From Thermococcus gorgonarius (GTDB lineage: Archaea; Methanobacteriota_B; Thermococci; Thermococcales; Thermococcaceae), in contig NZ_CP014855.1 of assembly GCF_002214385.1 (NCBI RefSeq), positions 1,364,001 to 1,428,000 on the forward strand: a stretch of DNA of 64,000 bases, written 5' to 3'. Made by a program: the position numbers and the translations under genes. Positions 1 to 64,000 of the stretch are shown here, in pieces (positions within the stretch are counted from its first letter, which is position 1; every line of letters begins with the position of its first letter). The notes under the pieces are model-generated. The model was not told the origin of the DNA. It made no database searches and saw only the letters and a program-made list of their open reading frames with translations.

Positions 1-945
1 CTGTTCCACGTCACAGAGTCCCTTCTGAGCATAGATGCATCTCGGGTGGAAGCGACATCCTGATGGGATGTTGACAGCACTCGGAACCTCACCTTTGATC
101 GGAAGTTCTTTGATAACGTTCCTCCTCTCAGGCTTCGGCTCTGGAACGGCCGCCAGGAGAGCTCTGGTGTAGGGGTGAAGCGGGTTGTCGATAACGCGCT
201 TCGCTGGGCCCATCTCGACTATTCTTCCTAGGTACATGACCGCCATCCAGTCGGCGAAGTACCTCGCGGTGGACATGTCGTGGGTGATGTAGAGGTACGT
301 AACGCCCATCTTCTCCTTCAGCTCTTTCATGAGCTCGAGAATCTCAGCGCGGATTGACACGTCAAGCATCGAAACCGGCTCGTCTGCGACGATGAAGGTT
401 GGGTTGAGGATAAGGGCTCTTGCTATAGCGACACGCTGTCTCTGACCACCGGAGAGCATGTGCGGGAATCTGCTGACGTAGTCTTCAGGCGGAGTTATCT
501 TGACCATCTCAAGGGCCTTGTAGATGAGCTCCTCACGCTCTGCCCTTGTCTCACCGATGCCGTGAATGAGAAGCGGCTCCTCAAGTATGTCAAACACTCT
601 GAAGCGTGGATTAAGTGAGGCGAAGGGATCCTGGAATATCATCTGAACTTTCCTTCTGTAGGCCAGTATCTCCTCCTTGGTTGTTATCTGGGTAACATCC
701 TGACCCTCAAGGTATATCTTTCCATCGGTCGGTTCAAGCAACTTGACTATTAGTCTTCCAGTTGTGGACTTACCGCAACCGCTTTCACCCACTAGGGCAA
801 AGACCTGCTGCTTGTAGACCTCAAAGCTCACACCGTCGACTGCATGGACGAATCTCTGAGGTTCTCCTCTAAGAGCAGATAGGAGACCTCTCTTAAGCGG
901 AAAGTACTTCTTAAGGTTCTCAACTTTAAGTATCGGCTCGGCCAT
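1..945 (-). CDS. Oligopeptide-type ABC transporter ATP-binding protein (DppF/OppF-like), C-terminus cut by window edge
   Basis: Cytoplasmic ATPase subunit that powers peptide or oligosaccharide uptake with the permeases and binding protein encoded just upstream. The visible 315 codons begin at an ATG at 945. They show Walker A GESGCGKST (residues about 53-61), a Q-loop (MIFQDP), the signature LSGGQRQR, Walker B (FIVADEP) and a switch His (ITHD). After these comes the Opp/Dpp C-terminal extension with RFHPRC. The stop lies left of the window. It starts 11 bases after the stop of the sister ATPase, as last gene of the operon. The F-type assignment rests on order and on the QRQR signature; substrate is not readable from an ATPase. 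Confidence 0.93.
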   Translation of the reverse strand, partial: MAEPILKVENLKKYFPLKRGLLSALRGEPQRFVHAVDGVSFEVYKQQVFALVGESGCGKSTTGRLIVKLLEPTDGKIYLEGQDVTQITTKEEILAYRRKVQMIFQDPFASLNPRFRVFDILEEPLLIHGIGETRAEREELIYKALEMVKITPPEDYVSRFPHMLSGGQRQRVAIARALILNPTFIVADEPVSMLDVSIRAEILELMKELKEKMGVTYLYITHDMSTARYFADWMAVMYLGRIVEMGPAKRVIDNPLHPYTRALLAAVPEPKPERRNVIKELPIKGEVPSAVNIPSGCRFHPRCIYAQKGLCDVEQ

Positions 946-955
946 CTCTCACACC

Positions 956-1915
956 TCACAGCAGCCAACATGCAGCGTAGTGGTCTTTATCAATTTCCTT
1001 CAGCTCGGGTTCCTGCTGGCGGCAAATGTCCATAGCATATGAACACCTCGGGTGGAAGCGGCATCCCTTCGGCGGGTTAATGAGGTTGGGTGGCTGTCCA
1101 GGGATGAACTCCAGCTTCTCAACGTCCTCATGAAGCCTGGGTATGGCTGCTAGGAGCTTCTGGGTGTACGGATGAGCCGGCTCATAGTAGACCTTCTCAC
1201 TGTCTCCTATCTCAACGATCTTACCTGCATACATGATAGCCACTCTGTCACTTATCTCAGCGAGGATGCTGAGGTCGTGGGTGATGAAGATCATCGAGAG
1301 GTTAAGCTTCTTTTTAAGGCGCTTCATCAGGTTAATGATCTGAGCCTGGACGACGACATCAAGGGCAGTGGTAGGCTCGTCAGCTATGACGACGCTGGGT
1401 TCCATAAGCAGAGCCATTGCTATAACGACACGCTGCTTCATTCCACCGCTCAGTTCATGGGGATATCGGTAAACTATCTCGGGGTCAAGACCAACGAGCT
1501 CGAGGTACTTCTGAGCCCTGTCGAGGGCCTCCTCCTTGCTCATATCCGTGTGGTACAGAAGAGGCTCTATCATCTGATAGCCGACGGTATAAACCGGGTT
1601 GAGGACGTTCATTGCACCCTGGAATATCATCGATATCTTCTGCCAGCGGATTTCCCTTCTAAGAACGTCTTCCGGGAGACCTACTATCTCCCTTCCCTCA
1701 ATTTTTATGCTGCCATCAACGATCTTTCCTGGGGGAGTCGGCATGCCCAAAAGGGTAAAGCCAAGGGAGGACTTGCCGCAACCGCTCTCACCGGCAAGTC
1801 CGAGGACTTCGCCCTTCTTGAGGTTAAACGTGATGTTGTCGACGGCCTTAACAGCTCCCTTGTTGGTGAAGTAATACATCTTGAGGTCTTTAACTTCGAG
1901 CACGTTTCTAGCCAT
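956..1915 (-). CDS. Oligopeptide-type ABC transporter ATP-binding protein (DppD/OppD-like)
   Basis: Second ATPase of the same importer, 319 aa. It has Walker A GESGCGKSS, a Q-loop (MIFQGA), signature LSGGMKQR, Walker B (VVIADEP), the switch His (FITHD) and the C-terminal GCRFHPRC element of oligopeptide ATPases. A 19-codon upstream extension is open, but GAGGTGG ends six bases before the ATG at 1915, which encodes MARNVLEV, so I use that start. Opp/Dpp importers work with a D/F ATPase heterodimer, matching the pair here. Confidence 0.93.
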   Translation of the reverse strand: MARNVLEVKDLKMYYFTNKGAVKAVDNITFNLKKGEVLGLAGESGCGKSSLGFTLLGMPTPPGKIVDGSIKIEGREIVGLPEDVLRREIRWQKISMIFQGAMNVLNPVYTVGYQMIEPLLYHTDMSKEEALDRAQKYLELVGLDPEIVYRYPHELSGGMKQRVVIAMALLMEPSVVIADEPTTALDVVVQAQIINLMKRLKKKLNLSMIFITHDLSILAEISDRVAIMYAGKIVEIGDSEKVYYEPAHPYTQKLLAAIPRLHEDVEKLEFIPGQPPNLINPPKGCRFHPRCSYAMDICRQQEPELKEIDKDHYAACWLL

Positions 1916-1925
1916 TTCTACCACC

Positions 1926-3380
1926 TCAAATCCTCCTAAGCCTCGGGTTGAGTACCTTGTCAAGCGCCACACCGATAAGGACGAACGTTAGACCAACGAG
2001 AGTAATCGCCAGTCCGGGCGGAATGACCTCCCACCAGTATCCGTTGACTGCGGCTCCAGCACGTTGCGCTTCATTGAGCATCTGGCCCCACGTGATCTGA
2101 CTGGGATCACCGAGGCCCAGGAAGCTGAGTGAAGCTTCTGACAGGATGGCCCCCGGAACACCCAGAGCAATCTGGGCAAAGGCATAAGGCAGGAGCTGGG
2201 GTACCATATGCTTGAACACTATTCTGCCGGTTCCGGCACCAAGTGCCCTCGCGGCTTCAATGTACGTCTGCTCCTTAATCTGGAGTGCCATACTCCTTGC
2301 AACTTTTGAGATGCCAACCCATCCGAAGGCTACCAACAGTAGCACAAGCTGCCAGAGCATGATGTGCCCGCCGAAGTAAACACCAAGGAGGATAAGGATC
2401 GGCAGTGTTGGGATTGATGCGACGAACTCGTTAATCCTCTGCAGGAACTCGTCCTTCCAGCCTCCGAGGTACGCACTAGTAACTCCATAGAAGATTCCTA
2501 TGAGAACGCTGAGCAGTGCAACCGCAATACCTATGGCCAATGAGACCCTGCTCCCCCATATAAGCCCGATCCAGATGTCCCTGCCGCGGTCATCTGTTCC
2601 CATGATGCCGTAAGTCCTACCCTTGAACACTATCTCAATGTTGTTGAAGTTCACAGAGATGCCTGGCTTTGAGGTTACGTTAACCATGAGGATGTACGTG
2701 CCGTGAAGGGGCTTGGGTTTGTTCATCATGTCCTGTATATTAGGCTGTATCTGGGAGAATAGGTACCTCATGGTGTCCATTGTGGCAAGGAGCTGGAACT
2801 CCAGGGTGGGCTCAATATTAACTTTGTTCTGCTTGAGCCAGTTAATAACGTTCTTCCTAACCTGTGTGTTGGTCGACAGCTGAATGGTGGCGTTTGAGGA
2901 AACAGGTTCATCGATCAGCAACGGAACTACCCTGCTGTATCCGTTTTGGACTGGTCTCTTGAGGGCTATAGAGATGTGCGGGGCGTCCATGGGGGATGAT
3001 GCATTGGACAAAAGTTTGAAGATGACTATATCGTCCACAGGCTCGTCGTACTGGTATTTGTAAGGAATCTCAAAGCTGTAAACGGTGTTTCCGAACTGGT
3101 CCTTGCTCTCTGTTATATGAAGGTCGTGGTAGGTATAGATGACATGAGGAGCCTTTTTAGTTGAGGAGAAGTAGTTGATCCACGCCGGCGGCGCATTCTG
3201 TGGATTCTCCAGCCAGTACGTTTTCCATTTATGGGGTATGTCCGGACTCGTAATGAACGGAGCAGAAAGTGCAGTAAACAGGAGGAGGATGAGGAGGAGT
3301 AGCCCGAACATTCCGGACTTCTCCCTCCTGAAATCGTTCCAAAAGCTCTTCATGCTATCCTTCAGATCAACCCATCTCAT
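1926..3380 (-). CDS. ABC transporter permease (DppC/OppC-like) with a large extracellular insertion
   Basis: Membrane subunit of the importer, 484 aa, much longer than the roughly 300 aa usual for DppC. A first membrane helix (about 24-44) is followed by some 220 mostly hydrophilic residues with several N-x-S/T sites. The canonical GTDDRGRD motif (about 262-269) and the remaining helices come next, including the EAA loop (EAARALGAGTGRI). The insertion should face outside. Start ATG is preceded by GAGGTGA. It lies 11 bases from each neighbouring gene, so translation is probably coupled. Confidence 0.92.
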   Translation of the reverse strand: MRWVDLKDSMKSFWNDFRREKSGMFGLLLLILLLFTALSAPFITSPDIPHKWKTYWLENPQNAPPAWINYFSSTKKAPHVIYTYHDLHITESKDQFGNTVYSFEIPYKYQYDEPVDDIVIFKLLSNASSPMDAPHISIALKRPVQNGYSRVVPLLIDEPVSSNATIQLSTNTQVRKNVINWLKQNKVNIEPTLEFQLLATMDTMRYLFSQIQPNIQDMMNKPKPLHGTYILMVNVTSKPGISVNFNNIEIVFKGRTYGIMGTDDRGRDIWIGLIWGSRVSLAIGIAVALLSVLIGIFYGVTSAYLGGWKDEFLQRINEFVASIPTLPILILLGVYFGGHIMLWQLVLLLVAFGWVGISKVARSMALQIKEQTYIEAARALGAGTGRIVFKHMVPQLLPYAFAQIALGVPGAILSEASLSFLGLGDPSQITWGQMLNEAQRAGAAVNGYWWEVIPPGLAITLVGLTFVLIGVALDKVLNPRLRRI

Positions 3381-3391
3381 TTCGCGTCACC

Positions 3392-4441
3392 TCACATGCT
3401 GGCTGATGCACCGACCTTAACACGCGGGTCGAGGAAAGCGTATGCGAGGTCGGCCAGTATCATTGCCGTCAGGTACAGCAGGGTGAATATATAGGTGAGG
3501 CCAACTATGAGTGTAGTCTCGTTCTGCTGGAGGGCAATCCAGTACAACCTACCCATTCCCGGCCAGTTGAAAACGGCCTCGGTGATGATGGCTCCGCCGA
3601 GGGAACCGAGGAGGCCGAAGATGGTCATCGTGACTATGGGTGGCGCTGCGGCACGGAGTGCGTGCCCGTAAATAACCTTCCTCTCTGGGACGCCCTTGGC
3701 CCTTGCTGCCATGATGAAGTCTTCCTGCATTGTTCCTATCATGATGTTCCTGGTTGTCCAAGCCCATCCTCCAAAGAGAACGGTAACTATGGTAATAACG
3801 GGCAACACCATCCTCCACATGACGTCCTTAATGTGCGCCAATCCCGTGAGGGTGGGGTCTGGGAAGGAGTTAACGGGGAACCAGCTTAACTTGAAGGCAA
3901 AGATGAGGATCATGACCATTCCAAACCACCACATCGGAAGGCTTGCGGTGATCATTGCCAAGACAGAGATCGTCCTGTCCACAGTGCTTCCCGGTTTCTG
4001 AGCGCTCTTAACACCCAGGAGGATACCTATTAGGATAACGATTATCTGTGCTGTGGTGAATAGGAGGATTGTTCTCGGAAGGGCTATCTTGATGATTTCA
4101 CTGGCATCCCTGGTACCAAAAATCGTCTGTCTGGTCTGGCCAAAGTCAAACTTTAACGTTTTAATTGTGGTTTGCCAGACCCTAGTTCTGTAGGGTTTGT
4201 TGAGGCCATAGTAGTTGATCCAGTACTCCATCCTCTTTTTTATAAACTCGCTCTGATTAACATTTGAACCGGGGTGGTGCTGGGCGTACGCATTCCATTC
4301 AGCTTGAACGGTTTCTTGGATCTGAGACTGCAGTGTAACGTCTGCCAATTTGACAAAGAGTATGGACGTTAGCAACACGACAAAAAACAAAATTAACGCC
4401 GCATTGAACAGTCTGTACGCGAGGTACCTTCCAAATCCCAT
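3392..4441 (-). CDS. ABC transporter permease (DppB/OppB-like)
   Basis: First permease of the importer, 349 aa, with an N-terminal helix, an external loop longer than usual (about 35-125) and a C-terminal helix bundle holding the EAA-loop region (AARAKGVPERKVIYGHALR). Two in-frame ATGs exist. GGAGGT abuts the one at 4447 with no spacing but stands six bases from the one at 4441, so 4441 (MGFGRYLAYR) is preferred. The gene is separated from the binding-protein gene by 186 bases that hold a T-rich tract and a TATA-like element. Confidence 0.92.
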   Translation of the reverse strand: MGFGRYLAYRLFNAALILFFVVLLTSILFVKLADVTLQSQIQETVQAEWNAYAQHHPGSNVNQSEFIKKRMEYWINYYGLNKPYRTRVWQTTIKTLKFDFGQTRQTIFGTRDASEIIKIALPRTILLFTTAQIIVILIGILLGVKSAQKPGSTVDRTISVLAMITASLPMWWFGMVMILIFAFKLSWFPVNSFPDPTLTGLAHIKDVMWRMVLPVITIVTVLFGGWAWTTRNIMIGTMQEDFIMAARAKGVPERKVIYGHALRAAAPPIVTMTIFGLLGSLGGAIITEAVFNWPGMGRLYWIALQQNETTLIVGLTYIFTLLYLTAMILADLAYAFLDPRVKVGASASM

Positions 4442-4497
4442 AGTCATACCTCCATCCGCTTATTCAGTATCTGCTAAGGTTTCCAATCGTGTAAAAG

Positions 4498-4510
4498 TTT
4501 TATATAATTT
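4498..4510 (-). promoter_or_regulatory. Probable internal promoter of the permease-ATPase genes
   Basis: On the minus strand the sequence reads AAATTATATAAAA, a good archaeal TATA element about 60-70 bases before the permease start. Together with the T-rich tract upstream it suggests that the binding protein and the membrane/ATPase genes have separate transcripts. Inferred from sequence only. Confidence 0.5.
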
Positions 4511-4595
4511 TCCCTTAAATATGCACAGATGTACACATTCGCCAGAATGCCACGTTGGGTTAGGGAAAGTTTCAGAAGATTCTTGCAAAGACACG

Positions 4596-4625
4596 AGAAA
4601 AACAAATAGAAAAAAGAGAAAAGAA
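4596..4625 (-). terminator. T-rich tract after the binding-protein gene
   Basis: Immediately downstream of the binding-protein stop the minus strand is a pyrimidine run with several T blocks of 3-6. Archaeal termination needs only such U-rich stretches. It would let most transcripts end after the binding protein, the usual way such operons make more binding protein than permease. Confidence 0.5.
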
Positions 4626-4627
4626 GT

Positions 4628-7108
4628 TCACTTCCTCTTTCTTAGGAGGAGTGGTACGATGGCGAGGCCTATAATAGCCGCCGGACCGCAGATGCTGGTT
4701 CCCTTCTTGCTACTGCTGGTTGAGCTGCTACTTGAGGCAGTGCTACTGGTTGAGCTTGAGCTGCTGGACGGAGTGGGCTGGGCCTTGCTGAGGGACCTAA
4801 TGGCCATTGTTGAGGCCAGACCGGTCAGCGGGTCGGCTATTCCGACGTTAACTGACTTGCTAACTTCAAAGAAGTTCCACTGCTCGACGGTGAAGACACG
4901 GAGGGCATCCATCATGAGCATGCCCTCACCAAGCTTGTAGAGGTCCCAGAACTGGTCCTCACTGGTTACCGTGTAGATCTTGTTGTTGTACTCGAGCTTG
5001 TTGTTGTATATGAGCGGGCCCACCTGGGTGTTGGTCCAATTGAGTATCTCCTGGAGCTTGTCGCCGGTGTAGTACTTGAGCCCGAGCTTCTTGGCGCCTG
5101 CGTTCACGTCGCCGTTGCCGACCTGCTTGAGTAGATCCTCAACGGTGGTCTCCGGAGTGTAGCTCCAGCCAACGACACCCGGAGCATACCACACGTCGTA
5201 CTGGATGACACTGGAGGTTGGGTAGAGGGCGTAGGCGCTCGCGACCCAACCCTCAGTGTACATGTTCCACTCGTAGCTCTTCGGGTCGGTGATGTAAACG
5301 GTGTGAACTGCCTTCTTCCTGTCCCACTGGAGAACGTTGGCCTTGAATCCGGCCTTCTCAACGATGGTGCCAAGGTACTGGCCCTCCTGCAGCCTGTCGT
5401 CCTCAATCCTCGCTATGATGTTAATCTGTATCGGCTGGCCGTCGAAGAGCCACTTGCCGTCCTTCTTCTCAAGGGTGTGGCCCTGGAGGTACGGGCTGTT
5501 GGCGGCCTTGTTGAGGGCATCGTCGATGAGCTTGAGGGCGTATGCCTCATCGCCCTGGGCAGTCATGCCGAGGGCCTGAGCAACAACCTCGACGTTCTGG
5601 TACGGGACGACTGAACCGCTGGTCGGGGTGCCGTACATCGGACCGCCGCTGCCCTTCAGTATGTTTTGAACTATGAAGTTCCTGCTGATGAGCCAGTTCA
5701 TGGCATACCTGACTTCCCTGATGGCGAACGGGTTGAAGTAGACCTTGTCACCGACGGTGATGAGGTATGGGTTGTTGTCGTCATGAACTGGGTTGAAGAC
5801 CACGCTCCAGAAGGTACCGATGGTCTTGATGAGCTGAACCTTGTCGCCGTAACCCTGAGCGAGGATTCCAGTAAACTTGTAGCCGGGCTCCTCGTACCAG
5901 TACAAGTCGTAGTTGCCCTTTGCAACCTCAAGGATCGCGGTGTCCTCGTTGGTTACACCGTAAACCTCGATCAGATCAAAGTTGGCATCGAACGGGATGG
6001 GCTTCTTGGTGCCGTCTGGGAGTGTAATGGTCTTGTCCATGAAGTTGACCCTCTTCCCGGTGAACTTAACGAGCTTGAGGTACATGCTACTCGGTTTGTA
6101 TGTGTCGAGGTAGTACGGACCGTTGCTGATTATCGCGTTGTTGTGCTTGTCAATCCACTGGATCATGGCGGTGAACCCGGCCTTGGCGGCGTCGTCAGTG
6201 AGACCTGCCTTAGCTGAGTCAATGCCCCACTGCTGGAACCAGTCCTTGAGGGTGCTGAGGTAAACTGGGAGGCCCTGGCCCTCAAGCTTCTGAGCCTCGG
6301 CCTTGAAGTACGGCATCTGGTCCGGGGCGATCATGTCTATTTGGTAGCCGTTCTGCGGCTGGGTGCTCCATGAGAAGGACTTACCGTTAACGCCGTTGGC
6401 GACCATCTCACTCATGGTGTAGTAGAGCTGCCAGGGTATTGCAGCGTACGGGACGTAGTTGTCTGCGGTGTACATGTCGTTGATCGGGAAGTCGTAGTCC
6501 TGGTAAAGGGTGATGGTGACGTAGTCGTCGGTGAGCTCGCTGACCTTGACACCCATAACCTGCCTGATGGTGTCGCCCGCCCAGCTGTCCCAGGTGTCGT
6601 CGTAGTACATGTCGTTCTCACTATCCTGCGTGACCCACTCAAAGTCCATCGCGATGCCGAACATTATGTCAGCGAGGGTCATCTTATGGCCGTCATGCCA
6701 CTCACCGAGGCCGCACTTGTAGGTGACGGCAGTCTTGGCGGTGTCGCCGGCGTAAGCGGCAACCCACTGCTTTTTGGTGGAGTTGTATATGATGGCATCG
6801 TTGGGAACCTGAACGTTCCTGTCAACCTTAACAACCTGGCACCTGTAGTTGTGCGGGACTCCATCCGCACCCCAAATGAGTGCTGGATCGTTGAGGAACT
6901 GCCAGACCCTGAGGGTGTAAACGTCGGTGAGACCTCCACCTGGAGCCGGGTTGAAGACGCCCATAAAGAGGGCACCTGTTGAGGCCAGCTGTGCTATTTT
7001 GAGCTCATTGTTGGGTGTGGTTGCACTCACTGGCTTTGCTATGTAGAAAGTACTCAACAACATTAGGCCCATGACAAACAGGCCTAGAACTTTCCTATTC
7101 ATATTCAA
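4628..7108 (-). CDS. Extracellular solute-binding protein, family 5 (peptide/oligosaccharide binding)
   Basis: Surface receptor of the importer, 826 aa. The N-terminus is a signal peptide (about 1-29, ending VSA). A long SBP_bac_5 fold follows. The C-terminus has a Ser/Thr-rich linker (about 775-805) and one hydrophobic anchor (IIGLAIVPLLL) ending in RKRK, the usual Thermococcales way of tethering binding proteins. AGGAGG ends about nine bases before the first ATG, so that start is used over the second ATG six bases later. Family 5 proteins bind peptides, but in Pyrococcus close relatives bind beta-glucosides, so the substrate is uncertain. Confidence 0.92.
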   Translation of the reverse strand: MNMNRKVLGLFVMGLMLLSTFYIAKPVSATTPNNELKIAQLASTGALFMGVFNPAPGGGLTDVYTLRVWQFLNDPALIWGADGVPHNYRCQVVKVDRNVQVPNDAIIYNSTKKQWVAAYAGDTAKTAVTYKCGLGEWHDGHKMTLADIMFGIAMDFEWVTQDSENDMYYDDTWDSWAGDTIRQVMGVKVSELTDDYVTITLYQDYDFPINDMYTADNYVPYAAIPWQLYYTMSEMVANGVNGKSFSWSTQPQNGYQIDMIAPDQMPYFKAEAQKLEGQGLPVYLSTLKDWFQQWGIDSAKAGLTDDAAKAGFTAMIQWIDKHNNAIISNGPYYLDTYKPSSMYLKLVKFTGKRVNFMDKTITLPDGTKKPIPFDANFDLIEVYGVTNEDTAILEVAKGNYDLYWYEEPGYKFTGILAQGYGDKVQLIKTIGTFWSVVFNPVHDDNNPYLITVGDKVYFNPFAIREVRYAMNWLISRNFIVQNILKGSGGPMYGTPTSGSVVPYQNVEVVAQALGMTAQGDEAYALKLIDDALNKAANSPYLQGHTLEKKDGKWLFDGQPIQINIIARIEDDRLQEGQYLGTIVEKAGFKANVLQWDRKKAVHTVYITDPKSYEWNMYTEGWVASAYALYPTSSVIQYDVWYAPGVVGWSYTPETTVEDLLKQVGNGDVNAGAKKLGLKYYTGDKLQEILNWTNTQVGPLIYNNKLEYNNKIYTVTSEDQFWDLYKLGEGMLMMDALRVFTVEQWNFFEVSKSVNVGIADPLTGLASTMAIRSLSKAQPTPSSSSSSTSSTASSSSSTSSSKKGTSICGPAAIIGLAIVPLLLRKRK

Positions 7109-7317
7109 CTGCCTCCTTCTGTTTTTGGCACGTCTGCCTTTTATAGGCTATGGCAGCATTAGATTATACATCCGAACCCTTTTAAGTATTACGCTCCACA
7201 GCCCGCTATCACTCTTTGGGATATATATTTGAGCGTTAATCAACGAAAAAAGAAACACATTAAGTCGAAAAGAGCAAAATTTTAAAGAGAATGGCCACTA
7301 ACCACGTGCGGGCTTTC

Positions 7318-8571
7318 ATGGAAGAGCTCGTTATAGATGGTAGATTTCTATTCGAGGGGAAGATTACCAGAGGACAGGTAGGAATAAGGAACGGACGGAT
7401 AAGTGCCATCAAAAAAACGGGGCTAAAGGGTGAAAAGACCATTGTTCTTAAAAGTGACCAGATACTCTTGCCCGGATTGATAGACGTTCACGTTCATCTT
7501 AGGGACTTCGAGCAGAGCAACAAAGAGACCATCGAGAGCGGAACAATGGCAGCACTGCACGGGGGAATAACGGCCGTTTTTGACATGCCAAACACAAAAC
7601 CTCCGGTTATTAATGTGAAGACCTTCAGAAGAAGGCTCAAACTTCTTGAAAAAAAGGCGTATTCAGATTTTGCCGTTGGATTCCTCATATCTGGAAACTG
7701 CAACGAGGCAAAAAAGGCAAAAGCAGACTTCTATAAAGCCTTCCTGGGAGCCTCAACCGGGGGGATATACTCAGAAGACTTCTCAAGGGACTACTCATGT
7801 TCACCGGGTATGCTAAGCGTTCACGCGGAAGATCCGGAAGAGATAAGAAAACACCCGGAAAGGCCTCCCTCAGCCGAGATTGTGGCCGTTAAGAAGCTTA
7901 TCAGACTAGCGGAAAGCCTAAAAAAACCTGTGAACATATGCCACGTCTCAACAAATGGGGCAATGGAGGCAATACTATCAAAGAAACTCCCCCGGGTAAG
8001 CTTTGAGGTTACCCCACACCATCTCTTTTTGACTGAAAAAGACTACAGAAAAAACCCTCTCCTCAAGGTGTACCCCCCTCTAAGGGATGAAGAGCACCGG
8101 CGGTATCTCTGGGAAAACTTCTCAAAGATACCGATAATAGCCAGCGACCACGCACCACACACCCTGGAGGACAAGACCAATGGAGCAGCCGGTATCCCGG
8201 GCCTCGAAACGGAGGTTCCGCTTCTCCTAGATGCAGTCAACAAAGGGTTTCTTACCCTCCAGGACATTGTGGAAAAGATGAACGAGAATCCAATAAGGAT
8301 ATTTGGAATAAAGGGAAAGGGCTTCAAATTGGGAGCAGACGCAGATTTTATCATTGTTGACATGAAAAGGGAGTGGACGGTCAGGGCCGACGATCTATAC
8401 ACCAAAGCTGGATGGACTCCCTGGGAGGGAAAGAGGCTTAGAGGAAAGGTAACAACGACTATTCTTAGAGGGGAAGTCGTTATGGAAGAAGACACCATTG
8501 TTGAAAAGCCCATGGGGGTGCGGCTTAATGTACACCGTAACGGAGATAGTGGAAGCGTGGGAAGTAGCTAA
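7318..8571 (+). CDS. pyrC: Dihydroorotase
   Basis: Cyclises carbamoyl-aspartate to dihydroorotate, third step of UMP synthesis. Metal-binding residues of the amidohydrolase fold are visible: DVHVHLRD near residue 54, a lysine-less metal-centre region, HVS (about 207), the HH of TPHHLFL (about 234) and ASDHAPHT near 277. About 417 aa, normal for the archaeal type. An upstream ATG at 7291 is in frame. However, a TATA-like TTTTAAAG at 7280-7287 would place the transcript start near 7309, so the ATG at 7318 (MEELVIDGRF) fits better. The next gene overlaps its end. Confidence 0.93.
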   Translation: MEELVIDGRFLFEGKITRGQVGIRNGRISAIKKTGLKGEKTIVLKSDQILLPGLIDVHVHLRDFEQSNKETIESGTMAALHGGITAVFDMPNTKPPVINVKTFRRRLKLLEKKAYSDFAVGFLISGNCNEAKKAKADFYKAFLGASTGGIYSEDFSRDYSCSPGMLSVHAEDPEEIRKHPERPPSAEIVAVKKLIRLAESLKKPVNICHVSTNGAMEAILSKKLPRVSFEVTPHHLFLTEKDYRKNPLLKVYPPLRDEEHRRYLWENFSKIPIIASDHAPHTLEDKTNGAAGIPGLETEVPLLLDAVNKGFLTLQDIVEKMNENPIRIFGIKGKGFKLGADADFIIVDMKREWTVRADDLYTKAGWTPWEGKRLRGKVTTTILRGEVVMEEDTIVEKPMGVRLNVHRNGDSGSVGSS

Positions 8572-9238
8572 GAACGTTAAGGCCTTCAGATTCAAGGAGG
8601 CGTTTGAATTTACACCAGGCCAGTTCGTAATGGTCTGGCTACCCGGAATCGGAGAAAAACCCTTCAGTCTGGCAGACAGGGATCTTATAGTGGTCAAGAA
8701 GGTGGGCCCCTTCACATCGGAGCTTTTCAAGAGGGAAGAGGGGGAAAGACTCTGGATAAGGGGGCCGTACGGGAAAGGCTTCAAGCCGGTGGGCAAAAAC
8801 GTGGGGCTTATAGCCGGGGGAATTGGAATACCCCCGATATACGCGCTCTCCAAGACCTGGCGGGAGAAGTTCGAAAAAATCACGCTGATCTACGGGGCAA
8901 GGAGCAGGGAAGAACTTGCCCTCTTAGATATTGAGAACCACGTAGACGAGCTAATTGTAACGACAGACGATGGTTCAGCCGGAATAAAAGGATTCCCCAC
9001 AGACGTTCTAAAGAGAAAGAAGGAAGAATTCGACCAGGTTTATGCCTGCGGACCTGAAGGGATGCTGCTAGCAGTTCTTGAAGTTATGAACTATCACAAA
9101 ACTCAGGTTTCAATGGAGAGGTACATGAAATGCGGAATCGGAGTCTGCGGCAGCTGCAATCTCGGAAAGTATCTGGTGTGCAGAGACGGTCCTGTGTTCA
9201 GAGCAGAGGTGCTAGAAGACGTTTTCAGGAAGACTTAA
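8528..9238 (+). CDS. pyrK: Dihydroorotate dehydrogenase electron-transfer subunit
   Basis: Flavin and iron-sulfur protein that passes electrons from PyrD (not in this window) to NAD+. The N-terminal ferredoxin-reductase-like FAD domain has KPFSLAD. The NAD-binding part has IAGGIGIPP (about 96-104) and YACGPEGML. The C-terminal [2Fe-2S] ligands are CGIGVCGSC (about 208-216) plus a later Cys. An upstream extension is open, but GGGGGTG at 8514-8520 stands seven bases before the ATG at 8528. That start overlaps pyrC by 44 bases, implying co-translation. 236 aa. Confidence 0.9.
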   Translation: MYTVTEIVEAWEVAKNVKAFRFKEAFEFTPGQFVMVWLPGIGEKPFSLADRDLIVVKKVGPFTSELFKREEGERLWIRGPYGKGFKPVGKNVGLIAGGIGIPPIYALSKTWREKFEKITLIYGARSREELALLDIENHVDELIVTTDDGSAGIKGFPTDVLKRKKEEFDQVYACGPEGMLLAVLEVMNYHKTQVSMERYMKCGIGVCGSCNLGKYLVCRDGPVFRAEVLEDVFRKT

Positions 9239-9277
9239 ATCGTTCAAGCAACAAATTAAGAATCTGAGTGGTGGATT

Positions 9278-9493
9278 ATGGTAAGGGAAGAACTGATAGT
9301 GGATAAAGAGGGCATCAGGGAAGATCTTCTTAACTGGCATATAAAGGAAGTTGCAGAATTGGCTGCAAAATATGACAAAATGTTCAAAATAGTGAAAGAG
9401 CTGCTCCACGATAAAAATCCACTCATCAGGGCCAACGCCCTCCAAACTTTGAAGGATATGGTAAAAAAAGGTAACCTTGATCAAAAAAGATAG
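9278..9493 (+). CDS. HEAT-repeat protein, N-terminal piece of a frameshifted gene
   Basis: 71 codons with a GTGGTGG site before the ATG. The peptide ends in a helical segment typical of a HEAT repeat (NPLIRANALQTLKDMVKKG) and then stops at 9491-9493, just after six A residues at 9483-9488. Adding one A would continue the frame as DQKKIEAVLDDIIDLL, exactly into the long HEAT ORF that follows. So this is the 5' part of one gene, either disrupted, mis-sequenced or rescued by slippage on the A-tract. Confidence 0.75.
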   Translation: MVREELIVDKEGIREDLLNWHIKEVAELAAKYDKMFKIVKELLHDKNPLIRANALQTLKDMVKKGNLDQKR

Positions 9494-9501
9494 AGGCCGT
9501 T

Positions 9502-10773
9502 TTGGATGACATAATAGACCTGCTAAAAGACTACAACGAGAGGGTCTCCCTGAAAGCAATTGAAACTCTGAACTTGATTCTCGAAAAGGGCGAACTAAAT
9601 GAGAAGGACTACGAAAAGGTAACGGATGCCCTAATGGAAATCGTGAAGAAGGGAATGCCAATTCTAAGCGAGTACGCTGCCGAAGGGCTGGGTGAGATAG
9701 GAGCTAAAGCCCTCAAGGCTGTCAGGAAATTAATAGGATGGCTTTTCAACCTCATAAGATCCTCAGAAGACAGGCAGGTTCAGAGTGCTGCCATAGCGGC
9801 ACTCACTGAGATAGCATACAGAACTGAGGATAAAACCGTTTTTAACGAAATATTTGACAAGATGACTGACCTTCTCGGCCATCTTGATCCCTATATCCAG
9901 GAGAGGGCTCTCTCGTCCATAGACAGGCTCACGGGAAGGGCGGAATTACTGACAAAGAGGAACAAGATAAAAGCCCTTCAGAAAATTAAAGAAATCAGTG
10001 GAAACGTCCGCACGGCCTCAAAGGCAAACCTGATTATGGAGAAGCTGGAGAAGCTCACAGGGGAGGAGGAAATATTAACAATCGAAGACGTCAGAAAGAA
10101 ACTGGAAATAGCCGAATATGGGCCAGAAGACGTTGAAAAGCTTCTCGACTCCGGTAAAGCTGACGTAGTTGCAGAACTGGCAAAAATGGATCCGATAGTA
10201 GTGTCAAAAGTGATAGAGCTCCTGGAATCGGAGGATCCAACACGAAGAGCAGATGCCCTATGGGTCATCTCAAAGATAGTTTCAGTGCTGACACCAACGG
10301 ACGCCTATTCAATACTCCCTGTTCTCGGGGAGTTCCTCAAAAGTAGAAACCCCTGGATCAGAAAAACCGCGGCTGAAACCATGGCCGAAATCTACGTTCT
10401 CTATCCCGGAACCGCCCAGTTCTTCACGTCTCTGCTTAACGTCCTCCTGAGCTCGGGCAAGCCAACTGACACGGAAGGGGCACTTGAACTGATCTATGCC
10501 CTCCAGAAAAAGTTACTCGATCCCGAGTTCAGCAAGGCGACGATACGCGTTCTCGTGGATTTGATAAAAAGGAAAGAAACGAGAGGCGTCGCCCTCAAGT
10601 TCATAGCCAGAGAGGCCCAGGAGCTCATCAACATGGACTACGAAGCCCTCACTACTCTAAAGAAAGCCTTCAAAGAAGTATATGGGGACGAAGGAGGAAA
10701 ATACGACAACCTGGTAGGGGCAATAATAGACGTTGTTGATGACCTACTAAAGCTCAAATCTCAGAGCAGTTAA
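9502..10773 (+). CDS. HEAT-repeat protein, main part of the frameshifted gene
   Basis: 423 codons of alpha-helical repeats. Recurrent D/N-P-x-I-R/Q and helix-turn-helix spacing are seen, e.g. DPYIQERALSSI, DPTRRADALWVI and NPWIRKTAAETM. This indicates a HEAT/armadillo solenoid used for protein binding; no catalytic motif is seen. The frame is open from 9481, with only a TTG at 9502 and no Shine-Dalgarno site. It is best read as a continuation of the ORF starting at 9278 (combined product about 498 aa). The partner or process is unknown. Confidence 0.8.
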   Translation: MDDIIDLLKDYNERVSLKAIETLNLILEKGELNEKDYEKVTDALMEIVKKGMPILSEYAAEGLGEIGAKALKAVRKLIGWLFNLIRSSEDRQVQSAAIAALTEIAYRTEDKTVFNEIFDKMTDLLGHLDPYIQERALSSIDRLTGRAELLTKRNKIKALQKIKEISGNVRTASKANLIMEKLEKLTGEEEILTIEDVRKKLEIAEYGPEDVEKLLDSGKADVVAELAKMDPIVVSKVIELLESEDPTRRADALWVISKIVSVLTPTDAYSILPVLGEFLKSRNPWIRKTAAETMAEIYVLYPGTAQFFTSLLNVLLSSGKPTDTEGALELIYALQKKLLDPEFSKATIRVLVDLIKRKETRGVALKFIAREAQELINMDYEALTTLKKAFKEVYGDEGGKYDNLVGAIIDVVDDLLKLKSQSS

Positions 10774-10844
10774 ACCCATTGTTCTCAACCTTTTGTTCTG
10801 GAAATCCCTTTAAGCTGTCTCTCCAACCTTAAACGGTGACGGTA

Positions 10845-11192
10845 ATGGAGAGCGGAGACGTTGAGGTTAAACTTAAAGAGATTGAGGAACTCCTCGAAAG
10901 GCTTGGGAAGGAACACCCCAAGGAGATATCGGCCTTCTCACGGTTCCTCCGCGAGACCCTGGACAACAAGGCCCTGACGACGAGGGAAAAGGAGCTCATA
11001 GCAGTTGCCCTTGGAATAGCGGCGGGCTGTGAGTGGTGCATCTACCTCCACACCCAGAAGGCCCTCGAAGCCGGAGCAAAGTCCGAGGAGCTGATAGAAG
11101 CTGGTCTCGTCGCCGTCCTGATGGCCGGCGGTCCGGCACTGATGCACCTCATACCGCTCATGAAGGCCATAGAGAAGTTTAAGAAGGAGTGA
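10845..11192 (+). CDS. Carboxymuconolactone decarboxylase / AhpD-like family protein
   Basis: Small all-helical protein, 115 aa. The AhpD-type redox site CEWCIYLH (about residues 63-70) has two cysteines and a downstream His. AhpD-like proteins use this CxxC for peroxide or disulfide reduction; the archaeal ones are mostly uncharacterised. An in-frame GTG at 10836 exists, but GGTGA sits just before the ATG at 10845. Convergent with the NAC gene, whose stop is the next base. Confidence 0.88.
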   Translation: MESGDVEVKLKEIEELLERLGKEHPKEISAFSRFLRETLDNKALTTREKELIAVALGIAAGCEWCIYLHTQKALEAGAKSEELIEAGLVAVLMAGGPALMHLIPLMKAIEKFKKE

Positions 11193-11528
11193 TCACTCCC
11201 CCGTCAGCTTGAGGATAGCCTCCGCTATGTCCCCTTTCGTTTCTTTCAAGGCCTTGAGCGCGGTTTCTCTGTCAACACCGGCCTGCTCCATAACGAGCTG
11301 AACGTCTTCCTCAGGAATCTCAAGGACTTCCCTCACTTCCTCGCTTCCCGGGACAATCTGGTAGGTCTTCTCACCTTGGACGACCATGACGGTAACTGCT
11401 GGCTCTTTGAGAACTATTTCCTTCCCTTCAAACCTTAAAACAACTTCCTTAACGCCCTCAAGCTCCTCCATCTTTATGCCAAGCTGGCGCATGAGCTTCT
11501 TCATCTGCCTGGGGTTCATTCCCATCAT
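11193..11528 (-). CDS. nac: Nascent polypeptide-associated complex protein (NAC alpha homologue)
   Basis: Ribosome-associated chaperone that contacts emerging chains, about 111 aa. The NAC domain is in the middle ([16 protein letters not shown]) and a C-terminal UBA domain covers about 75-111 ([19 protein letters not shown]). Three tandem ATGs begin at 11531, 11528 and 11525. AGGTGG at 11534-11539 gives spacings of 2, 5 and 8, so either of the last two is likely, and 11528 is chosen. Archaea make a homodimer from this single gene. Confidence 0.9.
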
Positions 11529-11577
11529 CATGACCACCTGAAGAGAATTGAGGGAGGATTTTAAAAAGGTTGGGAAA

Positions 11578-12723
11578 CTACGATTGCTCCCCTCCAAAGG
11601 TAGCCTTCAGAAGACTCGGGGTTATCAGCGTGCTCAGGAATATCATTAGGATTATCACAACGTAGGCATCTGGTCCCACTATGCCCTCCTTCAGCGCTAT
11701 GGCGAGCATGGCAAGCTCTACACCCATCCTCGGTATCATACCGACGCCTATTCTCAGGGCAGACTTTGAATTTAAACCTGCCACCAACGCTCCAAGACCG
11801 CAACCTATGATCTTGCTGAGTATTGCGACGACGCTGAAGAGCAGGGCGAAGAGGCCAACTGAGGAGAGGTTCTTAAGCGGGATGTTCATGCCGACGTCGA
11901 CGAAGAAGAGCGGGACGAAAAGGGAGTGCGCAATCACCCTCGTGTGCTCGAATATCGGCTTTCTAAACTCCGTCTCGCTGAGTGCAAGGCCAAAGAGATA
12001 AGCCCCGAGGATAGATGCTAGGTTCATGTGCTCTGCAAGGTATGCGAAGGCAAAGAGCGAGGCCATCGAGAGGGTAACCGTCGAGTCCGCGAAGCCTATC
12101 CTGACGACCTTTCTCAGGAGATAGTCCATAATTCCTGGAACGGCGTAGACCATTAAGACAAGAAAGAGGAGAACCATCAGGAGTATCTCGGCTATTCCTA
12201 CGGCATTCACACCACCCTCCCCGAGGGCAGATATGACGATGGTCAGGACGATGATGCCGAGTATGTCGTCCACTATCGCGGCGGTGAGTATCGTGTTACC
12301 TTCAACCGTCTTCAGCTTGTCCAGCTCCATAAGGACTCTAACGGTCAGGCTCACACTCGTTGGAGTTGTTAAAGCGCCGTACAGGAGGGCCTGTTGAAAG
12401 CCCTTGAAGGGATACGCTATGCCAAAACCCATCAGAAAAGCCACAAGGACACCTATTCCAGCAACGGAGATGCCAGCTTTCCCTGCCTCCTTGAGTTCAT
12501 CGATACTGCTTTCCAAACCGGCCAGAAAGAGGAGCATGAGGACGCCTATCATTGAGATGTCCTTAACTTCCTCCGTGGGAGGCATGGTTATTCCAAGAAG
12601 TATTCCCCCGACTATCTGGCCGAGAACCACGGGCTGGTTTATTCTGGCAAAGATCCAGCCGAAGATCTCAGCCGTTGCGAGCATGGCAGCTATGTAGAGT
12701 ATCAACTCGGGCTCCACGGTCAT
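11578..12723 (-). CDS. CPA2-family cation/proton antiporter
   Basis: Integral membrane exchanger (Na+/H+ or K+/H+) of the KefB/NapA type, 381 aa with about 12 hydrophobic segments. Typical landmarks: [10 protein letters not shown] near the N-terminus, the unwound-helix region [13 protein letters not shown], and [10 protein letters not shown] (about 149-158), whose DD pair corresponds to the ion-binding aspartates of CPA2 carriers. There is no C-terminal RCK/TrkA-N domain. The ATG overlaps the stop of the CBS gene (ATGA), so the two are coupled and the CBS protein is the probable regulator. Paralogues at 42.4-44.7 kb. Confidence 0.92.
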
Positions 12724-13193
12724 CACCGCGCGAATACCCTAAGGAGCCTTATGACGCTCTGAGCCGAGAATGTTCCAACGACCTTCTTATTCTCGACCAC
12801 AGGGAACTGCCTAACACCCGTTTCAAGTATCATTCCTAAAGCGTAGCCGAGGGTGTCCCTGGGTGACAAAGTTATCGGCCTTGGATTCATTATTTCCTTC
12901 ACCGGCCTGTCCCAGTCAAAGTGGGCCTCTTTGAGGGCGTCCATACCCACGAGAACGTAATCCATCGGCGGGACTATGAGGTTGATTATCTCATCGACTG
13001 AGATGAAGCCGAGAAGCTTTCCGGCCTCGTCGGTGACGACGGCGCAGGTTCTGTGTTCGAGCCCCTTGATAAGGTCTTCAATCCTGTCATCAGGCGAAAG
13101 CCTGAGGAATTTCTCGTCCATAACGAGCTTCAGGGGCATCTTGGAGAGCTTGACGATGTTGAGCTTCGGCTTTTCCTCGTTCTCACTGGCCAT
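12723..13193 (-). CDS. CBS-domain protein, probable regulator of the adjacent antiporter
   Basis: 156 aa made of two CBS motifs (e.g. RTCAVVTDEAGKLLGFISVDE and GVRQFPVVENKKVVGTFSA), a fold that binds adenine nucleotides. GGAGGTG stands six bases before the ATG at 13193, so the open GTG at 13202 is not needed. Four-base overlap with the antiporter start supports a joint function. It is a paralogue of the CBS protein at 44717-45271, which also neighbours antiporters. Confidence 0.88.
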   Translation of the reverse strand: MASENEEKPKLNIVKLSKMPLKLVMDEKFLRLSPDDRIEDLIKGLEHRTCAVVTDEAGKLLGFISVDEIINLIVPPMDYVLVGMDALKEAHFDWDRPVKEIMNPRPITLSPRDTLGYALGMILETGVRQFPVVENKKVVGTFSAQSVIRLLRVFAR

Positions 13194-13352
13194 CGCTAAC
13201 ACCTCCGATTAGCTTGGATTGGAGCCCAAAGTTTAAAACTTTTTAGGGGAGCCAGGAAGAGTGAGATTATGCCAACCTTCAGAACATTCTAGAGAACCGT
13301 CAGAACAACCGCGATTTCGACAAAATTAAGAAAATAAAGAGGGTCTTTTAGC

Positions 13353-14381
13353 TTACTCACCCTTCTCCTCAGGGAAATTTGATGTCTCCTCGTTGGCCTT
13401 CATAATTTTCTGCCGGTACTCCTCGTACTTCCTTCTAGCTTCTTCCGCCTTCTCCTTCTCGCCTAGATATTCATAGGCTTCAGCCACGTGCTTCCACCAC
13501 ATCGGGTCTTCTTCGGCCTCTTTCAGACAGTATTCGAGGAACTTCTGATAGGCCTCTCTAGCGAGCTCCTCCATTCCAAGTTTGCGCGCTATGTTGCCGA
13601 CATCTTCCCAGAAGACGCCCTCCTCTTCCGCCTCCTTCTTGTAGTACTCAAGGGCCTTCTCCCAGGCCTCTCTGGCCTTCTCCTCGTTTCCGAGCTCCTC
13701 GTAGAGCTTTGCCACGTCCTCCCAGAACCAGGGCTCCTCTTCTGCGTAGCGCTCCAAAGCCTTAGCCGCTCTCTCCATATTTCCAGCCTTCTTCCAGTAC
13801 TCATGGGCCTCCTTGAGGTAGTAGGTGTCCTTCTCCTTCTCGTAAAGCTGCTCGTAGATTTCAGCGGCTTTTTCATACTTCCCGGCCTTTTCATAGGCCC
13901 AGGCGGCGCTCTCAAGCCAGCCAAGCTTGAGGTACATTTCAGCGGCCTTCAGGTAGTTTCCGGCCTTCTCGTACTTTCTGGCGGCCTGCTTATACTTGCC
14001 GGCTTTTTCAAGGCTCTCGGCGCTCTTAAAGCGGTCAACCAGTCCGAGGTCTGGCTCGCTGATGTACCAGATTCCGAAGGCAATCACCGCGATGAAGAAC
14101 ACGATAATTCCAGCCACGACGTTGAGCTTCTGCCAGGTGGCGCTCAGATAAAGGCCATAGCCACTTATAGCCGTGAAGATGGCGAGTATCGCTCCATACT
14201 TCCAGCTCTCGGCGTAGAGCGTTAGGGCCGTGAAAAACAGCAGCATCAGCGTGACGCCGAGAAACCCGAGTGTGAGTATCACCTGGAGCAGTAGCTTCCA
14301 GCCGCCATACCAGACTATACCCACCGCTATGGCTATTACAGCTATCAGAAAACCTGTGAGGTAAGCCTTCAGCTTGTCCAT
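13353..14381 (-). CDS. Membrane-anchored TPR-repeat protein
   Basis: 342 aa. Residues 1-110 contain four hydrophobic segments (e.g. FLIAVIAIAVGIVWY, TLGFLGVTLMLLFFTAL). The rest is a cytoplasmic array of tetratricopeptide-like repeats with the W/Y-EKAGKYEKAAE pattern, rich in Glu and Lys. TPR arrays bind partners; no enzyme motif is visible. GGGGGTGA precedes the ATG, and the gene begins 13 bases inside the end of ogt. Function unknown. Confidence 0.85.
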   Translation of the reverse strand: MDKLKAYLTGFLIAVIAIAVGIVWYGGWKLLLQVILTLGFLGVTLMLLFFTALTLYAESWKYGAILAIFTAISGYGLYLSATWQKLNVVAGIIVFFIAVIAFGIWYISEPDLGLVDRFKSAESLEKAGKYKQAARKYEKAGNYLKAAEMYLKLGWLESAAWAYEKAGKYEKAAEIYEQLYEKEKDTYYLKEAHEYWKKAGNMERAAKALERYAEEEPWFWEDVAKLYEELGNEEKAREAWEKALEYYKKEAEEEGVFWEDVGNIARKLGMEELAREAYQKFLEYCLKEAEEDPMWWKHVAEAYEYLGEKEKAEEARRKYEEYRQKIMKANEETSNFPEEKGE

Positions 14382-14893
14382 TCTTTCACCCCCTCAATTT
14401 CCAGCAGGAACTTCTTTTCCTCAATCCCGGAGCTGTAATAACCTATTCCGTTTTTTGCAACGACTCGATGGCAGGGAACCACTATCGGATAGGGGTTTCT
14501 CCTCATGGCCCCCCCGATGGCTCTGGGGGACGTTCCGAGTACTTTTGCCAGACTACCGTACGTTATAACGGAGCCTCTTTTAACGTTTTTTGTAAGCCAC
14601 TCGTAAACCCTTCTCTCAAACGCCGTGACCCCCTCAAAGGAGAGCTCAGACAAGAGATGCTCGTTGTCGAGTTCCCCCACTATTACCTTAAAGATTTTCT
14701 CGGGGTAATCACTTGGCCGAATGTCAAGGGAAACGTTAATCCCCCTTTTGATCAGATAGTTTGCCAACGAGTTTATCCGCTCAATCAGTGTTTTCCTGTC
14801 GAAGGCAAACGCTGTCCCGTAAATCCTTCCGGAAAAGAGAACCCCGATCCAAACTTCCCGGTCATTAACCCGGAACTTCTCAACGCTCAGCAT
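14369..14893 (-). CDS. ogt: Methylated-DNA--protein-cysteine methyltransferase
   Basis: Suicide repair protein that moves the methyl group of O6-methylguanine to its own cysteine. The active site is PCHRVVA (Cys about 141), preceded by the recognition helix (SPRAIGGAMRRNP). The length of 174 aa matches the Thermococcus enzyme as I remember it. Two ATGs: GGAGG is one base from the ATG at 14899 but seven from that at 14893, so the start is MLSVEKFRV. It overlaps the methyltransferase upstream (ends 14887) and the TPR gene downstream. Confidence 0.94.
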   Translation of the reverse strand: MLSVEKFRVNDREVWIGVLFSGRIYGTAFAFDRKTLIERINSLANYLIKRGINVSLDIRPSDYPEKIFKVIVGELDNEHLLSELSFEGVTAFERRVYEWLTKNVKRGSVITYGSLAKVLGTSPRAIGGAMRRNPYPIVVPCHRVVAKNGIGYYSSGIEEKKFLLEIEGVKEWTS

Positions 14894-15597
14894 TCGCATT
14901 CCTCCAGCTTTTTAACAGCCCTTCTTAGGGGACCTATGAGGGTGTGAACCTCCCTCCCGTACAGAAAAGCCTTTCCAAGGGACTTCCGGAAGAGTTTGAT
15001 GAAAATCTCCCTTCTTTTCCGGTCCTTCGGATAGTCGAGAACGTTTAGAAGATCGGCCCATGTTTTCACAAGTACTTCCTTTTCCTCGGGGGTTGCAGGC
15101 TTTAACGACTCATCCGGTGGTTCAGGCCTTTCTTTAGACAGCTCGTAGAGTATCACCGCAACTGCCTGGGCCAGGTTCATAACTGGATAAGCCTCGCTCG
15201 TGGGTATCGTCACAGTTATGTCCATGGCGTTAAGCTCTTCGTTGGTCAGCCCCCTGCTCTCACGCCCAAAGAAGATTCCCACTTCCCCGGGATAACCCTT
15301 TAGCACCTTCGATAGCTCCCAGGGCATTAAGGGTGCCCTGTACGGAATAAATCTCCGCCCGGGTTTTCCTGTCGTGCCAACAGTGAGATCAAAAAGAGAG
15401 ACGGCCTCTTCAAAGGATTCCAGTATTATGGCGTTTTCAAGCACGTCCTTGGCATGGACTGCATAGCTGTAGCTTTCCTCTGCTAGGTTTGGATTTACAA
15501 GGACTAGCCTGGAAAAACCGAAGTTCTTCATTGTCCTGGCTACCATCCCGATGTTAACCGGCCCCTCCGGTTCCACTAAGACCACAGTAACCCCCAT
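14887..15597 (-). CDS. TrmJ-like SPOUT RNA 2'-O-methyltransferase
   Basis: SpoU/TrmH-family methyltransferase, 236 aa, with the knotted-fold motifs in order: PVNIGMVARTMKNFG (motif 1), FFGRESRGLTNEEL (motif 2) and IPTSEAYPVMNLAQAVA (motif 3). Together with the C-terminal extension this fits archaeal TrmJ, which methylates position 32 of tRNA. The exact target is inferred from the family. No Shine-Dalgarno site is seen and the ATG closely follows an AT-rich element, so the message may be leaderless. Divergent from the membrane protein at 15628. Confidence 0.85.
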   Translation of the reverse strand: MGVTVVLVEPEGPVNIGMVARTMKNFGFSRLVLVNPNLAEESYSYAVHAKDVLENAIILESFEEAVSLFDLTVGTTGKPGRRFIPYRAPLMPWELSKVLKGYPGEVGIFFGRESRGLTNEELNAMDITVTIPTSEAYPVMNLAQAVAVILYELSKERPEPPDESLKPATPEEKEVLVKTWADLLNVLDYPKDRKRREIFIKLFRKSLGKAFLYGREVHTLIGPLRRAVKKLEECEC

Positions 15598-15627
15598 GAC
15601 GAAAGTATTAAATGAATGGGGGGTTAA

Positions 15628-16200
15628 ATGATTTCTGGTGAGATGATGGAAAAAAGAAAAGAACTGATTCCGCTCATCATTGGAGTGCTCATCATGACTT
15701 ATCTAGTGGAAAAAATCCCTTCCGATAAAGTTCTGTACGTTCTACCCTACGGACTGCTAACTCTAGCAGGAATAAAGAGACGTGCATTCCCCTATGCCAC
15801 GGCTGCCCTTTTCAGCGGTTCGTTCATTGAATGGGTTCTAACTAGAGATTACCTCGCTCTGGCCGGAATTGCCGTAGCAATTCTCGCAATGCCTGTAAGA
15901 GTCGAGAAGCAACAGGTGAGAATGTGGGAGAGGGTCATAAACACAGCAGTAGCCGGAACGGTTGCGTACGTATCGGTGGTAGGCCAAGACATCGGAATCA
16001 AAGTTGCAGGAATATTCGCGGCCATAGCCATGCTCTCTGGGAACAGGGGAATTTCAAGCGGAGGCATTTTGGTTGGTTCCTCCATCTTCATGGCAATCCC
16101 CCTGGGAAATTTGAGCGATATGGAGCCTATGTTCTTTATTGGAGCCTCAATTATCCTCCTGGTGTACTCTCTCCACCATCTCAGGAAACTGCTGAGGTGA
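15628..16200 (+). CDS. Polytopic membrane protein of unknown function
   Basis: 190 aa with about six short hydrophobic segments and few charged residues between them; no family recognised. Three starts are possible. The ATG at 15628 follows GGGGGG. ATGs at 15643 and 15646 follow GGTGA, the latter with four-base spacing. It precedes the ketopantoate reductase start by only four bases, so it may share that transcript. Confidence 0.72.
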
Positions 16201-16204
16201 TAAC

Positions 16205-17104
16205 GTGAAGATCTATGTTCTCGGTGCGGGATCAATAGGCTCTCTCTTTGGTGCCCTTCTTACTAAGGCGGGCCACGAGGTGACTTTGATAGGCAGAGAA
16301 GAGCACGTGAGGGCGATCAACAAAGAAGGACTGAGAATATCGGGCGTCGAAAGCTTTACCGTTTATCCCGAGGCAACCACCCGGGCACCAGAGGAGCCAC
16401 CAGAGCTGCTCCTGCTCACCACAAAATCGTACTCCACAAAAACCGCACTGGAATGTGCAAGGTATTGCATAGGGGAAGAGACATGGATCTTAAGCGTTCA
16501 AAACGGTCTCGGAAACGAGGATCTTGCCCTGAAGTACACCCCCAACGTGATTGGGGGAATAACAACCAACGGAGCAATGCTCGTTGAATGGGGCCACGTT
16601 AAATGGACGGGAAGGGGAATTACAGTAATCGGCAGGTACCCAACTGGAAGCTCATCCTTTATCAAAAAGGTAGCCGGGCTGTTCACAGATGCGGGAATTG
16701 AAACCGAAGTCAGCGAGAACATCCTGGGCTGGAAGTGGGCCAAGACCATTGTCAATTCAGTTATAAACGCATTAGGGACCATTTTGGAGGTAAAAAATGG
16801 CTATCTGAGAGACAACCCCTACCTGGAAGGCATATCCGTAGAAATAGCCAGAGAGGGCTGTGAAGTTGCAAGACAGCTTGGAATAGAGTTTGAAGTTCAC
16901 CCCCTCGAGCTGCTCTGGGACACGATAGAGAAAACAAAAGAGAACTACAACTCAATGCTCCAAGACATAAGGAGGGGCAGGAAGACCGAAGTTGACTACA
17001 TAAACGGCAAGATAGTGGAGTATGCAAAATCAGTTGGCCTCGGCGCACCAAGAAACGAACTCCTGTGGGCACTTATAAAGGCAAAGGAAGAGCAAAGTAG
17101 ATAA
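16205..17104 (+). CDS. panE: 2-dehydropantoate 2-reductase (ketopantoate reductase)
   Basis: NADPH-dependent reduction of ketopantoate to pantoate on the way to coenzyme A. The N-terminal Rossmann motif is GAGSIG (about 7-12). A conserved Lys lies in [10 protein letters not shown], and the C-terminal helical domain has [17 protein letters not shown] and [15 protein letters not shown] with the family Lys and Glu. 299 aa, normal length. The start is GTG at 16205, preceded by GAGGTGAT. Confidence 0.92.
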
Positions 17105-17136
17105 AGAGAAAAACCGAGTATCTCCAGGGGATGAGT

Positions 17137-17784
17137 ATGGCGATATTTGGAGGAAAAGAAAACGACGTCTTCAAGGCCATAGAGAACCACATGACGGCCG
17201 TTGAAGAGACCTTAAAGGCTTTCAGGGCTCTGGTTGAGGCTTATATGGCGGGAAACCATTCTCAAGCGGAGGCCTTCGAAAAGGAAGTAAGCGAGCTTGA
17301 GACGAAGGCAGATAAGCTCAGAAGAGAAATAGAGATGATGCTCTACGAGGGTGCGTTTCTGCCAGCTAACAGAGGGGACTACGCCAGGCTGAGCGAGCTG
17401 ATAGACCAAGTAGCCGATGCCGCTGAGAGCGCAGCTCACACCATAATCCTGGCACAGCCGAAGTTTCCTGGGGAGCTTAAGGACACTTTCATCGAGCTCA
17501 TTGAGTCAAGCGTGGAGACGTACAGCAAACTCAAAGAGGCCGTGAAAGCCCTCAATACCGACGTCGATAAAGCCATGGAACTGGCAAAAGCCGTTGAGGA
17601 CGCCGAGGAAAAAGCCGACGAAATTGAATACAGGCTGAAAAAAGCTATATTTGAAAGCGACACGATAACAACTTACGCAAAGCTTATCTGGAACCAGATA
17701 CTAACGAAGATCGGCGATATAGCCGATCGCGCTGAGGATGCCTCGGATCAGGTTTTGTTAATGTCAGTTAAGAGGAGGGGATGA
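17137..17784 (+). CDS. DUF47 / TIGR00153-family protein (PhoU-like)
   Basis: 215 aa, mostly long amphipathic helices (e.g. EVSELETKADKLRREIEMML) like the PhoU fold. Archaeal and bacterial DUF47 proteins usually sit beside PiT phosphate permeases and are thought to regulate them, but no permease is encoded here. ATGs at 17131 and 17137; GGGG touches the first but is six bases from the second, so 17137 (MAIFGGKEND) is used. Its stop overlaps the first possible ATG of serA. Confidence 0.85.
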   Translation: MAIFGGKENDVFKAIENHMTAVEETLKAFRALVEAYMAGNHSQAEAFEKEVSELETKADKLRREIEMMLYEGAFLPANRGDYARLSELIDQVADAAESAAHTIILAQPKFPGELKDTFIELIESSVETYSKLKEAVKALNTDVDKAMELAKAVEDAEEKADEIEYRLKKAIFESDTITTYAKLIWNQILTKIGDIADRAEDASDQVLLMSVKRRG

Positions 17785-17786
17785 AT

Positions 17787-18701
17787 ATGAAGGTGCTTGT
17801 TGCCGCGCCACTCCACGAGAAGGCGATAGAGGTTTTGAAGAACGCTGGCTTTGAGGTAGTTTATGAGGAATACCCAGATGAGGAAAGGCTGATTGAGCTA
17901 GTGAAAGACGTCGACGCGATAATAGTAAGGAGCAAGCCCAAAGTCACCAGAAGGGTCATCGAGAGCGCGCCAAAGCTTAAAGTAATCGGAAGGGCTGGAG
18001 TTGGCCTCGACAACATAGACCTTGAAGCGGCGAAGGAGAGGGGCATTAAGGTCGTCAACAGCCCGGGAGCATCGAGCAGGAGCGTTGCGGAGCTTGTCTT
18101 TGGCCTGCTGTTTGCCGTTGCCAGGAAGATAGCCTTCGCCGACAGGAAGATGAGGGAAGGCGTCTGGGCCAAGAAGCAGGCCATGGGCATCGAGCTCGAA
18201 GGCAAGACCATCGGTGTTGTCGGCTTCGGCAGGATAGGCTACCAGGTTGCCAAGATAGCCAACGCCTTCGGAATGAATGTCCTCCTCTACGACCCGTATC
18301 CGAACGAAGAGAGGGCCAAGGAAGTTGGCGGGAAGTTCGTTGACCTTGAGACGCTCCTGAAGGAGAGCGACGTCGTTACGCTCCACGTGCCCCTTGTGGA
18401 TGCAACCTACCACCTCATAAACGAGGAGAGGCTTAAGCTGATGAAGCCGACCGCCATACTTATCAACGCAGCAAGGGGAGCGGTAGTAGATACAAACGCC
18501 CTCGTCAAGGCCCTGCAGGAGGGCTGGATTGCCGGAGCTGGCCTCGACGTCTTCGAGGAAGAGCCGCTCCCAGCTGACCACCCGCTCACCGAGTTCGACA
18601 ACGTGGTTTTAACGCCTCACATTGGAGCCTCTACCGTCGAGGCCCAGATGAGGGCTGGCGTTCAGGTTGCCGAGCAGATAGTCGAGATTCTGAAGGGTTG
18701 A
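17787..18701 (+). CDS. serA: D-3-phosphoglycerate dehydrogenase
   Basis: Oxidises 3-phosphoglycerate to 3-phosphohydroxypyruvate, the first committed step of serine synthesis. D-2-hydroxyacid dehydrogenase landmarks: GVVGFGRIGYQVA (NAD site, about 147-159), NAARGAVVD (catalytic Arg about 230), EEEPLP (Glu about 259) and TPHIGAST (His about 278). At 304 aa it lacks the C-terminal ACT domain, as do other Thermococcales enzymes. The ATG at 17787 stands six bases from GAGGAGGGG; the ATG at 17781 would have no spacing. Confidence 0.92.
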   Translation: MKVLVAAPLHEKAIEVLKNAGFEVVYEEYPDEERLIELVKDVDAIIVRSKPKVTRRVIESAPKLKVIGRAGVGLDNIDLEAAKERGIKVVNSPGASSRSVAELVFGLLFAVARKIAFADRKMREGVWAKKQAMGIELEGKTIGVVGFGRIGYQVAKIANAFGMNVLLYDPYPNEERAKEVGGKFVDLETLLKESDVVTLHVPLVDATYHLINEERLKLMKPTAILINAARGAVVDTNALVKALQEGWIAGAGLDVFEEEPLPADHPLTEFDNVVLTPHIGASTVEAQMRAGVQVAEQIVEILKG

Positions 18702-18782
18702 TCATTCTTCTCTCTGCTCTCTATTTCTTCCAACCAGAAAACTACTTAAAAACAAGTGACCAAAAGTCAAAAGGTGAGTTCT

Positions 18783-20417
18783 ATGAAGAAAGTTCTTCCG
18801 CTTATTATTGCGGTGATAGTAATAACCTCAGGGTGCATTGGAGCCCAAAATGGATCAACGAGTACAACGGGGACATCGCCGACTACCAGTAAGGTTATGC
18901 CAGTCGACTTCAAATCCTACGGAAAAGGTGAAGTACTCGCCAACTGGTTTAAAATCGCCGACACCTCGGAGGTCTACGTTAGCATAGGCTACGAAGATTT
19001 AGCTAGACATTACTTCCCAAACGCCAAGATACTCCCGGCTGAGGATTACAAAGGAGGAATAGCCCTCCTCTCCCCGAAGGACGCCAGGACAGTCCTAAGG
19101 GGAAAGCCGATTCTGATAACGGTGAACGACTACTTCGGCTACATCGTTTACAAGTCCGGACTCAAGTTCGTCGGGCCGGACAAGGGCGTTATGGCAGCTT
19201 TCAACGATAACGGCAAGGCCCACTTTGTCTTCACCGGGACAAGCAAGGCAGGGGCTGGGGCGGCCCTTGAGTACGCGATGAGGCTGAGAGAGGGTGCAAA
19301 AGTCAATGTGGACGACATCGTAAGGAGCGGCGACTTCGAGGGAGTTGTCCTGAAGGTCATAGGAGACAACGACTGGGACGGAATCCCGGACGAGGGCGAG
19401 AGCTGGTACCTCACCTCTTTCAAGGCCATTGAACCCTTCATCTACTACTGGAGGATTGTGGAAGGGGAGAACGTTACCGTTAGCGGGGGCTTCATAAGGC
19501 TCGTAAACGGCTCAACCGTCTACATCCACGCCCTCGGGTTCAACGTAAGCATAAGAGTGAAGAACCCGAAGAACAAAGAGCTTACCTACATTATCGAAAA
19601 CATCAACCCCCGCTACGTTGAGGTATCCGGAGAGACCAAGTCAGTGGACATGGGTGGAACTGAGGTAAAGGTCGTAAGCTCCTCCGATGAAGTTAGTATA
19701 GTCCCGAAGGATGTCGCCGACTACAGGATCATCGCCTTTGGCGACCACAGGCCCGATGGAGGAACGAAGCCGCCTGAGGTGTTCCTGAAGATACGCGATG
19801 AGATCAACAAGGACGAGGGAGTTTTCATAATCGACGGAGGCGACCTGGTATACACGGGAAGGGTTGACGAATGGGCAGCCCTGCTCAAGGAGTGGAAGTG
19901 GAACAAACCGATCTTCGTCGCTCCAGGCAACCACGAGTACCGCGGCGAGGGAATAAACGTCTTCCACATGCTCTTCGGCCCGGACAACTACGCCTTCTCC
20001 TTCGGAAAGTACCGCTACATAATCGTTAACGACGTTGAGGAGAACTACGGCCTGAGCGATGAGACGTTTGCATGGATAGAGGAGCAAATGAAAGCAGCCG
20101 TTTCAAATGGGCAGAGGCCGGTCTTAGTTCTCCACGCTCCGCCGATTGACCCACGGCCCAATGGAGACCATGCCATGAACCCAAGTGACGGGGAGAAACT
20201 CCTCCAGCTTATGAAGAAGTACAATGCCTTTGGAATCTTCAGCCACATCCACATCTACTGGTACGGAGAGGAGGACGGCGTCCAGATGCTCATAACGGGC
20301 GGCGGGGGAGCACCGCTCTACGCACCGCCAGACCGGGGTGGCTTCTATCACTATGTCAGAATGTACATGGCAGACAATGGAACCATAACGGTTGAGCCCG
20401 TTAAGGTTGAACCATGA
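18783..20417 (+). CDS. Metallophosphoesterase lipoprotein with an uncharacterised N-terminal domain
   Basis: 544 aa. A signal peptide ends in the lipobox TSGCIG (Cys about 19), followed by a Ser/Thr-rich linker. Residues about 40-300 form a domain I do not recognise, including VFTGTSKAGAGAALEYAM. From about 315 a calcineurin-like fold appears: FGDHRPDG, DGGDLVYTG, APGNHEYR, LVLHAPP and GIFSHIHIYW. The last replaces the usual GHxH by SHIH. The start ATG at 18783 has GGTGAG four bases upstream. A surface phosphatase or phosphodiesterase is likely; the substrate is unknown. Confidence 0.87.
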   Translation: MKKVLPLIIAVIVITSGCIGAQNGSTSTTGTSPTTSKVMPVDFKSYGKGEVLANWFKIADTSEVYVSIGYEDLARHYFPNAKILPAEDYKGGIALLSPKDARTVLRGKPILITVNDYFGYIVYKSGLKFVGPDKGVMAAFNDNGKAHFVFTGTSKAGAGAALEYAMRLREGAKVNVDDIVRSGDFEGVVLKVIGDNDWDGIPDEGESWYLTSFKAIEPFIYYWRIVEGENVTVSGGFIRLVNGSTVYIHALGFNVSIRVKNPKNKELTYIIENINPRYVEVSGETKSVDMGGTEVKVVSSSDEVSIVPKDVADYRIIAFGDHRPDGGTKPPEVFLKIRDEINKDEGVFIIDGGDLVYTGRVDEWAALLKEWKWNKPIFVAPGNHEYRGEGINVFHMLFGPDNYAFSFGKYRYIIVNDVEENYGLSDETFAWIEEQMKAAVSNGQRPVLVLHAPPIDPRPNGDHAMNPSDGEKLLQLMKKYNAFGIFSHIHIYWYGEEDGVQMLITGGGGAPLYAPPDRGGFYHYVRMYMADNGTITVEPVKVEP

Positions 20418-20492
20418 TACTATCTCTTATTTCTTTTGTTTGAGGCAACCAAAACTTTTTAAAGCCAGGTAGATTTCAATATTACCGGAAGT

Positions 20493-20570
20493 GGGCCGGT
20501 AGCTCAGCCTGGTATGAGCGCCGCCCTCGCAAGGCGGAGGCCGCGGGTTCAAATCCCGCCCGGTCCACCA
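20493..20570 (+). tRNA. tRNA-Ala (anticodon CGC)
   Basis: A complete cloverleaf of 78 nt with encoded CCA. Acceptor stem GGGCCGG pairs with CCGGTCC. The anticodon stem CCGCC/GGCGG encloses the loop CTCGCAA. The T arm is GCGGG-TTCAAAT-CCCGC. A TATA-like CTTTTTAAAG at 20455-20464 is correctly placed for its promoter. No intron. Confidence 0.96.
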
Positions 20571-20678
20571 TCCGATTTCTACGGTTTTAAATCGATAGTT
20601 GCCTCGTTCTAACTCTCACATCGTTCAGAGCCCACCACAAAATTTATAAGCCCGCCCCCGTGATGGCTATACGGGCTT

Positions 20679-20756
<78 letters not shown>

Positions 20757-20881
20757 GCTTGTTCTCCTTTTGATCAAAAGCAATTCAGGGAGCTGTTTCT
20801 ATGGCTGGAGATTTTGTCCAAAAGCCTTATATACCTTCTACACACTCTTGAGCTGGACAAATAATCCACCAGGTGATCAAA

Positions 20882-21901
20882 ATGAAAAAGACGTTTCGTG
20901 TTTTGATAGTGTTTATCCTAGCTATAGCAGTCTTTACAGCAGGTTGCATAGGAGGAACCACCTCAAACTCAGGCAAGACCACAACCTCTAGCCTGAGCAA
21001 GACAAATACCACTACTACGACCAAGACAACAATCCAGACGACCTACCCGCTCACAATTAAGGACGATATGAACAGGATCGTCACGATCACGAAAGAACCG
21101 CAGAGAATAGTGTCGCTTGCACCGAGCATAACCGAGACCCTTTTCTACATAGGAGCCGGCGACAAACTCGTTGGAGTGACCCAGTGGGCAGACTGGCCCC
21201 CGGCTGTAAAGAACATCACCCGGGTTGGGGGATACGGAAAGTACGCCAACATTGAGATCATTGCAAATCTCTCACCTGACCTCATAATAGCAGATGCCTA
21301 TTCACTCGACATACTGAGCGAGCTTGAGAAGATAGCGCCGGTGGTAGTAGTGAACCCGAAAGACGTAAACGGCATCTACCACCAGATTGAGCTTCTTGGA
21401 AAGATAACCAACAGGCAGGGGCAGGCTGAGAGGGTAATAGACGAAATGAAGGCCAACATATCACGCGTTACCGAGAAGGTGAAAAACCTTCCAAGGCCAA
21501 GGGTTTTCTTCCTTCTAAGTGCTTACAACGGGGAATACTGGACCGCAGGCAAAAACACTTTCATGGACGACATCATAAGGCTTGCCGGTGGAAAGAACAT
21601 CTTTGATGACATCAGCGGATGGGGGAAGCCCAGTAAGGAGGAGATACTGGCCAGGGATCCCGAGGTTATAGTACTACTGCCAACCTCCGGAATAAATGCC
21701 ACCCAGCTCTGCGACACATTCTTTGCCCAGACCGCCGCAGTTAAGGAGGGAAGAGTGTACACCGCAAAGGACGCAAACGTTTACCAGAGGCCCAGTCCCA
21801 GAATAGTCAACGCAATCATGGAGATGGCGGAGTTCCTCCATCCCGAGGCCTTCGGGGCCACGTACAGTCCTCTCACCTGCCAGGCAAAGGCCGAAACTTA
21901 G
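20882..21901 (+). CDS. BtuF/FepB-type metal-chelate binding lipoprotein
   Basis: Substrate-binding protein of the vitamin B12 / iron-siderophore class, 339 aa. The lipobox is TAGCIG (Cys about 22), followed by a Thr/Ser-rich linker. The periplasmic-binding domain opens with RIVSLAPSITETLFYIGAGDKL..., which is diagnostic of the family (SLAPSITE). The start is ATG at 20882 behind GGTGATC; the GTG at 20873 lies inside that site. No cognate permease or ATPase is encoded nearby. A TATA-like CTTATATACC lies at 20823-20832. Confidence 0.88.
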   Translation: MKKTFRVLIVFILAIAVFTAGCIGGTTSNSGKTTTSSLSKTNTTTTTKTTIQTTYPLTIKDDMNRIVTITKEPQRIVSLAPSITETLFYIGAGDKLVGVTQWADWPPAVKNITRVGGYGKYANIEIIANLSPDLIIADAYSLDILSELEKIAPVVVVNPKDVNGIYHQIELLGKITNRQGQAERVIDEMKANISRVTEKVKNLPRPRVFFLLSAYNGEYWTAGKNTFMDDIIRLAGGKNIFDDISGWGKPSKEEILARDPEVIVLLPTSGINATQLCDTFFAQTAAVKEGRVYTAKDANVYQRPSPRIVNAIMEMAEFLHPEAFGATYSPLTCQAKAET

Positions 21902-21902
21902 A

Positions 21903-21926
21903 TTTTAATTTCTTCCCCTTTTTCTC
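21903..21926 (+). terminator. T-rich tract after the BtuF-like gene
   Basis: Several T blocks follow the stop within 25 bases, then a TATA-like ATTTAAAG near 21938 for the next gene. It fits an archaeal U-rich terminator; no hairpin is needed or seen. Confidence 0.45.
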
Positions 21927-21975
21927 ACCGGAATCTATTTAAAGCGTGCATTGACTATATAGACGGTGTTTCTTA

Positions 21976-22893
21976 ATGGAGTTCAGAAAGATACAGTTTA
22001 CGGGCAGGAGTTCGTACATAATATCACTGCCCAAAAAGTGGGTGCTCGAGAACGAGCTTAAACAGGGCGATACAGTTCCTCTGATCATTAACCCAGACGG
22101 GAGCATAACCATACTTCCCAGAAAACCCAGGGGAAGCGGTGAAAAAATGGCGATCAGTATATCAAAGGAATTCTCCCCCGACATGGCGGTTCGTCTGGCT
22201 ATTTCAGCATACATCCAGGGCTACGATACCCTTGAGATAAAGTTCCAGGAGGAGATGCCGTTCTACAAGGTCAAGCTGAGGAAGACACTCCAGAGCCTTC
22301 CGGGAGTTGAGATAATACTGGACGAGCCCCAGAGGATAATAGCAAAGAGCCTCCTTAACGAGAGCGAAGTTAACCTCTCGGATATTCTCACGAGAATACG
22401 GTCAATTTTGATGTCAATGATAGGAGACCTCCAGCTTTTGATCCAGGATCCAAAGAACGAGGAAGTCCTGAGGGATATCTACGATCTGGAGAACGAACTC
22501 GACAGATTCTACTTTCTCGTGATAAGGACCGTCAGCAGGCTCTTGACCCAGAGGACGGTAACCGAAGAGAGCGGGATAATCAGGAGAAGCTTTGACATGA
22601 TCGGGATACTGTTCATAGTTAGGAACATTGAAAGGATAGGGGACCACATAACAAGGATCGCCGAGAATCCTGAAAAGCTGGACTTCGAAAAACTGGGGAG
22701 ACTTTTCGTAGAGGTTTTAGACAGAATCGAAGATAGGGACCTCAAAAAGATTGACAGATTAATGCTAGAGCTGAAAAGAGAGATAAGAGGAATAGACTCA
22801 AAGGAATCAACCGCAAAGGAGAGCTACCGGAGAATCCTGGAATACCTCGAGAACATAGGGGAGACGATAATCAACATGGCAATAGGCCAGTGA
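21976..22893 (+). CDS. AbrB/SpoVT-PhoU fusion, phosphate uptake regulator type
   Basis: 305 aa. Residues 1-45 form a swapped-hairpin AbrB-like DNA-binding module (MEFRKIQFTGRSSYIISLP and KKWV, then LIINPDGSITILPR). Two PhoU-type helical bundles follow, with family signatures ERIGDHITRIAENPE (about 218-232) and, at the C-terminus, YLENIGETIINMA. Such fusions are common in archaea and are inferred to regulate phosphate genes directly. No phosphate transporter adjoins it. Short leader after ATTTAAAG. Confidence 0.88.
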   Translation: MEFRKIQFTGRSSYIISLPKKWVLENELKQGDTVPLIINPDGSITILPRKPRGSGEKMAISISKEFSPDMAVRLAISAYIQGYDTLEIKFQEEMPFYKVKLRKTLQSLPGVEIILDEPQRIIAKSLLNESEVNLSDILTRIRSILMSMIGDLQLLIQDPKNEEVLRDIYDLENELDRFYFLVIRTVSRLLTQRTVTEESGIIRRSFDMIGILFIVRNIERIGDHITRIAENPEKLDFEKLGRLFVEVLDRIEDRDLKKIDRLMLELKREIRGIDSKESTAKESYRRILEYLENIGETIINMAIGQ

Positions 22894-22932
22894 AAGGTTA
22901 TAAACCGTTCATTCTTTTTTCCGGTGATGAAA

Positions 22933-23766
22933 ATGGAGCCAGCAAAGGTAATAATGACAACCAGGGTCGATCTCGCATCTATGAACATAAAAGAGAAGCT
23001 GATCCAGAATTTCGGATTCAAGAAGACAGAGACCACCTTTGACGGGAACACTGTGTTCAAGCTAAAGGACACCGTGATATTAACCACGAACGAAGAGATG
23101 ATATACTACGATGGCCTTGATTCCGAGATAGAAAAACAGATCGGGATAAAGCCAGAGATCATTGTCTTTGCGTCCAGACATTCCAGCAAGCAGAAGCTTC
23201 CAGCGCTTACTACCCACGTTACCGGAAACTGGGGAAAGGCCATGTATGGAGGAAAGGACGAAAGCCTCGCCATTGCCCACCCAGTTGCCATGAAGCTTGC
23301 CCTTCTCAAGCTCCACGAACTGAACGACCTTGACTGGACGGTGTGCTACGAGGCGACCCATCACGGGCCAAGCGAGCTAGAGGTTCCAAGCCTGTTCATA
23401 GAGATAGGCTCAAGCGAAGAGGAATGGGTGAATGACAGAGCAGGCGAGATACTCGCCGAAACGATAATCTACGTCATTAACAACGTGGAAAAGACAGAAA
23501 AGAAGTTCAAACTGGCTTTGGGAATAGGAGGGGGCCATTACGCGCCCAAACAAACAAAGAGAGCCCTTGAAAGTGATCTGGCCTTCGGCCACATACTGCC
23601 AAAGTACGCTCAGCCTGTAAGCAGGGAAGTTTTGATGAAGGGAATAGAACGAAACTACGGAAAGATTGAGGCCATCTACGTGGACTGGAAAGGAAGTCGC
23701 GGAGCCACTAGACAGATGGCAAAGGAACTTGCCCAAGAGCTGGGACTCGAATTCATCAAAGATTGA
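22933..23766 (+). CDS. dtdA: D-aminoacyl-tRNA deacylase, archaeal DTD2 type
   Basis: Hydrolyses mischarged D-aminoacyl-tRNA to keep D-amino acids out of translation. Family marks: [20 protein letters not shown] (about 142-161), [14 protein letters not shown] before it, and [12 protein letters not shown] (about 199-210). 277 aa from the ATG at 22933, which has GGTGAT upstream; the in-frame GTG at 22924 lies within that site. A clear TATA-like GGTTATAAACC at 22898-22908 gives a short leader. Confidence 0.92.
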
Positions 23767-23829
23767 TGGCCATGACGAAAGGTTTAAAGAGTTCCACATC
23801 AATATACTCCAGCTTCGAATATCCGAACA

Positions 23830-23838
23830 TTTATATAC
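23830..23838 (+). promoter_or_regulatory. TATA element of the ftsZ promoter
   Basis: TTTATATAC lies about 59 bases before the ftsZ ATG. Counting 30 bases from its start puts the transcript near 23860, with a 29-base leader carrying GGAGG. Confidence 0.6.
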
Positions 23839-23888
23839 TTCCAACTCGAGTTTGAGAAAGGTGTTAAATTGCCCCGGAGGGTCGGAGG

Positions 23889-25016
23889 ATGTTGAAACTG
23901 ATTGAAGACGCCATGGATAAAGCCGCTTCAGGTCAGGTAGGATCCAAAGTTCCAGAGGCTTCGTTTTCAGAGCAGAGTGATATAGACGAGGAACTCAAAA
24001 AGCTTCTCGAGCAGATTCAGGCAAAGATATACGTTGTTGGTGTCGGCGGTGCTGGCTGCAACACAATAAACAGGATGATGCAGGTTGGCATTCAGGGAGC
24101 AAAGATAATAGCCGTTAACACCGACGCTCAGGACCTTCTGAAGATAAGGGCCCACAAGAAAATCCTCATAGGAAAGGAACTTACCAGGGGCCTTGGAGCA
24201 GGAAACAACCCGAAGATAGGTGAAGAAGCTGCCAAAGAAAGCGAGAGGGAAATAAGAGAAGCCCTGGAAGGGGCAGACATGGTCTTTGTTACCTGCGGTC
24301 TCGGTGGTGGAACCGGTACCGGTGCCGCTCCGGTTATAGCGGAGATGGCCAAGAAGATGGGCGCCCTCACGGTTTCGGTTGTAACGCTACCGTTTACGGT
24401 TGAGGGAATAAGGCGCATCAAGAACGCTGAGTACGGTCTCGAAAGGCTCAGGAAAGCCAGCGACACCGTCATAGTCATCCCGAACGACAAGCTCATGGAA
24501 GTTGCCCCGAACCTGCCGATACACATGGCATTTAAAGTGGCGGACGAGATACTTGTCCAGGCAGTCAAGGGCATCACCGAACTTATAACCAAGCCGGGCC
24601 TCGTTAACCTCGACTTCAACGACGTTAGGGCCGTCATGAAAGACGGCGGCGTAGCCATGATCGGTATCGGAGAGAGCGACAGCGAGAAGCGCGCCCTTGA
24701 AGCTGCCCAGCAGGCTTTGAACAGCCCGCTCCTTGACGTTGACATCAGCGGTGCGAAGGGCGCTTTGATAAGCATCAGTGGAAGCGACGTCAAGCTCGAG
24801 GAGGCGCAGCAGATAATTGAACTCGTTACCAGCAAGCTCGACCCGGAGGCTCAGGTCATCTGGGGAATCCAGCTGGATGAAGAGCTGGGCAAGATGATAA
24901 GGATTTTACTCGTTGTCACTGGTGTTAGCTCACCTTACGCAGTTTCAGAAGAAGAGCCATCCACCTATGAGGGCGAAGAGAGAAGAATTGTGAAGCTAAG
25001 CGTTGATGAGTTCTGA
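23889..25016 (+). CDS. ftsZ1: Cell division GTPase FtsZ1
   Basis: Tubulin-like GTPase that forms the division ring, 375 aa. It has [13 protein letters not shown] (nucleotide-binding start, about 51-63), the tubulin signature [10 protein letters not shown] (139-148) and the T7-loop region [11 protein letters not shown] with its catalytic acidic residues. GGAGG precedes the ATG. Position before secE-spt5-L11 is the conserved setting of euryarchaeal ftsZ1, which is why I name this paralogue. The N-terminus has an extra acidic, low-order stretch (about 1-40). Confidence 0.94.
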
Positions 25017-25020
25017 CCAC

Positions 25021-25042
25021 CGTTACCTTTTTATTTGCTTTT
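25021..25042 (+). terminator. T-rich tract after ftsZ
   Basis: Blocks of T5, T3 and T4 within 20 bases directly after the ftsZ stop. This would end the ftsZ transcript or reduce read-through into secE. Confidence 0.4.
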
Positions 25043-25099
25043 GGAAGCTTAAGCTAAGTCAGTAAAAACCGCCGTTTGATCATACGTGGGGTGTTCATT

Positions 25100-25297
25100 A
25101 TGGCTGAAGGGTACGCTGAGAAAATTAAGAACTTCCTGGCCGAATCAAGGAGAGTCCTCCTGGTCACGAGAAAACCAAGCTGGAAGGAGTACAAGATGGC
25201 AGCAAAGATAACCGGAGTCGGAATGATCCTTATAGGAACCATCGGCTTAATAATAACCATAATCGGCTACCTCATCCTTGGCGGACAAGGTCTCTGA
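25100..25297 (+). CDS. secE: Preprotein translocase subunit SecE (Sec61 gamma)
   Basis: 65 aa, an amphipathic N-terminal helix (KIKNFLAESRRVLLVTRKPSWKEY region) and one C-terminal membrane helix (MILIGTIGLIITIIGYLIL), the archaeal SecE plan. It clamps SecY in the membrane. ATG at 25100 with GGGGTG upstream; the longer ORF from an ATA codon is not needed. Twelve bases separate it from spt5. Confidence 0.93.
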   Translation: MAEGYAEKIKNFLAESRRVLLVTRKPSWKEYKMAAKITGVGMILIGTIGLIITIIGYLILGGQGL

Positions 25298-25309
25298 TCG
25301 GTGGTAGGG

Positions 25310-25768
25310 ATGAGCGAGGGAAAGATCTACACAGTGCGTGTCACTGTAGGCCAAGAGGAAACAACTGCGAAACTCATATACAGTAAGGTAAAAACGTACA
25401 ACCTACCCATCTACGCTATCCTGGCCCCATCAAAAGTTAAGGGGTACATATTCATAGAGGCGCCGAGCAAGAGTGCCGTTGACGAGGCCATAAAGGGGAT
25501 AAGACACGCCAAAGGAACCCTGCCGGGCGAGATAAAGTTCGAAGAGATAGAGCACTTTCTCGAGGAGAAGCCAGCTGTTAGCGGCTTCGAGCCTGGAGAT
25601 ATCGTTGAGCTTATAGCGGGGCCCTTCAAAGGCGAGAAGGCCAAGGTTGTCAGGGTTGACGAAGCCAAAGACGAGATTGTAGTTGAGCTCATAGGTGCCA
25701 TAGTCCCGATACCGGTCACGGTTAGGGGCGAATACGTTAGACTTATAAGCAAACACCAAAAGGATTGA
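25310..25768 (+). CDS. spt5: Transcription elongation factor Spt5 (NusG homologue)
   Basis: 152 aa, with an NGN domain at about 1-85 and a KOW domain starting at [20 protein letters not shown]. Spt5 clamps RNA polymerase on DNA with Spt4 and links it to ribosomes. ATG at 25310 behind GGTGG; the longer ORF begins with a non-canonical start in the SD site. Conserved secE-spt5-L11 order. Confidence 0.94.
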
Positions 25769-25807
25769 AGGACATGATAACCAATTTAACGGTAAGAGGT
25801 GAGAGAA

Positions 25808-26305
25808 ATGCCACAGGTCGTTGAAGTGCTCGTTGAGGGTGGAAAAGCATCTCCCGGACCCCCGCTCGGTCCCGCTATCGGTCCGCTCGGACTTAACGTT
25901 AAGCAGGTTGTTGATGAGATCAACAAGGCCACCAAGGAATTCGAGGGGATGCAAGTTCCCGTAAAGATCATCGTTGAAGATCCAAAGAAGAAGACCTTCA
26001 GAATTGAAGTAGGTATTCCACCGACCAGCCAGCTCATAAAGAAGGAACTGGGGATTCCAAAGGGTTCAAGCGAGCCCGTTCACAGCCCTGTTGGAAACCT
26101 GACCATGGAGCAGGTTATCAAGATAGCCAAGATGAAGATCGACCAGATGCTCTCACCAACTCTCAAGGCAGCAGCCAAAGAAGTTATCGGTACGGCACTC
26201 AGCATGGGCGTTACCGTCGAAGGCAAGGACCCAAGGGAAGTTCAGAGAGAGATCGACGAGGGGGTTTACGACGAGCTCTTTGCCAAGGCTGAGGAGGCCG
26301 AGTGA
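25808..26305 (+). CDS. rpl11: Large-subunit ribosomal protein L11
   Basis: Binds the GTPase-associated region of 23S rRNA. 165 aa, beginning [20 protein letters not shown] with the typical proline-rich loop ([10 protein letters not shown]) and the C-terminal RNA-binding domain ([15 protein letters not shown]). GAGGTGA precedes the ATG at 25808. Cotranscription with spt5 is likely (39-base gap). Confidence 0.95.
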
Positions 26306-26421
26306 GGCCTCTTTTTCAACATAATTTCGGGGAAAACTTTAAAAATACATGCCTCAAGCCATTTTTGGTTCTTCGTTTAACTGCTTAAATCGAGAACGAA
26401 AAGAAAAGGGAGGGCTGTAAA

Positions 26422-27072
26422 GTGGCCTTCGACAGGCAGAAACTCGTGGAAGCGGTGAAGGAGGCGAAGGCCCGGGCTAAGCCGCGCAACTTCACACAGA
26501 CCGTCGAGATAGCAGTCAACCTCAAGGATATAGACCTCCGCAAGCCGGAGAACAGGTTCAAGCTTGAGGTTGTACTGCCCCACGGTCGTGGGAAGGAACC
26601 AAAGATCGCGGTCATCGCTGATGGTGCCGTTGCCGAGGCGGCTAAAAAGCTCGGGCTTGATGTGATTAGTGGAGAAGAGCTTGAGGAGCTCGCTAAGAGC
26701 CCAAGGCAGGCCAGAAAGCTGGCGAAGAAGTACGACTTTTTCATAGCGGCAGCTCCATTGATGCCGAAGATCGGTAGGTACCTCGGTAGGTACCTCGGTC
26801 CAAGGAACAAGATGCCGGTGGTCGTTCCGCCAACGATGACAAACCTCGAGCCGATAGTTGAGAAGCTCAAAAAGACCGTCAGGATACAGCTCAAGAACAA
26901 CCCCGTTGTTCACGCCAGAATAGGGACGGAGAACATGGACGACGAAAAGCTCGCCGAAAACGCCGAGGCCGTTCTCCAGGCTATCATCAACAAGCTGGAA
27001 CGCGGAGAGAACCAGATAAAGTCAGTGTACGTCAAGACGACAATGGGCCCGGCCGTGAAAGTTGAGAGGTGA
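26422..27072 (+). CDS. rpl1: Large-subunit ribosomal protein L1
   Basis: Builds the L1 stalk of the ribosome, 216 aa. [17 protein letters not shown] (about 52-68) and the late [14 protein letters not shown] match the family. The start is GTG at 26422 with GGGAGGG upstream. It has its own promoter (TATA-like CTTTAAAAATA near 26337) and a 50-60-base leader in which TTCGTT (26372) and AACGAA (26395) could pair. L1 represses its own message in some archaea, but I see no clear copy of the rRNA site here. Confidence 0.94.
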
Positions 27073-27077
27073 GGGAA

Positions 27078-28097
27078 ATGGCCCACGTAGCCGAGTGGAA
27101 GAAGAAGGAAGTTGAAGAGCTCACCAAGATAATCAAGAGCTACCCAGTGATAGCGCTCGTTGACGTGGCCGGCGTCCCAGCTTACCCGCTCAGCAAGATG
27201 CGTGACAAGCTCCGCGGAAAGGCACTTCTCCGCGTGAGCAGGAACACCCTCATCGAGCTGGCCATAAAGAGGGCCGCCCAGGAGCTCGGAAAGCCCGAAC
27301 TTGAGAAGCTCATCGACTATATACAGGGCGGAGCAGCTATACTCGCCACCGAGATGAACCCCTTCAAGCTCTACAAGCTCCTTGAGGAGAGCAAGACTCC
27401 TGCACCTGCCAAGCCGGGAGCCGTTGTTCCAAAGGATGTAGTTATTCCCGCAGGACCAACTTCAATCGCACCGGGTCCTCTCGTTGGTGAGATGCAGGCC
27501 CTCGGTATTCCGGCGAGGATCGAAAAGGGTAAGGTGAGCATTCAGAAGGACTACACTGTCCTTAAGGCGGGTGAGGTCATAACTGAACAGCTCGCAAGGA
27601 TCCTTAACGCCCTCGGCATCGAGCCGCTTGAGGTTGGTCTTAACCTCCTTGCAGCCTACGAAGATGGCATAATCTACACCCCAGAGGTCCTTGCAATAGA
27701 CGAGAGCGAGTACATCAACATGCTCCAGCGGGCTTACATGCATGCCTTCAACCTGTCCGTCAACACGGCTTATCCAACCAAGCAGACAATCGAGGCAATC
27801 ATCCAGAAGGCATTCCTCGGAGCGAAGAACGTTGCAGTCGAGGCTGGCTACATTACCAAGGAGACTGTGGAGGACATCTTTGGCAGGGCCCTTCGTGCAG
27901 TCCTGCTCATAGCTCAGAACCTGCCCGAGGAGTTACTTGATGAAAAGACCAAAGAGCTTTTAAACGCTCAGGCCCAAGTGGCCGTTGCGGCTCCTCAGCC
28001 GGCAGAGGAAAAGGTTGAGGAGGCCGAGGAAGAGGAGGAAGAAGAGGAAGCCTCTGAGGAGGACGCGCTCGCTGGACTGGGCGCGCTCTTCGGCTGA
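27078..28097 (+). CDS. rplP0: Large-subunit ribosomal protein L10 (P0)
   Basis: Base of the ribosomal stalk, 339 aa. It has an N-terminal rRNA-binding domain ([13 protein letters not shown]), three helical spines that each carry an L12 dimer, and the archaeal acidic tail ending LAGLGALFG. The ATG at 27078 follows GAGGTGA; the GTG at 27069 overlaps the L1 stop and is not preferred. The tail is identical in its last residues to that of L12 encoded next. Confidence 0.95.
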
Positions 28098-28164
28098 TTT
28101 CCTTTCCCCGTATCCCTAACCACATGATATAAAAAGAAAATGAAGATGATTGGAGGTGTGAAGA

Positions 28165-28488
28165 ATGGAGTACGTGTATGCCGCTCTGCTGCTCCACGCC
28201 GCTGGTAAGGAGATAAACGAGGAGAACCTTAAGGCAGTCCTTGAGGCCGCAGGTGTTAGCCCGGACGAGGCTAGGATAAAGGCCCTCGTGGCAGCCCTCG
28301 AGGGTGTTAACATCGACGAGGTCATCGAGAAGGCCGCCATGCCGGTTGCCGCCCCGGTTGCTGTTGCCGCCGCTCCGGCTGCCGGTGAAGGCGGCGCCGC
28401 TGAGGCCGCCAAGGAAGAGGAAGAAGAGGAAGAAGAAGAGGTCAGCGAAGAGGAGGCCCTCGCCGGTCTCGGCGCCCTCTTCGGCTGA
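28165..28488 (+). CDS. rpl12: Large-subunit ribosomal protein L12 (P1)
   Basis: Stalk protein that recruits translation GTPases, 107 aa. The N-terminal dimerisation domain starts [15 protein letters not shown]. An Ala/Pro hinge, a Glu run and the terminal LAGLGALFG follow. GGAGGTG precedes the ATG. A TATA-like GATATAAAAAG at 28126-28136 would give extra L12 transcript, which suits its four to six copies per ribosome. Confidence 0.95.
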
Positions 28489-28495
28489 ACTCCTT

Positions 28496-28966
28496 TTACT
28501 TTTGTCTTCTTTTGGAAAGCGCTATTCTCCTGCTCCCCTGATAATTTCCGCGATATGGGTTCTTTGCAGGCCCTTCAAGTCTGATAAAGGCTATCTGAAC
28601 GAATCTTTCCCCATATTTGAGCTCAACCGGTTCGTCAGAGGCATTGAACAGCATGAGGGTCAGGTTTCCATCCCATCCCGGGTCGACCCAGGCAAAAGAA
28701 CCCAAGATGCCTTCCCTCGCCAAGCTGCTCCTGATCTTCATGTCCCCCATGATATCGTCCGGGAGCTTAACTCTCTCCAGAGTTAGAACGAGGGCATGGG
28801 TTTTTGGAGGGATTACTATTCTGCCCTCCTGCTCGACGTCGATAAGCTTGCCGTTTATATAGGCTTCTTTTCCTACCCTCAGGTCATAACCCGCAGGCTG
28901 TAGCGAATCCTCCGAGAAAGGCTCAATCAGTATTTCCTTTCTGATTTTCCAGTCGGGGAGCATCAT
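28496..28966 (-). CDS. dcd: dCTP deaminase
   Basis: Deaminates dCTP to dUTP in thymidylate synthesis, 156 aa. Trimeric dUTPase-like fold with the active-site motif MKIRSSLAREG (about 75-85), AWVDPGWDGNLTLML and a C-terminal NPYRGNYQGS lid. GGTGG stands five bases before the ATG at 28966 and eight before the one at 28963; both are possible. Convergent with rpl12, leaving seven bases between stops. Confidence 0.92.
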   Translation of the reverse strand: MMLPDWKIRKEILIEPFSEDSLQPAGYDLRVGKEAYINGKLIDVEQEGRIVIPPKTHALVLTLERVKLPDDIMGDMKIRSSLAREGILGSFAWVDPGWDGNLTLMLFNASDEPVELKYGERFVQIAFIRLEGPAKNPYRGNYQGSRRIALSKRRQK

Positions 28967-29013
28967 GAAAACCACCGCAAGCTTTATTTTGCAAACTCTT
29001 AAAACACTTCCGA

Positions 29014-29089
<76 letters not shown>

Positions 29090-29392
29090 GCAGAATTCAT
29101 GAAGATAATTTGCCTTTGAAAACAGGAAGCTTTTGGAAAAGCTTGACCAAAAGAGTTTTTCTTGTGAAAAAGCAGAAGATCAGTTGTGTCCTGTCCAAGG
29201 AGCACGTTTTAGGGGTTTAAACTCAAACTAACCTTTTTCAAACAGTTTCAACTTCATTATCAGCGCCCGAAGGGCACTTTAGGGAGTGAAACACTCTCAA
29301 AAAGAGCAAGCGAGTAAAAACCCTTCCAGAATTTGAATCTTTAGAAGAAGCATCTCATCTTCCGCCAGCGCTTTCGTCAGAAAGGGCTGTAA
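29090..29392. other. Gene-free, hairpin-rich gap between two convergent tRNA genes
   Basis: No ORF of note. Four self-complementary segments are visible. CTTTTGG (29130-29136) pairs with CCAAAAG (29147-29153). GCCC-GAA-GGGC is at 29265-29275. GAGTG-AAA-CACTC is at 29284-29296. CAGC-g-CTTTC (29366-29375) pairs with GAAAG-g-GCTG (29380-29389), just beyond the 3' end of tRNA-Val. The rest is A/T-rich. I see no C/D box layout. It could hold an untyped small RNA, tRNA terminators or the scar of a tRNA-targeting element. Confidence 0.5.
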
Positions 29393-29470
29393 TGGTGGGC
29401 CCGCGGGGATTCGAACCCCGGACCTCCACCTTGTAAGGGTGGCGTCATAACCAGTCTAGACCACGGGCCC
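29393..29470 (-). tRNA. tRNA-Val (anticodon TAC)
   Basis: Minus-strand cloverleaf with encoded CCA (29393-29395). Acceptor GGGCCCG/CGGGCCC, anticodon stem CCACC/GGTGG around CTTACAA, T arm CGGGG-TTCGAAT-CCCCG. It lies 40 bases downstream of the dphB stop on the same strand. Its acceptor stem is identical to that of tRNA-Arg. Confidence 0.95.
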
Positions 29471-29510
29471 GCCCGAATTGAAAAACCGAAAAGCGAATAT
29501 AAAGCTTTCG

Positions 29511-30305
29511 CTAGACGTCCCTGAGGATTTCCTCTGGAGCCCCCGCGAACTCGACCAGATACTCCGCCTCCACTATGTGAAGCCTTCCGGGGACTATCAG
29601 GACGTGCGGCTGTCTGCCAAAGTCCTCGTTGATGAGATCCTTAACGTAGCCTGCCCTGAGCGTTGGGTTCAACGAGCCAGCCCTTGCGAGGACTACGACA
29701 AGAGTGTCAGGCGTAAAAACTCCCTGCCCCTTCATCTCCTCCACCTTAAGAAGGATCTCCATCGCCTCGTTGGCAGTCATGTAGCGGCCCTGGTCAGCTT
29801 TTATATCTAGGAACAGAAGCGTGTGGAGGTTTCTCTCCTTGTTTTCCCGTATCACATCGTAGTGACTCGTAGGAAACCAGTTCTTCTCGGGATAGGCAAC
29901 GGTGGCGCTCTTCCCGAACTTGTAAATGTGTAGCCCGGTTATTGCCACTGCTGAGTATATGCTGGGCGCGTGGATAACGTAGCTCTCTACTCCAGCTTTC
30001 TTCGCCCGTATTCTAAGATCGGAGTGCGTCGTTGCCACCATCGGGTCCCCAGCTGTTAGGAAGGCCACATCCTTCTCCTTCGCCGCAGGCAGAACTATCC
30101 TCTCGAAGTTCAGCTCAACGTCTTCCCTGCTGAGCCTTCTTATTGGCTTTCCTATGAGCTCCTCTATCTTCTCTATCGTCGTCCCGGCAAGGAGGGAAGT
30201 GTAGAACTCGGCAAAGACCTCGTCGCATTTTCTAGCTATTTCCAGCCCCTTGAGGGTGATGTCCTTCTCATCGTAAAGGCCAAGGCCTATGAAGTAGAGC
30301 ACCAT
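29511..30305 (-). CDS. dphB: Diphthine synthase
   Basis: SAM-dependent methyltransferase that trimethylates the modified histidine of EF-2 on the way to diphthamide. 264 aa of the tetrapyrrole-methylase fold. It starts MVLYFIGLGLYDEKDITLKG, with FLTAGDPMVATTHSDLRI (about 83-100) and HAPSIYSAVAITGLHIYKFG. GGTGG is five bases before the ATG at 30305. The 19-codon extension in frame upstream is not supported. Confidence 0.94.
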   Translation of the reverse strand: MVLYFIGLGLYDEKDITLKGLEIARKCDEVFAEFYTSLLAGTTIEKIEELIGKPIRRLSREDVELNFERIVLPAAKEKDVAFLTAGDPMVATTHSDLRIRAKKAGVESYVIHAPSIYSAVAITGLHIYKFGKSATVAYPEKNWFPTSHYDVIRENKERNLHTLLFLDIKADQGRYMTANEAMEILLKVEEMKGQGVFTPDTLVVVLARAGSLNPTLRAGYVKDLINEDFGRQPHVLIVPGRLHIVEAEYLVEFAGAPEEILRDV

Positions 30306-30374
30306 CTCAACCACCGGAACTGGCTTGGAGAAAGGCCTTAAAAAAGCTCTCCAGAAAATCAAAAGAGGGAAGAA

Positions 30375-31136
<762 letters not shown>

Positions 31137-31216
31137 TTATTTTCGGAAGAGACCGTGTAATCACCTACACAAAAGAGTTAAGTATCAGCCGACCGTTATG
31201 AATAGGGGGATGAGAC

Positions 31217-31666
31217 ATGAACAAACCTCTGCTCATAATGGCTATCATAACACTGGCGCTGTTCGGTTACGCAGTGAAAACGGCCCACCTGCCTCCGGCC
31301 AGCGTTGGCTACCACGAGGTCTTTTATCTCGACAACCAGAGCGTCGTCTTCGTTGAAAAGGACGGCTGGGGCCTCTTTGACATGGACATAAACCCGAAGG
31401 TCAAAGGATTTGAGATGCAGATCACCTTCCCCGAGGGAACGGAGTATCTGATCGAGCACAACGGAGAGCAGAAAAGGGGAAGCGACGAGTTCAAGACGAC
31501 CGTAAGCAACGAGGGTACCATGTACGTCCACTTCAAGGTCCCCGACGATCTCGTTAAGTCACTCTACTATGAGAAGGGCACTGCCCAAGTCAAAATACAC
31601 CTTGAAAAGGCCCCCTTCTGGAGGGACGATTACACACTGACCCTAGCCCCGAGGAAGTCCGATTGA
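31217..31666 (+). CDS. Membrane-anchored protein of unknown function
   Basis: 149 aa. An uncleaved-looking N-terminal helix (LLIMAIITLALFGYAV) is followed by a beta-rich domain of about 125 residues, without cysteines or recognisable catalytic motif. GGGGGATGA precedes the ATG. A GTGTA-N6-TACAC inverted repeat at 31155-31170 lies just upstream of its promoter region. Its last 24 bases overlap the convergent nuclease-like gene. Confidence 0.75.
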   Translation: MNKPLLIMAIITLALFGYAVKTAHLPPASVGYHEVFYLDNQSVVFVEKDGWGLFDMDINPKVKGFEMQITFPEGTEYLIEHNGEQKRGSDEFKTTVSNEGTMYVHFKVPDDLVKSLYYEKGTAQVKIHLEKAPFWRDDYTLTLAPRKSD

Positions 31667-32044
31667 TTGGGCTCCGCCCCTACCTTCCAATTTCTCCTCG
31701 AGTTTCTCCAGAAATTCTCCTGCCTCTATAATCTCCAAATTGAGCCCTATCTCTTGAGCGTAGTTCAAAACCCAACCGGGTTTGGCGTTTCTGAACGGGG
31801 TTACAACCCAGAGCTCGGGAAAGCCAGCCCTGTGGGCCTTAACCACGTCGTAGAGGAGCCTCTGCGGAAACCACTTGAAGGACGCTTCAAGCTCTATCGC
31901 GAGGAGCTTTTTCTCTCCGTTGAGAACGGCTATGTCTATCCTCGTGCCGTCAGACGTTCTGTACTCGGGAACGGCCTTCAGGCCCAGCCCTTCCGCCAGA
32001 GAGACGATTTCCCGCGTTAGGGTTTTGACCTTGATTTTGGACAC
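31643..32044 (-). CDS. PD-(D/E)xK nuclease-like protein
   Basis: 133 aa. The core resembles the restriction-endonuclease fold: RIDIAV with Asp about 37, then AIELEAS with Glu about 51 and Glu 53, followed by a helix with W and R residues. This is an inference from pattern; the usual Lys of the ExK element is Glu here, so activity is uncertain. The only start is a GTG at 32044 that overlaps a GAGGTG site. It lies 25 bases downstream of alaS on the same strand. Confidence 0.65.
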   Translation of the reverse strand: MSKIKVKTLTREIVSLAEGLGLKAVPEYRTSDGTRIDIAVLNGEKKLLAIELEASFKWFPQRLLYDVVKAHRAGFPELWVVTPFRNAKPGWVLNYAQEIGLNLEIIEAGEFLEKLEEKLEGRGGAQSIGLPRG

Positions 32045-32069
32045 CTCAGAAAAGAGAGTAAAAGAAAGC

Positions 32070-34811
32070 TCAGCCGAGCCTCTTCTTCACCTCTTCAATG
32101 GCCTCCTCGGCCTTGAGCGGGTTCTTGATTCTTCCCTGCGCTAATTCTTTCCTTCCGCCGCCGCCACCTCCGGCGACGCTCGTTATTACCTTCGCCAGCT
32201 CGCCGGCCTTGATATCAAGGCCGTCTCCGACCGCAACGACGAAGTGCCCCTCTCTAGTAATGAGGACGATAACACGCTTGTCCTTCCTGAGCTTGTTGGC
32301 AGCCTCGCGGAGGTCGTCTATCGTCCCCTCGACTACCCTGCCGATGAACTCTATCTCGCCAACCTTCTCGACCTCGCTTTCAAGCTCGTAGACGAGGAGC
32401 TTCGCCAGTTCTTTCCTCAGCTTCTCGACTTCTTTCTTGGCCTGCTTCCACTCGTTGAAGAACCTCTCGGCCGTCTCAGGCACTTTCTCCGGCGGCACGC
32501 GGAATATCTCGGCGGTCTTCTTGAGTATCCTCTCTGTCTCCTGCATCCAGTTTACCGCGGCCTCTCCAGCCGCGAAGATTATCCTCTCCACGCCGTCCTG
32601 TATTCTCTCGGTCCTTAGAATCTTTATCGGGCCGATAAGGCCAGTGTTAGGCAGGTGCGTTCCACCGCAGGCCTGGACGTCCCAGTCCTCTATCTTCAGA
32701 ACCCTGATAACTCTTCCCGGAACGACTCCACCCTGATATAAGCGGAAGCCGTACTTTTGCTCTGCCTCCGTCCTCGGGAGCCACTCCCAGGTGACCTTCC
32801 TGTTCTCCATCACAACCCTGTTGGCGAGGCGCTCTATCTCCCTCAGCTCCTCCTCGGTTATGCGCTTGTAGTGGGATATATCCAGGCGGGCCCAGTCGGT
32901 GTGGAGCTGCGAACCAGCCTGCCAGACGTGCTTTCCTAAAACGCGAACAAGTGCACCCATGAGGACGTGCGTTCCGGTGTGGTGGCGCATGTGCTGGATT
33001 CTCCTGTCCCAGTCGAGCCTTCCGTGGACTTTGGCTCCCACCTTAAAGAGCTCCGGCTTCTCGACCTTGTGCAGGATGACCTTTCCGACCTTCTGGACGT
33101 TTGTAACCTTGACTTCCTCGCCATCAACCACCAGAACGCCCGTGTCGTAGGGCTGGCCTCCGCCTTCCGGATAGAATGCCGTCTGGTTGAGGACTACCCA
33201 GTCGTCTATGACCCTGAACACCTCAGCATCGAACTCTTTCATAAACGGGTCCTCGTAGTAGAGCGTCCTCGTGTCCGGTAAATCCTTCACCAGCTCGAAG
33301 TCAACGACGTATTCCCCAGCCGTCTTTTTCTCGGTCTTCTCGGCCTGCTTGGCGACGAGAGTGTAGAAGTTGTCGGGTATCTCGACCTTGACACCTTCCT
33401 TCTTCGCTACCTCTTTGACTATCTCTGGTGTCAGACCGTGGCTCTCGTAGAACAGAATGAGTTTCTCCAGCGGGATCTCGTTGATGCCCTTCTTCTTGAG
33501 CTTCGCTATTTCGCGCTTCACGAGGTCGCTTCCCCTCTTCAGCGTTTCCTGGTAGCGCTTCTCCTCGACGTTGATTATGTCGAGGATAACCTCTTCCATC
33601 TCCTTGAACTCTGGGAACGTTGGAGAAAGCTCCTTTATGTGCATAGCGACGATTTCAGCGAGCGGTATCTCAAGGCCGAGCTCGCGGAGGTGCCTTATGC
33701 TCTTCCTTATGAGGAGCCTCGCGAGGTAGCCCGCTTTGACGTTGGACGGAATCACTCCATCGGCTAGCATGAATGTTAAGGCCTTGGTGTGGTCGGCTAT
33801 GGCGTAGATGAGCTCGTAGGGCCTTACAGCTTTCTCAAGCTCTTCGACGCTTATCCCAACCCTTTTGGCAACCTGCTCCCTCAGATAGCGAAGGTCGCCC
33901 ATGTCCTCGATGTCGAACATTCCAGCGAGGCGGGAGTTCTCCATCAGGATTTTCTCGTCTATCTTCTCAACTCCGGCCATCTTCTTAAGGGGTTCGATAA
34001 CGTAGCCTAAGACCGCGTCGTAAGCCGTCGGCGTTCCGTGGCTCATCCAGACAAGCCTCTCGAGACCGTAGCCGGTGTCAACGACCTTTGTCTCCATTGG
34101 AACGTAGAACTCGCCCTTTATCTCGACGACCTGGCTCAGGTCGGCGTTTTCGGGAGCCTTCTTGTACTGCATGAAGACGAGCGTAGCCACCTCAAGACCG
34201 CGGTAGAGCACCTCGAAAGCCGGACCGGCGTTTCCACCACCTGCCCAGGGGTTCTCCTTGAAGGTTATGTCCTCGGGCTTCATTTTGAGCTCCTTGGTGA
34301 AGAACTCGAAAGCTAACTCAACGGTCTCGTCCATCCAGTAGATAGGCTTGCCCGGGTAGTTGAAGGCGTGGTGGGCCATCATCTCGAATATCGTGAAGTG
34401 CCTGCCGGTTATTCCGACGTTGTCTATGTCCGTGAACCTTATCGACGGCTGGCTTATTGTGAGCGGGTTCGCCGGAGGGTCAGCTTCGCCGCTTATGACC
34501 CAGGGCTGGAAGTCCATGATTGAAGCGCCGACAAGGAGAACGTCATCACGCCAGCGCGGAAGGACGGGATAGCGCTTAACTCTTCCGTGGCCCTTCTTCT
34601 CGAAGAAGCTCAGGAACTTCTCGCGCATCTCGTCGAGGGTGTACTTCTTTGGAATGCCTGGCTTTCCGATGAACTGGTACTCGTCACACGGCGGGTCGCC
34701 GCAGGTCTCCCTATCGGGGTCGAGCGTCCAGAAGTATTTGCCGCACTTTGGGCACTTCTTTCTTATCCATCCCTCTTCTTTAAACATCCTCGTGGTCATG
34801 TCCATGCTCAT
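32070..34811 (-). CDS. alaS: Alanyl-tRNA synthetase
   Basis: Charges tRNA-Ala, 913 aa, archaeal form. The N-terminus has a zinc-ribbon-like [16 protein letters not shown] with two more Cys, then the class II catalytic core ([17 protein letters not shown]). The editing domain ligands are HHTGTHV (about 590) and CGGTHLPN (about 700). A glycine-rich C-terminal oligomerisation part ([15 protein letters not shown]) ends the protein. The ATG at 34811 stands behind GAGGTGG; the GTG nine bases upstream lies in that site. Confidence 0.95.
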
Positions 34812-34857
34812 GAGAACCACCTCTCCTCTGAAACTAAAGGTCTAAAAAAGGGAAATG

Positions 34858-35904
34858 CTAATTAAGGTTTTGGTTCTTCCTGAGACCCTCTGGTTCGGGG
34901 TAGTAATACATTATGCCCTCTTTTACGAAAAAGTACACGCCAGAACTTTCATCGTATATGACCCTTTCGTTCATGTCTATCGCCGCGTTTACGAGGTCTT
35001 CGAGCGTATCGGCCCGTATTTTGATGTACGGGACAAAGTTCTCAAGGCGCCCCCTGCTTATCCACTTCCTGTACTTCCTCTCCTGTTCGATGTGTTCCAG
35101 GAACTCTTCAGGGATTTCCATCTTTCTATTCCCGAACCAAAGTCCTAGTGAAAGCACCCCGCCCACGGCAGAGACCAGAGCAAGAGTCTTGTATGCTGTG
35201 CGCTTTTTCTGGTTGACTCGAACGGTGTAGGGAACTTTTTTTGACGTCGTCATGGTGGAGTTTTGGGAGTCGCCCTTTATCGAGTAGAACCCCTGGTAGG
35301 GAAAGGTTATCTCACCCCTTAACTTTTGGTTGCCCTTCACCGGGATGCCGTCCACAGTGCCGGAGTAACTGACTTCCCCGATTACATCAACTCCCGCACT
35401 TTCCTTCGGGAGCCTCAGGTAGGAGCTTGCCGCTTCAAGCTGTCTGTAGAGATCCGTTACGTTTAGCGTTATGGAGTCGCTGAAGCCACTCCCACTCCCG
35501 CTTTTGGAGAGAGTCGCGTACGTGGCCTCAAATATTCGGTCTTTGTCGTATGCGATGTAGTACACCACCTTCAGCGTTCTGTTGAACTGAAGGTGAACGT
35601 TCCTGCCAGAAACGTTGAAAGAGAACTCCAGCCTGCTCTCAGGAAACACATCCACAGGGTATATTGGAAGGGAGACCAGAGAGCCCTCCGGCCAGAGGGG
35701 ATTGCTCTCACCGACAATGCCCTTTCCATTGACCTGTCCCATCCAGGAGTAGAGGTCCTGGGTAACGGTTCTCGTTTTGTGGAGGCTGGTAGGGGTCGTC
35801 AGATATGCGTGGGCCGAGTAGAGAGCAATCAGAAACAGGAACACCGCGAGGGGCACTCCGTATTTCCTGAAAAAGAAACCCGAGCTATGCCCTCCGGGTG
35901 ACAT
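34858..35904 (-). CDS. DUF5305-type membrane protein of the TasA-like operon
   Basis: 348 aa. An N-terminal membrane helix (GVPLAVFLFLIALYSAHAYL) is followed by an external beta-rich domain of about 220 residues with N-glycosylation-like sites. A second helix (TLALVSAVGGVLSLGLWF) and a small cytoplasmic domain end the protein. From memory this matches DUF5305 proteins, which in archaea are often encoded beside signal peptidase I. GGAGGAGG precedes the ATG. It overlaps the peptidase gene by 20 bases and is the last operon gene, so it may be an anchor or export factor for the fibre proteins. Confidence 0.82.
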   Translation of the reverse strand: MSPGGHSSGFFFRKYGVPLAVFLFLIALYSAHAYLTTPTSLHKTRTVTQDLYSWMGQVNGKGIVGESNPLWPEGSLVSLPIYPVDVFPESRLEFSFNVSGRNVHLQFNRTLKVVYYIAYDKDRIFEATYATLSKSGSGSGFSDSITLNVTDLYRQLEAASSYLRLPKESAGVDVIGEVSYSGTVDGIPVKGNQKLRGEITFPYQGFYSIKGDSQNSTMTTSKKVPYTVRVNQKKRTAYKTLALVSAVGGVLSLGLWFGNRKMEIPEEFLEHIEQERKYRKWISRGRLENFVPYIKIRADTLEDLVNAAIDMNERVIYDESSGVYFFVKEGIMYYYPEPEGLRKNQNLN

Positions 35905-36802
35905 ACTTATTCCTCCTCCGAACGATTCTAAAGTTTGGTTCCTCCTTTAACCAGAGGGGGAACGCCAATATAGTTATGGCTAGGGATAGTATAAGGTTGA
36001 GCCCTCTTAGTATAAAAGGGTTGACCTCGTAGAGGCGCACTACCCACATTACCGGGAGAACCGAGTTAACCGCGTAGTCATAATCCCCCACGAGTTCCTC
36101 CCCAGGCCGAATCAGTTCGTAATCCGGAACTCCTCTCCTGAGAACAAGGACTGGGAGCCTTCCGGTGTTTCTACCGTCCTCAATGGAAGGGGACAGCAAG
36201 AGAGTGAAGAATATCAGGGACACCAGAAACACTCCTCCAAGCCTTGGAAACAGCACGACCTCCCTTGATCTCGCCCTCACGAGGGAGAGCCTGATCAGCT
36301 GCCGGTCCAGTTTGGGGGAGTAGTGGAGGATCTTGGGGAGCTCGGTAAGGACAACGGCCATTCCAGGAACCAGAATCGTGAAGAGGTAGAAAAGAAACCT
36401 TGCCCTCTTGTCGGGGTTGTGCCGGGTCAGGAAGCCGAGCTTGGGTATCGAGAAAACCGCCTTTCCGTAAACGTTCTCTTGCGGAACCAGAAAGGGATCT
36501 TCATCGCCGTTGTTGTCACCCTTGGTCTTGAAATAGCGCGTCCCGTTCTCCTCAACGATATCAACCACGCGGTGGGTCACGAAGGTCGTCTCGTCTTTCG
36601 AGTTGGGCGGGTGAAAGGCCACGACGTCCCCAACCTCAACCTGCGCCGGGTCTGTTTTCTCGAGCAGAACTATATCGCCGGGGTTGAAGTAGGGAATCAT
36701 TGAGCCGCTCAGAACAACCATGGGAGTGAGCCTCGTGAGGTAGGGAATGACCGGAAGGAGGAGTAGGATGATAACCAGGAGAATAATCGAACGGATCTTC
36801 AC
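35885..36802 (-). CDS. Signal peptidase I, archaeal SipW-like, with extra membrane segments
   Basis: 305 aa from a GTG at 36802 placed four bases after the preceding stop; a longer ORF would overlap that gene. After the first helix the nucleophile lies in SGSMIPYFNPGD (Ser34). The archaeal His replaces the bacterial Lys in VTHRVV (His77), and KGDNNGDED holds the acidic residues. The catalytic part ends near 125. The rest adds at least three hydrophobic segments and a soluble loop, unlike the short general peptidase. Position suggests it processes the three SipW-type precursors encoded upstream. Confidence 0.88.
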   Translation of the reverse strand: MKIRSIILLVIILLLLPVIPYLTRLTPMVVLSGSMIPYFNPGDIVLLEKTDPAQVEVGDVVAFHPPNSKDETTFVTHRVVDIVEENGTRYFKTKGDNNGDEDPFLVPQENVYGKAVFSIPKLGFLTRHNPDKRARFLFYLFTILVPGMAVVLTELPKILHYSPKLDRQLIRLSLVRARSREVVLFPRLGGVFLVSLIFFTLLLSPSIEDGRNTGRLPVLVLRRGVPDYELIRPGEELVGDYDYAVNSVLPVMWVVRLYEVNPFILRGLNLILSLAITILAFPLWLKEEPNFRIVRRRNKYVTRRA

Positions 36803-36806
36803 ACCC

Positions 36807-37409
36807 TCACCCCCCGAGTCTGAAGCTGATGGTTCTGGTGTAGTTCCCGTCAAAAAAGAACGTTATCGTGAAGGAGTAGCTCTCCCTGAGCTCCATCCCC
36901 TTGAATTCGAAGGCTATCGGGTACCATATCCCTTCCTTGAGCATCTTATTCACCGTGAAGACCGCGGGGGAGGTCTGGCCTATTCTCCCGATCCTGCAGC
37001 ACCCTATCCAGAACCTCTCCAGCTCTCCTCCACCGCTCCAGCTGATTGAGACTTTCCTCAGGGTGGCGTTGCCTCCGACGGAGCGGATCCATACGTTGGT
37101 GAGAACCCCCTTGCACGAGGATCCCCAGCACTCCGTTCCGCCGCGAGGGGGCCCTATCACTTCGCCTGCTGTGTCCTTCCAGCCCCGAGGAGTCACGTTA
37201 AAGCTCAAATCACCCCGACTTCCCCCGCAGTGCAGAACCAGAATGGGATTGGGGTATAGAACCTCAACTTCAGGCGTCCAAGTCCCGGCCTTTATGGTTA
37301 CGTTCTCTATTGTTTCGATGTCAGAGAAGTAGGAAAAGGTGCCATAGTAGGAGTAGAGGGAGAGAACTGATGATATAATGACTATCAATGTTAACAGTCT
37401 CTTCATCAT
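36807..37409 (-). CDS. Secreted Cys-containing protein with SipW-type signal peptide
   Basis: 200 aa. A hydrophobic N-terminus (LLTLIVIISSVLSLYSYYG) runs into TFSYFSDIETIENVTIKAGTW, the same pattern as in the TasA-like proteins upstream (YFSDxE, then AGT). The mature part has about five cysteines (HCGG, CWGSSC, CC), rare in secreted proteins of this group and likely paired, and a beta-rich C-terminus. The ATG overlaps the preceding stop. It could be a minor or terminal fibre subunit; that is inference. Confidence 0.78.
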   Translation of the reverse strand: MMKRLLTLIVIISSVLSLYSYYGTFSYFSDIETIENVTIKAGTWTPEVEVLYPNPILVLHCGGSRGDLSFNVTPRGWKDTAGEVIGPPRGGTECWGSSCKGVLTNVWIRSVGGNATLRKVSISWSGGGELERFWIGCCRIGRIGQTSPAVFTVNKMLKEGIWYPIAFEFKGMELRESYSFTITFFFDGNYTRTISFRLGG

Positions 37410-37624
37410 TTCACCACCAGGCCGGTAATGGCCACTATGAGCAGTCCAACGGCAGACACTTCCAGTGCTATTTTAGCCGCGAGATCAACTACTTGCACAA
37501 GGGTTGTTAAGAGCCCCGTCTGGGGATCCGCCGGCGAGCCACTTTTCGGCATTCCGGGGAGGAGCAGCCATATGGCAGCAGCAGTCATCAGGAACAATAA
37601 AAGAAAGATCAGACGGGCCCTCAT
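37406..37624 (-). CDS. Small two-helix membrane protein
   Basis: 72 aa with two hydrophobic segments (LIFLLLFLMTAAAIWLLL and EVSAVGLLIVAITGLVV) joined by a polar loop. No family recognised. ATG at 37624 with GTGAGG upstream; a GTG at 37633 overlapping the previous stop is the alternative. It sits in the middle of the TasA-like operon, overlapping the next gene by four bases. Confidence 0.72.
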   Translation of the reverse strand: MRARLIFLLLFLMTAAAIWLLLPGMPKSGSPADPQTGLLTTLVQVVDLAAKIALEVSAVGLLIVAITGLVVK

Positions 37625-37629
37625 CGGCC

Positions 37630-38334
37630 TCACTCAGGCAGCACTGGAACTGGATATTCTGTGAACCCATAGGGGCTCAGTATCTGCTGGCTTGAATCCT
37701 GCGCTAGTGCAACGTGGACGATTATCTCGCACACATCGCCCTGCCAGTAGTTCTGAGGCTGTCCGGTGTCCTCTATCCAGAGATACATGTCAAACTGCCC
37801 ATATTTTTTATTCCATAGTGCGTCATTCACATCTCCGTTTACCCTGGGCGGCGCGGGGAGGTTGTACACGTTGTATACTACATCTCCCAGCGCAGCGCCA
37901 TTCTCTAGCTGAAGTGTCGCCGAAGGGCCAATCCACTCTTCTCTGTACTGCATGTTCACTTTAATTTCCTGCGGAAGGTCTCCTACACCGTTTACTTCAT
38001 CCGGTTCTGGGCCCCATGCCCGGCCGTTATCGATGTTGCCATCGTCGTCTTCCCAGCACACAAGCTCAATTGCTATCTCCACGTGGTCGGCATCAACCGT
38101 GCCGTTGTTTATTATTTTGATATCCCCATTATACAATGACCCCGGAACGGCGTTGGGAATAAACCACTGCCCATTTGCTACAGGAACACCATCGGTCAGC
38201 ACGAGGTCAAGCGTTCCCAGCTCTATGGAGTTTCCTTCACTGGTCTCGGTGTCCTGGTAAATTGCCCACGTGCCGTAGCCGGCCCCTGCAAAGACAAGGC
38301 CGATGAGGAGGAGAGCCACTGCAATGCTTTTCAT
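37630..38334 (-). CDS. TasA/camelysin-like secreted protein (second subunit)
   Basis: 234 aa. SipW-dependent signal peptide: MKSIAVALLLIGLVFAGAGYG, then TWAIYQDTETSEGNSIELG with TLDL. The mature domain is a beta-sandwich-like sequence with Asp/Asn/Gly loops (CWEDDDGNIDNG) and a C-terminal strand. GGGGTGA is six bases before the ATG. Family knowledge: TasA-type proteins assemble into extracellular fibres by donor-strand exchange after signal removal. It is larger and less regular than its upstream neighbour. Confidence 0.85.
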   Translation of the reverse strand: MKSIAVALLLIGLVFAGAGYGTWAIYQDTETSEGNSIELGTLDLVLTDGVPVANGQWFIPNAVPGSLYNGDIKIINNGTVDADHVEIAIELVCWEDDDGNIDNGRAWGPEPDEVNGVGDLPQEIKVNMQYREEWIGPSATLQLENGAALGDVVYNVYNLPAPPRVNGDVNDALWNKKYGQFDMYLWIEDTGQPQNYWQGDVCEIIVHVALAQDSSQQILSPYGFTEYPVPVLPE

Positions 38335-38367
38335 CTCTGGTCACCCCTGTAAAGAATTAAAATGGGG

Positions 38368-38955
38368 TCAGCTCTGCTCGAGGTAGAACTCGATGTCAAA
38401 CTGTATCTTGTCACCCTGTATTCCGTTGTCGGCGTTCGGGTCAATCGTCCACGTAATGGTAAGGGTCTCGCTAGTCCCGTGGGCGAGAGCTCCAAGGTCA
38501 ATCTGCTGGTTCTCAAGCTCACTCAGGGATACATGGGTGTCTCCGTTGGTGTCATAGCTGCTCAGATCGACAGGGTTTCCGCCCAGGGTCATCGTGATGT
38601 AGGTAACATCCCTAAGGTCGCTCGTTCCAGTAATGTCAGGGTCTGTAGAGGAGCCTTCAGTAGTATAAACATAGTTCTTAAATGTCGCGGTTAGGGTTCC
38701 GTCAACGCTTCCTGCATTGTGTATGGTTATGTCCCAGCTGTCCGAGTCGCCAGGGGCAATGCCGTCTCCTCCAACTCCTCCAACAACTTGAGATGTGTGG
38801 AACTGCCCGACTCCACTAACTTCCAGATCAAGGGTTCCAGCCTGGATGTAGTTCCCGCTGCTCGTCTCGGTGTCGCTGAAGTAGGCCCAAGTTCCTGCTC
38901 CTACTCCTACGGCCACAAGGCCGACCAACAACATAGCAACAAACACGGCTTTCAT
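38368..38955 (-). CDS. TasA/camelysin-like secreted protein (probable main fibre subunit)
   Basis: 195 aa, first gene of the operon. Its signal peptide (about 1-22) continues GTWAYFSDTETSSGNYIQAG, the classic SipW-substrate pattern, followed by TLDLEV. The mature part is Gly/Ser/Thr/Asp-rich and beta-predicted, without Cys. Residues 135-146 (DTNGDTHVSLSE) fit a 12-residue EF-hand calcium loop. GGAGGT stands seven bases before the ATG. First position, strong SD and a well-formed promoter suggest high expression. Confidence 0.88.
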   Translation of the reverse strand: MKAVFVAMLLVGLVAVGVGAGTWAYFSDTETSSGNYIQAGTLDLEVSGVGQFHTSQVVGGVGGDGIAPGDSDSWDITIHNAGSVDGTLTATFKNYVYTTEGSSTDPDITGTSDLRDVTYITMTLGGNPVDLSSYDTNGDTHVSLSELENQQIDLGALAHGTSETLTITWTIDPNADNGIQGDKIQFDIEFYLEQS

Positions 38956-38974
38956 CTTTCATACCTCCTTGTAC

Positions 38975-38996
38975 GGGGGTATCCCCCGATGGATAC
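38975..38996. promoter_or_regulatory. Overlapping inverted repeats at the TasA-like operon start site
   Basis: GGGGG-TAT-CCCCC (38975-38987) is a perfect inverted repeat. GTATCC (38979-38984) also pairs with GGATAC (38991-38996), so the two pairings exclude each other. The predicted transcript start (about 38989) falls inside. It may be an operator or a leader hairpin next to the Shine-Dalgarno site. Confidence 0.5.
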
Positions 38997-39010
38997 TGTG
39001 GTTCAATTGG

Positions 39011-39019
39011 GTATTTAAG
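39011..39019 (-). promoter_or_regulatory. TATA element of the TasA-like operon
   Basis: Minus strand CTTAAATAC, giving a predicted start near 38989 and a leader of about 34 bases that contains GGAGGT. Confidence 0.55.
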
Positions 39020-39030
39020 CAAAAAGAAAA

Positions 39031-39110
39031 GAGATTACTAAGGTGAGTTACTAAAGTGAATTAAGGTGGCAAAATCAGAAACTTAGTTCCGGAACAGAGT
39101 TACTGGTAAC
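39031..39110. promoter_or_regulatory. Repeat and palindrome array upstream of the TasA-like promoter
   Basis: Two 13-base tandem repeats, TTACTAAGGTGAG (39035-39047) and TTACTAAAGTGAA (39048-39060), are followed by a partial third. Next come the perfect palindrome GTTCCGGAAC (39086-39095) and GTTAC-TG-GTAAC (39099-39110). All lie just upstream of the TATA element, where archaeal activators bind. TTACTAAA recurs at 39572-39579 upstream of the winged-helix gene. Confidence 0.55.
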
Positions 39111-39137
39111 AGCTGGACTCCACCATAAGCGTATTTA

Positions 39138-39147
39138 GAAAAAAACC
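39138..39147 (-). terminator. T-rich tract after the winged-helix gene
   Basis: About 45 bases after the stop the minus strand has a run of seven T within GGTTTTTTTC. It separates the regulator transcript from the TasA-like promoter. Confidence 0.4.
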
Positions 39148-39190
39148 AGCTCTTTCTATCTCTTTCTTTTCAGACCGCTCAACTTGAAGA

Positions 39191-39448
39191 TCAAAGGAAA
39201 GCGTCCAGATCCCTTGCTATTTCGAAGAACTTCCTCAGGAAGGCTTGTCCCTTTTCAGTTGAGACAAAAACTTTCCTCCCATTCCGTTCTGCTTCCTGGA
39301 TATAACCACTTTCCAGGAGGTGTTCCAGATACTTGGTGGCTAACTTAAAGTTCAGGTTTGCCCTGTAAACTATCTGGGTTTTGGTGGCCCCGACACCGTT
39401 CGTGGACCTGATTATGTCAGCTATAATCTCAACTTTCGACCTTCTCAT
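39191..39448 (-). CDS. Small winged-helix transcriptional regulator
   Basis: 85 aa. Helix-turn-helix with GATKTQIVYRANLNFKLATKY as helices 2-3, then a beta wing (LESGYIQEAERNGRKVFVS) and a C-terminal helix (AFLRKFFEIARDLDAFL). It fits the archaeal single-domain wHTH proteins that repress or activate neighbouring genes. ATG at 39448. It lies upstream of and in line with the TasA-like operon, with its own promoter, so it is the prime candidate to bind the TTACTAA repeats. Confidence 0.85.
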   Translation of the reverse strand: MRRSKVEIIADIIRSTNGVGATKTQIVYRANLNFKLATKYLEHLLESGYIQEAERNGRKVFVSTEKGQAFLRKFFEIARDLDAFL

Positions 39449-39805
39449 CCGCCGAGCCTCCGGGTTTTTCCGTGGCGGATTTTATACCCCGGATTCAAGT
39501 CCCATCGATATAACAGTGTTATTCCTCCCATTTCTTTCGAACTTCATGTATTTAAATCTTTCGAAGTCTTGTTACTAAAATTTTCACTAACATATACACG
39601 CTATTACTTAACATACAATAATTTCAAAATTGTGAGTACGTAACGGCATAACATCCAAATATTATCTGCCTGGCGTTATGTATCTTTAATAAGGATCTAT
39701 GTTTCATAAGAATTCTCTAGAACACTATTTCTCTGGTTGGATATATTACGTACAGTTCGATGTTTCATCTGGATACATGACATCATGGTGACAGGTGTTT
39801 TCGGA
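39449..39805. other. AT-rich gap upstream of the winged-helix gene
   Basis: No gene seen. A TATA element (39479-39486, minus) and a TTACTAAA copy (39572-39579) lie at its left. Further right there is the inverted pair GTACGTAA (39636-39643) and TTACGTAC (39746-39753). Inside it are CATAAC (39647-39652) with GTTATG (39675-39680). ATGTTTCAT occurs twice (39699-39707, 39760-39768). Base composition is clearly more AT-rich than the flanks. Confidence 0.5.
39479..39486 (-). promoter_or_regulatory. TATA element of the winged-helix gene
   Basis: Minus strand TATAAAAT behind GGGG. It predicts a start near 39456 and thus only a very short leader before the ATG at 39448. Confidence 0.55.
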
Positions 39806-40087
39806 CTATTCCTCAGAAAAGTCGATGTCCTCAAACTCTTCCTCATTTACCAACACTAGGGGCACCTTCAGCTTTTTGAGAAACTCCAGAATCTGTCTCT
39901 CCCTGCGCTCTAGGAGATCCACCTTGTGCCTCAGGCTGGTGTTCTCTATGCTCAGGCTCGTTACCTCTTCGGTCTTCTTCCTGAGCTGCATCCTGAGCTC
40001 TATTATCTCCTCCTCAAGCTCCCTGACCGAGAGCTCAAGCCTCTTTATCTCCTCGATATACTCCCTGCAGAGGCGCTTCTTTATCAT
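39806..40087 (-). CDS. Short coiled-coil protein of unknown function
   Basis: 93 aa. Residues about 8-65 form a heptad-patterned coiled coil rich in Leu, Glu and Arg (e.g. LELSVRELEEEIIELRMQL). A short hydrophobic strand (VPLVLVNEEEF) and an acidic tail (DIDFSEE) follow. No DNA-binding motif. Its ATG lies only six bases after the D box of the candidate C/D sRNA, so its message and the sRNA probably share a transcript or promoter. Confidence 0.7.
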   Translation of the reverse strand: MIKKRLCREYIEEIKRLELSVRELEEEIIELRMQLRKKTEEVTSLSIENTSLRHKVDLLERRERQILEFLKKLKVPLVLVNEEEFEDIDFSEE

Positions 40088-40150
40088 TTCGGTCAGCCCC
40101 GCGAAACCTCCTCACCGCTCAGGGGGCTCCAGATTCATCATCCCTACGAC
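40088..40150 (-). ncRNA. Candidate C/D box sRNA (rRNA/tRNA 2'-O-methylation guide)
   Basis: On the minus strand the boxes are: C ATGATGA (40141-40135), 12-nt guide ATCTGGAGCCCC, D' CTGA (40122-40119), three bases, C' GTGAGGA (40115-40109), 12-nt guide GGTTTCGCGGGG, D CTGA (40096-40093). Both guides have exactly the 12-nt spacing of archaeal C/D RNAs. A TATA-like CCTTTATAAG on this strand (40183-40174) predicts a start near 40152. Targets were not searched. GG before box C and CC after box D could start a terminal stem. Confidence 0.7.
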
Positions 40151-40173
40151 ACAAAGGGTTTTAACGGTTGCCA

Positions 40174-40183
40174 CTTATAAAGG
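40174..40183. promoter_or_regulatory. Near-symmetric TATA element at the sRNA promoter
   Basis: CTTATAAAGG reads as a TATA box on both strands. On the minus strand it suits the C/D sRNA start. On the plus strand it would start transcription slightly inside the small ORF at 40197. Confidence 0.5.
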
Positions 40184-40196
40184 CTGGGGATTGTTG

Positions 40197-40322
40197 ATGG
40201 CTGGATTCCTCCGGAAGGTATTCCATAAGTGGCGCTCCAAATGTCCGTTCGTGAGGCGCTTTGAGGAGTGGAGGATGAAGAGAAAGGCGAAGGAGTTCAA
40301 AGTGAAAAAAAGGCTAAGCTAA
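40197..40322 (+). CDS. Possible small basic protein (41 aa)
   Basis: Open from an ATG at 40197 to a stop overlapping the hisS stop. The peptide is extremely basic and aromatic (FLRKVFHKWRSKCPFVRRF, ending KVKKRLS), as in some small archaeal nucleic-acid-binding proteins. No Shine-Dalgarno site. The nearest TATA element (40174-40183) would begin the message past this ATG, but a weaker TTTTAACG at 40159-40166 would give a short leader. Real existence is uncertain. Confidence 0.35.
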   Translation: MAGFLRKVFHKWRSKCPFVRRFEEWRMKRKAKEFKVKKRLS

Positions 40323-41626
40323 AGTCCAAGTAATCCGAGGATTTCCTCTACAACCTTTTCCTTCTCAACCGCCTTCTGTTCACCGCTGCCCATGTCCCTT
40401 ATAGTTACCTTGCCCTCGGCCAGATCCCTCTTTCCGATGAGGACGACGTAGGGAACGCCAAGCCTTCCTGCGTAGTCGAGGGCCTTGCCTATCTTTCTGC
40501 CGGTGAGCTCAACGTCCGCTTTAACTCCTGCCATCCTCATCGCTGAAACGATCTCAATAGCGGCTTTTTTGACTTCGAGGTCTTCTCCTATGGGAATGAC
40601 GTAGACGTCCGGCCTGAGCTTTGGCTCTGGTATAAGGCCCTTCCACTCCAGGATGGGAATCAGGCGTTCGATTCCTATGGCGAAGCCCGTTGCTGGAGTT
40701 GGTTTTCCGCCGAAGACCTCTATGAGGTTGTCATACCTGCCACCGCCTCCGATCGAGCCGATTCCAAGGTCGTTCGGTGCTATCGCCTCGAAGACGACGC
40801 TCGTGTAGTAGTCAAAACCCCGCGCTATTCCGAGGTCTATCCTTATCCACTTGGAGACGCCGTAAGCATCGAGAAGATCCACTAGTTGATAAAGGCGTTT
40901 AATCTCCGCTTTTGCTTCATCGCTCGTAAAGAGCTCCTCAGCCTTGGGAAGAACCTCATCCGGCTCGCCTTTGATTTCAATCAGCGATAGAACCTTCTCA
41001 ACACCGTCGTCGCTTAGCCCGAAGTCCTCAAGGGCCTTAATGAACTCCTCCCTTGAGAGCTTGTCCTTCTTGTCTATGAGCCTCATTAGACCGATATCAT
41101 CCTTAACGCCGAGCATCTTGGCGAACTCGTCGAGCAGAATCCTGTCGCCAATATTGACTGTGAAGTCCTCTAAACCCGTCGCGAGGTAGCTCTCGACGAA
41201 GAGCGCTATGACCTCTGCATCGGCCTCAACCTTATCGCTCCCGATGAGCTCAACGCCGGCCTGCCAGAACTCCCTATACCTGCCGCTCTGGGGTTCCTCA
41301 TAGCGGAACATGTTGGCCATGTAGTACCATTTTATCGGCTTTGGAGCGGTCTGGAACTGGTTAACGTAGAGCCTTGCCACGCTCGATGTCATGTCCGGTC
41401 TAAGCGAGATGTCTCGCCCGCCCTTGTCGAGGAAGGCGTAGAGCTGTTTAACGACCTCCTCACCGCTTCTCAGCTTGAAAAGCTCTGTGTATTCGAAAGT
41501 CGGCGTGAGGACCTCGTGAAAGTTGTAGCGCTCAAAGACCTCGCGGATTCTCTCGAAGACCCACCGTCTCTTCGCCATCTCCCCAGGGAGAAAGTCCCTC
41601 GTCCCCTTAACGCGCTCAATTTTCAT
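40319..41626 (-). CDS. hisS: Histidyl-tRNA synthetase
   Basis: Class II synthetase, 435 aa. Motif 2 region YRYEEPQSGRYREFWQAG is preceded by LRPDMTSSVARL. The HisA loop is RGFDYYTSVVFE, with GGGRYDNL and motif 3 GFAIGIERL after it. The C-terminal anticodon-binding domain (DVYVIPIG onward) is complete. GGGAGGTG precedes the ATG at 41626; the in-frame GTG at 41635 is inside that site. Confidence 0.95.
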   Translation of the reverse strand: MKIERVKGTRDFLPGEMAKRRWVFERIREVFERYNFHEVLTPTFEYTELFKLRSGEEVVKQLYAFLDKGGRDISLRPDMTSSVARLYVNQFQTAPKPIKWYYMANMFRYEEPQSGRYREFWQAGVELIGSDKVEADAEVIALFVESYLATGLEDFTVNIGDRILLDEFAKMLGVKDDIGLMRLIDKKDKLSREEFIKALEDFGLSDDGVEKVLSLIEIKGEPDEVLPKAEELFTSDEAKAEIKRLYQLVDLLDAYGVSKWIRIDLGIARGFDYYTSVVFEAIAPNDLGIGSIGGGGRYDNLIEVFGGKPTPATGFAIGIERLIPILEWKGLIPEPKLRPDVYVIPIGEDLEVKKAAIEIVSAMRMAGVKADVELTGRKIGKALDYAGRLGVPYVVLIGKRDLAEGKVTIRDMGSGEQKAVEKEKVVEEILGLLGL

Positions 41627-41667
41627 CCCTTCCACCTCCCTAGAGAAAGGATAGGAAAGTTAAAAGG

Positions 41668-42285
41668 TTATCCTCCAGCCGAGGTCATTAAGAGGTATAT
41701 TCCAACGACACCCTCAACCATCATCTGGGCCCCAATGGCCATTATGAAGAGACCTATTATCCTTATCGTCACGCTGAGGAACGTTTTGTTCACCGATTTC
41801 ATCATGTAGAGGGCTACAAACATCGAGAGGGCCACGATTGCTATCGCTATGGCTGTTGCCGAGAGGGAAACCACATAGCCGTATTCGGCCGTTAGGGTTA
41901 TGACAGCTGTTATCGCGGCTGGACCAGCTATGAGGGGCATCGCGACTGGAACGGCCGCTAGGGCCAGTATATCCTTCTCCCTCTTGAGGGTGAACATTCC
42001 ACCGCCTTCAAGTGCCTCAAGGCCTATCTTAAACAGGACGAAGCCGCCAGCTACCTTGAGTGCGTTTATGTCGATGTGGAATATCTCCTGCAGGATTATC
42101 TGACCTGCTATCGCGAAGCTCGCAAGGAGAAGAAAGCCTATGAGGTTCGCCCGGATTATAAGGGCCTTTATGTCCTCTATGTGAAAGTCCTCGCGCAGGA
42201 AGGTAACGAGGAGTATCTTGTCGCTCGGGTCAATCATGATGAGCATGAGCAGTGCCGAACTGAGTATCGTGGAGAGCTCGCTCAT
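41668..42285 (-). CDS. MarC-family (UPF0056) membrane protein
   Basis: 205 aa with six membrane segments in two repeats. The family starts are [15 protein letters not shown] (MarC proteins usually have IDPxG) and [19 protein letters not shown]. The function of MarC proteins is unknown. A TATA element at 42306-42315 puts the transcript start at or very near the ATG, so the message is probably leaderless, consistent with the missing Shine-Dalgarno site. Confidence 0.87.
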
Positions 42286-42305
42286 ATCTAAAGCTTCAGA
42301 AACCC

Positions 42306-42315
42306 ATTTAAAAAG
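42306..42315. promoter_or_regulatory. Bidirectional TATA element between marC-like gene and candidate sRNA
   Basis: ATTTAAAAAG works on both strands. It lies about 25 bases from the MarC ATG on the minus side and 25 bases before the candidate C/D sRNA on the plus side. Confidence 0.5.
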
Positions 42316-42333
42316 CTATGCCAACCTTCGAAG

Positions 42334-42388
42334 GCGATGACGAAACCGGCACTGGCTGAATCGTGATGAGCACTCGGTTGGCGGAGCT
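42334..42388 (+). ncRNA. Candidate C/D box sRNA
   Basis: Plus strand boxes are: C ATGACGA (42337-42343, one change from RTGATGA), 12-nt guide AACCGGCACTGG, D' CTGA (42356-42359), three bases, C' GTGATGA (42363-42369), 12-nt guide GCACTCGGTTGG, D-like CGGA (42382-42385). D' and C' are perfect and both spacings are exactly 12. The terminal C and D boxes each carry one change, which lowers confidence. The promoter position (42306-42315) fits. It ends at the stop of the convergent antiporter gene. Confidence 0.55.
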
Positions 42389-43511
42389 ATTTGGAGTATA
42401 TCCACTTCAAAAGCGGCGGCGTTATGATGGTCGTCGTGAAGACCATTAGTATGGCCACCGTGAGCGCGTCGCCGCCAACGATACCGCTCGCCATTGCAAC
42501 CGAGAGCATTGCGAGTTCTACACCCATCCTCGGTATCATGCCCACCCCAATTCTCAGGGAGGGGAACCAGTCAAAGCCCGCTATCTTTGCACCGATTCCA
42601 CAGCCGATGACCTTGCTGAGAACGGCCGCTATCGTGTAGAGAACCGCGAAGAGGCCCGCGTGGAGTATGTATGAGAGCTCTATCCTCATTCCGATTTCAA
42701 CGAAGAAGAGAGGGATGAAGAGGGAGTAGCCGAGGACGTTCATGTGCTCCATTATCGCCTTTTTCTTCGAGCTCTGACCGAGGGCGAGGCCCGTTAGGTA
42801 AGCGCCGAGGATTGAGGCGAGGTTGAGGTGTTCGGCTAAGAAAGCAAAGACGATGAGAAATACCAGCGCAAAGGACGTCTCCACTTCGGGAAGGTCCACC
42901 CTTGAAATGTACCTGAAGATCCTCTCCGCCAGCTCCGGGCCGAAGTAGAGGAAAAAGAACAGCAGGAGGGAGACCGATATTACAACCTCCGCGAGATTCG
43001 CGTAGTTGACCCGGCCACCCCTTACTATCGAAATTGCTATGGTCAGAACAAGAATTCCAAGGACGTCGTCGACGACCGCTGCTGCCAAAATCGTCGTTCC
43101 CTCTTTTGTGTTCAGCCTTCTGAGCTCCATGAGAACCTTGACGGTTATGCTTACACTTGTGGGCGTCATAAGTGCACCGTAAAGTATCGCCTCGTGAAAA
43201 GGCACGAAAAAGTAGGCAACGGAAAAGCCAAGAAGAAACGCAACAACCACGCCGAGGCCTGCAACGATAACGCTCTGCTTCCCCACGCGCTTGAACTCTT
43301 CAAGCTCACTCTCAAGGCCTGCTATAAAGAGAAGAAGCAAAACACCGAGGTTTGCAAACTCGCCGATTACGGGGTTGGTCTCAAAGAATATCCCAATCAA
43401 AAGGCCACCGAATATCTGGCCGAGAACCACAGGCTGGCCTATTTTCTCGAAGAGGTATCCCATGACCTTCGCCGTTGCAAGCATTATGGCTATCAGGAGG
43501 AGTATCTCCAT
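42387..43511 (-). CDS. CPA2-family cation/proton antiporter
   Basis: 374 aa, about 12 membrane segments. GQIFGGLLIG is near the N-terminus, MTPTSVSITVKVL marks the unwound helix and AAAVVDDVLGILVL carries the DD pair. It is close in plan to the antiporter at 11578-12723. GGGGCGAT precedes the ATG. Ten bases separate it from the upstream antiporter, so the two paralogues form one operon. Confidence 0.92.
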   Translation of the reverse strand: MEILLLIAIMLATAKVMGYLFEKIGQPVVLGQIFGGLLIGIFFETNPVIGEFANLGVLLLLFIAGLESELEEFKRVGKQSVIVAGLGVVVAFLLGFSVAYFFVPFHEAILYGALMTPTSVSITVKVLMELRRLNTKEGTTILAAAVVDDVLGILVLTIAISIVRGGRVNYANLAEVVISVSLLLFFFLYFGPELAERIFRYISRVDLPEVETSFALVFLIVFAFLAEHLNLASILGAYLTGLALGQSSKKKAIMEHMNVLGYSLFIPLFFVEIGMRIELSYILHAGLFAVLYTIAAVLSKVIGCGIGAKIAGFDWFPSLRIGVGMIPRMGVELAMLSVAMASGIVGGDALTVAILMVFTTTIITPPLLKWIYSK

Positions 43512-43521
43512 CCTATCGCCC

Positions 43522-44664
43522 CTAATCCTTTGAGAACGCCCACTTCAGCAGGAAGGGCGTTACTATTGTCGTTATCACCACCATGGTCACGGGTATGGCG
43601 AAAGTGCCCCTGTCAAAGACGCCCTCCCTCAGGGCGACGTTGGCCATTATCAAAGCCACCTCCATGCGGGGTATCATGCCGACACCGACCTGGAGGGCCT
43701 CTCTGGGTTTGAAGCGGGAGACGAATGCTCCCAGGCCACAGCCGAATATCTTCCCGAGGATTCCCAGGAGCGAGTAGACGAGAGCAAAGACTCCGGCGTG
43801 GGTCAGAACGCGGACGTCGCTCTCTATTCCAATGCTGACGAGGAATATCGGGATGAAGAGGGAGTAGCCTATTGTCATTGTCTTGTTGCTTATCTCCCTC
43901 GCCTCCTCCGTACTGGCGACCAGGATTCCGGCAAGGTACGCACCGGTTATGCCCGCTATCTGGAACTGCTCCGCGAGATAGGCGAATATGAGCATTATTG
44001 CTATTGCCATAGCAGTTAGAGTTTCGGGGAGAGTTATTTTTTCCGAGGCTTTGAGGGCCTCTTTAACGGCAGGATGCCCCACCAGGAGGCCCAGGGCAAA
44101 GTAGACCGCGACCTCACCAAGGATAATCAGCAGGTCCTTCGCATAGACGCTCCCGCGGGTGTTTATACCGACCAGTATCGTCAGCACTATTATACCGAGC
44201 ACGTCGTCGACGACCGCTGCTGCCAAAATCGTCGTCCCCACCCTCGTGCGGAGCTTCTTCATCTCCATGAGTATACTGGTGGTAAGACCGACGCTGGTGG
44301 CTGTGAGAATGCCGCCCAGAAAGAGCGCCTGAATACTTGAATATCCCCAAGCCATGGCACCGAGGTAACCTAAGATAAAGGGCACGAGGACACCGAGAGC
44401 GGCTATTATAAACGCGGGAACGCCGACGTGCTTGAACTCCTCGACGTCGGTTTCAAGACCGGCCAAGAATAGGAGCATGACGACTCCCAGCTCCGCCAGG
44501 AGTTTTACCCCCTCGTCATAGCCAACCAGCCCAAGGACTGACGGTCCTATGAGGATTCCACCGATGAGCTGGCCGAGGGCCGCTGGAAAGCCGAGGCGAA
44601 CGGTCAGGTAGCCAAACAGCTTTGCCACTATCAGTATCAGCGCGAGCTCAAGGAACACGTCCAT
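43522..44664 (-). CDS. CPA2-family cation/proton antiporter
   Basis: 380 aa, same plan as its neighbour: GQLIGGILIG, TATSVGLTTSILME and AAAVVDDVLGIIVL. The membrane ends lack a soluble regulatory domain. ATGs at 44673 and 44664; GGGATGA is spaced for the second, giving MDVFLELALIL. The CBS gene just upstream (stop 44717) probably encodes its regulator. Confidence 0.91.
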   Translation of the reverse strand: MDVFLELALILIVAKLFGYLTVRLGFPAALGQLIGGILIGPSVLGLVGYDEGVKLLAELGVVMLLFLAGLETDVEEFKHVGVPAFIIAALGVLVPFILGYLGAMAWGYSSIQALFLGGILTATSVGLTTSILMEMKKLRTRVGTTILAAAVVDDVLGIIVLTILVGINTRGSVYAKDLLIILGEVAVYFALGLLVGHPAVKEALKASEKITLPETLTAMAIAIMLIFAYLAEQFQIAGITGAYLAGILVASTEEAREISNKTMTIGYSLFIPIFLVSIGIESDVRVLTHAGVFALVYSLLGILGKIFGCGLGAFVSRFKPREALQVGVGMIPRMEVALIMANVALREGVFDRGTFAIPVTMVVITTIVTPFLLKWAFSKD

Positions 44665-44716
44665 GATTATCATCCCTGTGCACTTATTCTGACCACACTA
44701 AGGATTGCCTAAAGGG

Positions 44717-45271
44717 TTACATTGAGACTATGCGTATGAGACGAATTATGTCTTTAACCTCCAGGAGGCCGTGAACGCGGTTCTCATCGTCAACAACAGG
44801 AAGGTGGTGCTTCCCGGTTTCAAGCATCAGCTTTATGGCCCTCCCGAGGTCGTCCTTAACGTTGATCGTTATTGGTTTCTTGACCATTATGTCCTCAACG
44901 CGCGAAGCCCGGTTTAGAGAGTACTTTTTCAACAGGTTAACCCCGACTATGGAGTACCTCCTCGGAGGCTCAAAGAAGTTTAGGAGGTCTTTCATGGTTA
45001 TAAAGCCGAGGAGCCTTCCCTCCTCGTCAACGACAACGGCTGAGCTCTCCTCCCCTCTGAGGTCCTGTACAAGCTTTGAAAGCGAGTCGCTGGGGTGGAG
45101 GGTCAAAAATTCCGTGTCCATCACCAGCTTCACGGGCACCTTTGAAATGTAGCGGATGTTGTGGCTGAGCTCCTCCTTTCTCTTCATCTGAATAAGCCGT
45201 CTCTTGCTGTGGATTATGTGTATCTTTTTAGCTTTCGAGTTCTTGGCTTTGTCTGAACTTTTATCTTCCAT
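44717..45271 (-). CDS. CBS-domain protein of the antiporter operon
   Basis: 184 aa. A basic N-terminal tail of about 40 residues (with KKIHIIHSKRRL) precedes two CBS motifs (SAVVVDEEGRLLGFITMKD, HHLPVVDDENRVHGLLEVKD). It aligns by eye along the CBS part with the protein at 12723-13193, which lacks this tail. The ATG at 45271 directly follows GGGGGGT; a TTAAAC element near 45310 suggests a short leader. Probable nucleotide-sensing control of the antiporters. Confidence 0.85.
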   Translation of the reverse strand: MEDKSSDKAKNSKAKKIHIIHSKRRLIQMKRKEELSHNIRYISKVPVKLVMDTEFLTLHPSDSLSKLVQDLRGEESSAVVVDEEGRLLGFITMKDLLNFFEPPRRYSIVGVNLLKKYSLNRASRVEDIMVKKPITINVKDDLGRAIKLMLETGKHHLPVVDDENRVHGLLEVKDIIRLIRIVSM

Positions 45272-45429
45272 ACCCCCCACTGACAAACACTAATGCGCAG
45301 AGGTGTTTAAAGCTTTCGGGAATTTTTTGACACTCAATACTCAAAAATTCTGGAATTTACCCAATACTTTAACCACAAAATTGCCAAAAGATTTTTAAGG
45401 GGCCTTCCATAAAAGTTGGCAAGGGAAAT

Positions 45430-46893
45430 ATGGTTTCTAACAACGAAAGCGGAAAAGCCTATGACGTTGTTATTATTGGAGCCGGCCCGGCAGGTCTTTT
45501 TGCGGCCTACGAGCTCGCGGAAAGGAGCGATTTTAGAATTTTAGTTATCGACGAGGGCGGAGACGTTGACCAGAGGAAGTGTCCGATGTACGAGCTCGGC
45601 CACTGCATAGGCTGTCAGCCCTGCCACATAATGAGTGGTGTTGGAGGAGCAGGTGGGCTGAGCGACGGGACGATAAACCTCCGCCCCGACATCGGCGGCG
45701 ACCTGAGGGAACTCACTAACGACGAGAACTACGCCTGGCAGCTCGTCTGGGAAGTTGACCAGATTTTTCTGAGGCACAAAGCGCCAAGGAACCTCTTCAA
45801 GGGCGACCCTGAGCAGGTCCGCTACTGGGAGCAGAGGGCGGCACAGGCGGGAGTGAAGTTCATCCCAATAATTCAGCGCCACATCGGTTCCGACAGGACG
45901 CCTGAAGTCATAGGCGACATCAAGAGGCACCTTGAGGGCAAAGGCGTGAAATTCCTCTTCTGGACTAAAGCTTTGGAGTTCGGTCAGGGATGGGTTAAAG
46001 TTAAGCACGGAAAGGACGTCTTCAAGATTAAGGCCCGCTACATAATCGTCGCGCCCGGAAGGGGTGGAGCGGAGTGGTTCCACGACGTTGCCAAAAAGAT
46101 AGGCCTGAAAGCCAGACACGGGCCCATTGACGTCGGAGTTAGGGTTGAGGTTCCGGCCATAGTGATGGAGCCGATAACGAGCATAAACCACGACCCCAAG
46201 TTCCACATCTACACCGACACCTACGACGACTTCGTGAGAACCTTCTGCACCAACCCGAACGGCTTCGTCGTTGAGGAGCGCTACGACGGCTACGTTGGGG
46301 TGAACGGCCACTCGATGCACGGGAAGAAGAGCAACAACACCAACTTCGCCTTCCTGAGCAGGATAGAGCTGACGGAGCCCGTTGAGGATACAACCGCATA
46401 CGGCAGAAGCATAGCGCAACTGGCAACGACCATAGGCGGCGGAAAGCCCCTCATTCAGCGCCTCGGCGACCTGAGGAGGGGAAGGAGGAGCACGTGGGCG
46501 AGGATAAAGAGGAGTGACGTCGAACCCACTTTAAAGCACGTCACACCTGGCGATATAGCCATGTCCCTGCCACACCGCGTCGTCACCAACATCATAGAGG
46601 GTCTTGAGAAGCTCGACCGCGTTCTTCCGGGAGTTGCGAGCGACCACACACTTCTCTACGCCCCGGAAATCAAGTACTACGCGATGAAGGTTGAGGTTGA
46701 TGAGAACCTTGAGACGAGCATAGAGGGCATTTTTGCAGCGGGAGATGGCGCTGGGCTTAGTAGGGACATCGTTAACGCCGCCGCAACCGGCCTCTTGGCA
46801 GCGAGGGGAATACTCAAGAAGGAGGGCCTATACACCGAGAAGGACTTCAGAATGCCAGGGAACTGGAAGGAGAAAATTGAAAACATCAGTTAA
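45430..46893 (+). CDS. FAD-dependent oxidoreductase (COG2509-like) with a cysteine cluster
   Basis: 487 aa. The N-terminal dinucleotide motif is VVIIGAGPAGLFAAYELAE (about 13-31). After it comes CPMYELGHCIGCQPCH (about 55-70) with four cysteines, which could bind an iron-sulfur centre or zinc. The C-terminal FAD motif is GIFAAGDGAGLSRDIVNA. Family members are annotated only as FAD-dependent dehydrogenases, so the substrate is unknown. ATG with AAGGG upstream. Monocistronic, with a TATA-like TTTTTAAGG near 45392. Confidence 0.85.
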   Translation: MVSNNESGKAYDVVIIGAGPAGLFAAYELAERSDFRILVIDEGGDVDQRKCPMYELGHCIGCQPCHIMSGVGGAGGLSDGTINLRPDIGGDLRELTNDENYAWQLVWEVDQIFLRHKAPRNLFKGDPEQVRYWEQRAAQAGVKFIPIIQRHIGSDRTPEVIGDIKRHLEGKGVKFLFWTKALEFGQGWVKVKHGKDVFKIKARYIIVAPGRGGAEWFHDVAKKIGLKARHGPIDVGVRVEVPAIVMEPITSINHDPKFHIYTDTYDDFVRTFCTNPNGFVVEERYDGYVGVNGHSMHGKKSNNTNFAFLSRIELTEPVEDTTAYGRSIAQLATTIGGGKPLIQRLGDLRRGRRSTWARIKRSDVEPTLKHVTPGDIAMSLPHRVVTNIIEGLEKLDRVLPGVASDHTLLYAPEIKYYAMKVEVDENLETSIEGIFAAGDGAGLSRDIVNAAATGLLAARGILKKEGLYTEKDFRMPGNWKEKIENIS

Positions 46894-46936
46894 TTTTTTT
46901 AACTCCTTTTAACCGATATTTTTAGAGGGACTACGT

Positions 46937-47863
46937 ATGGGGGCAATCGCCAAGCTCTTTGGAATGGTGTTTTTGATATTCGTTCTCTGGCTGGGATATG
47001 TGGGCTATTCTATTAGTCAGGGTATCTCGGGCTTACATGCTCAGTGGGGACCAGTCAGCGAGGAGAGAACTTCGATAGAAATAACCGGCTCTTTTAAAAG
47101 ACCGCTCTACGCCCCAATATCGCTGAAAGACGCAGAAGTTATTTTCATGAACGAAAGTGTGGCTAAGCTAAGCAGAATGGAGTACTCACCCACCTCAACC
47201 GATTTCAAGAGCGAAATAGTGATATTCAACAGGGAAGTGGTGGACGCGATTCTCAAATACCTGGAAAACAACGAAAGTGGGGAGATAGTGGTAAAGATAG
47301 TTCCCGCTCTTTTTGGAGCACTCTCAACCGAAATTGAGACTTCAATTCCCTTTAGGGAGAAGATACTGGAGAGCATCCATCTGACTGCAGAGAGCCACGA
47401 GGTGGCTGGAATTCCGGGCGTCAAGACGCCAGAGCTAAGGGATACCCTGGTGAGGTACGACGGTAGGGAAGGAGACAAAGCAGTCTTCACCACGGTTCTG
47501 GTACTGTACAACCCAAACTCTTACCCGCTCCCACTGGTGAAAACCTCTTACAGGGTGTGGATCAACGGGATAGAAGCCGCCTACGGTGAAAGCGAGAGAA
47601 ACGTTGTTATTCCAGCGGGAGGAACCGTTGAACTGCCGGTCAAGACATACGTAAACCTGTCTTCACTACCAAAGGTATGGGCCCTGCACGTCAAAAATGG
47701 CGAAGAAAGCACCGTAAGGGCCAAACTCTACTTCAGAATCCAGATAAATCTGCCTCTGACAGGGAAGATAACCAAAGAGGTGGAACTAACCACCATTGAA
47801 AAGACCGTCAAAACCAACATCATGGATCAAATAAACTCCAAGCTTTCCGGGCTCAACACTTAA
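46937..47863 (+). CDS. Membrane-anchored LEA14/WHy-like protein
   Basis: 308 aa. One N-terminal helix (LFGMVFLIFVLWLGYVGYSI) and then two beta-domains. The second has VLYNPNSYPLPLVKTSYRVW and IPAGGTVELPVKT, the pattern of the WHy (LEA type 2) fold. WHy proteins are linked to stress but have no known enzyme activity. GAGGG precedes the ATG. Confidence 0.75.
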   Translation: MGAIAKLFGMVFLIFVLWLGYVGYSISQGISGLHAQWGPVSEERTSIEITGSFKRPLYAPISLKDAEVIFMNESVAKLSRMEYSPTSTDFKSEIVIFNREVVDAILKYLENNESGEIVVKIVPALFGALSTEIETSIPFREKILESIHLTAESHEVAGIPGVKTPELRDTLVRYDGREGDKAVFTTVLVLYNPNSYPLPLVKTSYRVWINGIEAAYGESERNVVIPAGGTVELPVKTYVNLSSLPKVWALHVKNGEESTVRAKLYFRIQINLPLTGKITKEVELTTIEKTVKTNIMDQINSKLSGLNT

Positions 47864-47898
47864 AAAGTACACCTCTTTTTTTCTTCTTGGTGAGACAC

Positions 47899-48426
47899 AT
47901 GGCAAAGCCAAACGTTCGTGAGATTCACGACTTTCTGAACGAGATGTGGGAAAGCATTTTCACGCTCAACGAAGAACTTAAGGCCGAGCTCCCGGGTGAA
48001 GGCTTCAAGGTCGAGGATGTTGAGGAGGTCTTCGGTGCTTACGTCTTCCTGGACGGCGAGTGGAGGCTCATGAAATACCCTCACCCGGCATTCGAGATAA
48101 AGCCTCAGATTGAAGTCGGCGCCACACCGGAAAGTTACTACTTCGTCGTTGCTGTTCCGAAGGAGAAGGTGAGCGAGAACTTCGTCGGGCTGTTCATCGA
48201 AATCTTTCCTCGGAGCTTCATCTATGGTGCAGAGGACTTTCTGAACGACGTCTACAACTGGAGGCGCGACGGAAGGGTCTCCCCCACTGAGGTTCTTGAG
48301 AAGATCTCCCGGAGCGACGAGAAGGTCTTCCAGTTCGAGGCCAACTTCGGCTCCGCGAAGGCCCTGAAGCAAGGGGTAAAGAGGCTCATAGAGCTTGGAA
48401 AGCGCTTTGAAATCTTCGATCTCTGA
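47899..48426 (+). CDS. Conserved Thermococcales protein (DUF3201-like)
   Basis: 175 aa, soluble, acidic, no membrane segment. The sequence (FLDGEWRLMKYPHPAFEIKP, FIEIFPRSFIYGAEDFL) reminds me of the Pyrococcus family DUF3201, of unknown role. GGTGA is five bases before the ATG at 47899, so the upstream TTG is not used. Eleven bases before the methyltransferase start, likely cotranscribed with it. Confidence 0.72.
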   Translation: MAKPNVREIHDFLNEMWESIFTLNEELKAELPGEGFKVEDVEEVFGAYVFLDGEWRLMKYPHPAFEIKPQIEVGATPESYYFVVAVPKEKVSENFVGLFIEIFPRSFIYGAEDFLNDVYNWRRDGRVSPTEVLEKISRSDEKVFQFEANFGSAKALKQGVKRLIELGKRFEIFDL

Positions 48427-48437
48427 GGTGTTCCCAC

Positions 48438-49589
48438 GTGAGCTACGAGGAAGCCTTTCCCCAGGAGCTGAGAGAATACTATAAGAAGCTCTTCGGGAGT
48501 GAAGCCGAGGAGATAATGGCCTCCCTCAGAACTCCAGTGGAAAAGTACTACATAAGGGTGAACACACTCAAAACGAGTCGCTCCAAACTAATTAGCATCC
48601 TGAAAAAAGAAGGCCTCAGGCCAAAGAGGAGCCCCTACCTCAAGGAGGGCATCTACTTCGAGAGGGAGGGGCCCAATTTCGATGACGACTACGATCCTGG
48701 TCTCAAAAAAGTCGTTGCCAATAAGTTTGCGGCGGAGAGCGTTTACCAGGGGGCGATGCTCTACGCACCTGGGGTTCTGAAGGCAGACAAGGACATAAAA
48801 CCCGGTGACGAGGTGGAGATAAGGGATCCAAGGGGCCTTTTAGTTGGAATTGGAATCGCCAGGATGAGCGCCAAGGAGATGGTGGCCTCAACGAGGGGCT
48901 TAGCTGTCGAGGTCACACTCCCCAAGTTCAAGCTACCCAGCCTTAGCGAGCTGGAGTCCTTCAGGGAGGGCCTATTTTACGCTCAAAGTCTGCCTTCGAT
49001 GGTAACCGCGAGAGTTCTTGAGCCGAACGAGGAAGACTTGGTTATAGATATGGCCGCCGCTCCCGGCGGAAAGACCAGCCACATAGCCCAGCTCATGCAG
49101 AACAGGGGAGAGATAATAGCAATCGACAAATCGAGGAACAGACTGAGAAAGATGGAGGAAGAGTTAAAGAGACTTGGGGTTAAAAACGTTAAGTTGCTCC
49201 ACATGGATTCCAGGAAGCTTCCCGAGCTGGGAATAAAGGCAGATAAGATCCTCCTCGATGCACCGTGCACGGCACTGGGCATAAGGCCCAAGCTCTGGGA
49301 GAGCAGAACGCCGAAGGACATAGAGGCCACGGCCAGGTATCAAAGAGCCTTCATCTGGGCAGCCATAAAATCCCTGAGGAAGGACGGAGTTCTGGTTTAC
49401 TCAACGTGCACGATCAGCTACGAGGAGAACGAAGCAAACGTGAAGTTCATGCTTGAAAAAGGATTAAAGCTCGAGGAGCAGCCGATATTCATTGCTTCAC
49501 AGGGGATTGGAATCGAAGAAGTCCAGAGGTTCTACCCCAACAGGCACATGACGCAGGGCTTCTTCATAGCGCGGCTGAGGAAGGTGTGA
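48438..49589 (+). CDS. tRNA/rRNA m5C methyltransferase, NSUN6-like with PUA domain
   Basis: 383 aa. An N-terminal NOL1/NOP2/Sun part (YYIRVNTLKTSR) is followed by a PUA domain at about 100-165 (APGVLKADKDIKPGDEVEIR). The Rossmann methyltransferase has DMAAAPGGKTSHIAQL, motif IV DAPCTALG and motif VI YSTCTIS, each with its catalytic cysteine. A PUA in this place is typical of NSUN6, whose archaeal relatives act on C72 of tRNAs; the target is inferred. GTG start at 48438 with GAGGTG upstream. Confidence 0.9.
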   Translation: MSYEEAFPQELREYYKKLFGSEAEEIMASLRTPVEKYYIRVNTLKTSRSKLISILKKEGLRPKRSPYLKEGIYFEREGPNFDDDYDPGLKKVVANKFAAESVYQGAMLYAPGVLKADKDIKPGDEVEIRDPRGLLVGIGIARMSAKEMVASTRGLAVEVTLPKFKLPSLSELESFREGLFYAQSLPSMVTARVLEPNEEDLVIDMAAAPGGKTSHIAQLMQNRGEIIAIDKSRNRLRKMEEELKRLGVKNVKLLHMDSRKLPELGIKADKILLDAPCTALGIRPKLWESRTPKDIEATARYQRAFIWAAIKSLRKDGVLVYSTCTISYEENEANVKFMLEKGLKLEEQPIFIASQGIGIEEVQRFYPNRHMTQGFFIARLRKV

Positions 49590-49592
49590 AGG

Positions 49593-50648
49593 ATGGAGTG
49601 GAAAAAAGCGCTGCCCTTCCTCGCTGGCTTTGCGGTAATACTGGCCCTCATCTGGTGGGCCGGAACCGAGGACGTGCTCACAATACTCAGTAGAGCCAGC
49701 CTAACATGGCTGGGAGTAGCTCTGCTTGCCTATCTGGGAGGTATAATAACCTGGGCCCTGAGATGGCATGTTCTGCTCGAGGGGGTCGATGTTAAAGCCA
49801 GATTTAGGGACACTTTTGCAGCACTGTTTGTAGGAATACTCTTCAACAACATAACCCCTGGTGCCAGGGGCGGGGGGGAAGCCCTCAGAACCTACTACCT
49901 TGCAAAGAGAACAGGATCATCATACGGACAAATACTCGCGAGTGTTACGGCAGATAGAATCCTAGATCTAATCCCCGTCATGGTTATGATGCTTCTCTCA
50001 ATGTTCTACGCTTACTGGGGAGGAGTCTACTCTCTCTTCACCCTGCTTCTTCTCCTCAACATTATCCTTATTTCCATTACAGGGCTCGCAACCGTCGTAA
50101 TAGCCAGCGAGAGGAGAATGAGAAAGATTGTGTTTGGGCTTTTCAGGTTACTGGTAAGGATAATGCCCTCGAGGGTGTTAAAGTATGAGGAAAAATTCAG
50201 CCAGCTCGTTGACACAAACATACCTCACTTCACGAACAGCCTGAGAACTGTATCAAAGGACAAAAAAACGTTCACAGTGGCCCTAGGATATTCATTTCTC
50301 ACGTGGTTCTTTGTAATCCTCAGGAACTATCTCGTCTTTATAAGCTTGGGCTACTGGGTGAGTTTCACCGATGTGATGATAGTGCAGATGATAGGGACTG
50401 CAGTCGGACTAATAAGCATCATACCTGGAGGTGCCGGATTGATAGAAGCGGTCACCGCGGGATCCTTTGTCCTCCTGGGGATAACAAGGGAAATGGCAGT
50501 AACTGCAAGCATTTTGGATAGAATAATCTCGTTCTGGCTTCCATTGATTGTTGGAATTATCCTCGTTGCAAAGTTTGGTTTAAAGCCTAAAACCGCCTCT
50601 TTAGGCGGAGAGGATACTTCGGATAAATCTCGTGAGAAAAACGAATGA
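49593..50648 (+). CDS. Flippase-like membrane protein (UPF0104 / AglD-type)
   Basis: 351 aa with about eight membrane segments. The landmarks are [19 protein letters not shown] (about 87-105) and [22 protein letters not shown], typical of the lysylphosphatidylglycerol-synthase transmembrane family, whose archaeal members are linked to lipid or glycan transfer. ATG with GGTG upstream, four bases after the methyltransferase stop. Its last 62 bases overlap the convergent NAD kinase gene. Confidence 0.87.
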
Positions 50649-51423
50649 ATTTCGTCTTTCTAGGGGATTTTCTTATTTTTATCTCGGCTTCCGGCTCAAG
50701 CCTCGTGTAGAACTGTCCGTCCACCGAGAGGATAAGCTCCCTCTCTGGCGGGAGAGAAATTACCTCAATTTCACTCGTCGAGGGAACAACCATTGGCCTG
50801 GAACCTAGTGCTATCGGGTTCAGAGGGGTTATCACAAAAAGCTCCAGCCGGGGATCAACGAACGGTCCACCTGCAGAGAGGGAATAACCCGTCGATCCAG
50901 TTGGGGTCGCTATTATAATTCCATCTGACCGGAGCTCATCGGCCAGACCACCATCCACATAGTATTTGAGGTGCACTATCTTGCCCGGAACTCCAGTAAG
51001 TATGGCGTCCTCATTAAGGGCATCCGGGATAATGTTTTCCCCGTTTATGTACGTCCTCAGCTTCATCCTCTCATCGATGTAGTATTCTCCCTCAAGAAAC
51101 CTGCTGAGGGCAAAAAAGGTCTCGTGGGGCTCAACCTCCGTAAGAAAACCCAGAGTACCCATGTTGATGCTGAGTATCGGGAAATCCCTCTTTGTCTTGT
51201 GCTCCACTCTAAGTATCGTACCGTCTCCGCCTATTACGATTATTACGTCCACGTCGAACTCTTCGAGCGGAAGAACACCTCCCGGGTCAAACTGAGGAAG
51301 GTTCTGGTACGTTTCTGAATCAACTACCACATCGTACCCGCTAATCCGGAGGAAGTCGTACACCCTGTAGGCGAGTTTTAAGGCTTCTTCTTTGTCCCTA
51401 CGGGCAACTATCCCGAACTTCAT
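50587..51423 (-). CDS. nadK: NAD kinase
   Basis: Makes NADP from NAD, 278 aa. [15 protein letters not shown] (GGDGT, about 62-76), [19 protein letters not shown]-type region ([11 protein letters not shown]) and [15 protein letters not shown], all family signatures. GGGGG precedes the ATG. The 3' end is antisense to the flippase-like gene. Confidence 0.93.
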
Positions 51424-51537
51424 GGAACCCCCTTAAAAGAAGTTGTCCCAAACACCTTTAAGGCTTTTGGAAGCAGTTAGAACGAAAATTCAAACAAACC
51501 ATCGGGGGATATCCATCCCAAAAAGGGAGGTGAAAGT

Positions 51538-52863
51538 ATGGCCGAGCTGTCTTTCTTCTTCTACCCGAGAAGCGTTGCCGTTTTTGGATCATTTAAAAGA
51601 GGGGCCATAGCCTACGAAATCCTGAGGAACATCGTTGAGGGTGAGTTCACCGGGAAGATTCTACCGATAAATCCAAAGGGGGGAACTGTAGAAGTCAACG
51701 GAAAAACCTTCCGGATAAAACCAAAGCTCAACGAGCCTGTTGATGTTGCAATAATAGCGATTCCGGCAAAGATAGTTCCGGCTCTAATCGATGAGATAGG
51801 ACCGCTCATCAAGGGTGCCGTCGTCATAAGTGCGGGCTTTTCTGAGGTTGGAAACGTTGAGCTGGAGCGCGAGCTTGTTGAAAAGGCGAAAAAACATGGC
51901 ATCAGAATAATAGGTCCCAACTGCGCCGGCATCTTCGGCGTCCACGGAAAGTTCTTCGGCTCCTTCGAAGTCCGCGTGAAGCCGGGCGGTTTGGCGCTAA
52001 TCAGCCAGAGCGGGGCCTTCGGAGGAGCGGCTTTAGCTATGGGCAACGATGAGGGTATAGGATTCTCGGCCTTCGTTTCCTATGGAAACGCCGCTGACCT
52101 CAACGAGAGCGACTTCCTTGAGTACTTCGCCGATGACGAGAACACCAAAGCCATAGCCCTCTACATCGAGGGCGTTAAGGACGGAAGGCGCTTCATGAAA
52201 GCGCTCCGCTACGCGGCAAGCAAAAAGCCCGTCATAGTACTCAAGGCCGGAAAGAGCGCGAGCGGTGCCAAGGCAGCCGCCAGCCACACGGGTTCGCTGG
52301 CTGGAAGCTATGAAATCTACCGCGCGGCCTTCAAACAGGCCGGTGCCATAGAGGTCGATGAGATGGAGGAGCTCTTTGATGCCGCCAAAGCCTTCGAGAT
52401 GTATCCAAAAGCAGGGAAGAGGGTGGCAGTGATAACCAACTCCGGCGGGCCGGGCGTTTTAGCAACGGATAAACTGGAAAAGCTCGGCCTTGAGATGGCT
52501 AAGCTTAACGAGGAAACCGTGCAAAAGCTTCGCTCCTTCCTGCCGCCCCAGTGCTCCGTCAGGAACCCCATCGACCTCATAGCGGATGCAGACTACGAAA
52601 GGTACAAGAGAACCATCGAGACGGTTTGCAGGGATGAAAACGTTGACTCGCTTCTCGTGATCTGCGTGCCACCGATCTTCATCCCGAGCGAGGAGATAGC
52701 CAGGGCAGTAATTGAAGCCGAGTGTGACAAGCCTTTGATTGTGAACTTCATGGCTGGAGAGCTCGTTAGAGAAGGGGTTAAGCTGCTGGAAGAAAAAGGA
52801 ATAAAGAACTTCCCAACACCAGAGAGGGCAGCAAAGGCCCTGAAATGGCTCTCACTCCGATGA
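51538..52863 (+). CDS. ADP-forming acyl-CoA synthetase, alpha subunit
   Basis: Part of the energy-conserving enzyme that turns acyl-CoA + ADP + Pi into acid + ATP in peptide and sugar fermentation. 441 aa: the CoA-binding domain begins FYPRSVAVFGSFKRGAIAYE, the ligase domain has LISQSGAFGGA, and the phosphohistidine lies in AASHTGSLAGS (His about 249). Several alpha paralogues exist in Thermococcus with different acid specificity; which this is cannot be told. No beta subunit adjoins it. GGAGGTG before ATG. Confidence 0.9.
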   Translation: MAELSFFFYPRSVAVFGSFKRGAIAYEILRNIVEGEFTGKILPINPKGGTVEVNGKTFRIKPKLNEPVDVAIIAIPAKIVPALIDEIGPLIKGAVVISAGFSEVGNVELERELVEKAKKHGIRIIGPNCAGIFGVHGKFFGSFEVRVKPGGLALISQSGAFGGAALAMGNDEGIGFSAFVSYGNAADLNESDFLEYFADDENTKAIALYIEGVKDGRRFMKALRYAASKKPVIVLKAGKSASGAKAAASHTGSLAGSYEIYRAAFKQAGAIEVDEMEELFDAAKAFEMYPKAGKRVAVITNSGGPGVLATDKLEKLGLEMAKLNEETVQKLRSFLPPQCSVRNPIDLIADADYERYKRTIETVCRDENVDSLLVICVPPIFIPSEEIARAVIEAECDKPLIVNFMAGELVREGVKLLEEKGIKNFPTPERAAKALKWLSLR

Positions 52864-53538
52864 TTTTTTCCTCTCGAATATCTCTTTGATGCTGTCGAGG
52901 ACTCCAGTCTTGGCGAAGATTATGAGCGAACCCCTGTCCGGGAGCCTGGTGTCACCGGAGGGAATTATCAGGGAGCCCTTTTTGTCGTAGATGGCAACTA
53001 TCAGAGAGTCCTTCGGAAGATTCAGTTCTTTAACGGACTTTCCAGCAACCCAGCTCTCGGGAGTTATCTCAAACCTGACTATCTCAGCCCCTTCCTTCGG
53101 GAAGAGCACCCTGTCAAAGCCAGGGCTCGTTATGCTCCTCGAGATGTACTCAGCCGCTATCTCCTCCGGGGAGATTATAAAGTTGAAGTACTTCTTCAAA
53201 TCCTGAACCTGCTCGAATATCCTCTTGTTCTTTGGGTTGCTAACCCTGAGCGCAGTGTATATCTCAGGGTTCAGGTTCTTTGCCAAAATGCAGGCCAGTA
53301 TGTTTGCATCATCCTTCCCGGTCAAGGCCGCGAAGGCATCCGCCTGCTTTATGTTCGCATCTTCGAGGGTTTTTGGATCGGTGGCGTCTCCTTCAATGAC
53401 GAGGCCGTTTATAAGAAGGGAAAGCTCCTGAGCCCTCTCGCTGTTCTGCTCTATCACGGTAACATCGTGTCCCTCACTCTCCAATAGCTTGGCAACCAGG
53501 TATCCAACCCTACCGGCACCCATTATGACCACGAACAT
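52852..53538 (-). CDS. TrkA-type NAD-binding potassium uptake protein
   Basis: 228 aa. TrkA-N domain starting MFVVIMGAGRVGYLVAKLLE with GxGxxG, then acidic E at strand 2, and a TrkA-C domain from about 140 (EIVRFEITPESWVAGKSV). These RCK proteins gate Trk/Ktr channels or act on antiporters; no channel gene is adjacent. ATG at 53538 behind GGTGG. It overlaps the acyl-CoA synthetase gene end by 12 bases. Confidence 0.9.
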   Translation of the reverse strand: MFVVIMGAGRVGYLVAKLLESEGHDVTVIEQNSERAQELSLLINGLVIEGDATDPKTLEDANIKQADAFAALTGKDDANILACILAKNLNPEIYTALRVSNPKNKRIFEQVQDLKKYFNFIISPEEIAAEYISRSITSPGFDRVLFPKEGAEIVRFEITPESWVAGKSVKELNLPKDSLIVAIYDKKGSLIIPSGDTRLPDRGSLIIFAKTGVLDSIKEIFERKKSSE

Positions 53539-53574
53539 CCCTACCACCTACCGAGTATTGTAAAAAGAAAAAAA

Positions 53575-55149
53575 TCACTCGAGCGAGAGCAGGTACTTGG
53601 CCATCTCAGCGTAGGCTGGCCTTGTTATGAGGACGCCTATGAGGACACCCAGTATCGTCGTAACGGCAAATCCCTTCAAAGTTCCAACGAAGTAAACCAG
53701 GAGAAAGCTCATTGCAACTATTGTGGTTGTCGCCGAGGCCAGTATTACAAAGAAGGCCCTGGCCATTCTCCTTAGGAGACCCATTCTCCTGCTCACTCCT
53801 CTAGCGCTCGACCCGCCGAGGAGTTCATCCGTTATGACTATCTGCTGATCGACGCCGGTACCTATGGCCGCTATGATACCCGCTATACTTGGCAGATCCA
53901 AGTTCCAGTGGATAAGGGACGCCATGCCGAGGATTATGATAACCTCAAAGAGACTCGTGCTGGCAACGGGAATAGCTATTTTCCATCTCCTGTAGTGGAA
54001 GTATATCACCAGGAGAACCGCTATTAAAGCCCCAAGTCCCGCTATGAGGGCCTGCTTCTTAAAGCTGGATCCAAGGGTGGGTGAGATGTACTCCTCGCTT
54101 ATAACCCTGAGCTTGGTCGGAAGCGAACCGCTCCTCAGGACGCTGTATATTCTCTTAGCTTCCTGGAGGGCTTCCTCCTTAGTTGCGGCTCCTCCTGTGA
54201 GCTGGAAGCTATTGCTATCACCCATCACTACCTCTTCACTCAGGACGTAAGGCCCGTATAAGTGCAGTATTCTGGCGACAAAGCCTTTCAGGTCTTCACC
54301 CTGCTGTGGTACGTAATAGGAAACACGAACGTTCACGTTGGACCGAAGAACCTCGTTCTTGATCTGAGTGTACAACTCCTCTGGAAGATCCGCCACGATT
54401 ATCTTGTCCTTACCTAAGGACGTGGCGTTCTTCACGAGCTCTTCAGCACTCTGATTCTCGTATTTGACCACGGTAATGTTGAAGGCCTCACTGATCCTCT
54501 GGATAAGGGGCTTGGGAGTCCCGGATGCCGGTTCACCCAAAAAGTCCTGCATCGTGTTATAAACTTCGTCCGAAACAACGATCAGAGAGTTGACAGGGGG
54601 ATCCAGGAAAATATCAACAGGCCAGCCGACCTTTCCCTTTTTCAACTCGTTGAACTTTTTCAGAGAGTCTCCAGAGAGGGTAAAGCCAACGTACCAGCGG
54701 GGGGCAGGGCTCCTAAGGTCAAGGCCGTAGTTGCTTGAGTAAACTGTGACATCACCGCCTGTTGCAAAAACAACACCGTCCAGCTCCATGTAGAGGACAC
54801 CCTGGCTTTCAATCAGGGCCTTTATACTCTTAGCCTCGTCCAGGGTTACGTTGGCAACCTTAACAACGAAGAGAGTTTCTCCGGTCTCCGGATCGTGCTG
54901 GGTCTCAATGGAGATGTCCTTTAGACCAAAGGTGTTAAGCCTGTTCTGGAGAGATGAAGTTACTCCATCGACTTCATCCCCGCTGAGAGGTCTATCTGGC
55001 TTGGCAATTAGGGCAACACCGCCCCCAATGTCTATTCCATAAGTGAGGCCGTTCACGGCTATTGCCGCTATCGAACCGATTAGGAAGAGTATGAGCAGGA
55101 GAACCCTCCAGTTGAGCAGGAGGGCTTTGATGCCTCTTCTTTTAGCCAT
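53575..55149 (-). CDS. secD: Protein-export membrane protein SecD
   Basis: 524 aa, RND-like. First helix about 12-34, then NGLTYGIDIGGGVALIAKP (the conserved D-x-GGG element), a large external P1 domain and five C-terminal helices with SIAGIIAAIGTGVDQQIVI. It helps drive late export through SecYE with SecF. Its ATG overlaps the secF stop by one base. Confidence 0.94.
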   Translation of the reverse strand: MAKRRGIKALLLNWRVLLLILFLIGSIAAIAVNGLTYGIDIGGGVALIAKPDRPLSGDEVDGVTSSLQNRLNTFGLKDISIETQHDPETGETLFVVKVANVTLDEAKSIKALIESQGVLYMELDGVVFATGGDVTVYSSNYGLDLRSPAPRWYVGFTLSGDSLKKFNELKKGKVGWPVDIFLDPPVNSLIVVSDEVYNTMQDFLGEPASGTPKPLIQRISEAFNITVVKYENQSAEELVKNATSLGKDKIIVADLPEELYTQIKNEVLRSNVNVRVSYYVPQQGEDLKGFVARILHLYGPYVLSEEVVMGDSNSFQLTGGAATKEEALQEAKRIYSVLRSGSLPTKLRVISEEYISPTLGSSFKKQALIAGLGALIAVLLVIYFHYRRWKIAIPVASTSLFEVIIILGMASLIHWNLDLPSIAGIIAAIGTGVDQQIVITDELLGGSSARGVSRRMGLLRRMARAFFVILASATTTIVAMSFLLVYFVGTLKGFAVTTILGVLIGVLITRPAYAEMAKYLLSLE

Positions 55150-56084
55150 CAGCTACCCCTCCTGAGCTTTATTGAGAACCTGTAAGGACTCGCTATATAC
55201 CATCTCAGCACACCGGCGTTTAATATCCACGTGTTCATAAAGTCCGCGAGGAGGCCGAATATGAGGACTATCGTTATGCTATCTATTACGTCCGAAGTTG
55301 AGACGAGCCACAGCACTATGAGGGCACCGAGGGTTGTCGTACTCATCGTAAAGCCGGTGGAAACAGCCGAGAGGTAGGCGTCTTCAACCGTGTCCTCCTT
55401 TCTCCTTAGAAGTCTGGTCGTTAGAAGAATGTTGCTGTCAACGGTGTACCCTATGAGCATGAGCAGTGCCGCTATTGTTGCGGTTGTCAGTTTTACACCC
55501 AGAATGCCCATGACGGCGAGGGCTATCACCATATCCGAGAACGCTGAAAAGATTATCGTTCCCGAGGGTAGGAGGTCCCTGAAGAACAGGAAGACCACGA
55601 TGGCCATGCCAATAAAAGCATATGCCACCGCCTTTATTCCCTGCCTCTGTGCAATCTTGCCAAAGGTCGGATCAACCACCCTTGGAGTAACGTCAGCATT
55701 GGGATACCTGGCCTTGATTAAATCCGAGATAAGATCTGGATTTGCATCGGCCGGAGCGTATACCCTTATTCCAGTTATCCCGTTTATCGGGTCGTGGAAC
55801 CTTTCAGCGTGGAGTTCAATTCCCGTCTTATCCGTCAGATATGAGGCGAGCTCATCGGGTGAAGCATCAACATTGTAAACCGTTACAACAACTCCGCCCT
55901 TGAGGTCGATGCCCCTGTCAGGGGGATGTACGGCCAAAAGGAGAAGCGCAAGAACGAACACCACAAGAGGATAGAGAATCATTTTCTTTGGTTCAATATC
56001 GACAAGGAATGCAAGTCTTTTTTGCTTCTGATTCATAATCCCTCTACTGGAGGGAGCTTTCCTCTTTGATTTTTTAGTTGCCAT
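55149..56084 (-). CDS. secF: Protein-export membrane protein SecF
   Basis: 311 aa. A first helix, then RGIDLKGGVVVTVY (D-x-KGG), a small external domain and five helices with LMLIGYTVDSNILLTTRLLRR. SecF precedes secD here, the archaeal order. GGGGTG is five bases before the ATG at 56084; the longer ORF uses a GTG inside that site. TATA-like TTTTAAAACC on this strand near 56160. Confidence 0.93.
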   Translation of the reverse strand: MATKKSKRKAPSSRGIMNQKQKRLAFLVDIEPKKMILYPLVVFVLALLLLAVHPPDRGIDLKGGVVVTVYNVDASPDELASYLTDKTGIELHAERFHDPINGITGIRVYAPADANPDLISDLIKARYPNADVTPRVVDPTFGKIAQRQGIKAVAYAFIGMAIVVFLFFRDLLPSGTIIFSAFSDMVIALAVMGILGVKLTTATIAALLMLIGYTVDSNILLTTRLLRRKEDTVEDAYLSAVSTGFTMSTTTLGALIVLWLVSTSDVIDSITIVLIFGLLADFMNTWILNAGVLRWYIASPYRFSIKLRRGS

Positions 56085-56406
56085 AACCACACCCCGCCAG
56101 ATTTTGTTTCACTACCTGTGGCTTTAGATAGCCAACTACCGCAATAATGGACGGAACGGTTTTAAAATTAGTGGTCTGAAGGAAGCCAAAAACAGGGGAG
56201 TTAAGCTAGATAAAAGAACAAAAATCAACCCTAGAGGGATTTTATCAGTAAACCTTCTCAAATTCCGAAAACGGTCAGTAACTTCACGTTCATTGGATTT
56301 TAAGTCCGTTCTGAACTGTTCAAAACAGAAAAGGCCAGTTAGTTTCTCTTCGATTGAGGCTTAACTTTAAAAAGGGTTAGTTATAGCTGGGATAGAGGTG
56401 AGAGCC
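56085..56406. other. Gene-free gap between secF and speH
   Basis: No ORF or RNA recognised. At the left is the secF promoter region. At the right CTTTAAAAAGG (56365-56375) is the likely speH TATA box. Between them are GTTC-T-GAAC (56308-56316) and CTGTT-caa-AACAG (56316-56328), adjoining inverted repeats, and CCCTAGAGGG near 56230. CTGA occurs several times but without C boxes at 12-nt spacing. Confidence 0.45.
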
Positions 56407-56835
56407 ATGAGCGAGATAGAGACGATCGGGTTTCACTACGTGGTTGAAGCGGCCGGTTGCGATCCCGAAGTTCTCGGTAACGCTGACAAGATAAGACAGA
56501 TATTCCTTGAGGCAGCGAAAGTAGGCAATATGGAAGTCAAATCGAGTTATTTCTTCAAGTTCTCACCGACCGGCGTTAGTGGAGTTGTTATCGTGGCCGA
56601 AAGCCACATCTCAGTCCACACCTGGCCGGAGAAAGGTTACGCCGCTCTGGACGTCTACACCTGCGGAACCAAGGCCAATCCTGAGAAGGCCGTTGACTAT
56701 ATCCTCGAGCAGTTCAAGGCCAAGTACGCCCACGTAAGCGAGATAAAGCGCGGAATCGAGGAAGACGACGGAACCTTTACCCACATGATAATGACCTGGG
56801 AAGAGAGCCTAAAAAGGAACAACGGAGAGGGTTGA
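56407..56835 (+). CDS. speH: S-adenosylmethionine decarboxylase proenzyme
   Basis: Pyruvoyl enzyme for polyamine synthesis, 142 aa. Self-cleavage occurs at the Ser of ESHISVHTWPE (about 61-71); the catalytic Cys lies in DVYTCGTKANPE. GAGGTGA precedes the ATG at 56407, so the three extra codons upstream are dropped. Some archaeal homologues act on arginine instead; the sequence does not settle this but AdoMet is more usual. Confidence 0.9.
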   Translation: MSEIETIGFHYVVEAAGCDPEVLGNADKIRQIFLEAAKVGNMEVKSSYFFKFSPTGVSGVVIVAESHISVHTWPEKGYAALDVYTCGTKANPEKAVDYILEQFKAKYAHVSEIKRGIEEDDGTFTHMIMTWEESLKRNNGEG

Positions 56836-56840
56836 AACCC

Positions 56841-57389
56841 TCAGAGGAGCTTCTCTATTTCTTTCACCCTCTCAAGCGTGTCGGCCAGAATCTTTCTAAC
56901 GTTGTCGATCTTAACCTTAAGCGTGCGGTTTTCCTCTTCCAGAGCTTTAACCTTTTCTTCCAGTTCCCTGACTTTGGCCTCAAGTTCCTCCTTCTCCTTC
57001 TTGAGCTTCTCGTACTCCTCCATCGCAACGAGCTGGCCACCTTTAGCTAGAATTTCGACGTTCTTAACCAGTTCGTCGAGCTTGCCCTGCTTAATGAGCT
57101 CGTAGGTCTCCCTGACGAGCTGGCCCGCTTTCGTCTCGCCCTTGAGGTGCTTTCTAATAGTCTGTTCAGTCCTGCCGAGCTCTTCAGCTATCTCGCTGAT
57201 TGTCATGCCGGCCTTTTCTCTGGCTATGGCTCCAGCGGCAACCGCTAAGCTGTCAACCCAGGTGAGCCTCTCGGCCGGGTCCTTTATCAGCTCTATGACC
57301 TCCGGCCTGAAGAGCGTCGCGAAGAGGAGTATGCTCTCGAGCCTGTGTATCTCCTCCCTTCCAATCGGGTTCAGTGGAACCTCCACCAT
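56841..57389 (-). CDS. HTH and coiled-coil regulator paired with KaiC-like ATPase
   Basis: 182 aa. The middle has a helix-turn-helix (MTISEIAEELGRTEQTIRKH, about 71-90). A long coiled coil follows from about 127 (KLKKEKEELEAKVRELEEKV). The N-terminal 60 residues are helical and of unknown fold. GGAGGTG is six bases before the ATG at 57389. It lies 23 bases after the KaiC-like gene on the same strand. It may bind the palindrome at the head of this operon; that is inference. Confidence 0.82.
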   Translation of the reverse strand: MVEVPLNPIGREEIHRLESILLFATLFRPEVIELIKDPAERLTWVDSLAVAAGAIAREKAGMTISEIAEELGRTEQTIRKHLKGETKAGQLVRETYELIKQGKLDELVKNVEILAKGGQLVAMEEYEKLKKEKEELEAKVRELEEKVKALEEENRTLKVKIDNVRKILADTLERVKEIEKLL

Positions 57390-57412
57390 CTTCACCACCT
57401 CCTTTCAGTTTT

Positions 57413-58159
57413 TCACTCGATTTCGACAATACCACCTCTCTTCAGAACCTTGTCGTGGTGGACGATTATCCCCCTGTCGGTTATCTCGAAGGGGTGCCTC
57501 CTCATGCTGTGGCTCGTCCCGCGCATCTTCCAGACTATCAGCGAGCGCTTGAGCTCGCCGTCTATCTCATCGAGGTCAAGGCGGATTATTCCATCGACGC
57601 CGTGCTCAACTCCAGGCCCACCGAAACCACGCTCGCCGACGCTTATCTGGCTGACGAAAATGCTCGTGACGCCAAGTCCAGCGAGAACCCTCTTTAACTG
57701 CATGACTATGCTCCTCGCCATTGCAGGCTTGTTTATGTAGAGGGTCGTTACAGAGTCGACGACTAACCTCTTAGCTCCAATGTCCTTCACGGCCGTCCTT
57801 AGAACGTCTATGAACTCCCTAAGGTCCGTTAAGTCGTGGACTATGTACTTTTCGTACTCCTTGCTCTTGCCGATTCCTGCTGTGAATGCATCAACCATAG
57901 CGAAAAGTCCCTCTTCCTCGTACTTCCTAACGTCCCAGCCGAACTGGGCCATGTTCTGTCTCACTTGAACGGGGTGCTCCTCCAGGGCCACGTATATTCC
58001 GGGCTCACCCATCTGGAGGCCGTTCCACAGGAACTGCTGGGAGAATATGCTCTTTCCCGTTCCAGGCCCACCGCTGAGCAGGACGACGTTTCGCTCCGGG
58101 ATCCCCCCGTGCAGTATCTCGTCCATTCCAGGGATGCCCGTCTTCACCCTTCTGATCAT
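57413..58159 (-). CDS. KaiC-like RecA-superfamily ATPase (single domain)
   Basis: 248 aa. Walker A GGPGTGKS (about 31-38), an EEHP catalytic region ([12 protein letters not shown]), Walker B ([11 protein letters not shown]) and [11 protein letters not shown] near the end. This is the single-domain archaeal KaiC-type often encoded beside regulators or signalling genes; no clock function is implied. GGGGGTGA precedes the ATG at 58159. Confidence 0.9.
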
Positions 58160-58176
58160 GAGCGTCACCCCCTTTA

Positions 58177-58191
58177 GTAACTTCTAGTTAC
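58177..58191. promoter_or_regulatory. Perfect inverted repeat at the KaiC operon start site
   Basis: GTAACT-tct-AGTTAC. The minus-strand TATA element CTTTTTAAG (58223-58215) predicts transcription from about 58190, so the repeat covers the first transcribed bases. A protein bound here would block transcription, making it a likely repressor site, perhaps for the HTH protein of the same operon. Confidence 0.55.
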
Positions 58192-58243
58192 CATTAAGCT
58201 ATAGTGCGAATGTTCTTAAAAAGGTTACGTCTGGTGAGAAAAG

Positions 58244-58747
58244 TCAGCGGTTTCTCCTAAGGAACTCCCCGATGTCGGTGACGTTGAGAATGAACTTTTT
58301 CCTGCTCTCAGGGTTTATCCTGCCTATGCCAAGGATTATTCCGTTCTCGTCATAAATTACGAGCTTCTTGGTGCCCTGCCAGTTATACTCCCTAACGCCG
58401 CTTCTCGGTACGTCCTTTCCGGTCGTGAAAAGAAAGCCCGCCTTGTGAGTTAGGACTGCGTAGTTCTTCTGAACATCAACGAAGTAGAAGAACTCAACGT
58501 TGGGGTAGAACTTCTCAACGAGGTTGTCAACTTTTATCGTGCCAACGAAGGTACCGTAGGCGTAGGGCTTCATTTTGAGGCCCTCTATCTCCCGCCAGAC
58601 TCTCTCGTTTACCGCGTAGACGTCCCTGAACCTGCCCTCAACCACCGCGAATGTGTGGTGCTTAAGCTCGCCGTACTTCTCGGCCTCGCGGAGGATTAGG
58701 TCGTACTCCCAGGCAGAGGCGCGGCGGTAGCGGAGAACCTCACTCAT
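58244..58747 (-). CDS. NIP7/PUA-like RNA-binding protein
   Basis: 167 aa. The C-terminal part ([20 protein letters not shown]) is PUA-like and the N-terminal part resembles the pre-PUA (NIP7) domain. NIP7 acts in ribosome assembly; this protein is at least a distant member, so the name is tentative. AGGGG is spaced for the ATG at 58747, overlapping the preceding stop by eight bases. Confidence 0.68.
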
Positions 58748-59267
58748 CGCCATCCCCTTCAAGCCGCTCTATCAGCTCCGCAAAACCTCCCATGTCCGTC
58801 CTCTCGAGCTTTCTCTCGAACTCGATGCCGAGTTCGGCTATCTCCTCCGGGCTTATCATCGTTTCCGGCTCTTCGGCGTTTATCCCCGGACAGCTTTCAT
58901 CGTAGTAGAGCCAGAGCTTTTCGCCTTTATACTCAAAGGGTTTCTCCCCCTCGACGCCGAGCGGTTTCCGGGAGACCATGAAGGGATAAATCCGGCATAT
59001 GAGTGGCCTCACCGGGTGAATCCTGCACTTCCCAGTTTCAGGGTCGTGGAAGACGCAGCCGAGGTCCCACTCCCTCACGCTGAGGACGAAGCGGAGTTTA
59101 CCCCCTTCAATCGAGAACGTAACGAAGTCCTGCGGGTCATGGCCTTCTCCTGCAATCTTCTCAATGTCCTTCAGCGTTAGATAGACGTGCCTTCCACGAC
59201 AGCAGTCGAGGCAGTAGAGGCATTTGAACGGCACGGGCTTGGTGAATGGTCTGGGTTTGAAGCGCAT
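58740..59267 (-). CDS. YkgJ-family (UPF0153) metal-cluster protein
   Basis: 175 aa. Cysteine pattern CLYCLDCC (about 16-23), then [26 protein letters not shown], the hallmark of the zinc- or iron-sulfur-binding YkgJ family. Function unknown. It starts nine bases after elp3 and overlaps the NIP7-like gene, so it belongs to a tRNA/ribosome-related operon. Confidence 0.85.
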
Positions 59268-59276
59268 GGAATCACC

Positions 59277-61052
59277 TCAGGTATTGAGGTGGGCATCAAA
59301 CTCTTTGCTCTTTTTGTAGTCAGCGTAGCTCTTATCGAGCCTTTTGGCAACGTAGGGGCCGTTCTTACGGTAACCGAACTTACGATAGTACTCCCTTACA
59401 CCAACACCGCTTATGACGAGCATCTTCTTCACGTCAAACTCCTCTCTGGCTATCCTCTCTGCCTCGCTCAAAAGCTCCCTGCCGTAGCCTCTGTGCTGCC
59501 ACTCGTATTTTGGTTTCTCCCCTATGGGCACGAGGGGGCCGTAGACGTGGAGCTCCCTGACTATAGCCGAGGGACAGCAGTTTATCTCCTTCCTGTGGGC
59601 CTTTTCGCTCGGAATTCTCAGGCGGAGAAAGCCAATGAGGATGTCGTTTTTGACGTCTTCGAAGCTGAGGAAGATTTCCCTTCCGCCAGCGGCATCGTAA
59701 TCCTCGCGAAGGAGCTTTATGTGCTCCATTTCAGGCTCAACTCCAAACTTCTGCATCTGGTGGCCCACTTCCCTGAAGCGAATCTCCCTCGGCCTTATGC
59801 CGCGCTTAATCAGCTCGTTGAAGACGAGCTGGCCAAGGTTCGAGTGCTTCACGCCCGCAACTATGAGCTTTGCCGGGATGTCGCGCTGGATTCTCATCAC
59901 CCTAACCCACTTGGGGAAGTACTTGTAGGCCTCGACGAGAAGCTCAACGGCCTCTTCCGTTGTATAGGGACGGTATTTTCCGGCCTTGTACCACGCGTAA
60001 AGGGGTGCATCAGCAGTCACAAGCGTCGGGTAAATCTTGAGCATGTCGGGCCTGAAGCGGGGATCTTCGAATATCGTCCTGAAGGTGTAGAGGTCCCTTT
60101 CGAAGTTGCTCCCGGGCAAACCGGGCATTATGTGGTAGTTGATTTTAAGACCAGCGTCCCTCAAAAGCTGGGTGGCCTTAACTATCTCCTCAACTCCGTG
60201 ACCTCTCTTCGTTCTCTCGTGGATGAAGTTGAAAATCGTTTGAACACCCAGCTCAACCCTTGTGGTTCCAAAGCGGAGCATCCTGTCTATCTGCCTCTCG
60301 AAGGCCCAGTCAGGTCTCGTCTCTATCGTTAAACCAACCATCCTGACTTTGGCTTTCTCGTTCTTCCTTTGCTCGTCTTCAAGATAGTAGTAGGGCTTCC
60401 TGTGGGTTCTCTCCCATGCTTCCCTGAACTTTGGGTCTTCCTCGAAAACGGACTCGTCTTTCTTAACAATCAGCCGTATGAGCTTCTCCTCAAGGTTCTC
60501 GATGTCTTTGAAGTATGGGAAGTCGTTCATCGCCTTGAAGGCGCATTTGATGTACCACTCCTGATAATCAAGGTCAACGGCTGGAAACGTTCCTCCCTGG
60601 ATTATCACCTCAACCTTGTCAACGTCATGACCGATGTCGGTGAGCTGCTTTAACCTGCGCATCATGATGATGTATGGATGATAGGCACTCTGAACTGCCC
60701 TTAAAGCTGAAGGTTCTTTCCCCGTGTAGCTCTGTGGAGAACCAATGGCCGGCCCGCCGGGGCAGTAGATACACCTGCCGTGTGGACAGGGGAAGGGTTT
60801 GGTCATCATGGCGACGACGGCGACACCGCTTATGGTTCTGGTGGGCTTCCTCTTGAGGAGCTCCCTAAAGCGCTCGCGCTCCTCCTCTGGAATGGCCTTG
60901 AGTATGTCCGAGTTACCAGGAATCTTGGAGAGATGATACTTCCGGGAGACGACTATCTTATAGCGGTTGAGCTCTTCTCTGCTCTTTATCTCGCCAGACA
61001 GGACAGCCCTCGCTATCTCCTCAACTGCCTTTTTGAAGTCCTTATCGTACAT
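59277..61052 (-). CDS. elp3: Elp3, tRNA uridine-34 carboxymethyltransferase
   Basis: Radical SAM plus acetyltransferase enzyme that starts the cm5U34 modification of tRNA, 591 aa. The cluster ligands are CPHGRCIYCPGG (about 89-100). The radical-SAM barrel follows with GLTIETRPDW, and the GNAT domain is at the C-terminus (HRGYGRELLSEAERIA). The ATG at 61052 has GTGAGG upstream. The TTG at 61067 would precede the predicted transcript start (about 61062). Confidence 0.92.
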   Translation of the reverse strand: MYDKDFKKAVEEIARAVLSGEIKSREELNRYKIVVSRKYHLSKIPGNSDILKAIPEEERERFRELLKRKPTRTISGVAVVAMMTKPFPCPHGRCIYCPGGPAIGSPQSYTGKEPSALRAVQSAYHPYIIMMRRLKQLTDIGHDVDKVEVIIQGGTFPAVDLDYQEWYIKCAFKAMNDFPYFKDIENLEEKLIRLIVKKDESVFEEDPKFREAWERTHRKPYYYLEDEQRKNEKAKVRMVGLTIETRPDWAFERQIDRMLRFGTTRVELGVQTIFNFIHERTKRGHGVEEIVKATQLLRDAGLKINYHIMPGLPGSNFERDLYTFRTIFEDPRFRPDMLKIYPTLVTADAPLYAWYKAGKYRPYTTEEAVELLVEAYKYFPKWVRVMRIQRDIPAKLIVAGVKHSNLGQLVFNELIKRGIRPREIRFREVGHQMQKFGVEPEMEHIKLLREDYDAAGGREIFLSFEDVKNDILIGFLRLRIPSEKAHRKEINCCPSAIVRELHVYGPLVPIGEKPKYEWQHRGYGRELLSEAERIAREEFDVKKMLVISGVGVREYYRKFGYRKNGPYVAKRLDKSYADYKKSKEFDAHLNT

Positions 61053-61084
61053 GTCCCTCACTCTCAACCCAGCTTAGGGGGCGG

Positions 61085-61092
61085 TTTTAAAA
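61085..61092. promoter_or_regulatory. Symmetric TATA element between elp3 and the NIF3-like gene
   Basis: TTTTAAAA serves both directions, predicting starts near 61062 (minus) and 61115 (plus). The plus leader begins with two overlapping inverted repeats, GTGAA-caa-TTCAC (61117-61129) and TTCACC-a-GGTGAA (61125-61137). Confidence 0.5.
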
Positions 61093-61150
61093 GGGTTTGC
61101 TGGGCATATTCAGTTAGTGAACAATTCACCAGGTGAATAGGGGTGAGAAG

Positions 61151-61903
61151 ATGAACCGCGACGAACTCGTTGCCTTTCTTGATGAGTACCTAAACATCTC
61201 GGCCTACCCGGACAAGTCCAGTAACGGCCTCCAAGTAGAGGGGAAGGAGGAAGTCGAGAGGGTCGCTTTTGCCGTTGACACAACGCTGAAAACCATCGAG
61301 AGGGCCGCAAAGGGAAAAGCCGACATGCTGATCGTCCACCACGGAATGATATGGGGCGGATTGAACTACATCACTGGAGTGCACTACAGGCGTTTAAAGA
61401 CACTCTTCGAGAGCGGGATAAACCTCTACGTCGCCCATCTTCCGTTGGATGCCCATCCGGAGGTCGGGAACAACGTTGGGCTCTTGAGGCTTCTAGACCT
61501 CGAACCGAAGGGCCCCTTCGGGGAGTACAAGGGGCTCTCTATAGGCTTCTGGGGCGAGTTCAACGAGCCTCAGCCAATTGAGAAGGTAGCGCAGGTAATA
61601 GCGGAGAAGCTCGACTCGACTGTTAAGACATATAAATTCGGGGAGAGGGAGATAAAGACCGTTGGAGCGGTAAGTGGTGCAGGGGCCTTTGCCCTCGAAG
61701 AGGCGTGGAGGAAGGGGATTGACTTACTCATAACCGGAGAGTTCGGTCACGCGGATTACCTGACGGCGATGGACCTTCCGCAGAGCGTCCTCGTTGCGGG
61801 TCACTACAAGACTGAGACGCTGGGAGTTAAGGCCCTGATGGGGCTTTTGAAGGAAAAGTTTGAGCTTGACGTCTTCTTCATAGACGAGCCGACAGGACTT
61901 TGA
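61151..61903 (+). CDS. NIF3-like dinuclear metal protein (GTP cyclohydrolase 1 type 2 family)
   Basis: 250 aa. Metal ligands are visible in LIVHHGMIWGG (about 62-72), AHLPLDAHPEVGNN and the C-terminal AGHYKTETLGV. The family forms toroidal hexamers with two metal ions; its true substrate is still unclear. GGGGTGA precedes the ATG at 61151; the GTG at 61133 is further upstream in frame. Confidence 0.88.
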   Translation: MNRDELVAFLDEYLNISAYPDKSSNGLQVEGKEEVERVAFAVDTTLKTIERAAKGKADMLIVHHGMIWGGLNYITGVHYRRLKTLFESGINLYVAHLPLDAHPEVGNNVGLLRLLDLEPKGPFGEYKGLSIGFWGEFNEPQPIEKVAQVIAEKLDSTVKTYKFGEREIKTVGAVSGAGAFALEEAWRKGIDLLITGEFGHADYLTAMDLPQSVLVAGHYKTETLGVKALMGLLKEKFELDVFFIDEPTGL

Positions 61904-61908
61904 GGCTT

Positions 61909-62385
61909 TTACTTTTTCAGTGGATTTCCGAAGGGATCTATAAGACCGGCCCGTATAAGGGAAGAACTTATTTTGGGCCCGATCCTGCTCCTCACGAGCC
62001 CGATGGTTATTATATCAAGGGGTGGCAAACCCCTCTCTTCCCTTGCCTTGTTAACTACCAGAGCGCCCTTGTAGGTCTCTTCACTAACGACTATGGCCTC
62101 AAGGCTTTTCATCCTGTCGGCAAAACCGATGGCACTGTTAATCTTTATAATGCGGTAGTTGGAGTAGCCGTTGACCTCAAAGAACTTTATCAGATCCCTG
62201 AGACGGAGCTCATAGGGGAGGATCTTCTCTGCGTAGGGCTTGTTCCTTATCATCTCGTCCGAGGTGAGTCCGACGTATACGTATTTTCCCACTTCAAACG
62301 CCTTCCTCAGAAGGGCTTTATGGCCAAGGTGGAGCCTGTCAAAAGTGCCCCCAACCACTACCTTTCTGTAGGGCTTTCTCACCAT
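61909..62385 (-). CDS. coaD: Phosphopantetheine adenylyltransferase, archaeal type
   Basis: Fourth step of coenzyme A synthesis, 158 aa. It has VVVGGTFDRLHLGHKALL (the nucleotidyltransferase T/HxGH motif, about 9-26) and the C-terminal ISSSLIRAG, the ISSTxIR equivalent. GAGGG precedes the ATG. Convergent with the NIF3-like gene, five bases between stops. Confidence 0.93.
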   Translation of the reverse strand: MVRKPYRKVVVGGTFDRLHLGHKALLRKAFEVGKYVYVGLTSDEMIRNKPYAEKILPYELRLRDLIKFFEVNGYSNYRIIKINSAIGFADRMKSLEAIVVSEETYKGALVVNKAREERGLPPLDIITIGLVRSRIGPKISSSLIRAGLIDPFGNPLKK

Positions 62386-62394
62386 CGCCGACCC

Positions 62395-63180
62395 TCACAG
62401 GGGCTCAAACTCCCTGAGGAGTAGCGCTTTCTGTTTCTCATCTAGGGCGTTCTCGTCTACGAAAACTATAAGGGCTTTCCTGCTTGAGACGATAATGTCC
62501 TTAAGGTTGATCAGGAACTTGAAGACTGCCGGAAAGTCGTTGTAGATTAGGAGATATTCCAGACAATCTATAACCACTATGGAGCCATTTTTCTCCGAGA
62601 TAAATCTTATCGCCTCGTCCTGCATAACATGAAGGGCAGTGGGGGGAATCCCTTTTCCATATATCTGGGTTACCCACACGGGGACAACAAAGTCCCCAAG
62701 ATCACTATAGAGGTCTGGATTCCTGGTAAAAACCAGCGTTGGCTCGCTGAGATCCTTAAGAATTTCAAGAAGGTCAAACACTTTTCCCCTGGATCCCAGG
62801 ATTATATAAGAACCAGCCAAGGGGTTTGACTTTAAGCTATCTTTCCGTCCTTCCAAATCAGAGGGGATAACAACTGGAATGTACGATCTCTCAAGTGTCA
62901 GAACATAGGCTATCATAGTGTAGATGGATCCAATTATTGAGACCCCGTAGAAGGCCTCAATAAGATAATAATCATACGGAACTGGATAAAAATCAGCAAT
63001 GAGATCAAGCATATTGCCCAAGACACCAAAAAACAGGAATAGAGAGGCTCTATTAACGAAAAACCTCAGTCCGGATACATAGATACGCCTACGCTTGAAG
63101 AAAAACCACCATATGTACGTTATCGCCAAAAGGAGTATTACATCATACACCACCTTCCACAGGGGCACCCTAAGGCTCAT
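62395..63180 (-). CDS. Membrane protein with a DUF835-like cytoplasmic domain
   Basis: 261 aa. Residues 1-115 hold about four membrane helices (e.g. VVYDVILLLAITYIWWFFF). From about 125 a soluble domain has GSYIILGSRGKVFDLLEIL, a GIPPTALHVM region and VVIDCLEYLLIYNDF, matching my recollection of DUF835, a KaiC/RecA-like family without an intact P-loop. A GTG at 63219 is possible, but GGGGGA fits the ATG at 63180 (MSLRVPLWK). Probably a signalling protein; role unknown. Confidence 0.78.
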   Translation of the reverse strand: MSLRVPLWKVVYDVILLLAITYIWWFFFKRRRIYVSGLRFFVNRASLFLFFGVLGNMLDLIADFYPVPYDYYLIEAFYGVSIIGSIYTMIAYVLTLERSYIPVVIPSDLEGRKDSLKSNPLAGSYIILGSRGKVFDLLEILKDLSEPTLVFTRNPDLYSDLGDFVVPVWVTQIYGKGIPPTALHVMQDEAIRFISEKNGSIVVIDCLEYLLIYNDFPAVFKFLINLKDIIVSSRKALIVFVDENALDEKQKALLLREFEPL

Positions 63181-63222
63181 CCACGCATCCCCCAGTAAAG
63201 CAACACATGATAATTCCACCGG

Positions 63223-64000
<778 letters not shown>

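Follow-up and report, generated by a model that had tools for sequence, protein, structure and literature searches.

Six minus-strand genes of Thermococcus gorgonarius, found in a 64,000-nucleotide window (the whole stretch of DNA that we analyzed), probably build a donor-strand-complemented surface fiber of the TasA/AbpA type with a membrane platform for processing. TasA is the biofilm fiber protein of Bacillus subtilis, and TasA-like fibers are known from Bacillus plus a few archaeal structures. The gene set runs from position 38955 to 34858 and, on inspection of the ORFs, is tightly spaced, with short gaps or overlaps. It encodes two TasA/camelysin-family proteins (herein TasA1 and TasA2), a 72-aa membrane protein, a secreted protein with five cysteines (herein the Cys protein), a signal peptidase I, and a DUF5305 protein (Table 1). 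The first-pass annotation had described the same six packed genes, and its assignments hold: all six ORFs were found, in an order that relatives keep. The two proteins called TasA/camelysin-like both exceed the PF12389 cut-off, the third, Cys-containing protein claimed to share their signal pattern exceeds that of TIGR04088, and the two hydrophobic helices, the Ser/His peptidase site, and the DUF5305-like membrane protein were all recovered.

Table 1. Features of the operon and its upstream region, in window positions. Cut-offs: PF12389, 22.5 bits; PF10502, 22.9; PF17231 (DUF5305), 29; TIGR04088, 19; TIGR02228, 51.85; NF053610, 60
Feature	Position	Strand	Basis
Winged-helix protein (HTH_45 / Sso10a family)	39191..39448	-	PF14947 79.5 bits; NF053610 84.2 bits
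Tandem repeat TTAGTAAC / TTAGTAAT, 13 bp apart, upstream of TATA box	39034..39054	-	sequence
TATA-like box CTTAAATA	39012..39019	-	kept in most related loci (upstream sequences compared by eye)
GC-rich hairpin CGGGGGATACCCCCG	38974..38988	-	inferred mRNA 5' end, directly before Shine-Dalgarno
Shine-Dalgarno GGAGG	38968-38964	-	directly after 5' hairpin
TasA1, TasA/camelysin-family secreted protein, 195 aa, no Cys	38368..38955	-	PF12389 39.8 bits
TasA2, TasA-family secreted protein, 234 aa	37630..38334	-	PF12389 29.9 bits
72-aa two-helix membrane protein	37406..37624	-	hydrophobic segments 5-23 and 52-70 (hydropathy)
Cys protein, 200 aa, five Cys, four sequons	36807..37409	-	TIGR04088 23.5 bits
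Dedicated signal peptidase I, 305 aa, GTG start	35885..36802	-	TIGR02228 102.1 bits
DUF5305 protein, 348 aa	34858..35904	-	PF17231 99.7 bits

Conservation of the Gene Set

Of 94 Thermococcaceae genomes, 11 carry the gene set directly upstream of alaS: 10 have all six genes and one has lost both TasA genes. Two further genomes retain remnants at the alaS site. Because the order is kept in ten other genomes (one without the TasA genes), the arrangement is not due to chance. The Cys protein occurs in exactly the 11 operon genomes. These relatives were taken from whole-genome searches, since scans of the genome collection yielded almost none: TasA1 as a single query returned no relatives, and the DUF5305 alignment returned one further Thermococcus locus only. 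The synteny that the first-pass annotation proposed to look for in other Thermococcales is present in other Thermococcaceae; Halobacteria have a related module in which signal peptidase and DUF5305 accompany different subunits. Within T. gorgonarius, the three secreted proteins of the operon are the only TIGR04088 (SipW-type signal) matches listed for the whole 1.67-Mb genome.

The Secreted Proteins

TasA1 carries the strongest of these signals (TIGR04088, 46.6 bits), with a predicted mature start at A24 (AYFSDTETSSGNYIQAGTLDL). Its profile matches TasA in the PDB (8aur, E 1.1e-4), and the alignment is strongest at the AGTLDL and PG...NxGS regions; a second match, at the C-terminal QG strand, is weak and not significant. 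The predicted structure (pLDDT 71), in which residues 1 through 14 are flexible, agrees with the jelly-roll/β-sandwich fold of TasA. Foldseek ranks the TasA fiber first (8aur; probability 1.00, E 1.1e-6), then AbpA, the bundling pilus of Pyrobaculum (7ueg; E 5.3e-4), and after it many donor-strand pilins; the model is of medium confidence, built from a four-row alignment, and its TM-scores to the TasA fiber are just 0.42 to 0.55. The TasA/AbpA-related structure that had been anticipated from the letters alone is what the prediction for TasA1 returns.

The most conserved stretch of TasA1 in the alignment is the putative donor-strand region. The conserved AYFSDTETSSGN segment, flexible in the model, aligns with the position of TasA residues 28 through 38, which form the donor strand and whose deletion cripples fibers (PMC9674648). 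The conserved AYFSDTET segment occupies the equivalent region and is a putative donor strand; TasA1 is the probable major fiber subunit.

TasA2 begins 33 bp after TasA1, has a weaker signal match (TIGR04088, 20.0 bits), and contains two cysteines (Cys93 and Cys202) that are invariant in the alignment. Its profile has no match of its own in the PDB, and its TasA fold is predicted from a whole-length profile-profile match to TasA1 (probability 99.7). In the Cys protein, a SipW-type signal is followed by a TasA-like N-terminal strand; the match to the TasA1 and TasA2 profiles is confined to the first ∼40 residues, comprising these two elements, and the profile comparison reveals no TasA similarity past the N terminus (PF12389, 13.3 bits, under the cut-off). 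The Cys protein is a candidate for an initiating, capping, or anchoring subunit. Its gene overlaps that of the 72-aa protein by 4 bp. The latter starts with ATG (an alternative GTG at 37633 gives 75 aa), and related loci encode small proteins of 82 to 117 aa with hydrophobic ends at the same position.

The Signal Peptidase and the DUF5305 Protein

The operon peptidase also matches PF10502 (29.2 bits) and has the Ser (VVLSGSM), His (VTHRVV), and Asp (KGDNNGDEDP) motifs. In the alignment, its C-terminal extension consists of two extra helices flanking an extracytoplasmic stretch; a housekeeping paralog elsewhere in the genome has 156 aa, approximately half its size. Against the Bacillus SipW equivalog NF046067 it scores 79.2 bits, below the cut-off of 190, and we regard it as an archaeal signal peptidase I that is, by context, SipW-like in action. 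A weak TIGR02228 match at 1276137 was set aside, as its neighbors are not fiber-like.

The DUF5305 gene overlaps the peptidase gene by 20 bp. Hydropathy suggests an N-terminal helix, an extracytoplasmic β-rich domain, a helix at residues 240 through 258, and a small cytoplasmic domain; the structure model is too poor to read (pLDDT 61, pTM 0.32), and its best PDB match is an unrelated protein (E 2.6e-3). An extended peptidase lies no more than two genes from DUF5305 at all 26 loci for which wide flanks were inspected and DUF5305 is intact, among them a second locus in the T. gorgonarius genome. The subunits at these loci differ, being TasA-like, DUF1102, or haloarchaeal. We did not class the DUF1102 subunits as TasA, as their match to TasA1 is weak and centered on the signal; a comparison with PDB sequences gave no related entry. 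Literature searches for DUF5305, for DUF1102, and for SipW with Thermococcales gave no result, and those for TafA and AbpX returned unrelated papers, bar one mention of ABPx.

The Upstream Region

In 9 of 10 related loci, TasA1 is immediately preceded by a winged-helix gene, which lies outside the interval of the first-pass annotation and whose product is a candidate regulator of the operon. The tandem repeat is a candidate operator to which such a protein might bind; several related loci have paired GTTCCGTAAC repeats at the equivalent position. Hairpins of differing sequence recur in relatives at the equivalent 5' position, and folding z-scores of -3.7 to +0.2 indicate that the hairpin is weak in some loci.

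Alternative Roles for the Secreted Proteins

TasA-family proteins might instead stay monomeric or in short complexes, as adhesins or envelope decoration, with the peptidase a mere processing enzyme. The T. gorgonarius genome has a solo TasA-family gene (G000:C1:4349-4954, L009) with neither a local peptidase nor DUF5305, and PF12389 proteins occur in most Thermococcaceae genomes, implying that the family can work outside such an operon; likeness in Foldseek, moreover, is no proof of polymerization. (Many PF12389 matches in relatives were flagged for one internal TGA, which resembled conserved readthrough; at locus L071, where the sequence was read, the TGA is the natural gene end.) We nevertheless consider a monomeric role unlikely: the top fold match is the fiber form of TasA and the next is the AbpA pilus, conservation in TasA1 peaks at the putative donor-strand region, and the operon is far fuller than the solo gene.

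PF12389 takes its name from the camelysin metallo-endopeptidase, and the secreted proteins could in principle be camelysin-type metallopeptidases (Pfam Peptidase_M73) that have a signal peptidase of their own for maturation. This is very improbable, as the HExxH zinc-binding motif is absent from all six operon proteins and both profile and fold of TasA1 match TasA, a structural fiber protein. TasA was first described as an antimicrobial protein, and TasA1 and TasA2 might by analogy be secreted antagonists of competitors; with no obvious immunity gene in the operon, two membrane proteins and an extended peptidase better suited to surface assembly, and a fold and gene content that favor fibers, we give this role scarcely any credence.

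Comparison with Known Systems

The operon resembles B. subtilis tapA-sipW-tasA in combining TasA-family fiber proteins bearing SipW-type signals with a dedicated signal peptidase, and TasA1 matches TasA by both fold and profile. Two camelysins per operon are also found in Bacillus cereus (sipW-calY1-bc1280-calY2), where they share the operon with the sipW gene (PMC10151520). To the Bacillus set the archaeal operon adds the 72-aa two-helix protein, DUF5305, and a Cys protein whose body is its own, and the archaeal peptidase differs from SipW in its extra extracytoplasmic part. No operon protein has a family match to TapA in Pfam or NCBIfam at E up to 1. The suggestion of a fuller machine than the bacterial one is therefore borne out as a conserved gene set, but not as a demonstrated mechanism.

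Among archaeal systems, AbpA of Pyrobaculum calidifontis and ABPx of Pyrodictium abyssi (9sj2 and 9rhp, named AbpX) are TasA-like donor-strand fibers from a different lineage. AbpA has no detectable sequence match to TasA1, and AbpX gives a weak sequence-profile match to it (E 0.014 to 0.018). The Sulfolobus thread filament (Saci_0406, 7pnb), a donor-strand β-sandwich fiber processed by signal peptidase I, is a weak fold match (E 0.02); it differs in its isopeptide-bond stabilization and gene cluster and was not found by our sequence searches. DUF1102 / TafA-TafE-like modules occur in Thermococcaceae, elsewhere in the class, and in Halobacteria; they too bring together secreted subunits with DUF5305 and an extended signal peptidase, and they weakly match NCBIfam families named fimbrial. 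Their subunits, however, are DUF1102-like and not TasA by family score, no TIGR04088 signal was reported in those tested, and in Thermococcaceae a DUF11-like protein replaces the Cys protein.

A Proposed Model for Fiber Assembly

We base the fiber reading on the Pfam and NCBIfam scores over cut-off, the profile and fold matches of TasA1 to TasA, the location of all three TIGR04088 signals in the operon, the kept gene order, the co-occurrence of the Cys protein, the donor-strand residues of TasA (PMC9674648), and the two-camelysin operon of B. cereus (PMC10151520). Counted against it are the medium confidence of the TasA1 model, a TasA2 without PDB match, the N-terminus-only similarity of the Cys protein, the lack of a TapA homolog, a peptidase below the SipW cut-off, and proposed roles for DUF5305 and the 72-aa protein that gain no support from structure.

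In the pathway that we infer, TasA1, TasA2, and probably the Cys protein would be exported by Sec via their SipW-type signals, which the dedicated membrane peptidase would cut just ahead of the conserved AYFSDTET segment. Cleavage would release an N-terminal strand able to complete the β-sandwich of the next subunit, and such strand exchange would polymerize the subunits outside the cell. The fiber would consist mainly of TasA1, whose gene follows the promoter directly, with TasA2 as a second subunit; the Cys protein, with a donor-strand-like N terminus on a different body, may start, cap, or anchor the fiber in a TapA-like role. The extended peptidase, the 72-aa protein, and DUF5305 would together form the membrane site of processing and first strand exchange.

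The recurrent pairing suggests that several archaeal fimbria-like systems share DUF5305 and an extended signal peptidase as their membrane component. More tentatively, the pair may be the core of a general archaeal donor-strand fiber machine, with a small membrane protein and a Cys or DUF11 protein as adaptors. If so, this machine would link the first strand exchange to the removal of the signal, anchor the fiber, and serve unrelated-looking subunits (TasA-like, DUF1102, and haloarchaeal) from Thermococci to Halobacteria. The operon itself offers a defined parts list at a fixed chromosomal site, which bears on how archaeal fibers are processed, started, and anchored.

Organization and Gene Content of the Operon

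The genome carrying the window (G000:C1:1364001-1428000) is a single contig of 1,674,122 bp, and the six genes of the operon (TasA1, TasA2, a 72-aa membrane protein, a secreted protein termed herein the Cys protein, signal peptidase I, and a DUF5305 protein) are tightly packed. The TasA1-TasA2 spacing is 33 bp, later junctions span a few bases or overlap (by 20 bp for the peptidase and DUF5305 genes), and alaS begins ∼37 bp beyond the last gene. TasA1 and TasA2 score above the Pfam cut-off for PF12389 (camelysin family), which also detects Bacillus subtilis among the control genomes; the peptidase is above cut-off for PF10502 and TIGR02228 (archaeal signal peptidase I model), as is the last protein for PF17231 (DUF5305). 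The SipW-type signal model TIGR04088 is above cut-off in TasA1, TasA2, and the Cys protein, the sole matches listed genome-wide. TasA1 lacks cysteine, TasA2 contains two that do not vary among relatives, and five are present in the Cys protein; a sequence check found no HExxH motif in these three proteins.

Coordinates of the operon and related features
Feature	Location	Description
Six-gene operon	38955 to 34858	minus strand
GC-rich hairpin	38974-38988	inferred mRNA 5′ end before TasA1; sequence differs in relatives' 5′ leaders
Second set, same genome	G000:C1:1234196-1238437 (L008 6197-10438)	two DUF1102 proteins, 367-aa signal peptidase, DUF11-like protein, DUF5305; preceded by winged-helix gene
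Split peptidase, genome G073	L058 3772-4838	peptidase of DUF1102-type set in two overlapping frames
Natrialba magadii plasmid pNMAG01	L074 2487-6474	CARDB-domain protein, signal peptidase I, DUF5305 in a row
Third possible set, same genome	L096 3973-8172 (G000:C1 about 713472-717671)	217-aa secreted protein (AFAYRWMQGT...), 521-aa protein, 394-aa extended peptidase-like protein, 253-aa membrane protein
Solo TasA-family gene	L009 4349-4954 (G000:C1:4349-4954)	201 aa, PF12389 26 bits

TasA1 Resembles TasA and Archaeal Pilus Subunits

A profile built from nine TasA1 relatives and searched against the PDB matches B. subtilis TasA (8aur, E 1.1e-4; 5of1, E 1.6e-4) and, weakly, archaeal AbpX (E 0.014-0.018). 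Alignment to TasA spans the AGTLDL strand plus the PG...NxGS region; the C-terminal QG strand aligns as a further stretch, without significance. In profile comparison TasA1 and TasA2 match over their full length. The structure of mature TasA1, predicted using input sequences from the window and related loci only, has a pLDDT of 71 and a flexible N terminus; it matches the TasA fiber best in the PDB (E 1.1e-6) and next the bundling pilus of Pyrobaculum (E 5e-4), with donor-strand pilins accounting for many of the matches that follow. In TasA the donor strand comprises residues 28 through 38 at the mature N terminus (PMC9674648), and the conserved AYFSDTETSSGN segment of TasA1 occupies the same place.

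The likeness of the Cys protein to TasA1 and TasA2 stops after ∼40 residues; it thus has the signal and donor-strand-like segment in common with them, but not demonstrably their fold. TapA likewise has an N-terminal stretch resembling the TasA donor strand (PMC9674648). By analogy, the Cys protein could be an initiating or capping subunit.

Gene content, family membership, fold similarity, signal exclusivity, and synteny are observed, and the best-supported reading is that the operon probably encodes a TasA/AbpA-type surface fiber together with a platform at the membrane for processing it; we infer cleavage and strand exchange as well as the anchoring and the roles of the subunits. The main rival, a TasA-family surface protein that does not polymerize, appears unlikely.

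Conservation beside alaS and the Upstream Region

Of 94 Thermococcaceae genomes, 11 carry a DUF5305 of the operon type (E below 1e-28), and these 11 and no others carry the Cys protein. The gene set lies directly upstream of alaS in every one, complete in 10. The exception is G076, where neither TasA gene is present and the winged-helix gene is absent as well. What is left of its small membrane protein, a tail, looks to be joined to a coiled-coil ORF upstream, and transposase-like sequence separates the genes for the Cys protein and the peptidase. Two additional genomes (G007 and G027) retain operon fragments at the same alaS-adjacent site. This is most simply read as an old operon whose site is fixed and which genomes have repeatedly lost. 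Even where the Cys protein is down to 22% identical to that of the window, gene order is retained; the common order therefore does not merely reflect recent shared descent.

An Sso10a-family winged-helix gene precedes the operon in the window and in nine of ten relatives, and from this position one might guess that its product regulates the operon. Upstream elements that recur with differing sequences are a TATA-like box, paired repeats, and, immediately 5′ of the Shine-Dalgarno sequence, a GC-rich hairpin. The leader hairpins of the window and related loci vary in significance (z from −3.7 to +0.2); a role in stabilizing the mRNA is possible.

Signal Peptidase and DUF5305 Accompany Other Subunits

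Sets related to the DUF1102-type set of this genome occur at eight other fetched loci of the family (L052-L058 and L067). One (L054) has no apparent DUF1102 subunits; the split peptidase of another (L058) reflects either a genome frameshift or a sequencing error. G073 also has a three-gene set (L049; TasA-like protein, peptidase, and DUF5305), and in two further genomes from the class (L064 and L065) a secreted protein accompanies an extended peptidase and DUF5305. On three haloarchaeal plasmids DUF5305 adjoins signal peptidase I or is separated from it by one gene, and hypothetical or CARDB proteins are encoded alongside; the pNMAG01 arrangement suggests a further subunit type served by the same membrane pair. 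A signal peptidase lies within two genes of DUF5305 in all 26 wide loci with intact DUF5305, a nonrandom sample picked by DUF5305 rather than peptidase and including the window and its ten six-gene-type relatives.

In the third possible set, the peptidase-like protein retains SSGSM and reads GRV at the usual HRV position; judged from sequence, it may be without the catalytic His. The solo TasA-family gene, with no local peptidase or DUF5305, is flanked by polysaccharide-related genes and a cation transporter, and most of the family's genomes encode PF12389 proteins of similar size.

TasA-like fibers are already known in archaea, and archaeal camelysins have been noted (PMC10151520). The NCBIfam fimbrial families TafA and TafE show weak, sub-cut-off similarity to DUF1102-like and haloarchaeal subunits, so the wider pattern may in part be described already. 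For an operon with the Cys protein, small membrane protein, extended peptidase, and DUF5305, we found no description in the searchable literature. All aligned module peptidases have a C-terminal extension relative to the 156-aa housekeeping enzyme; in the window peptidase it is predicted from hydropathy to comprise extra hydrophobic segments flanking an extracytoplasmic stretch. This extension, common to the module peptidases, is a testable difference from the housekeeping peptidase.
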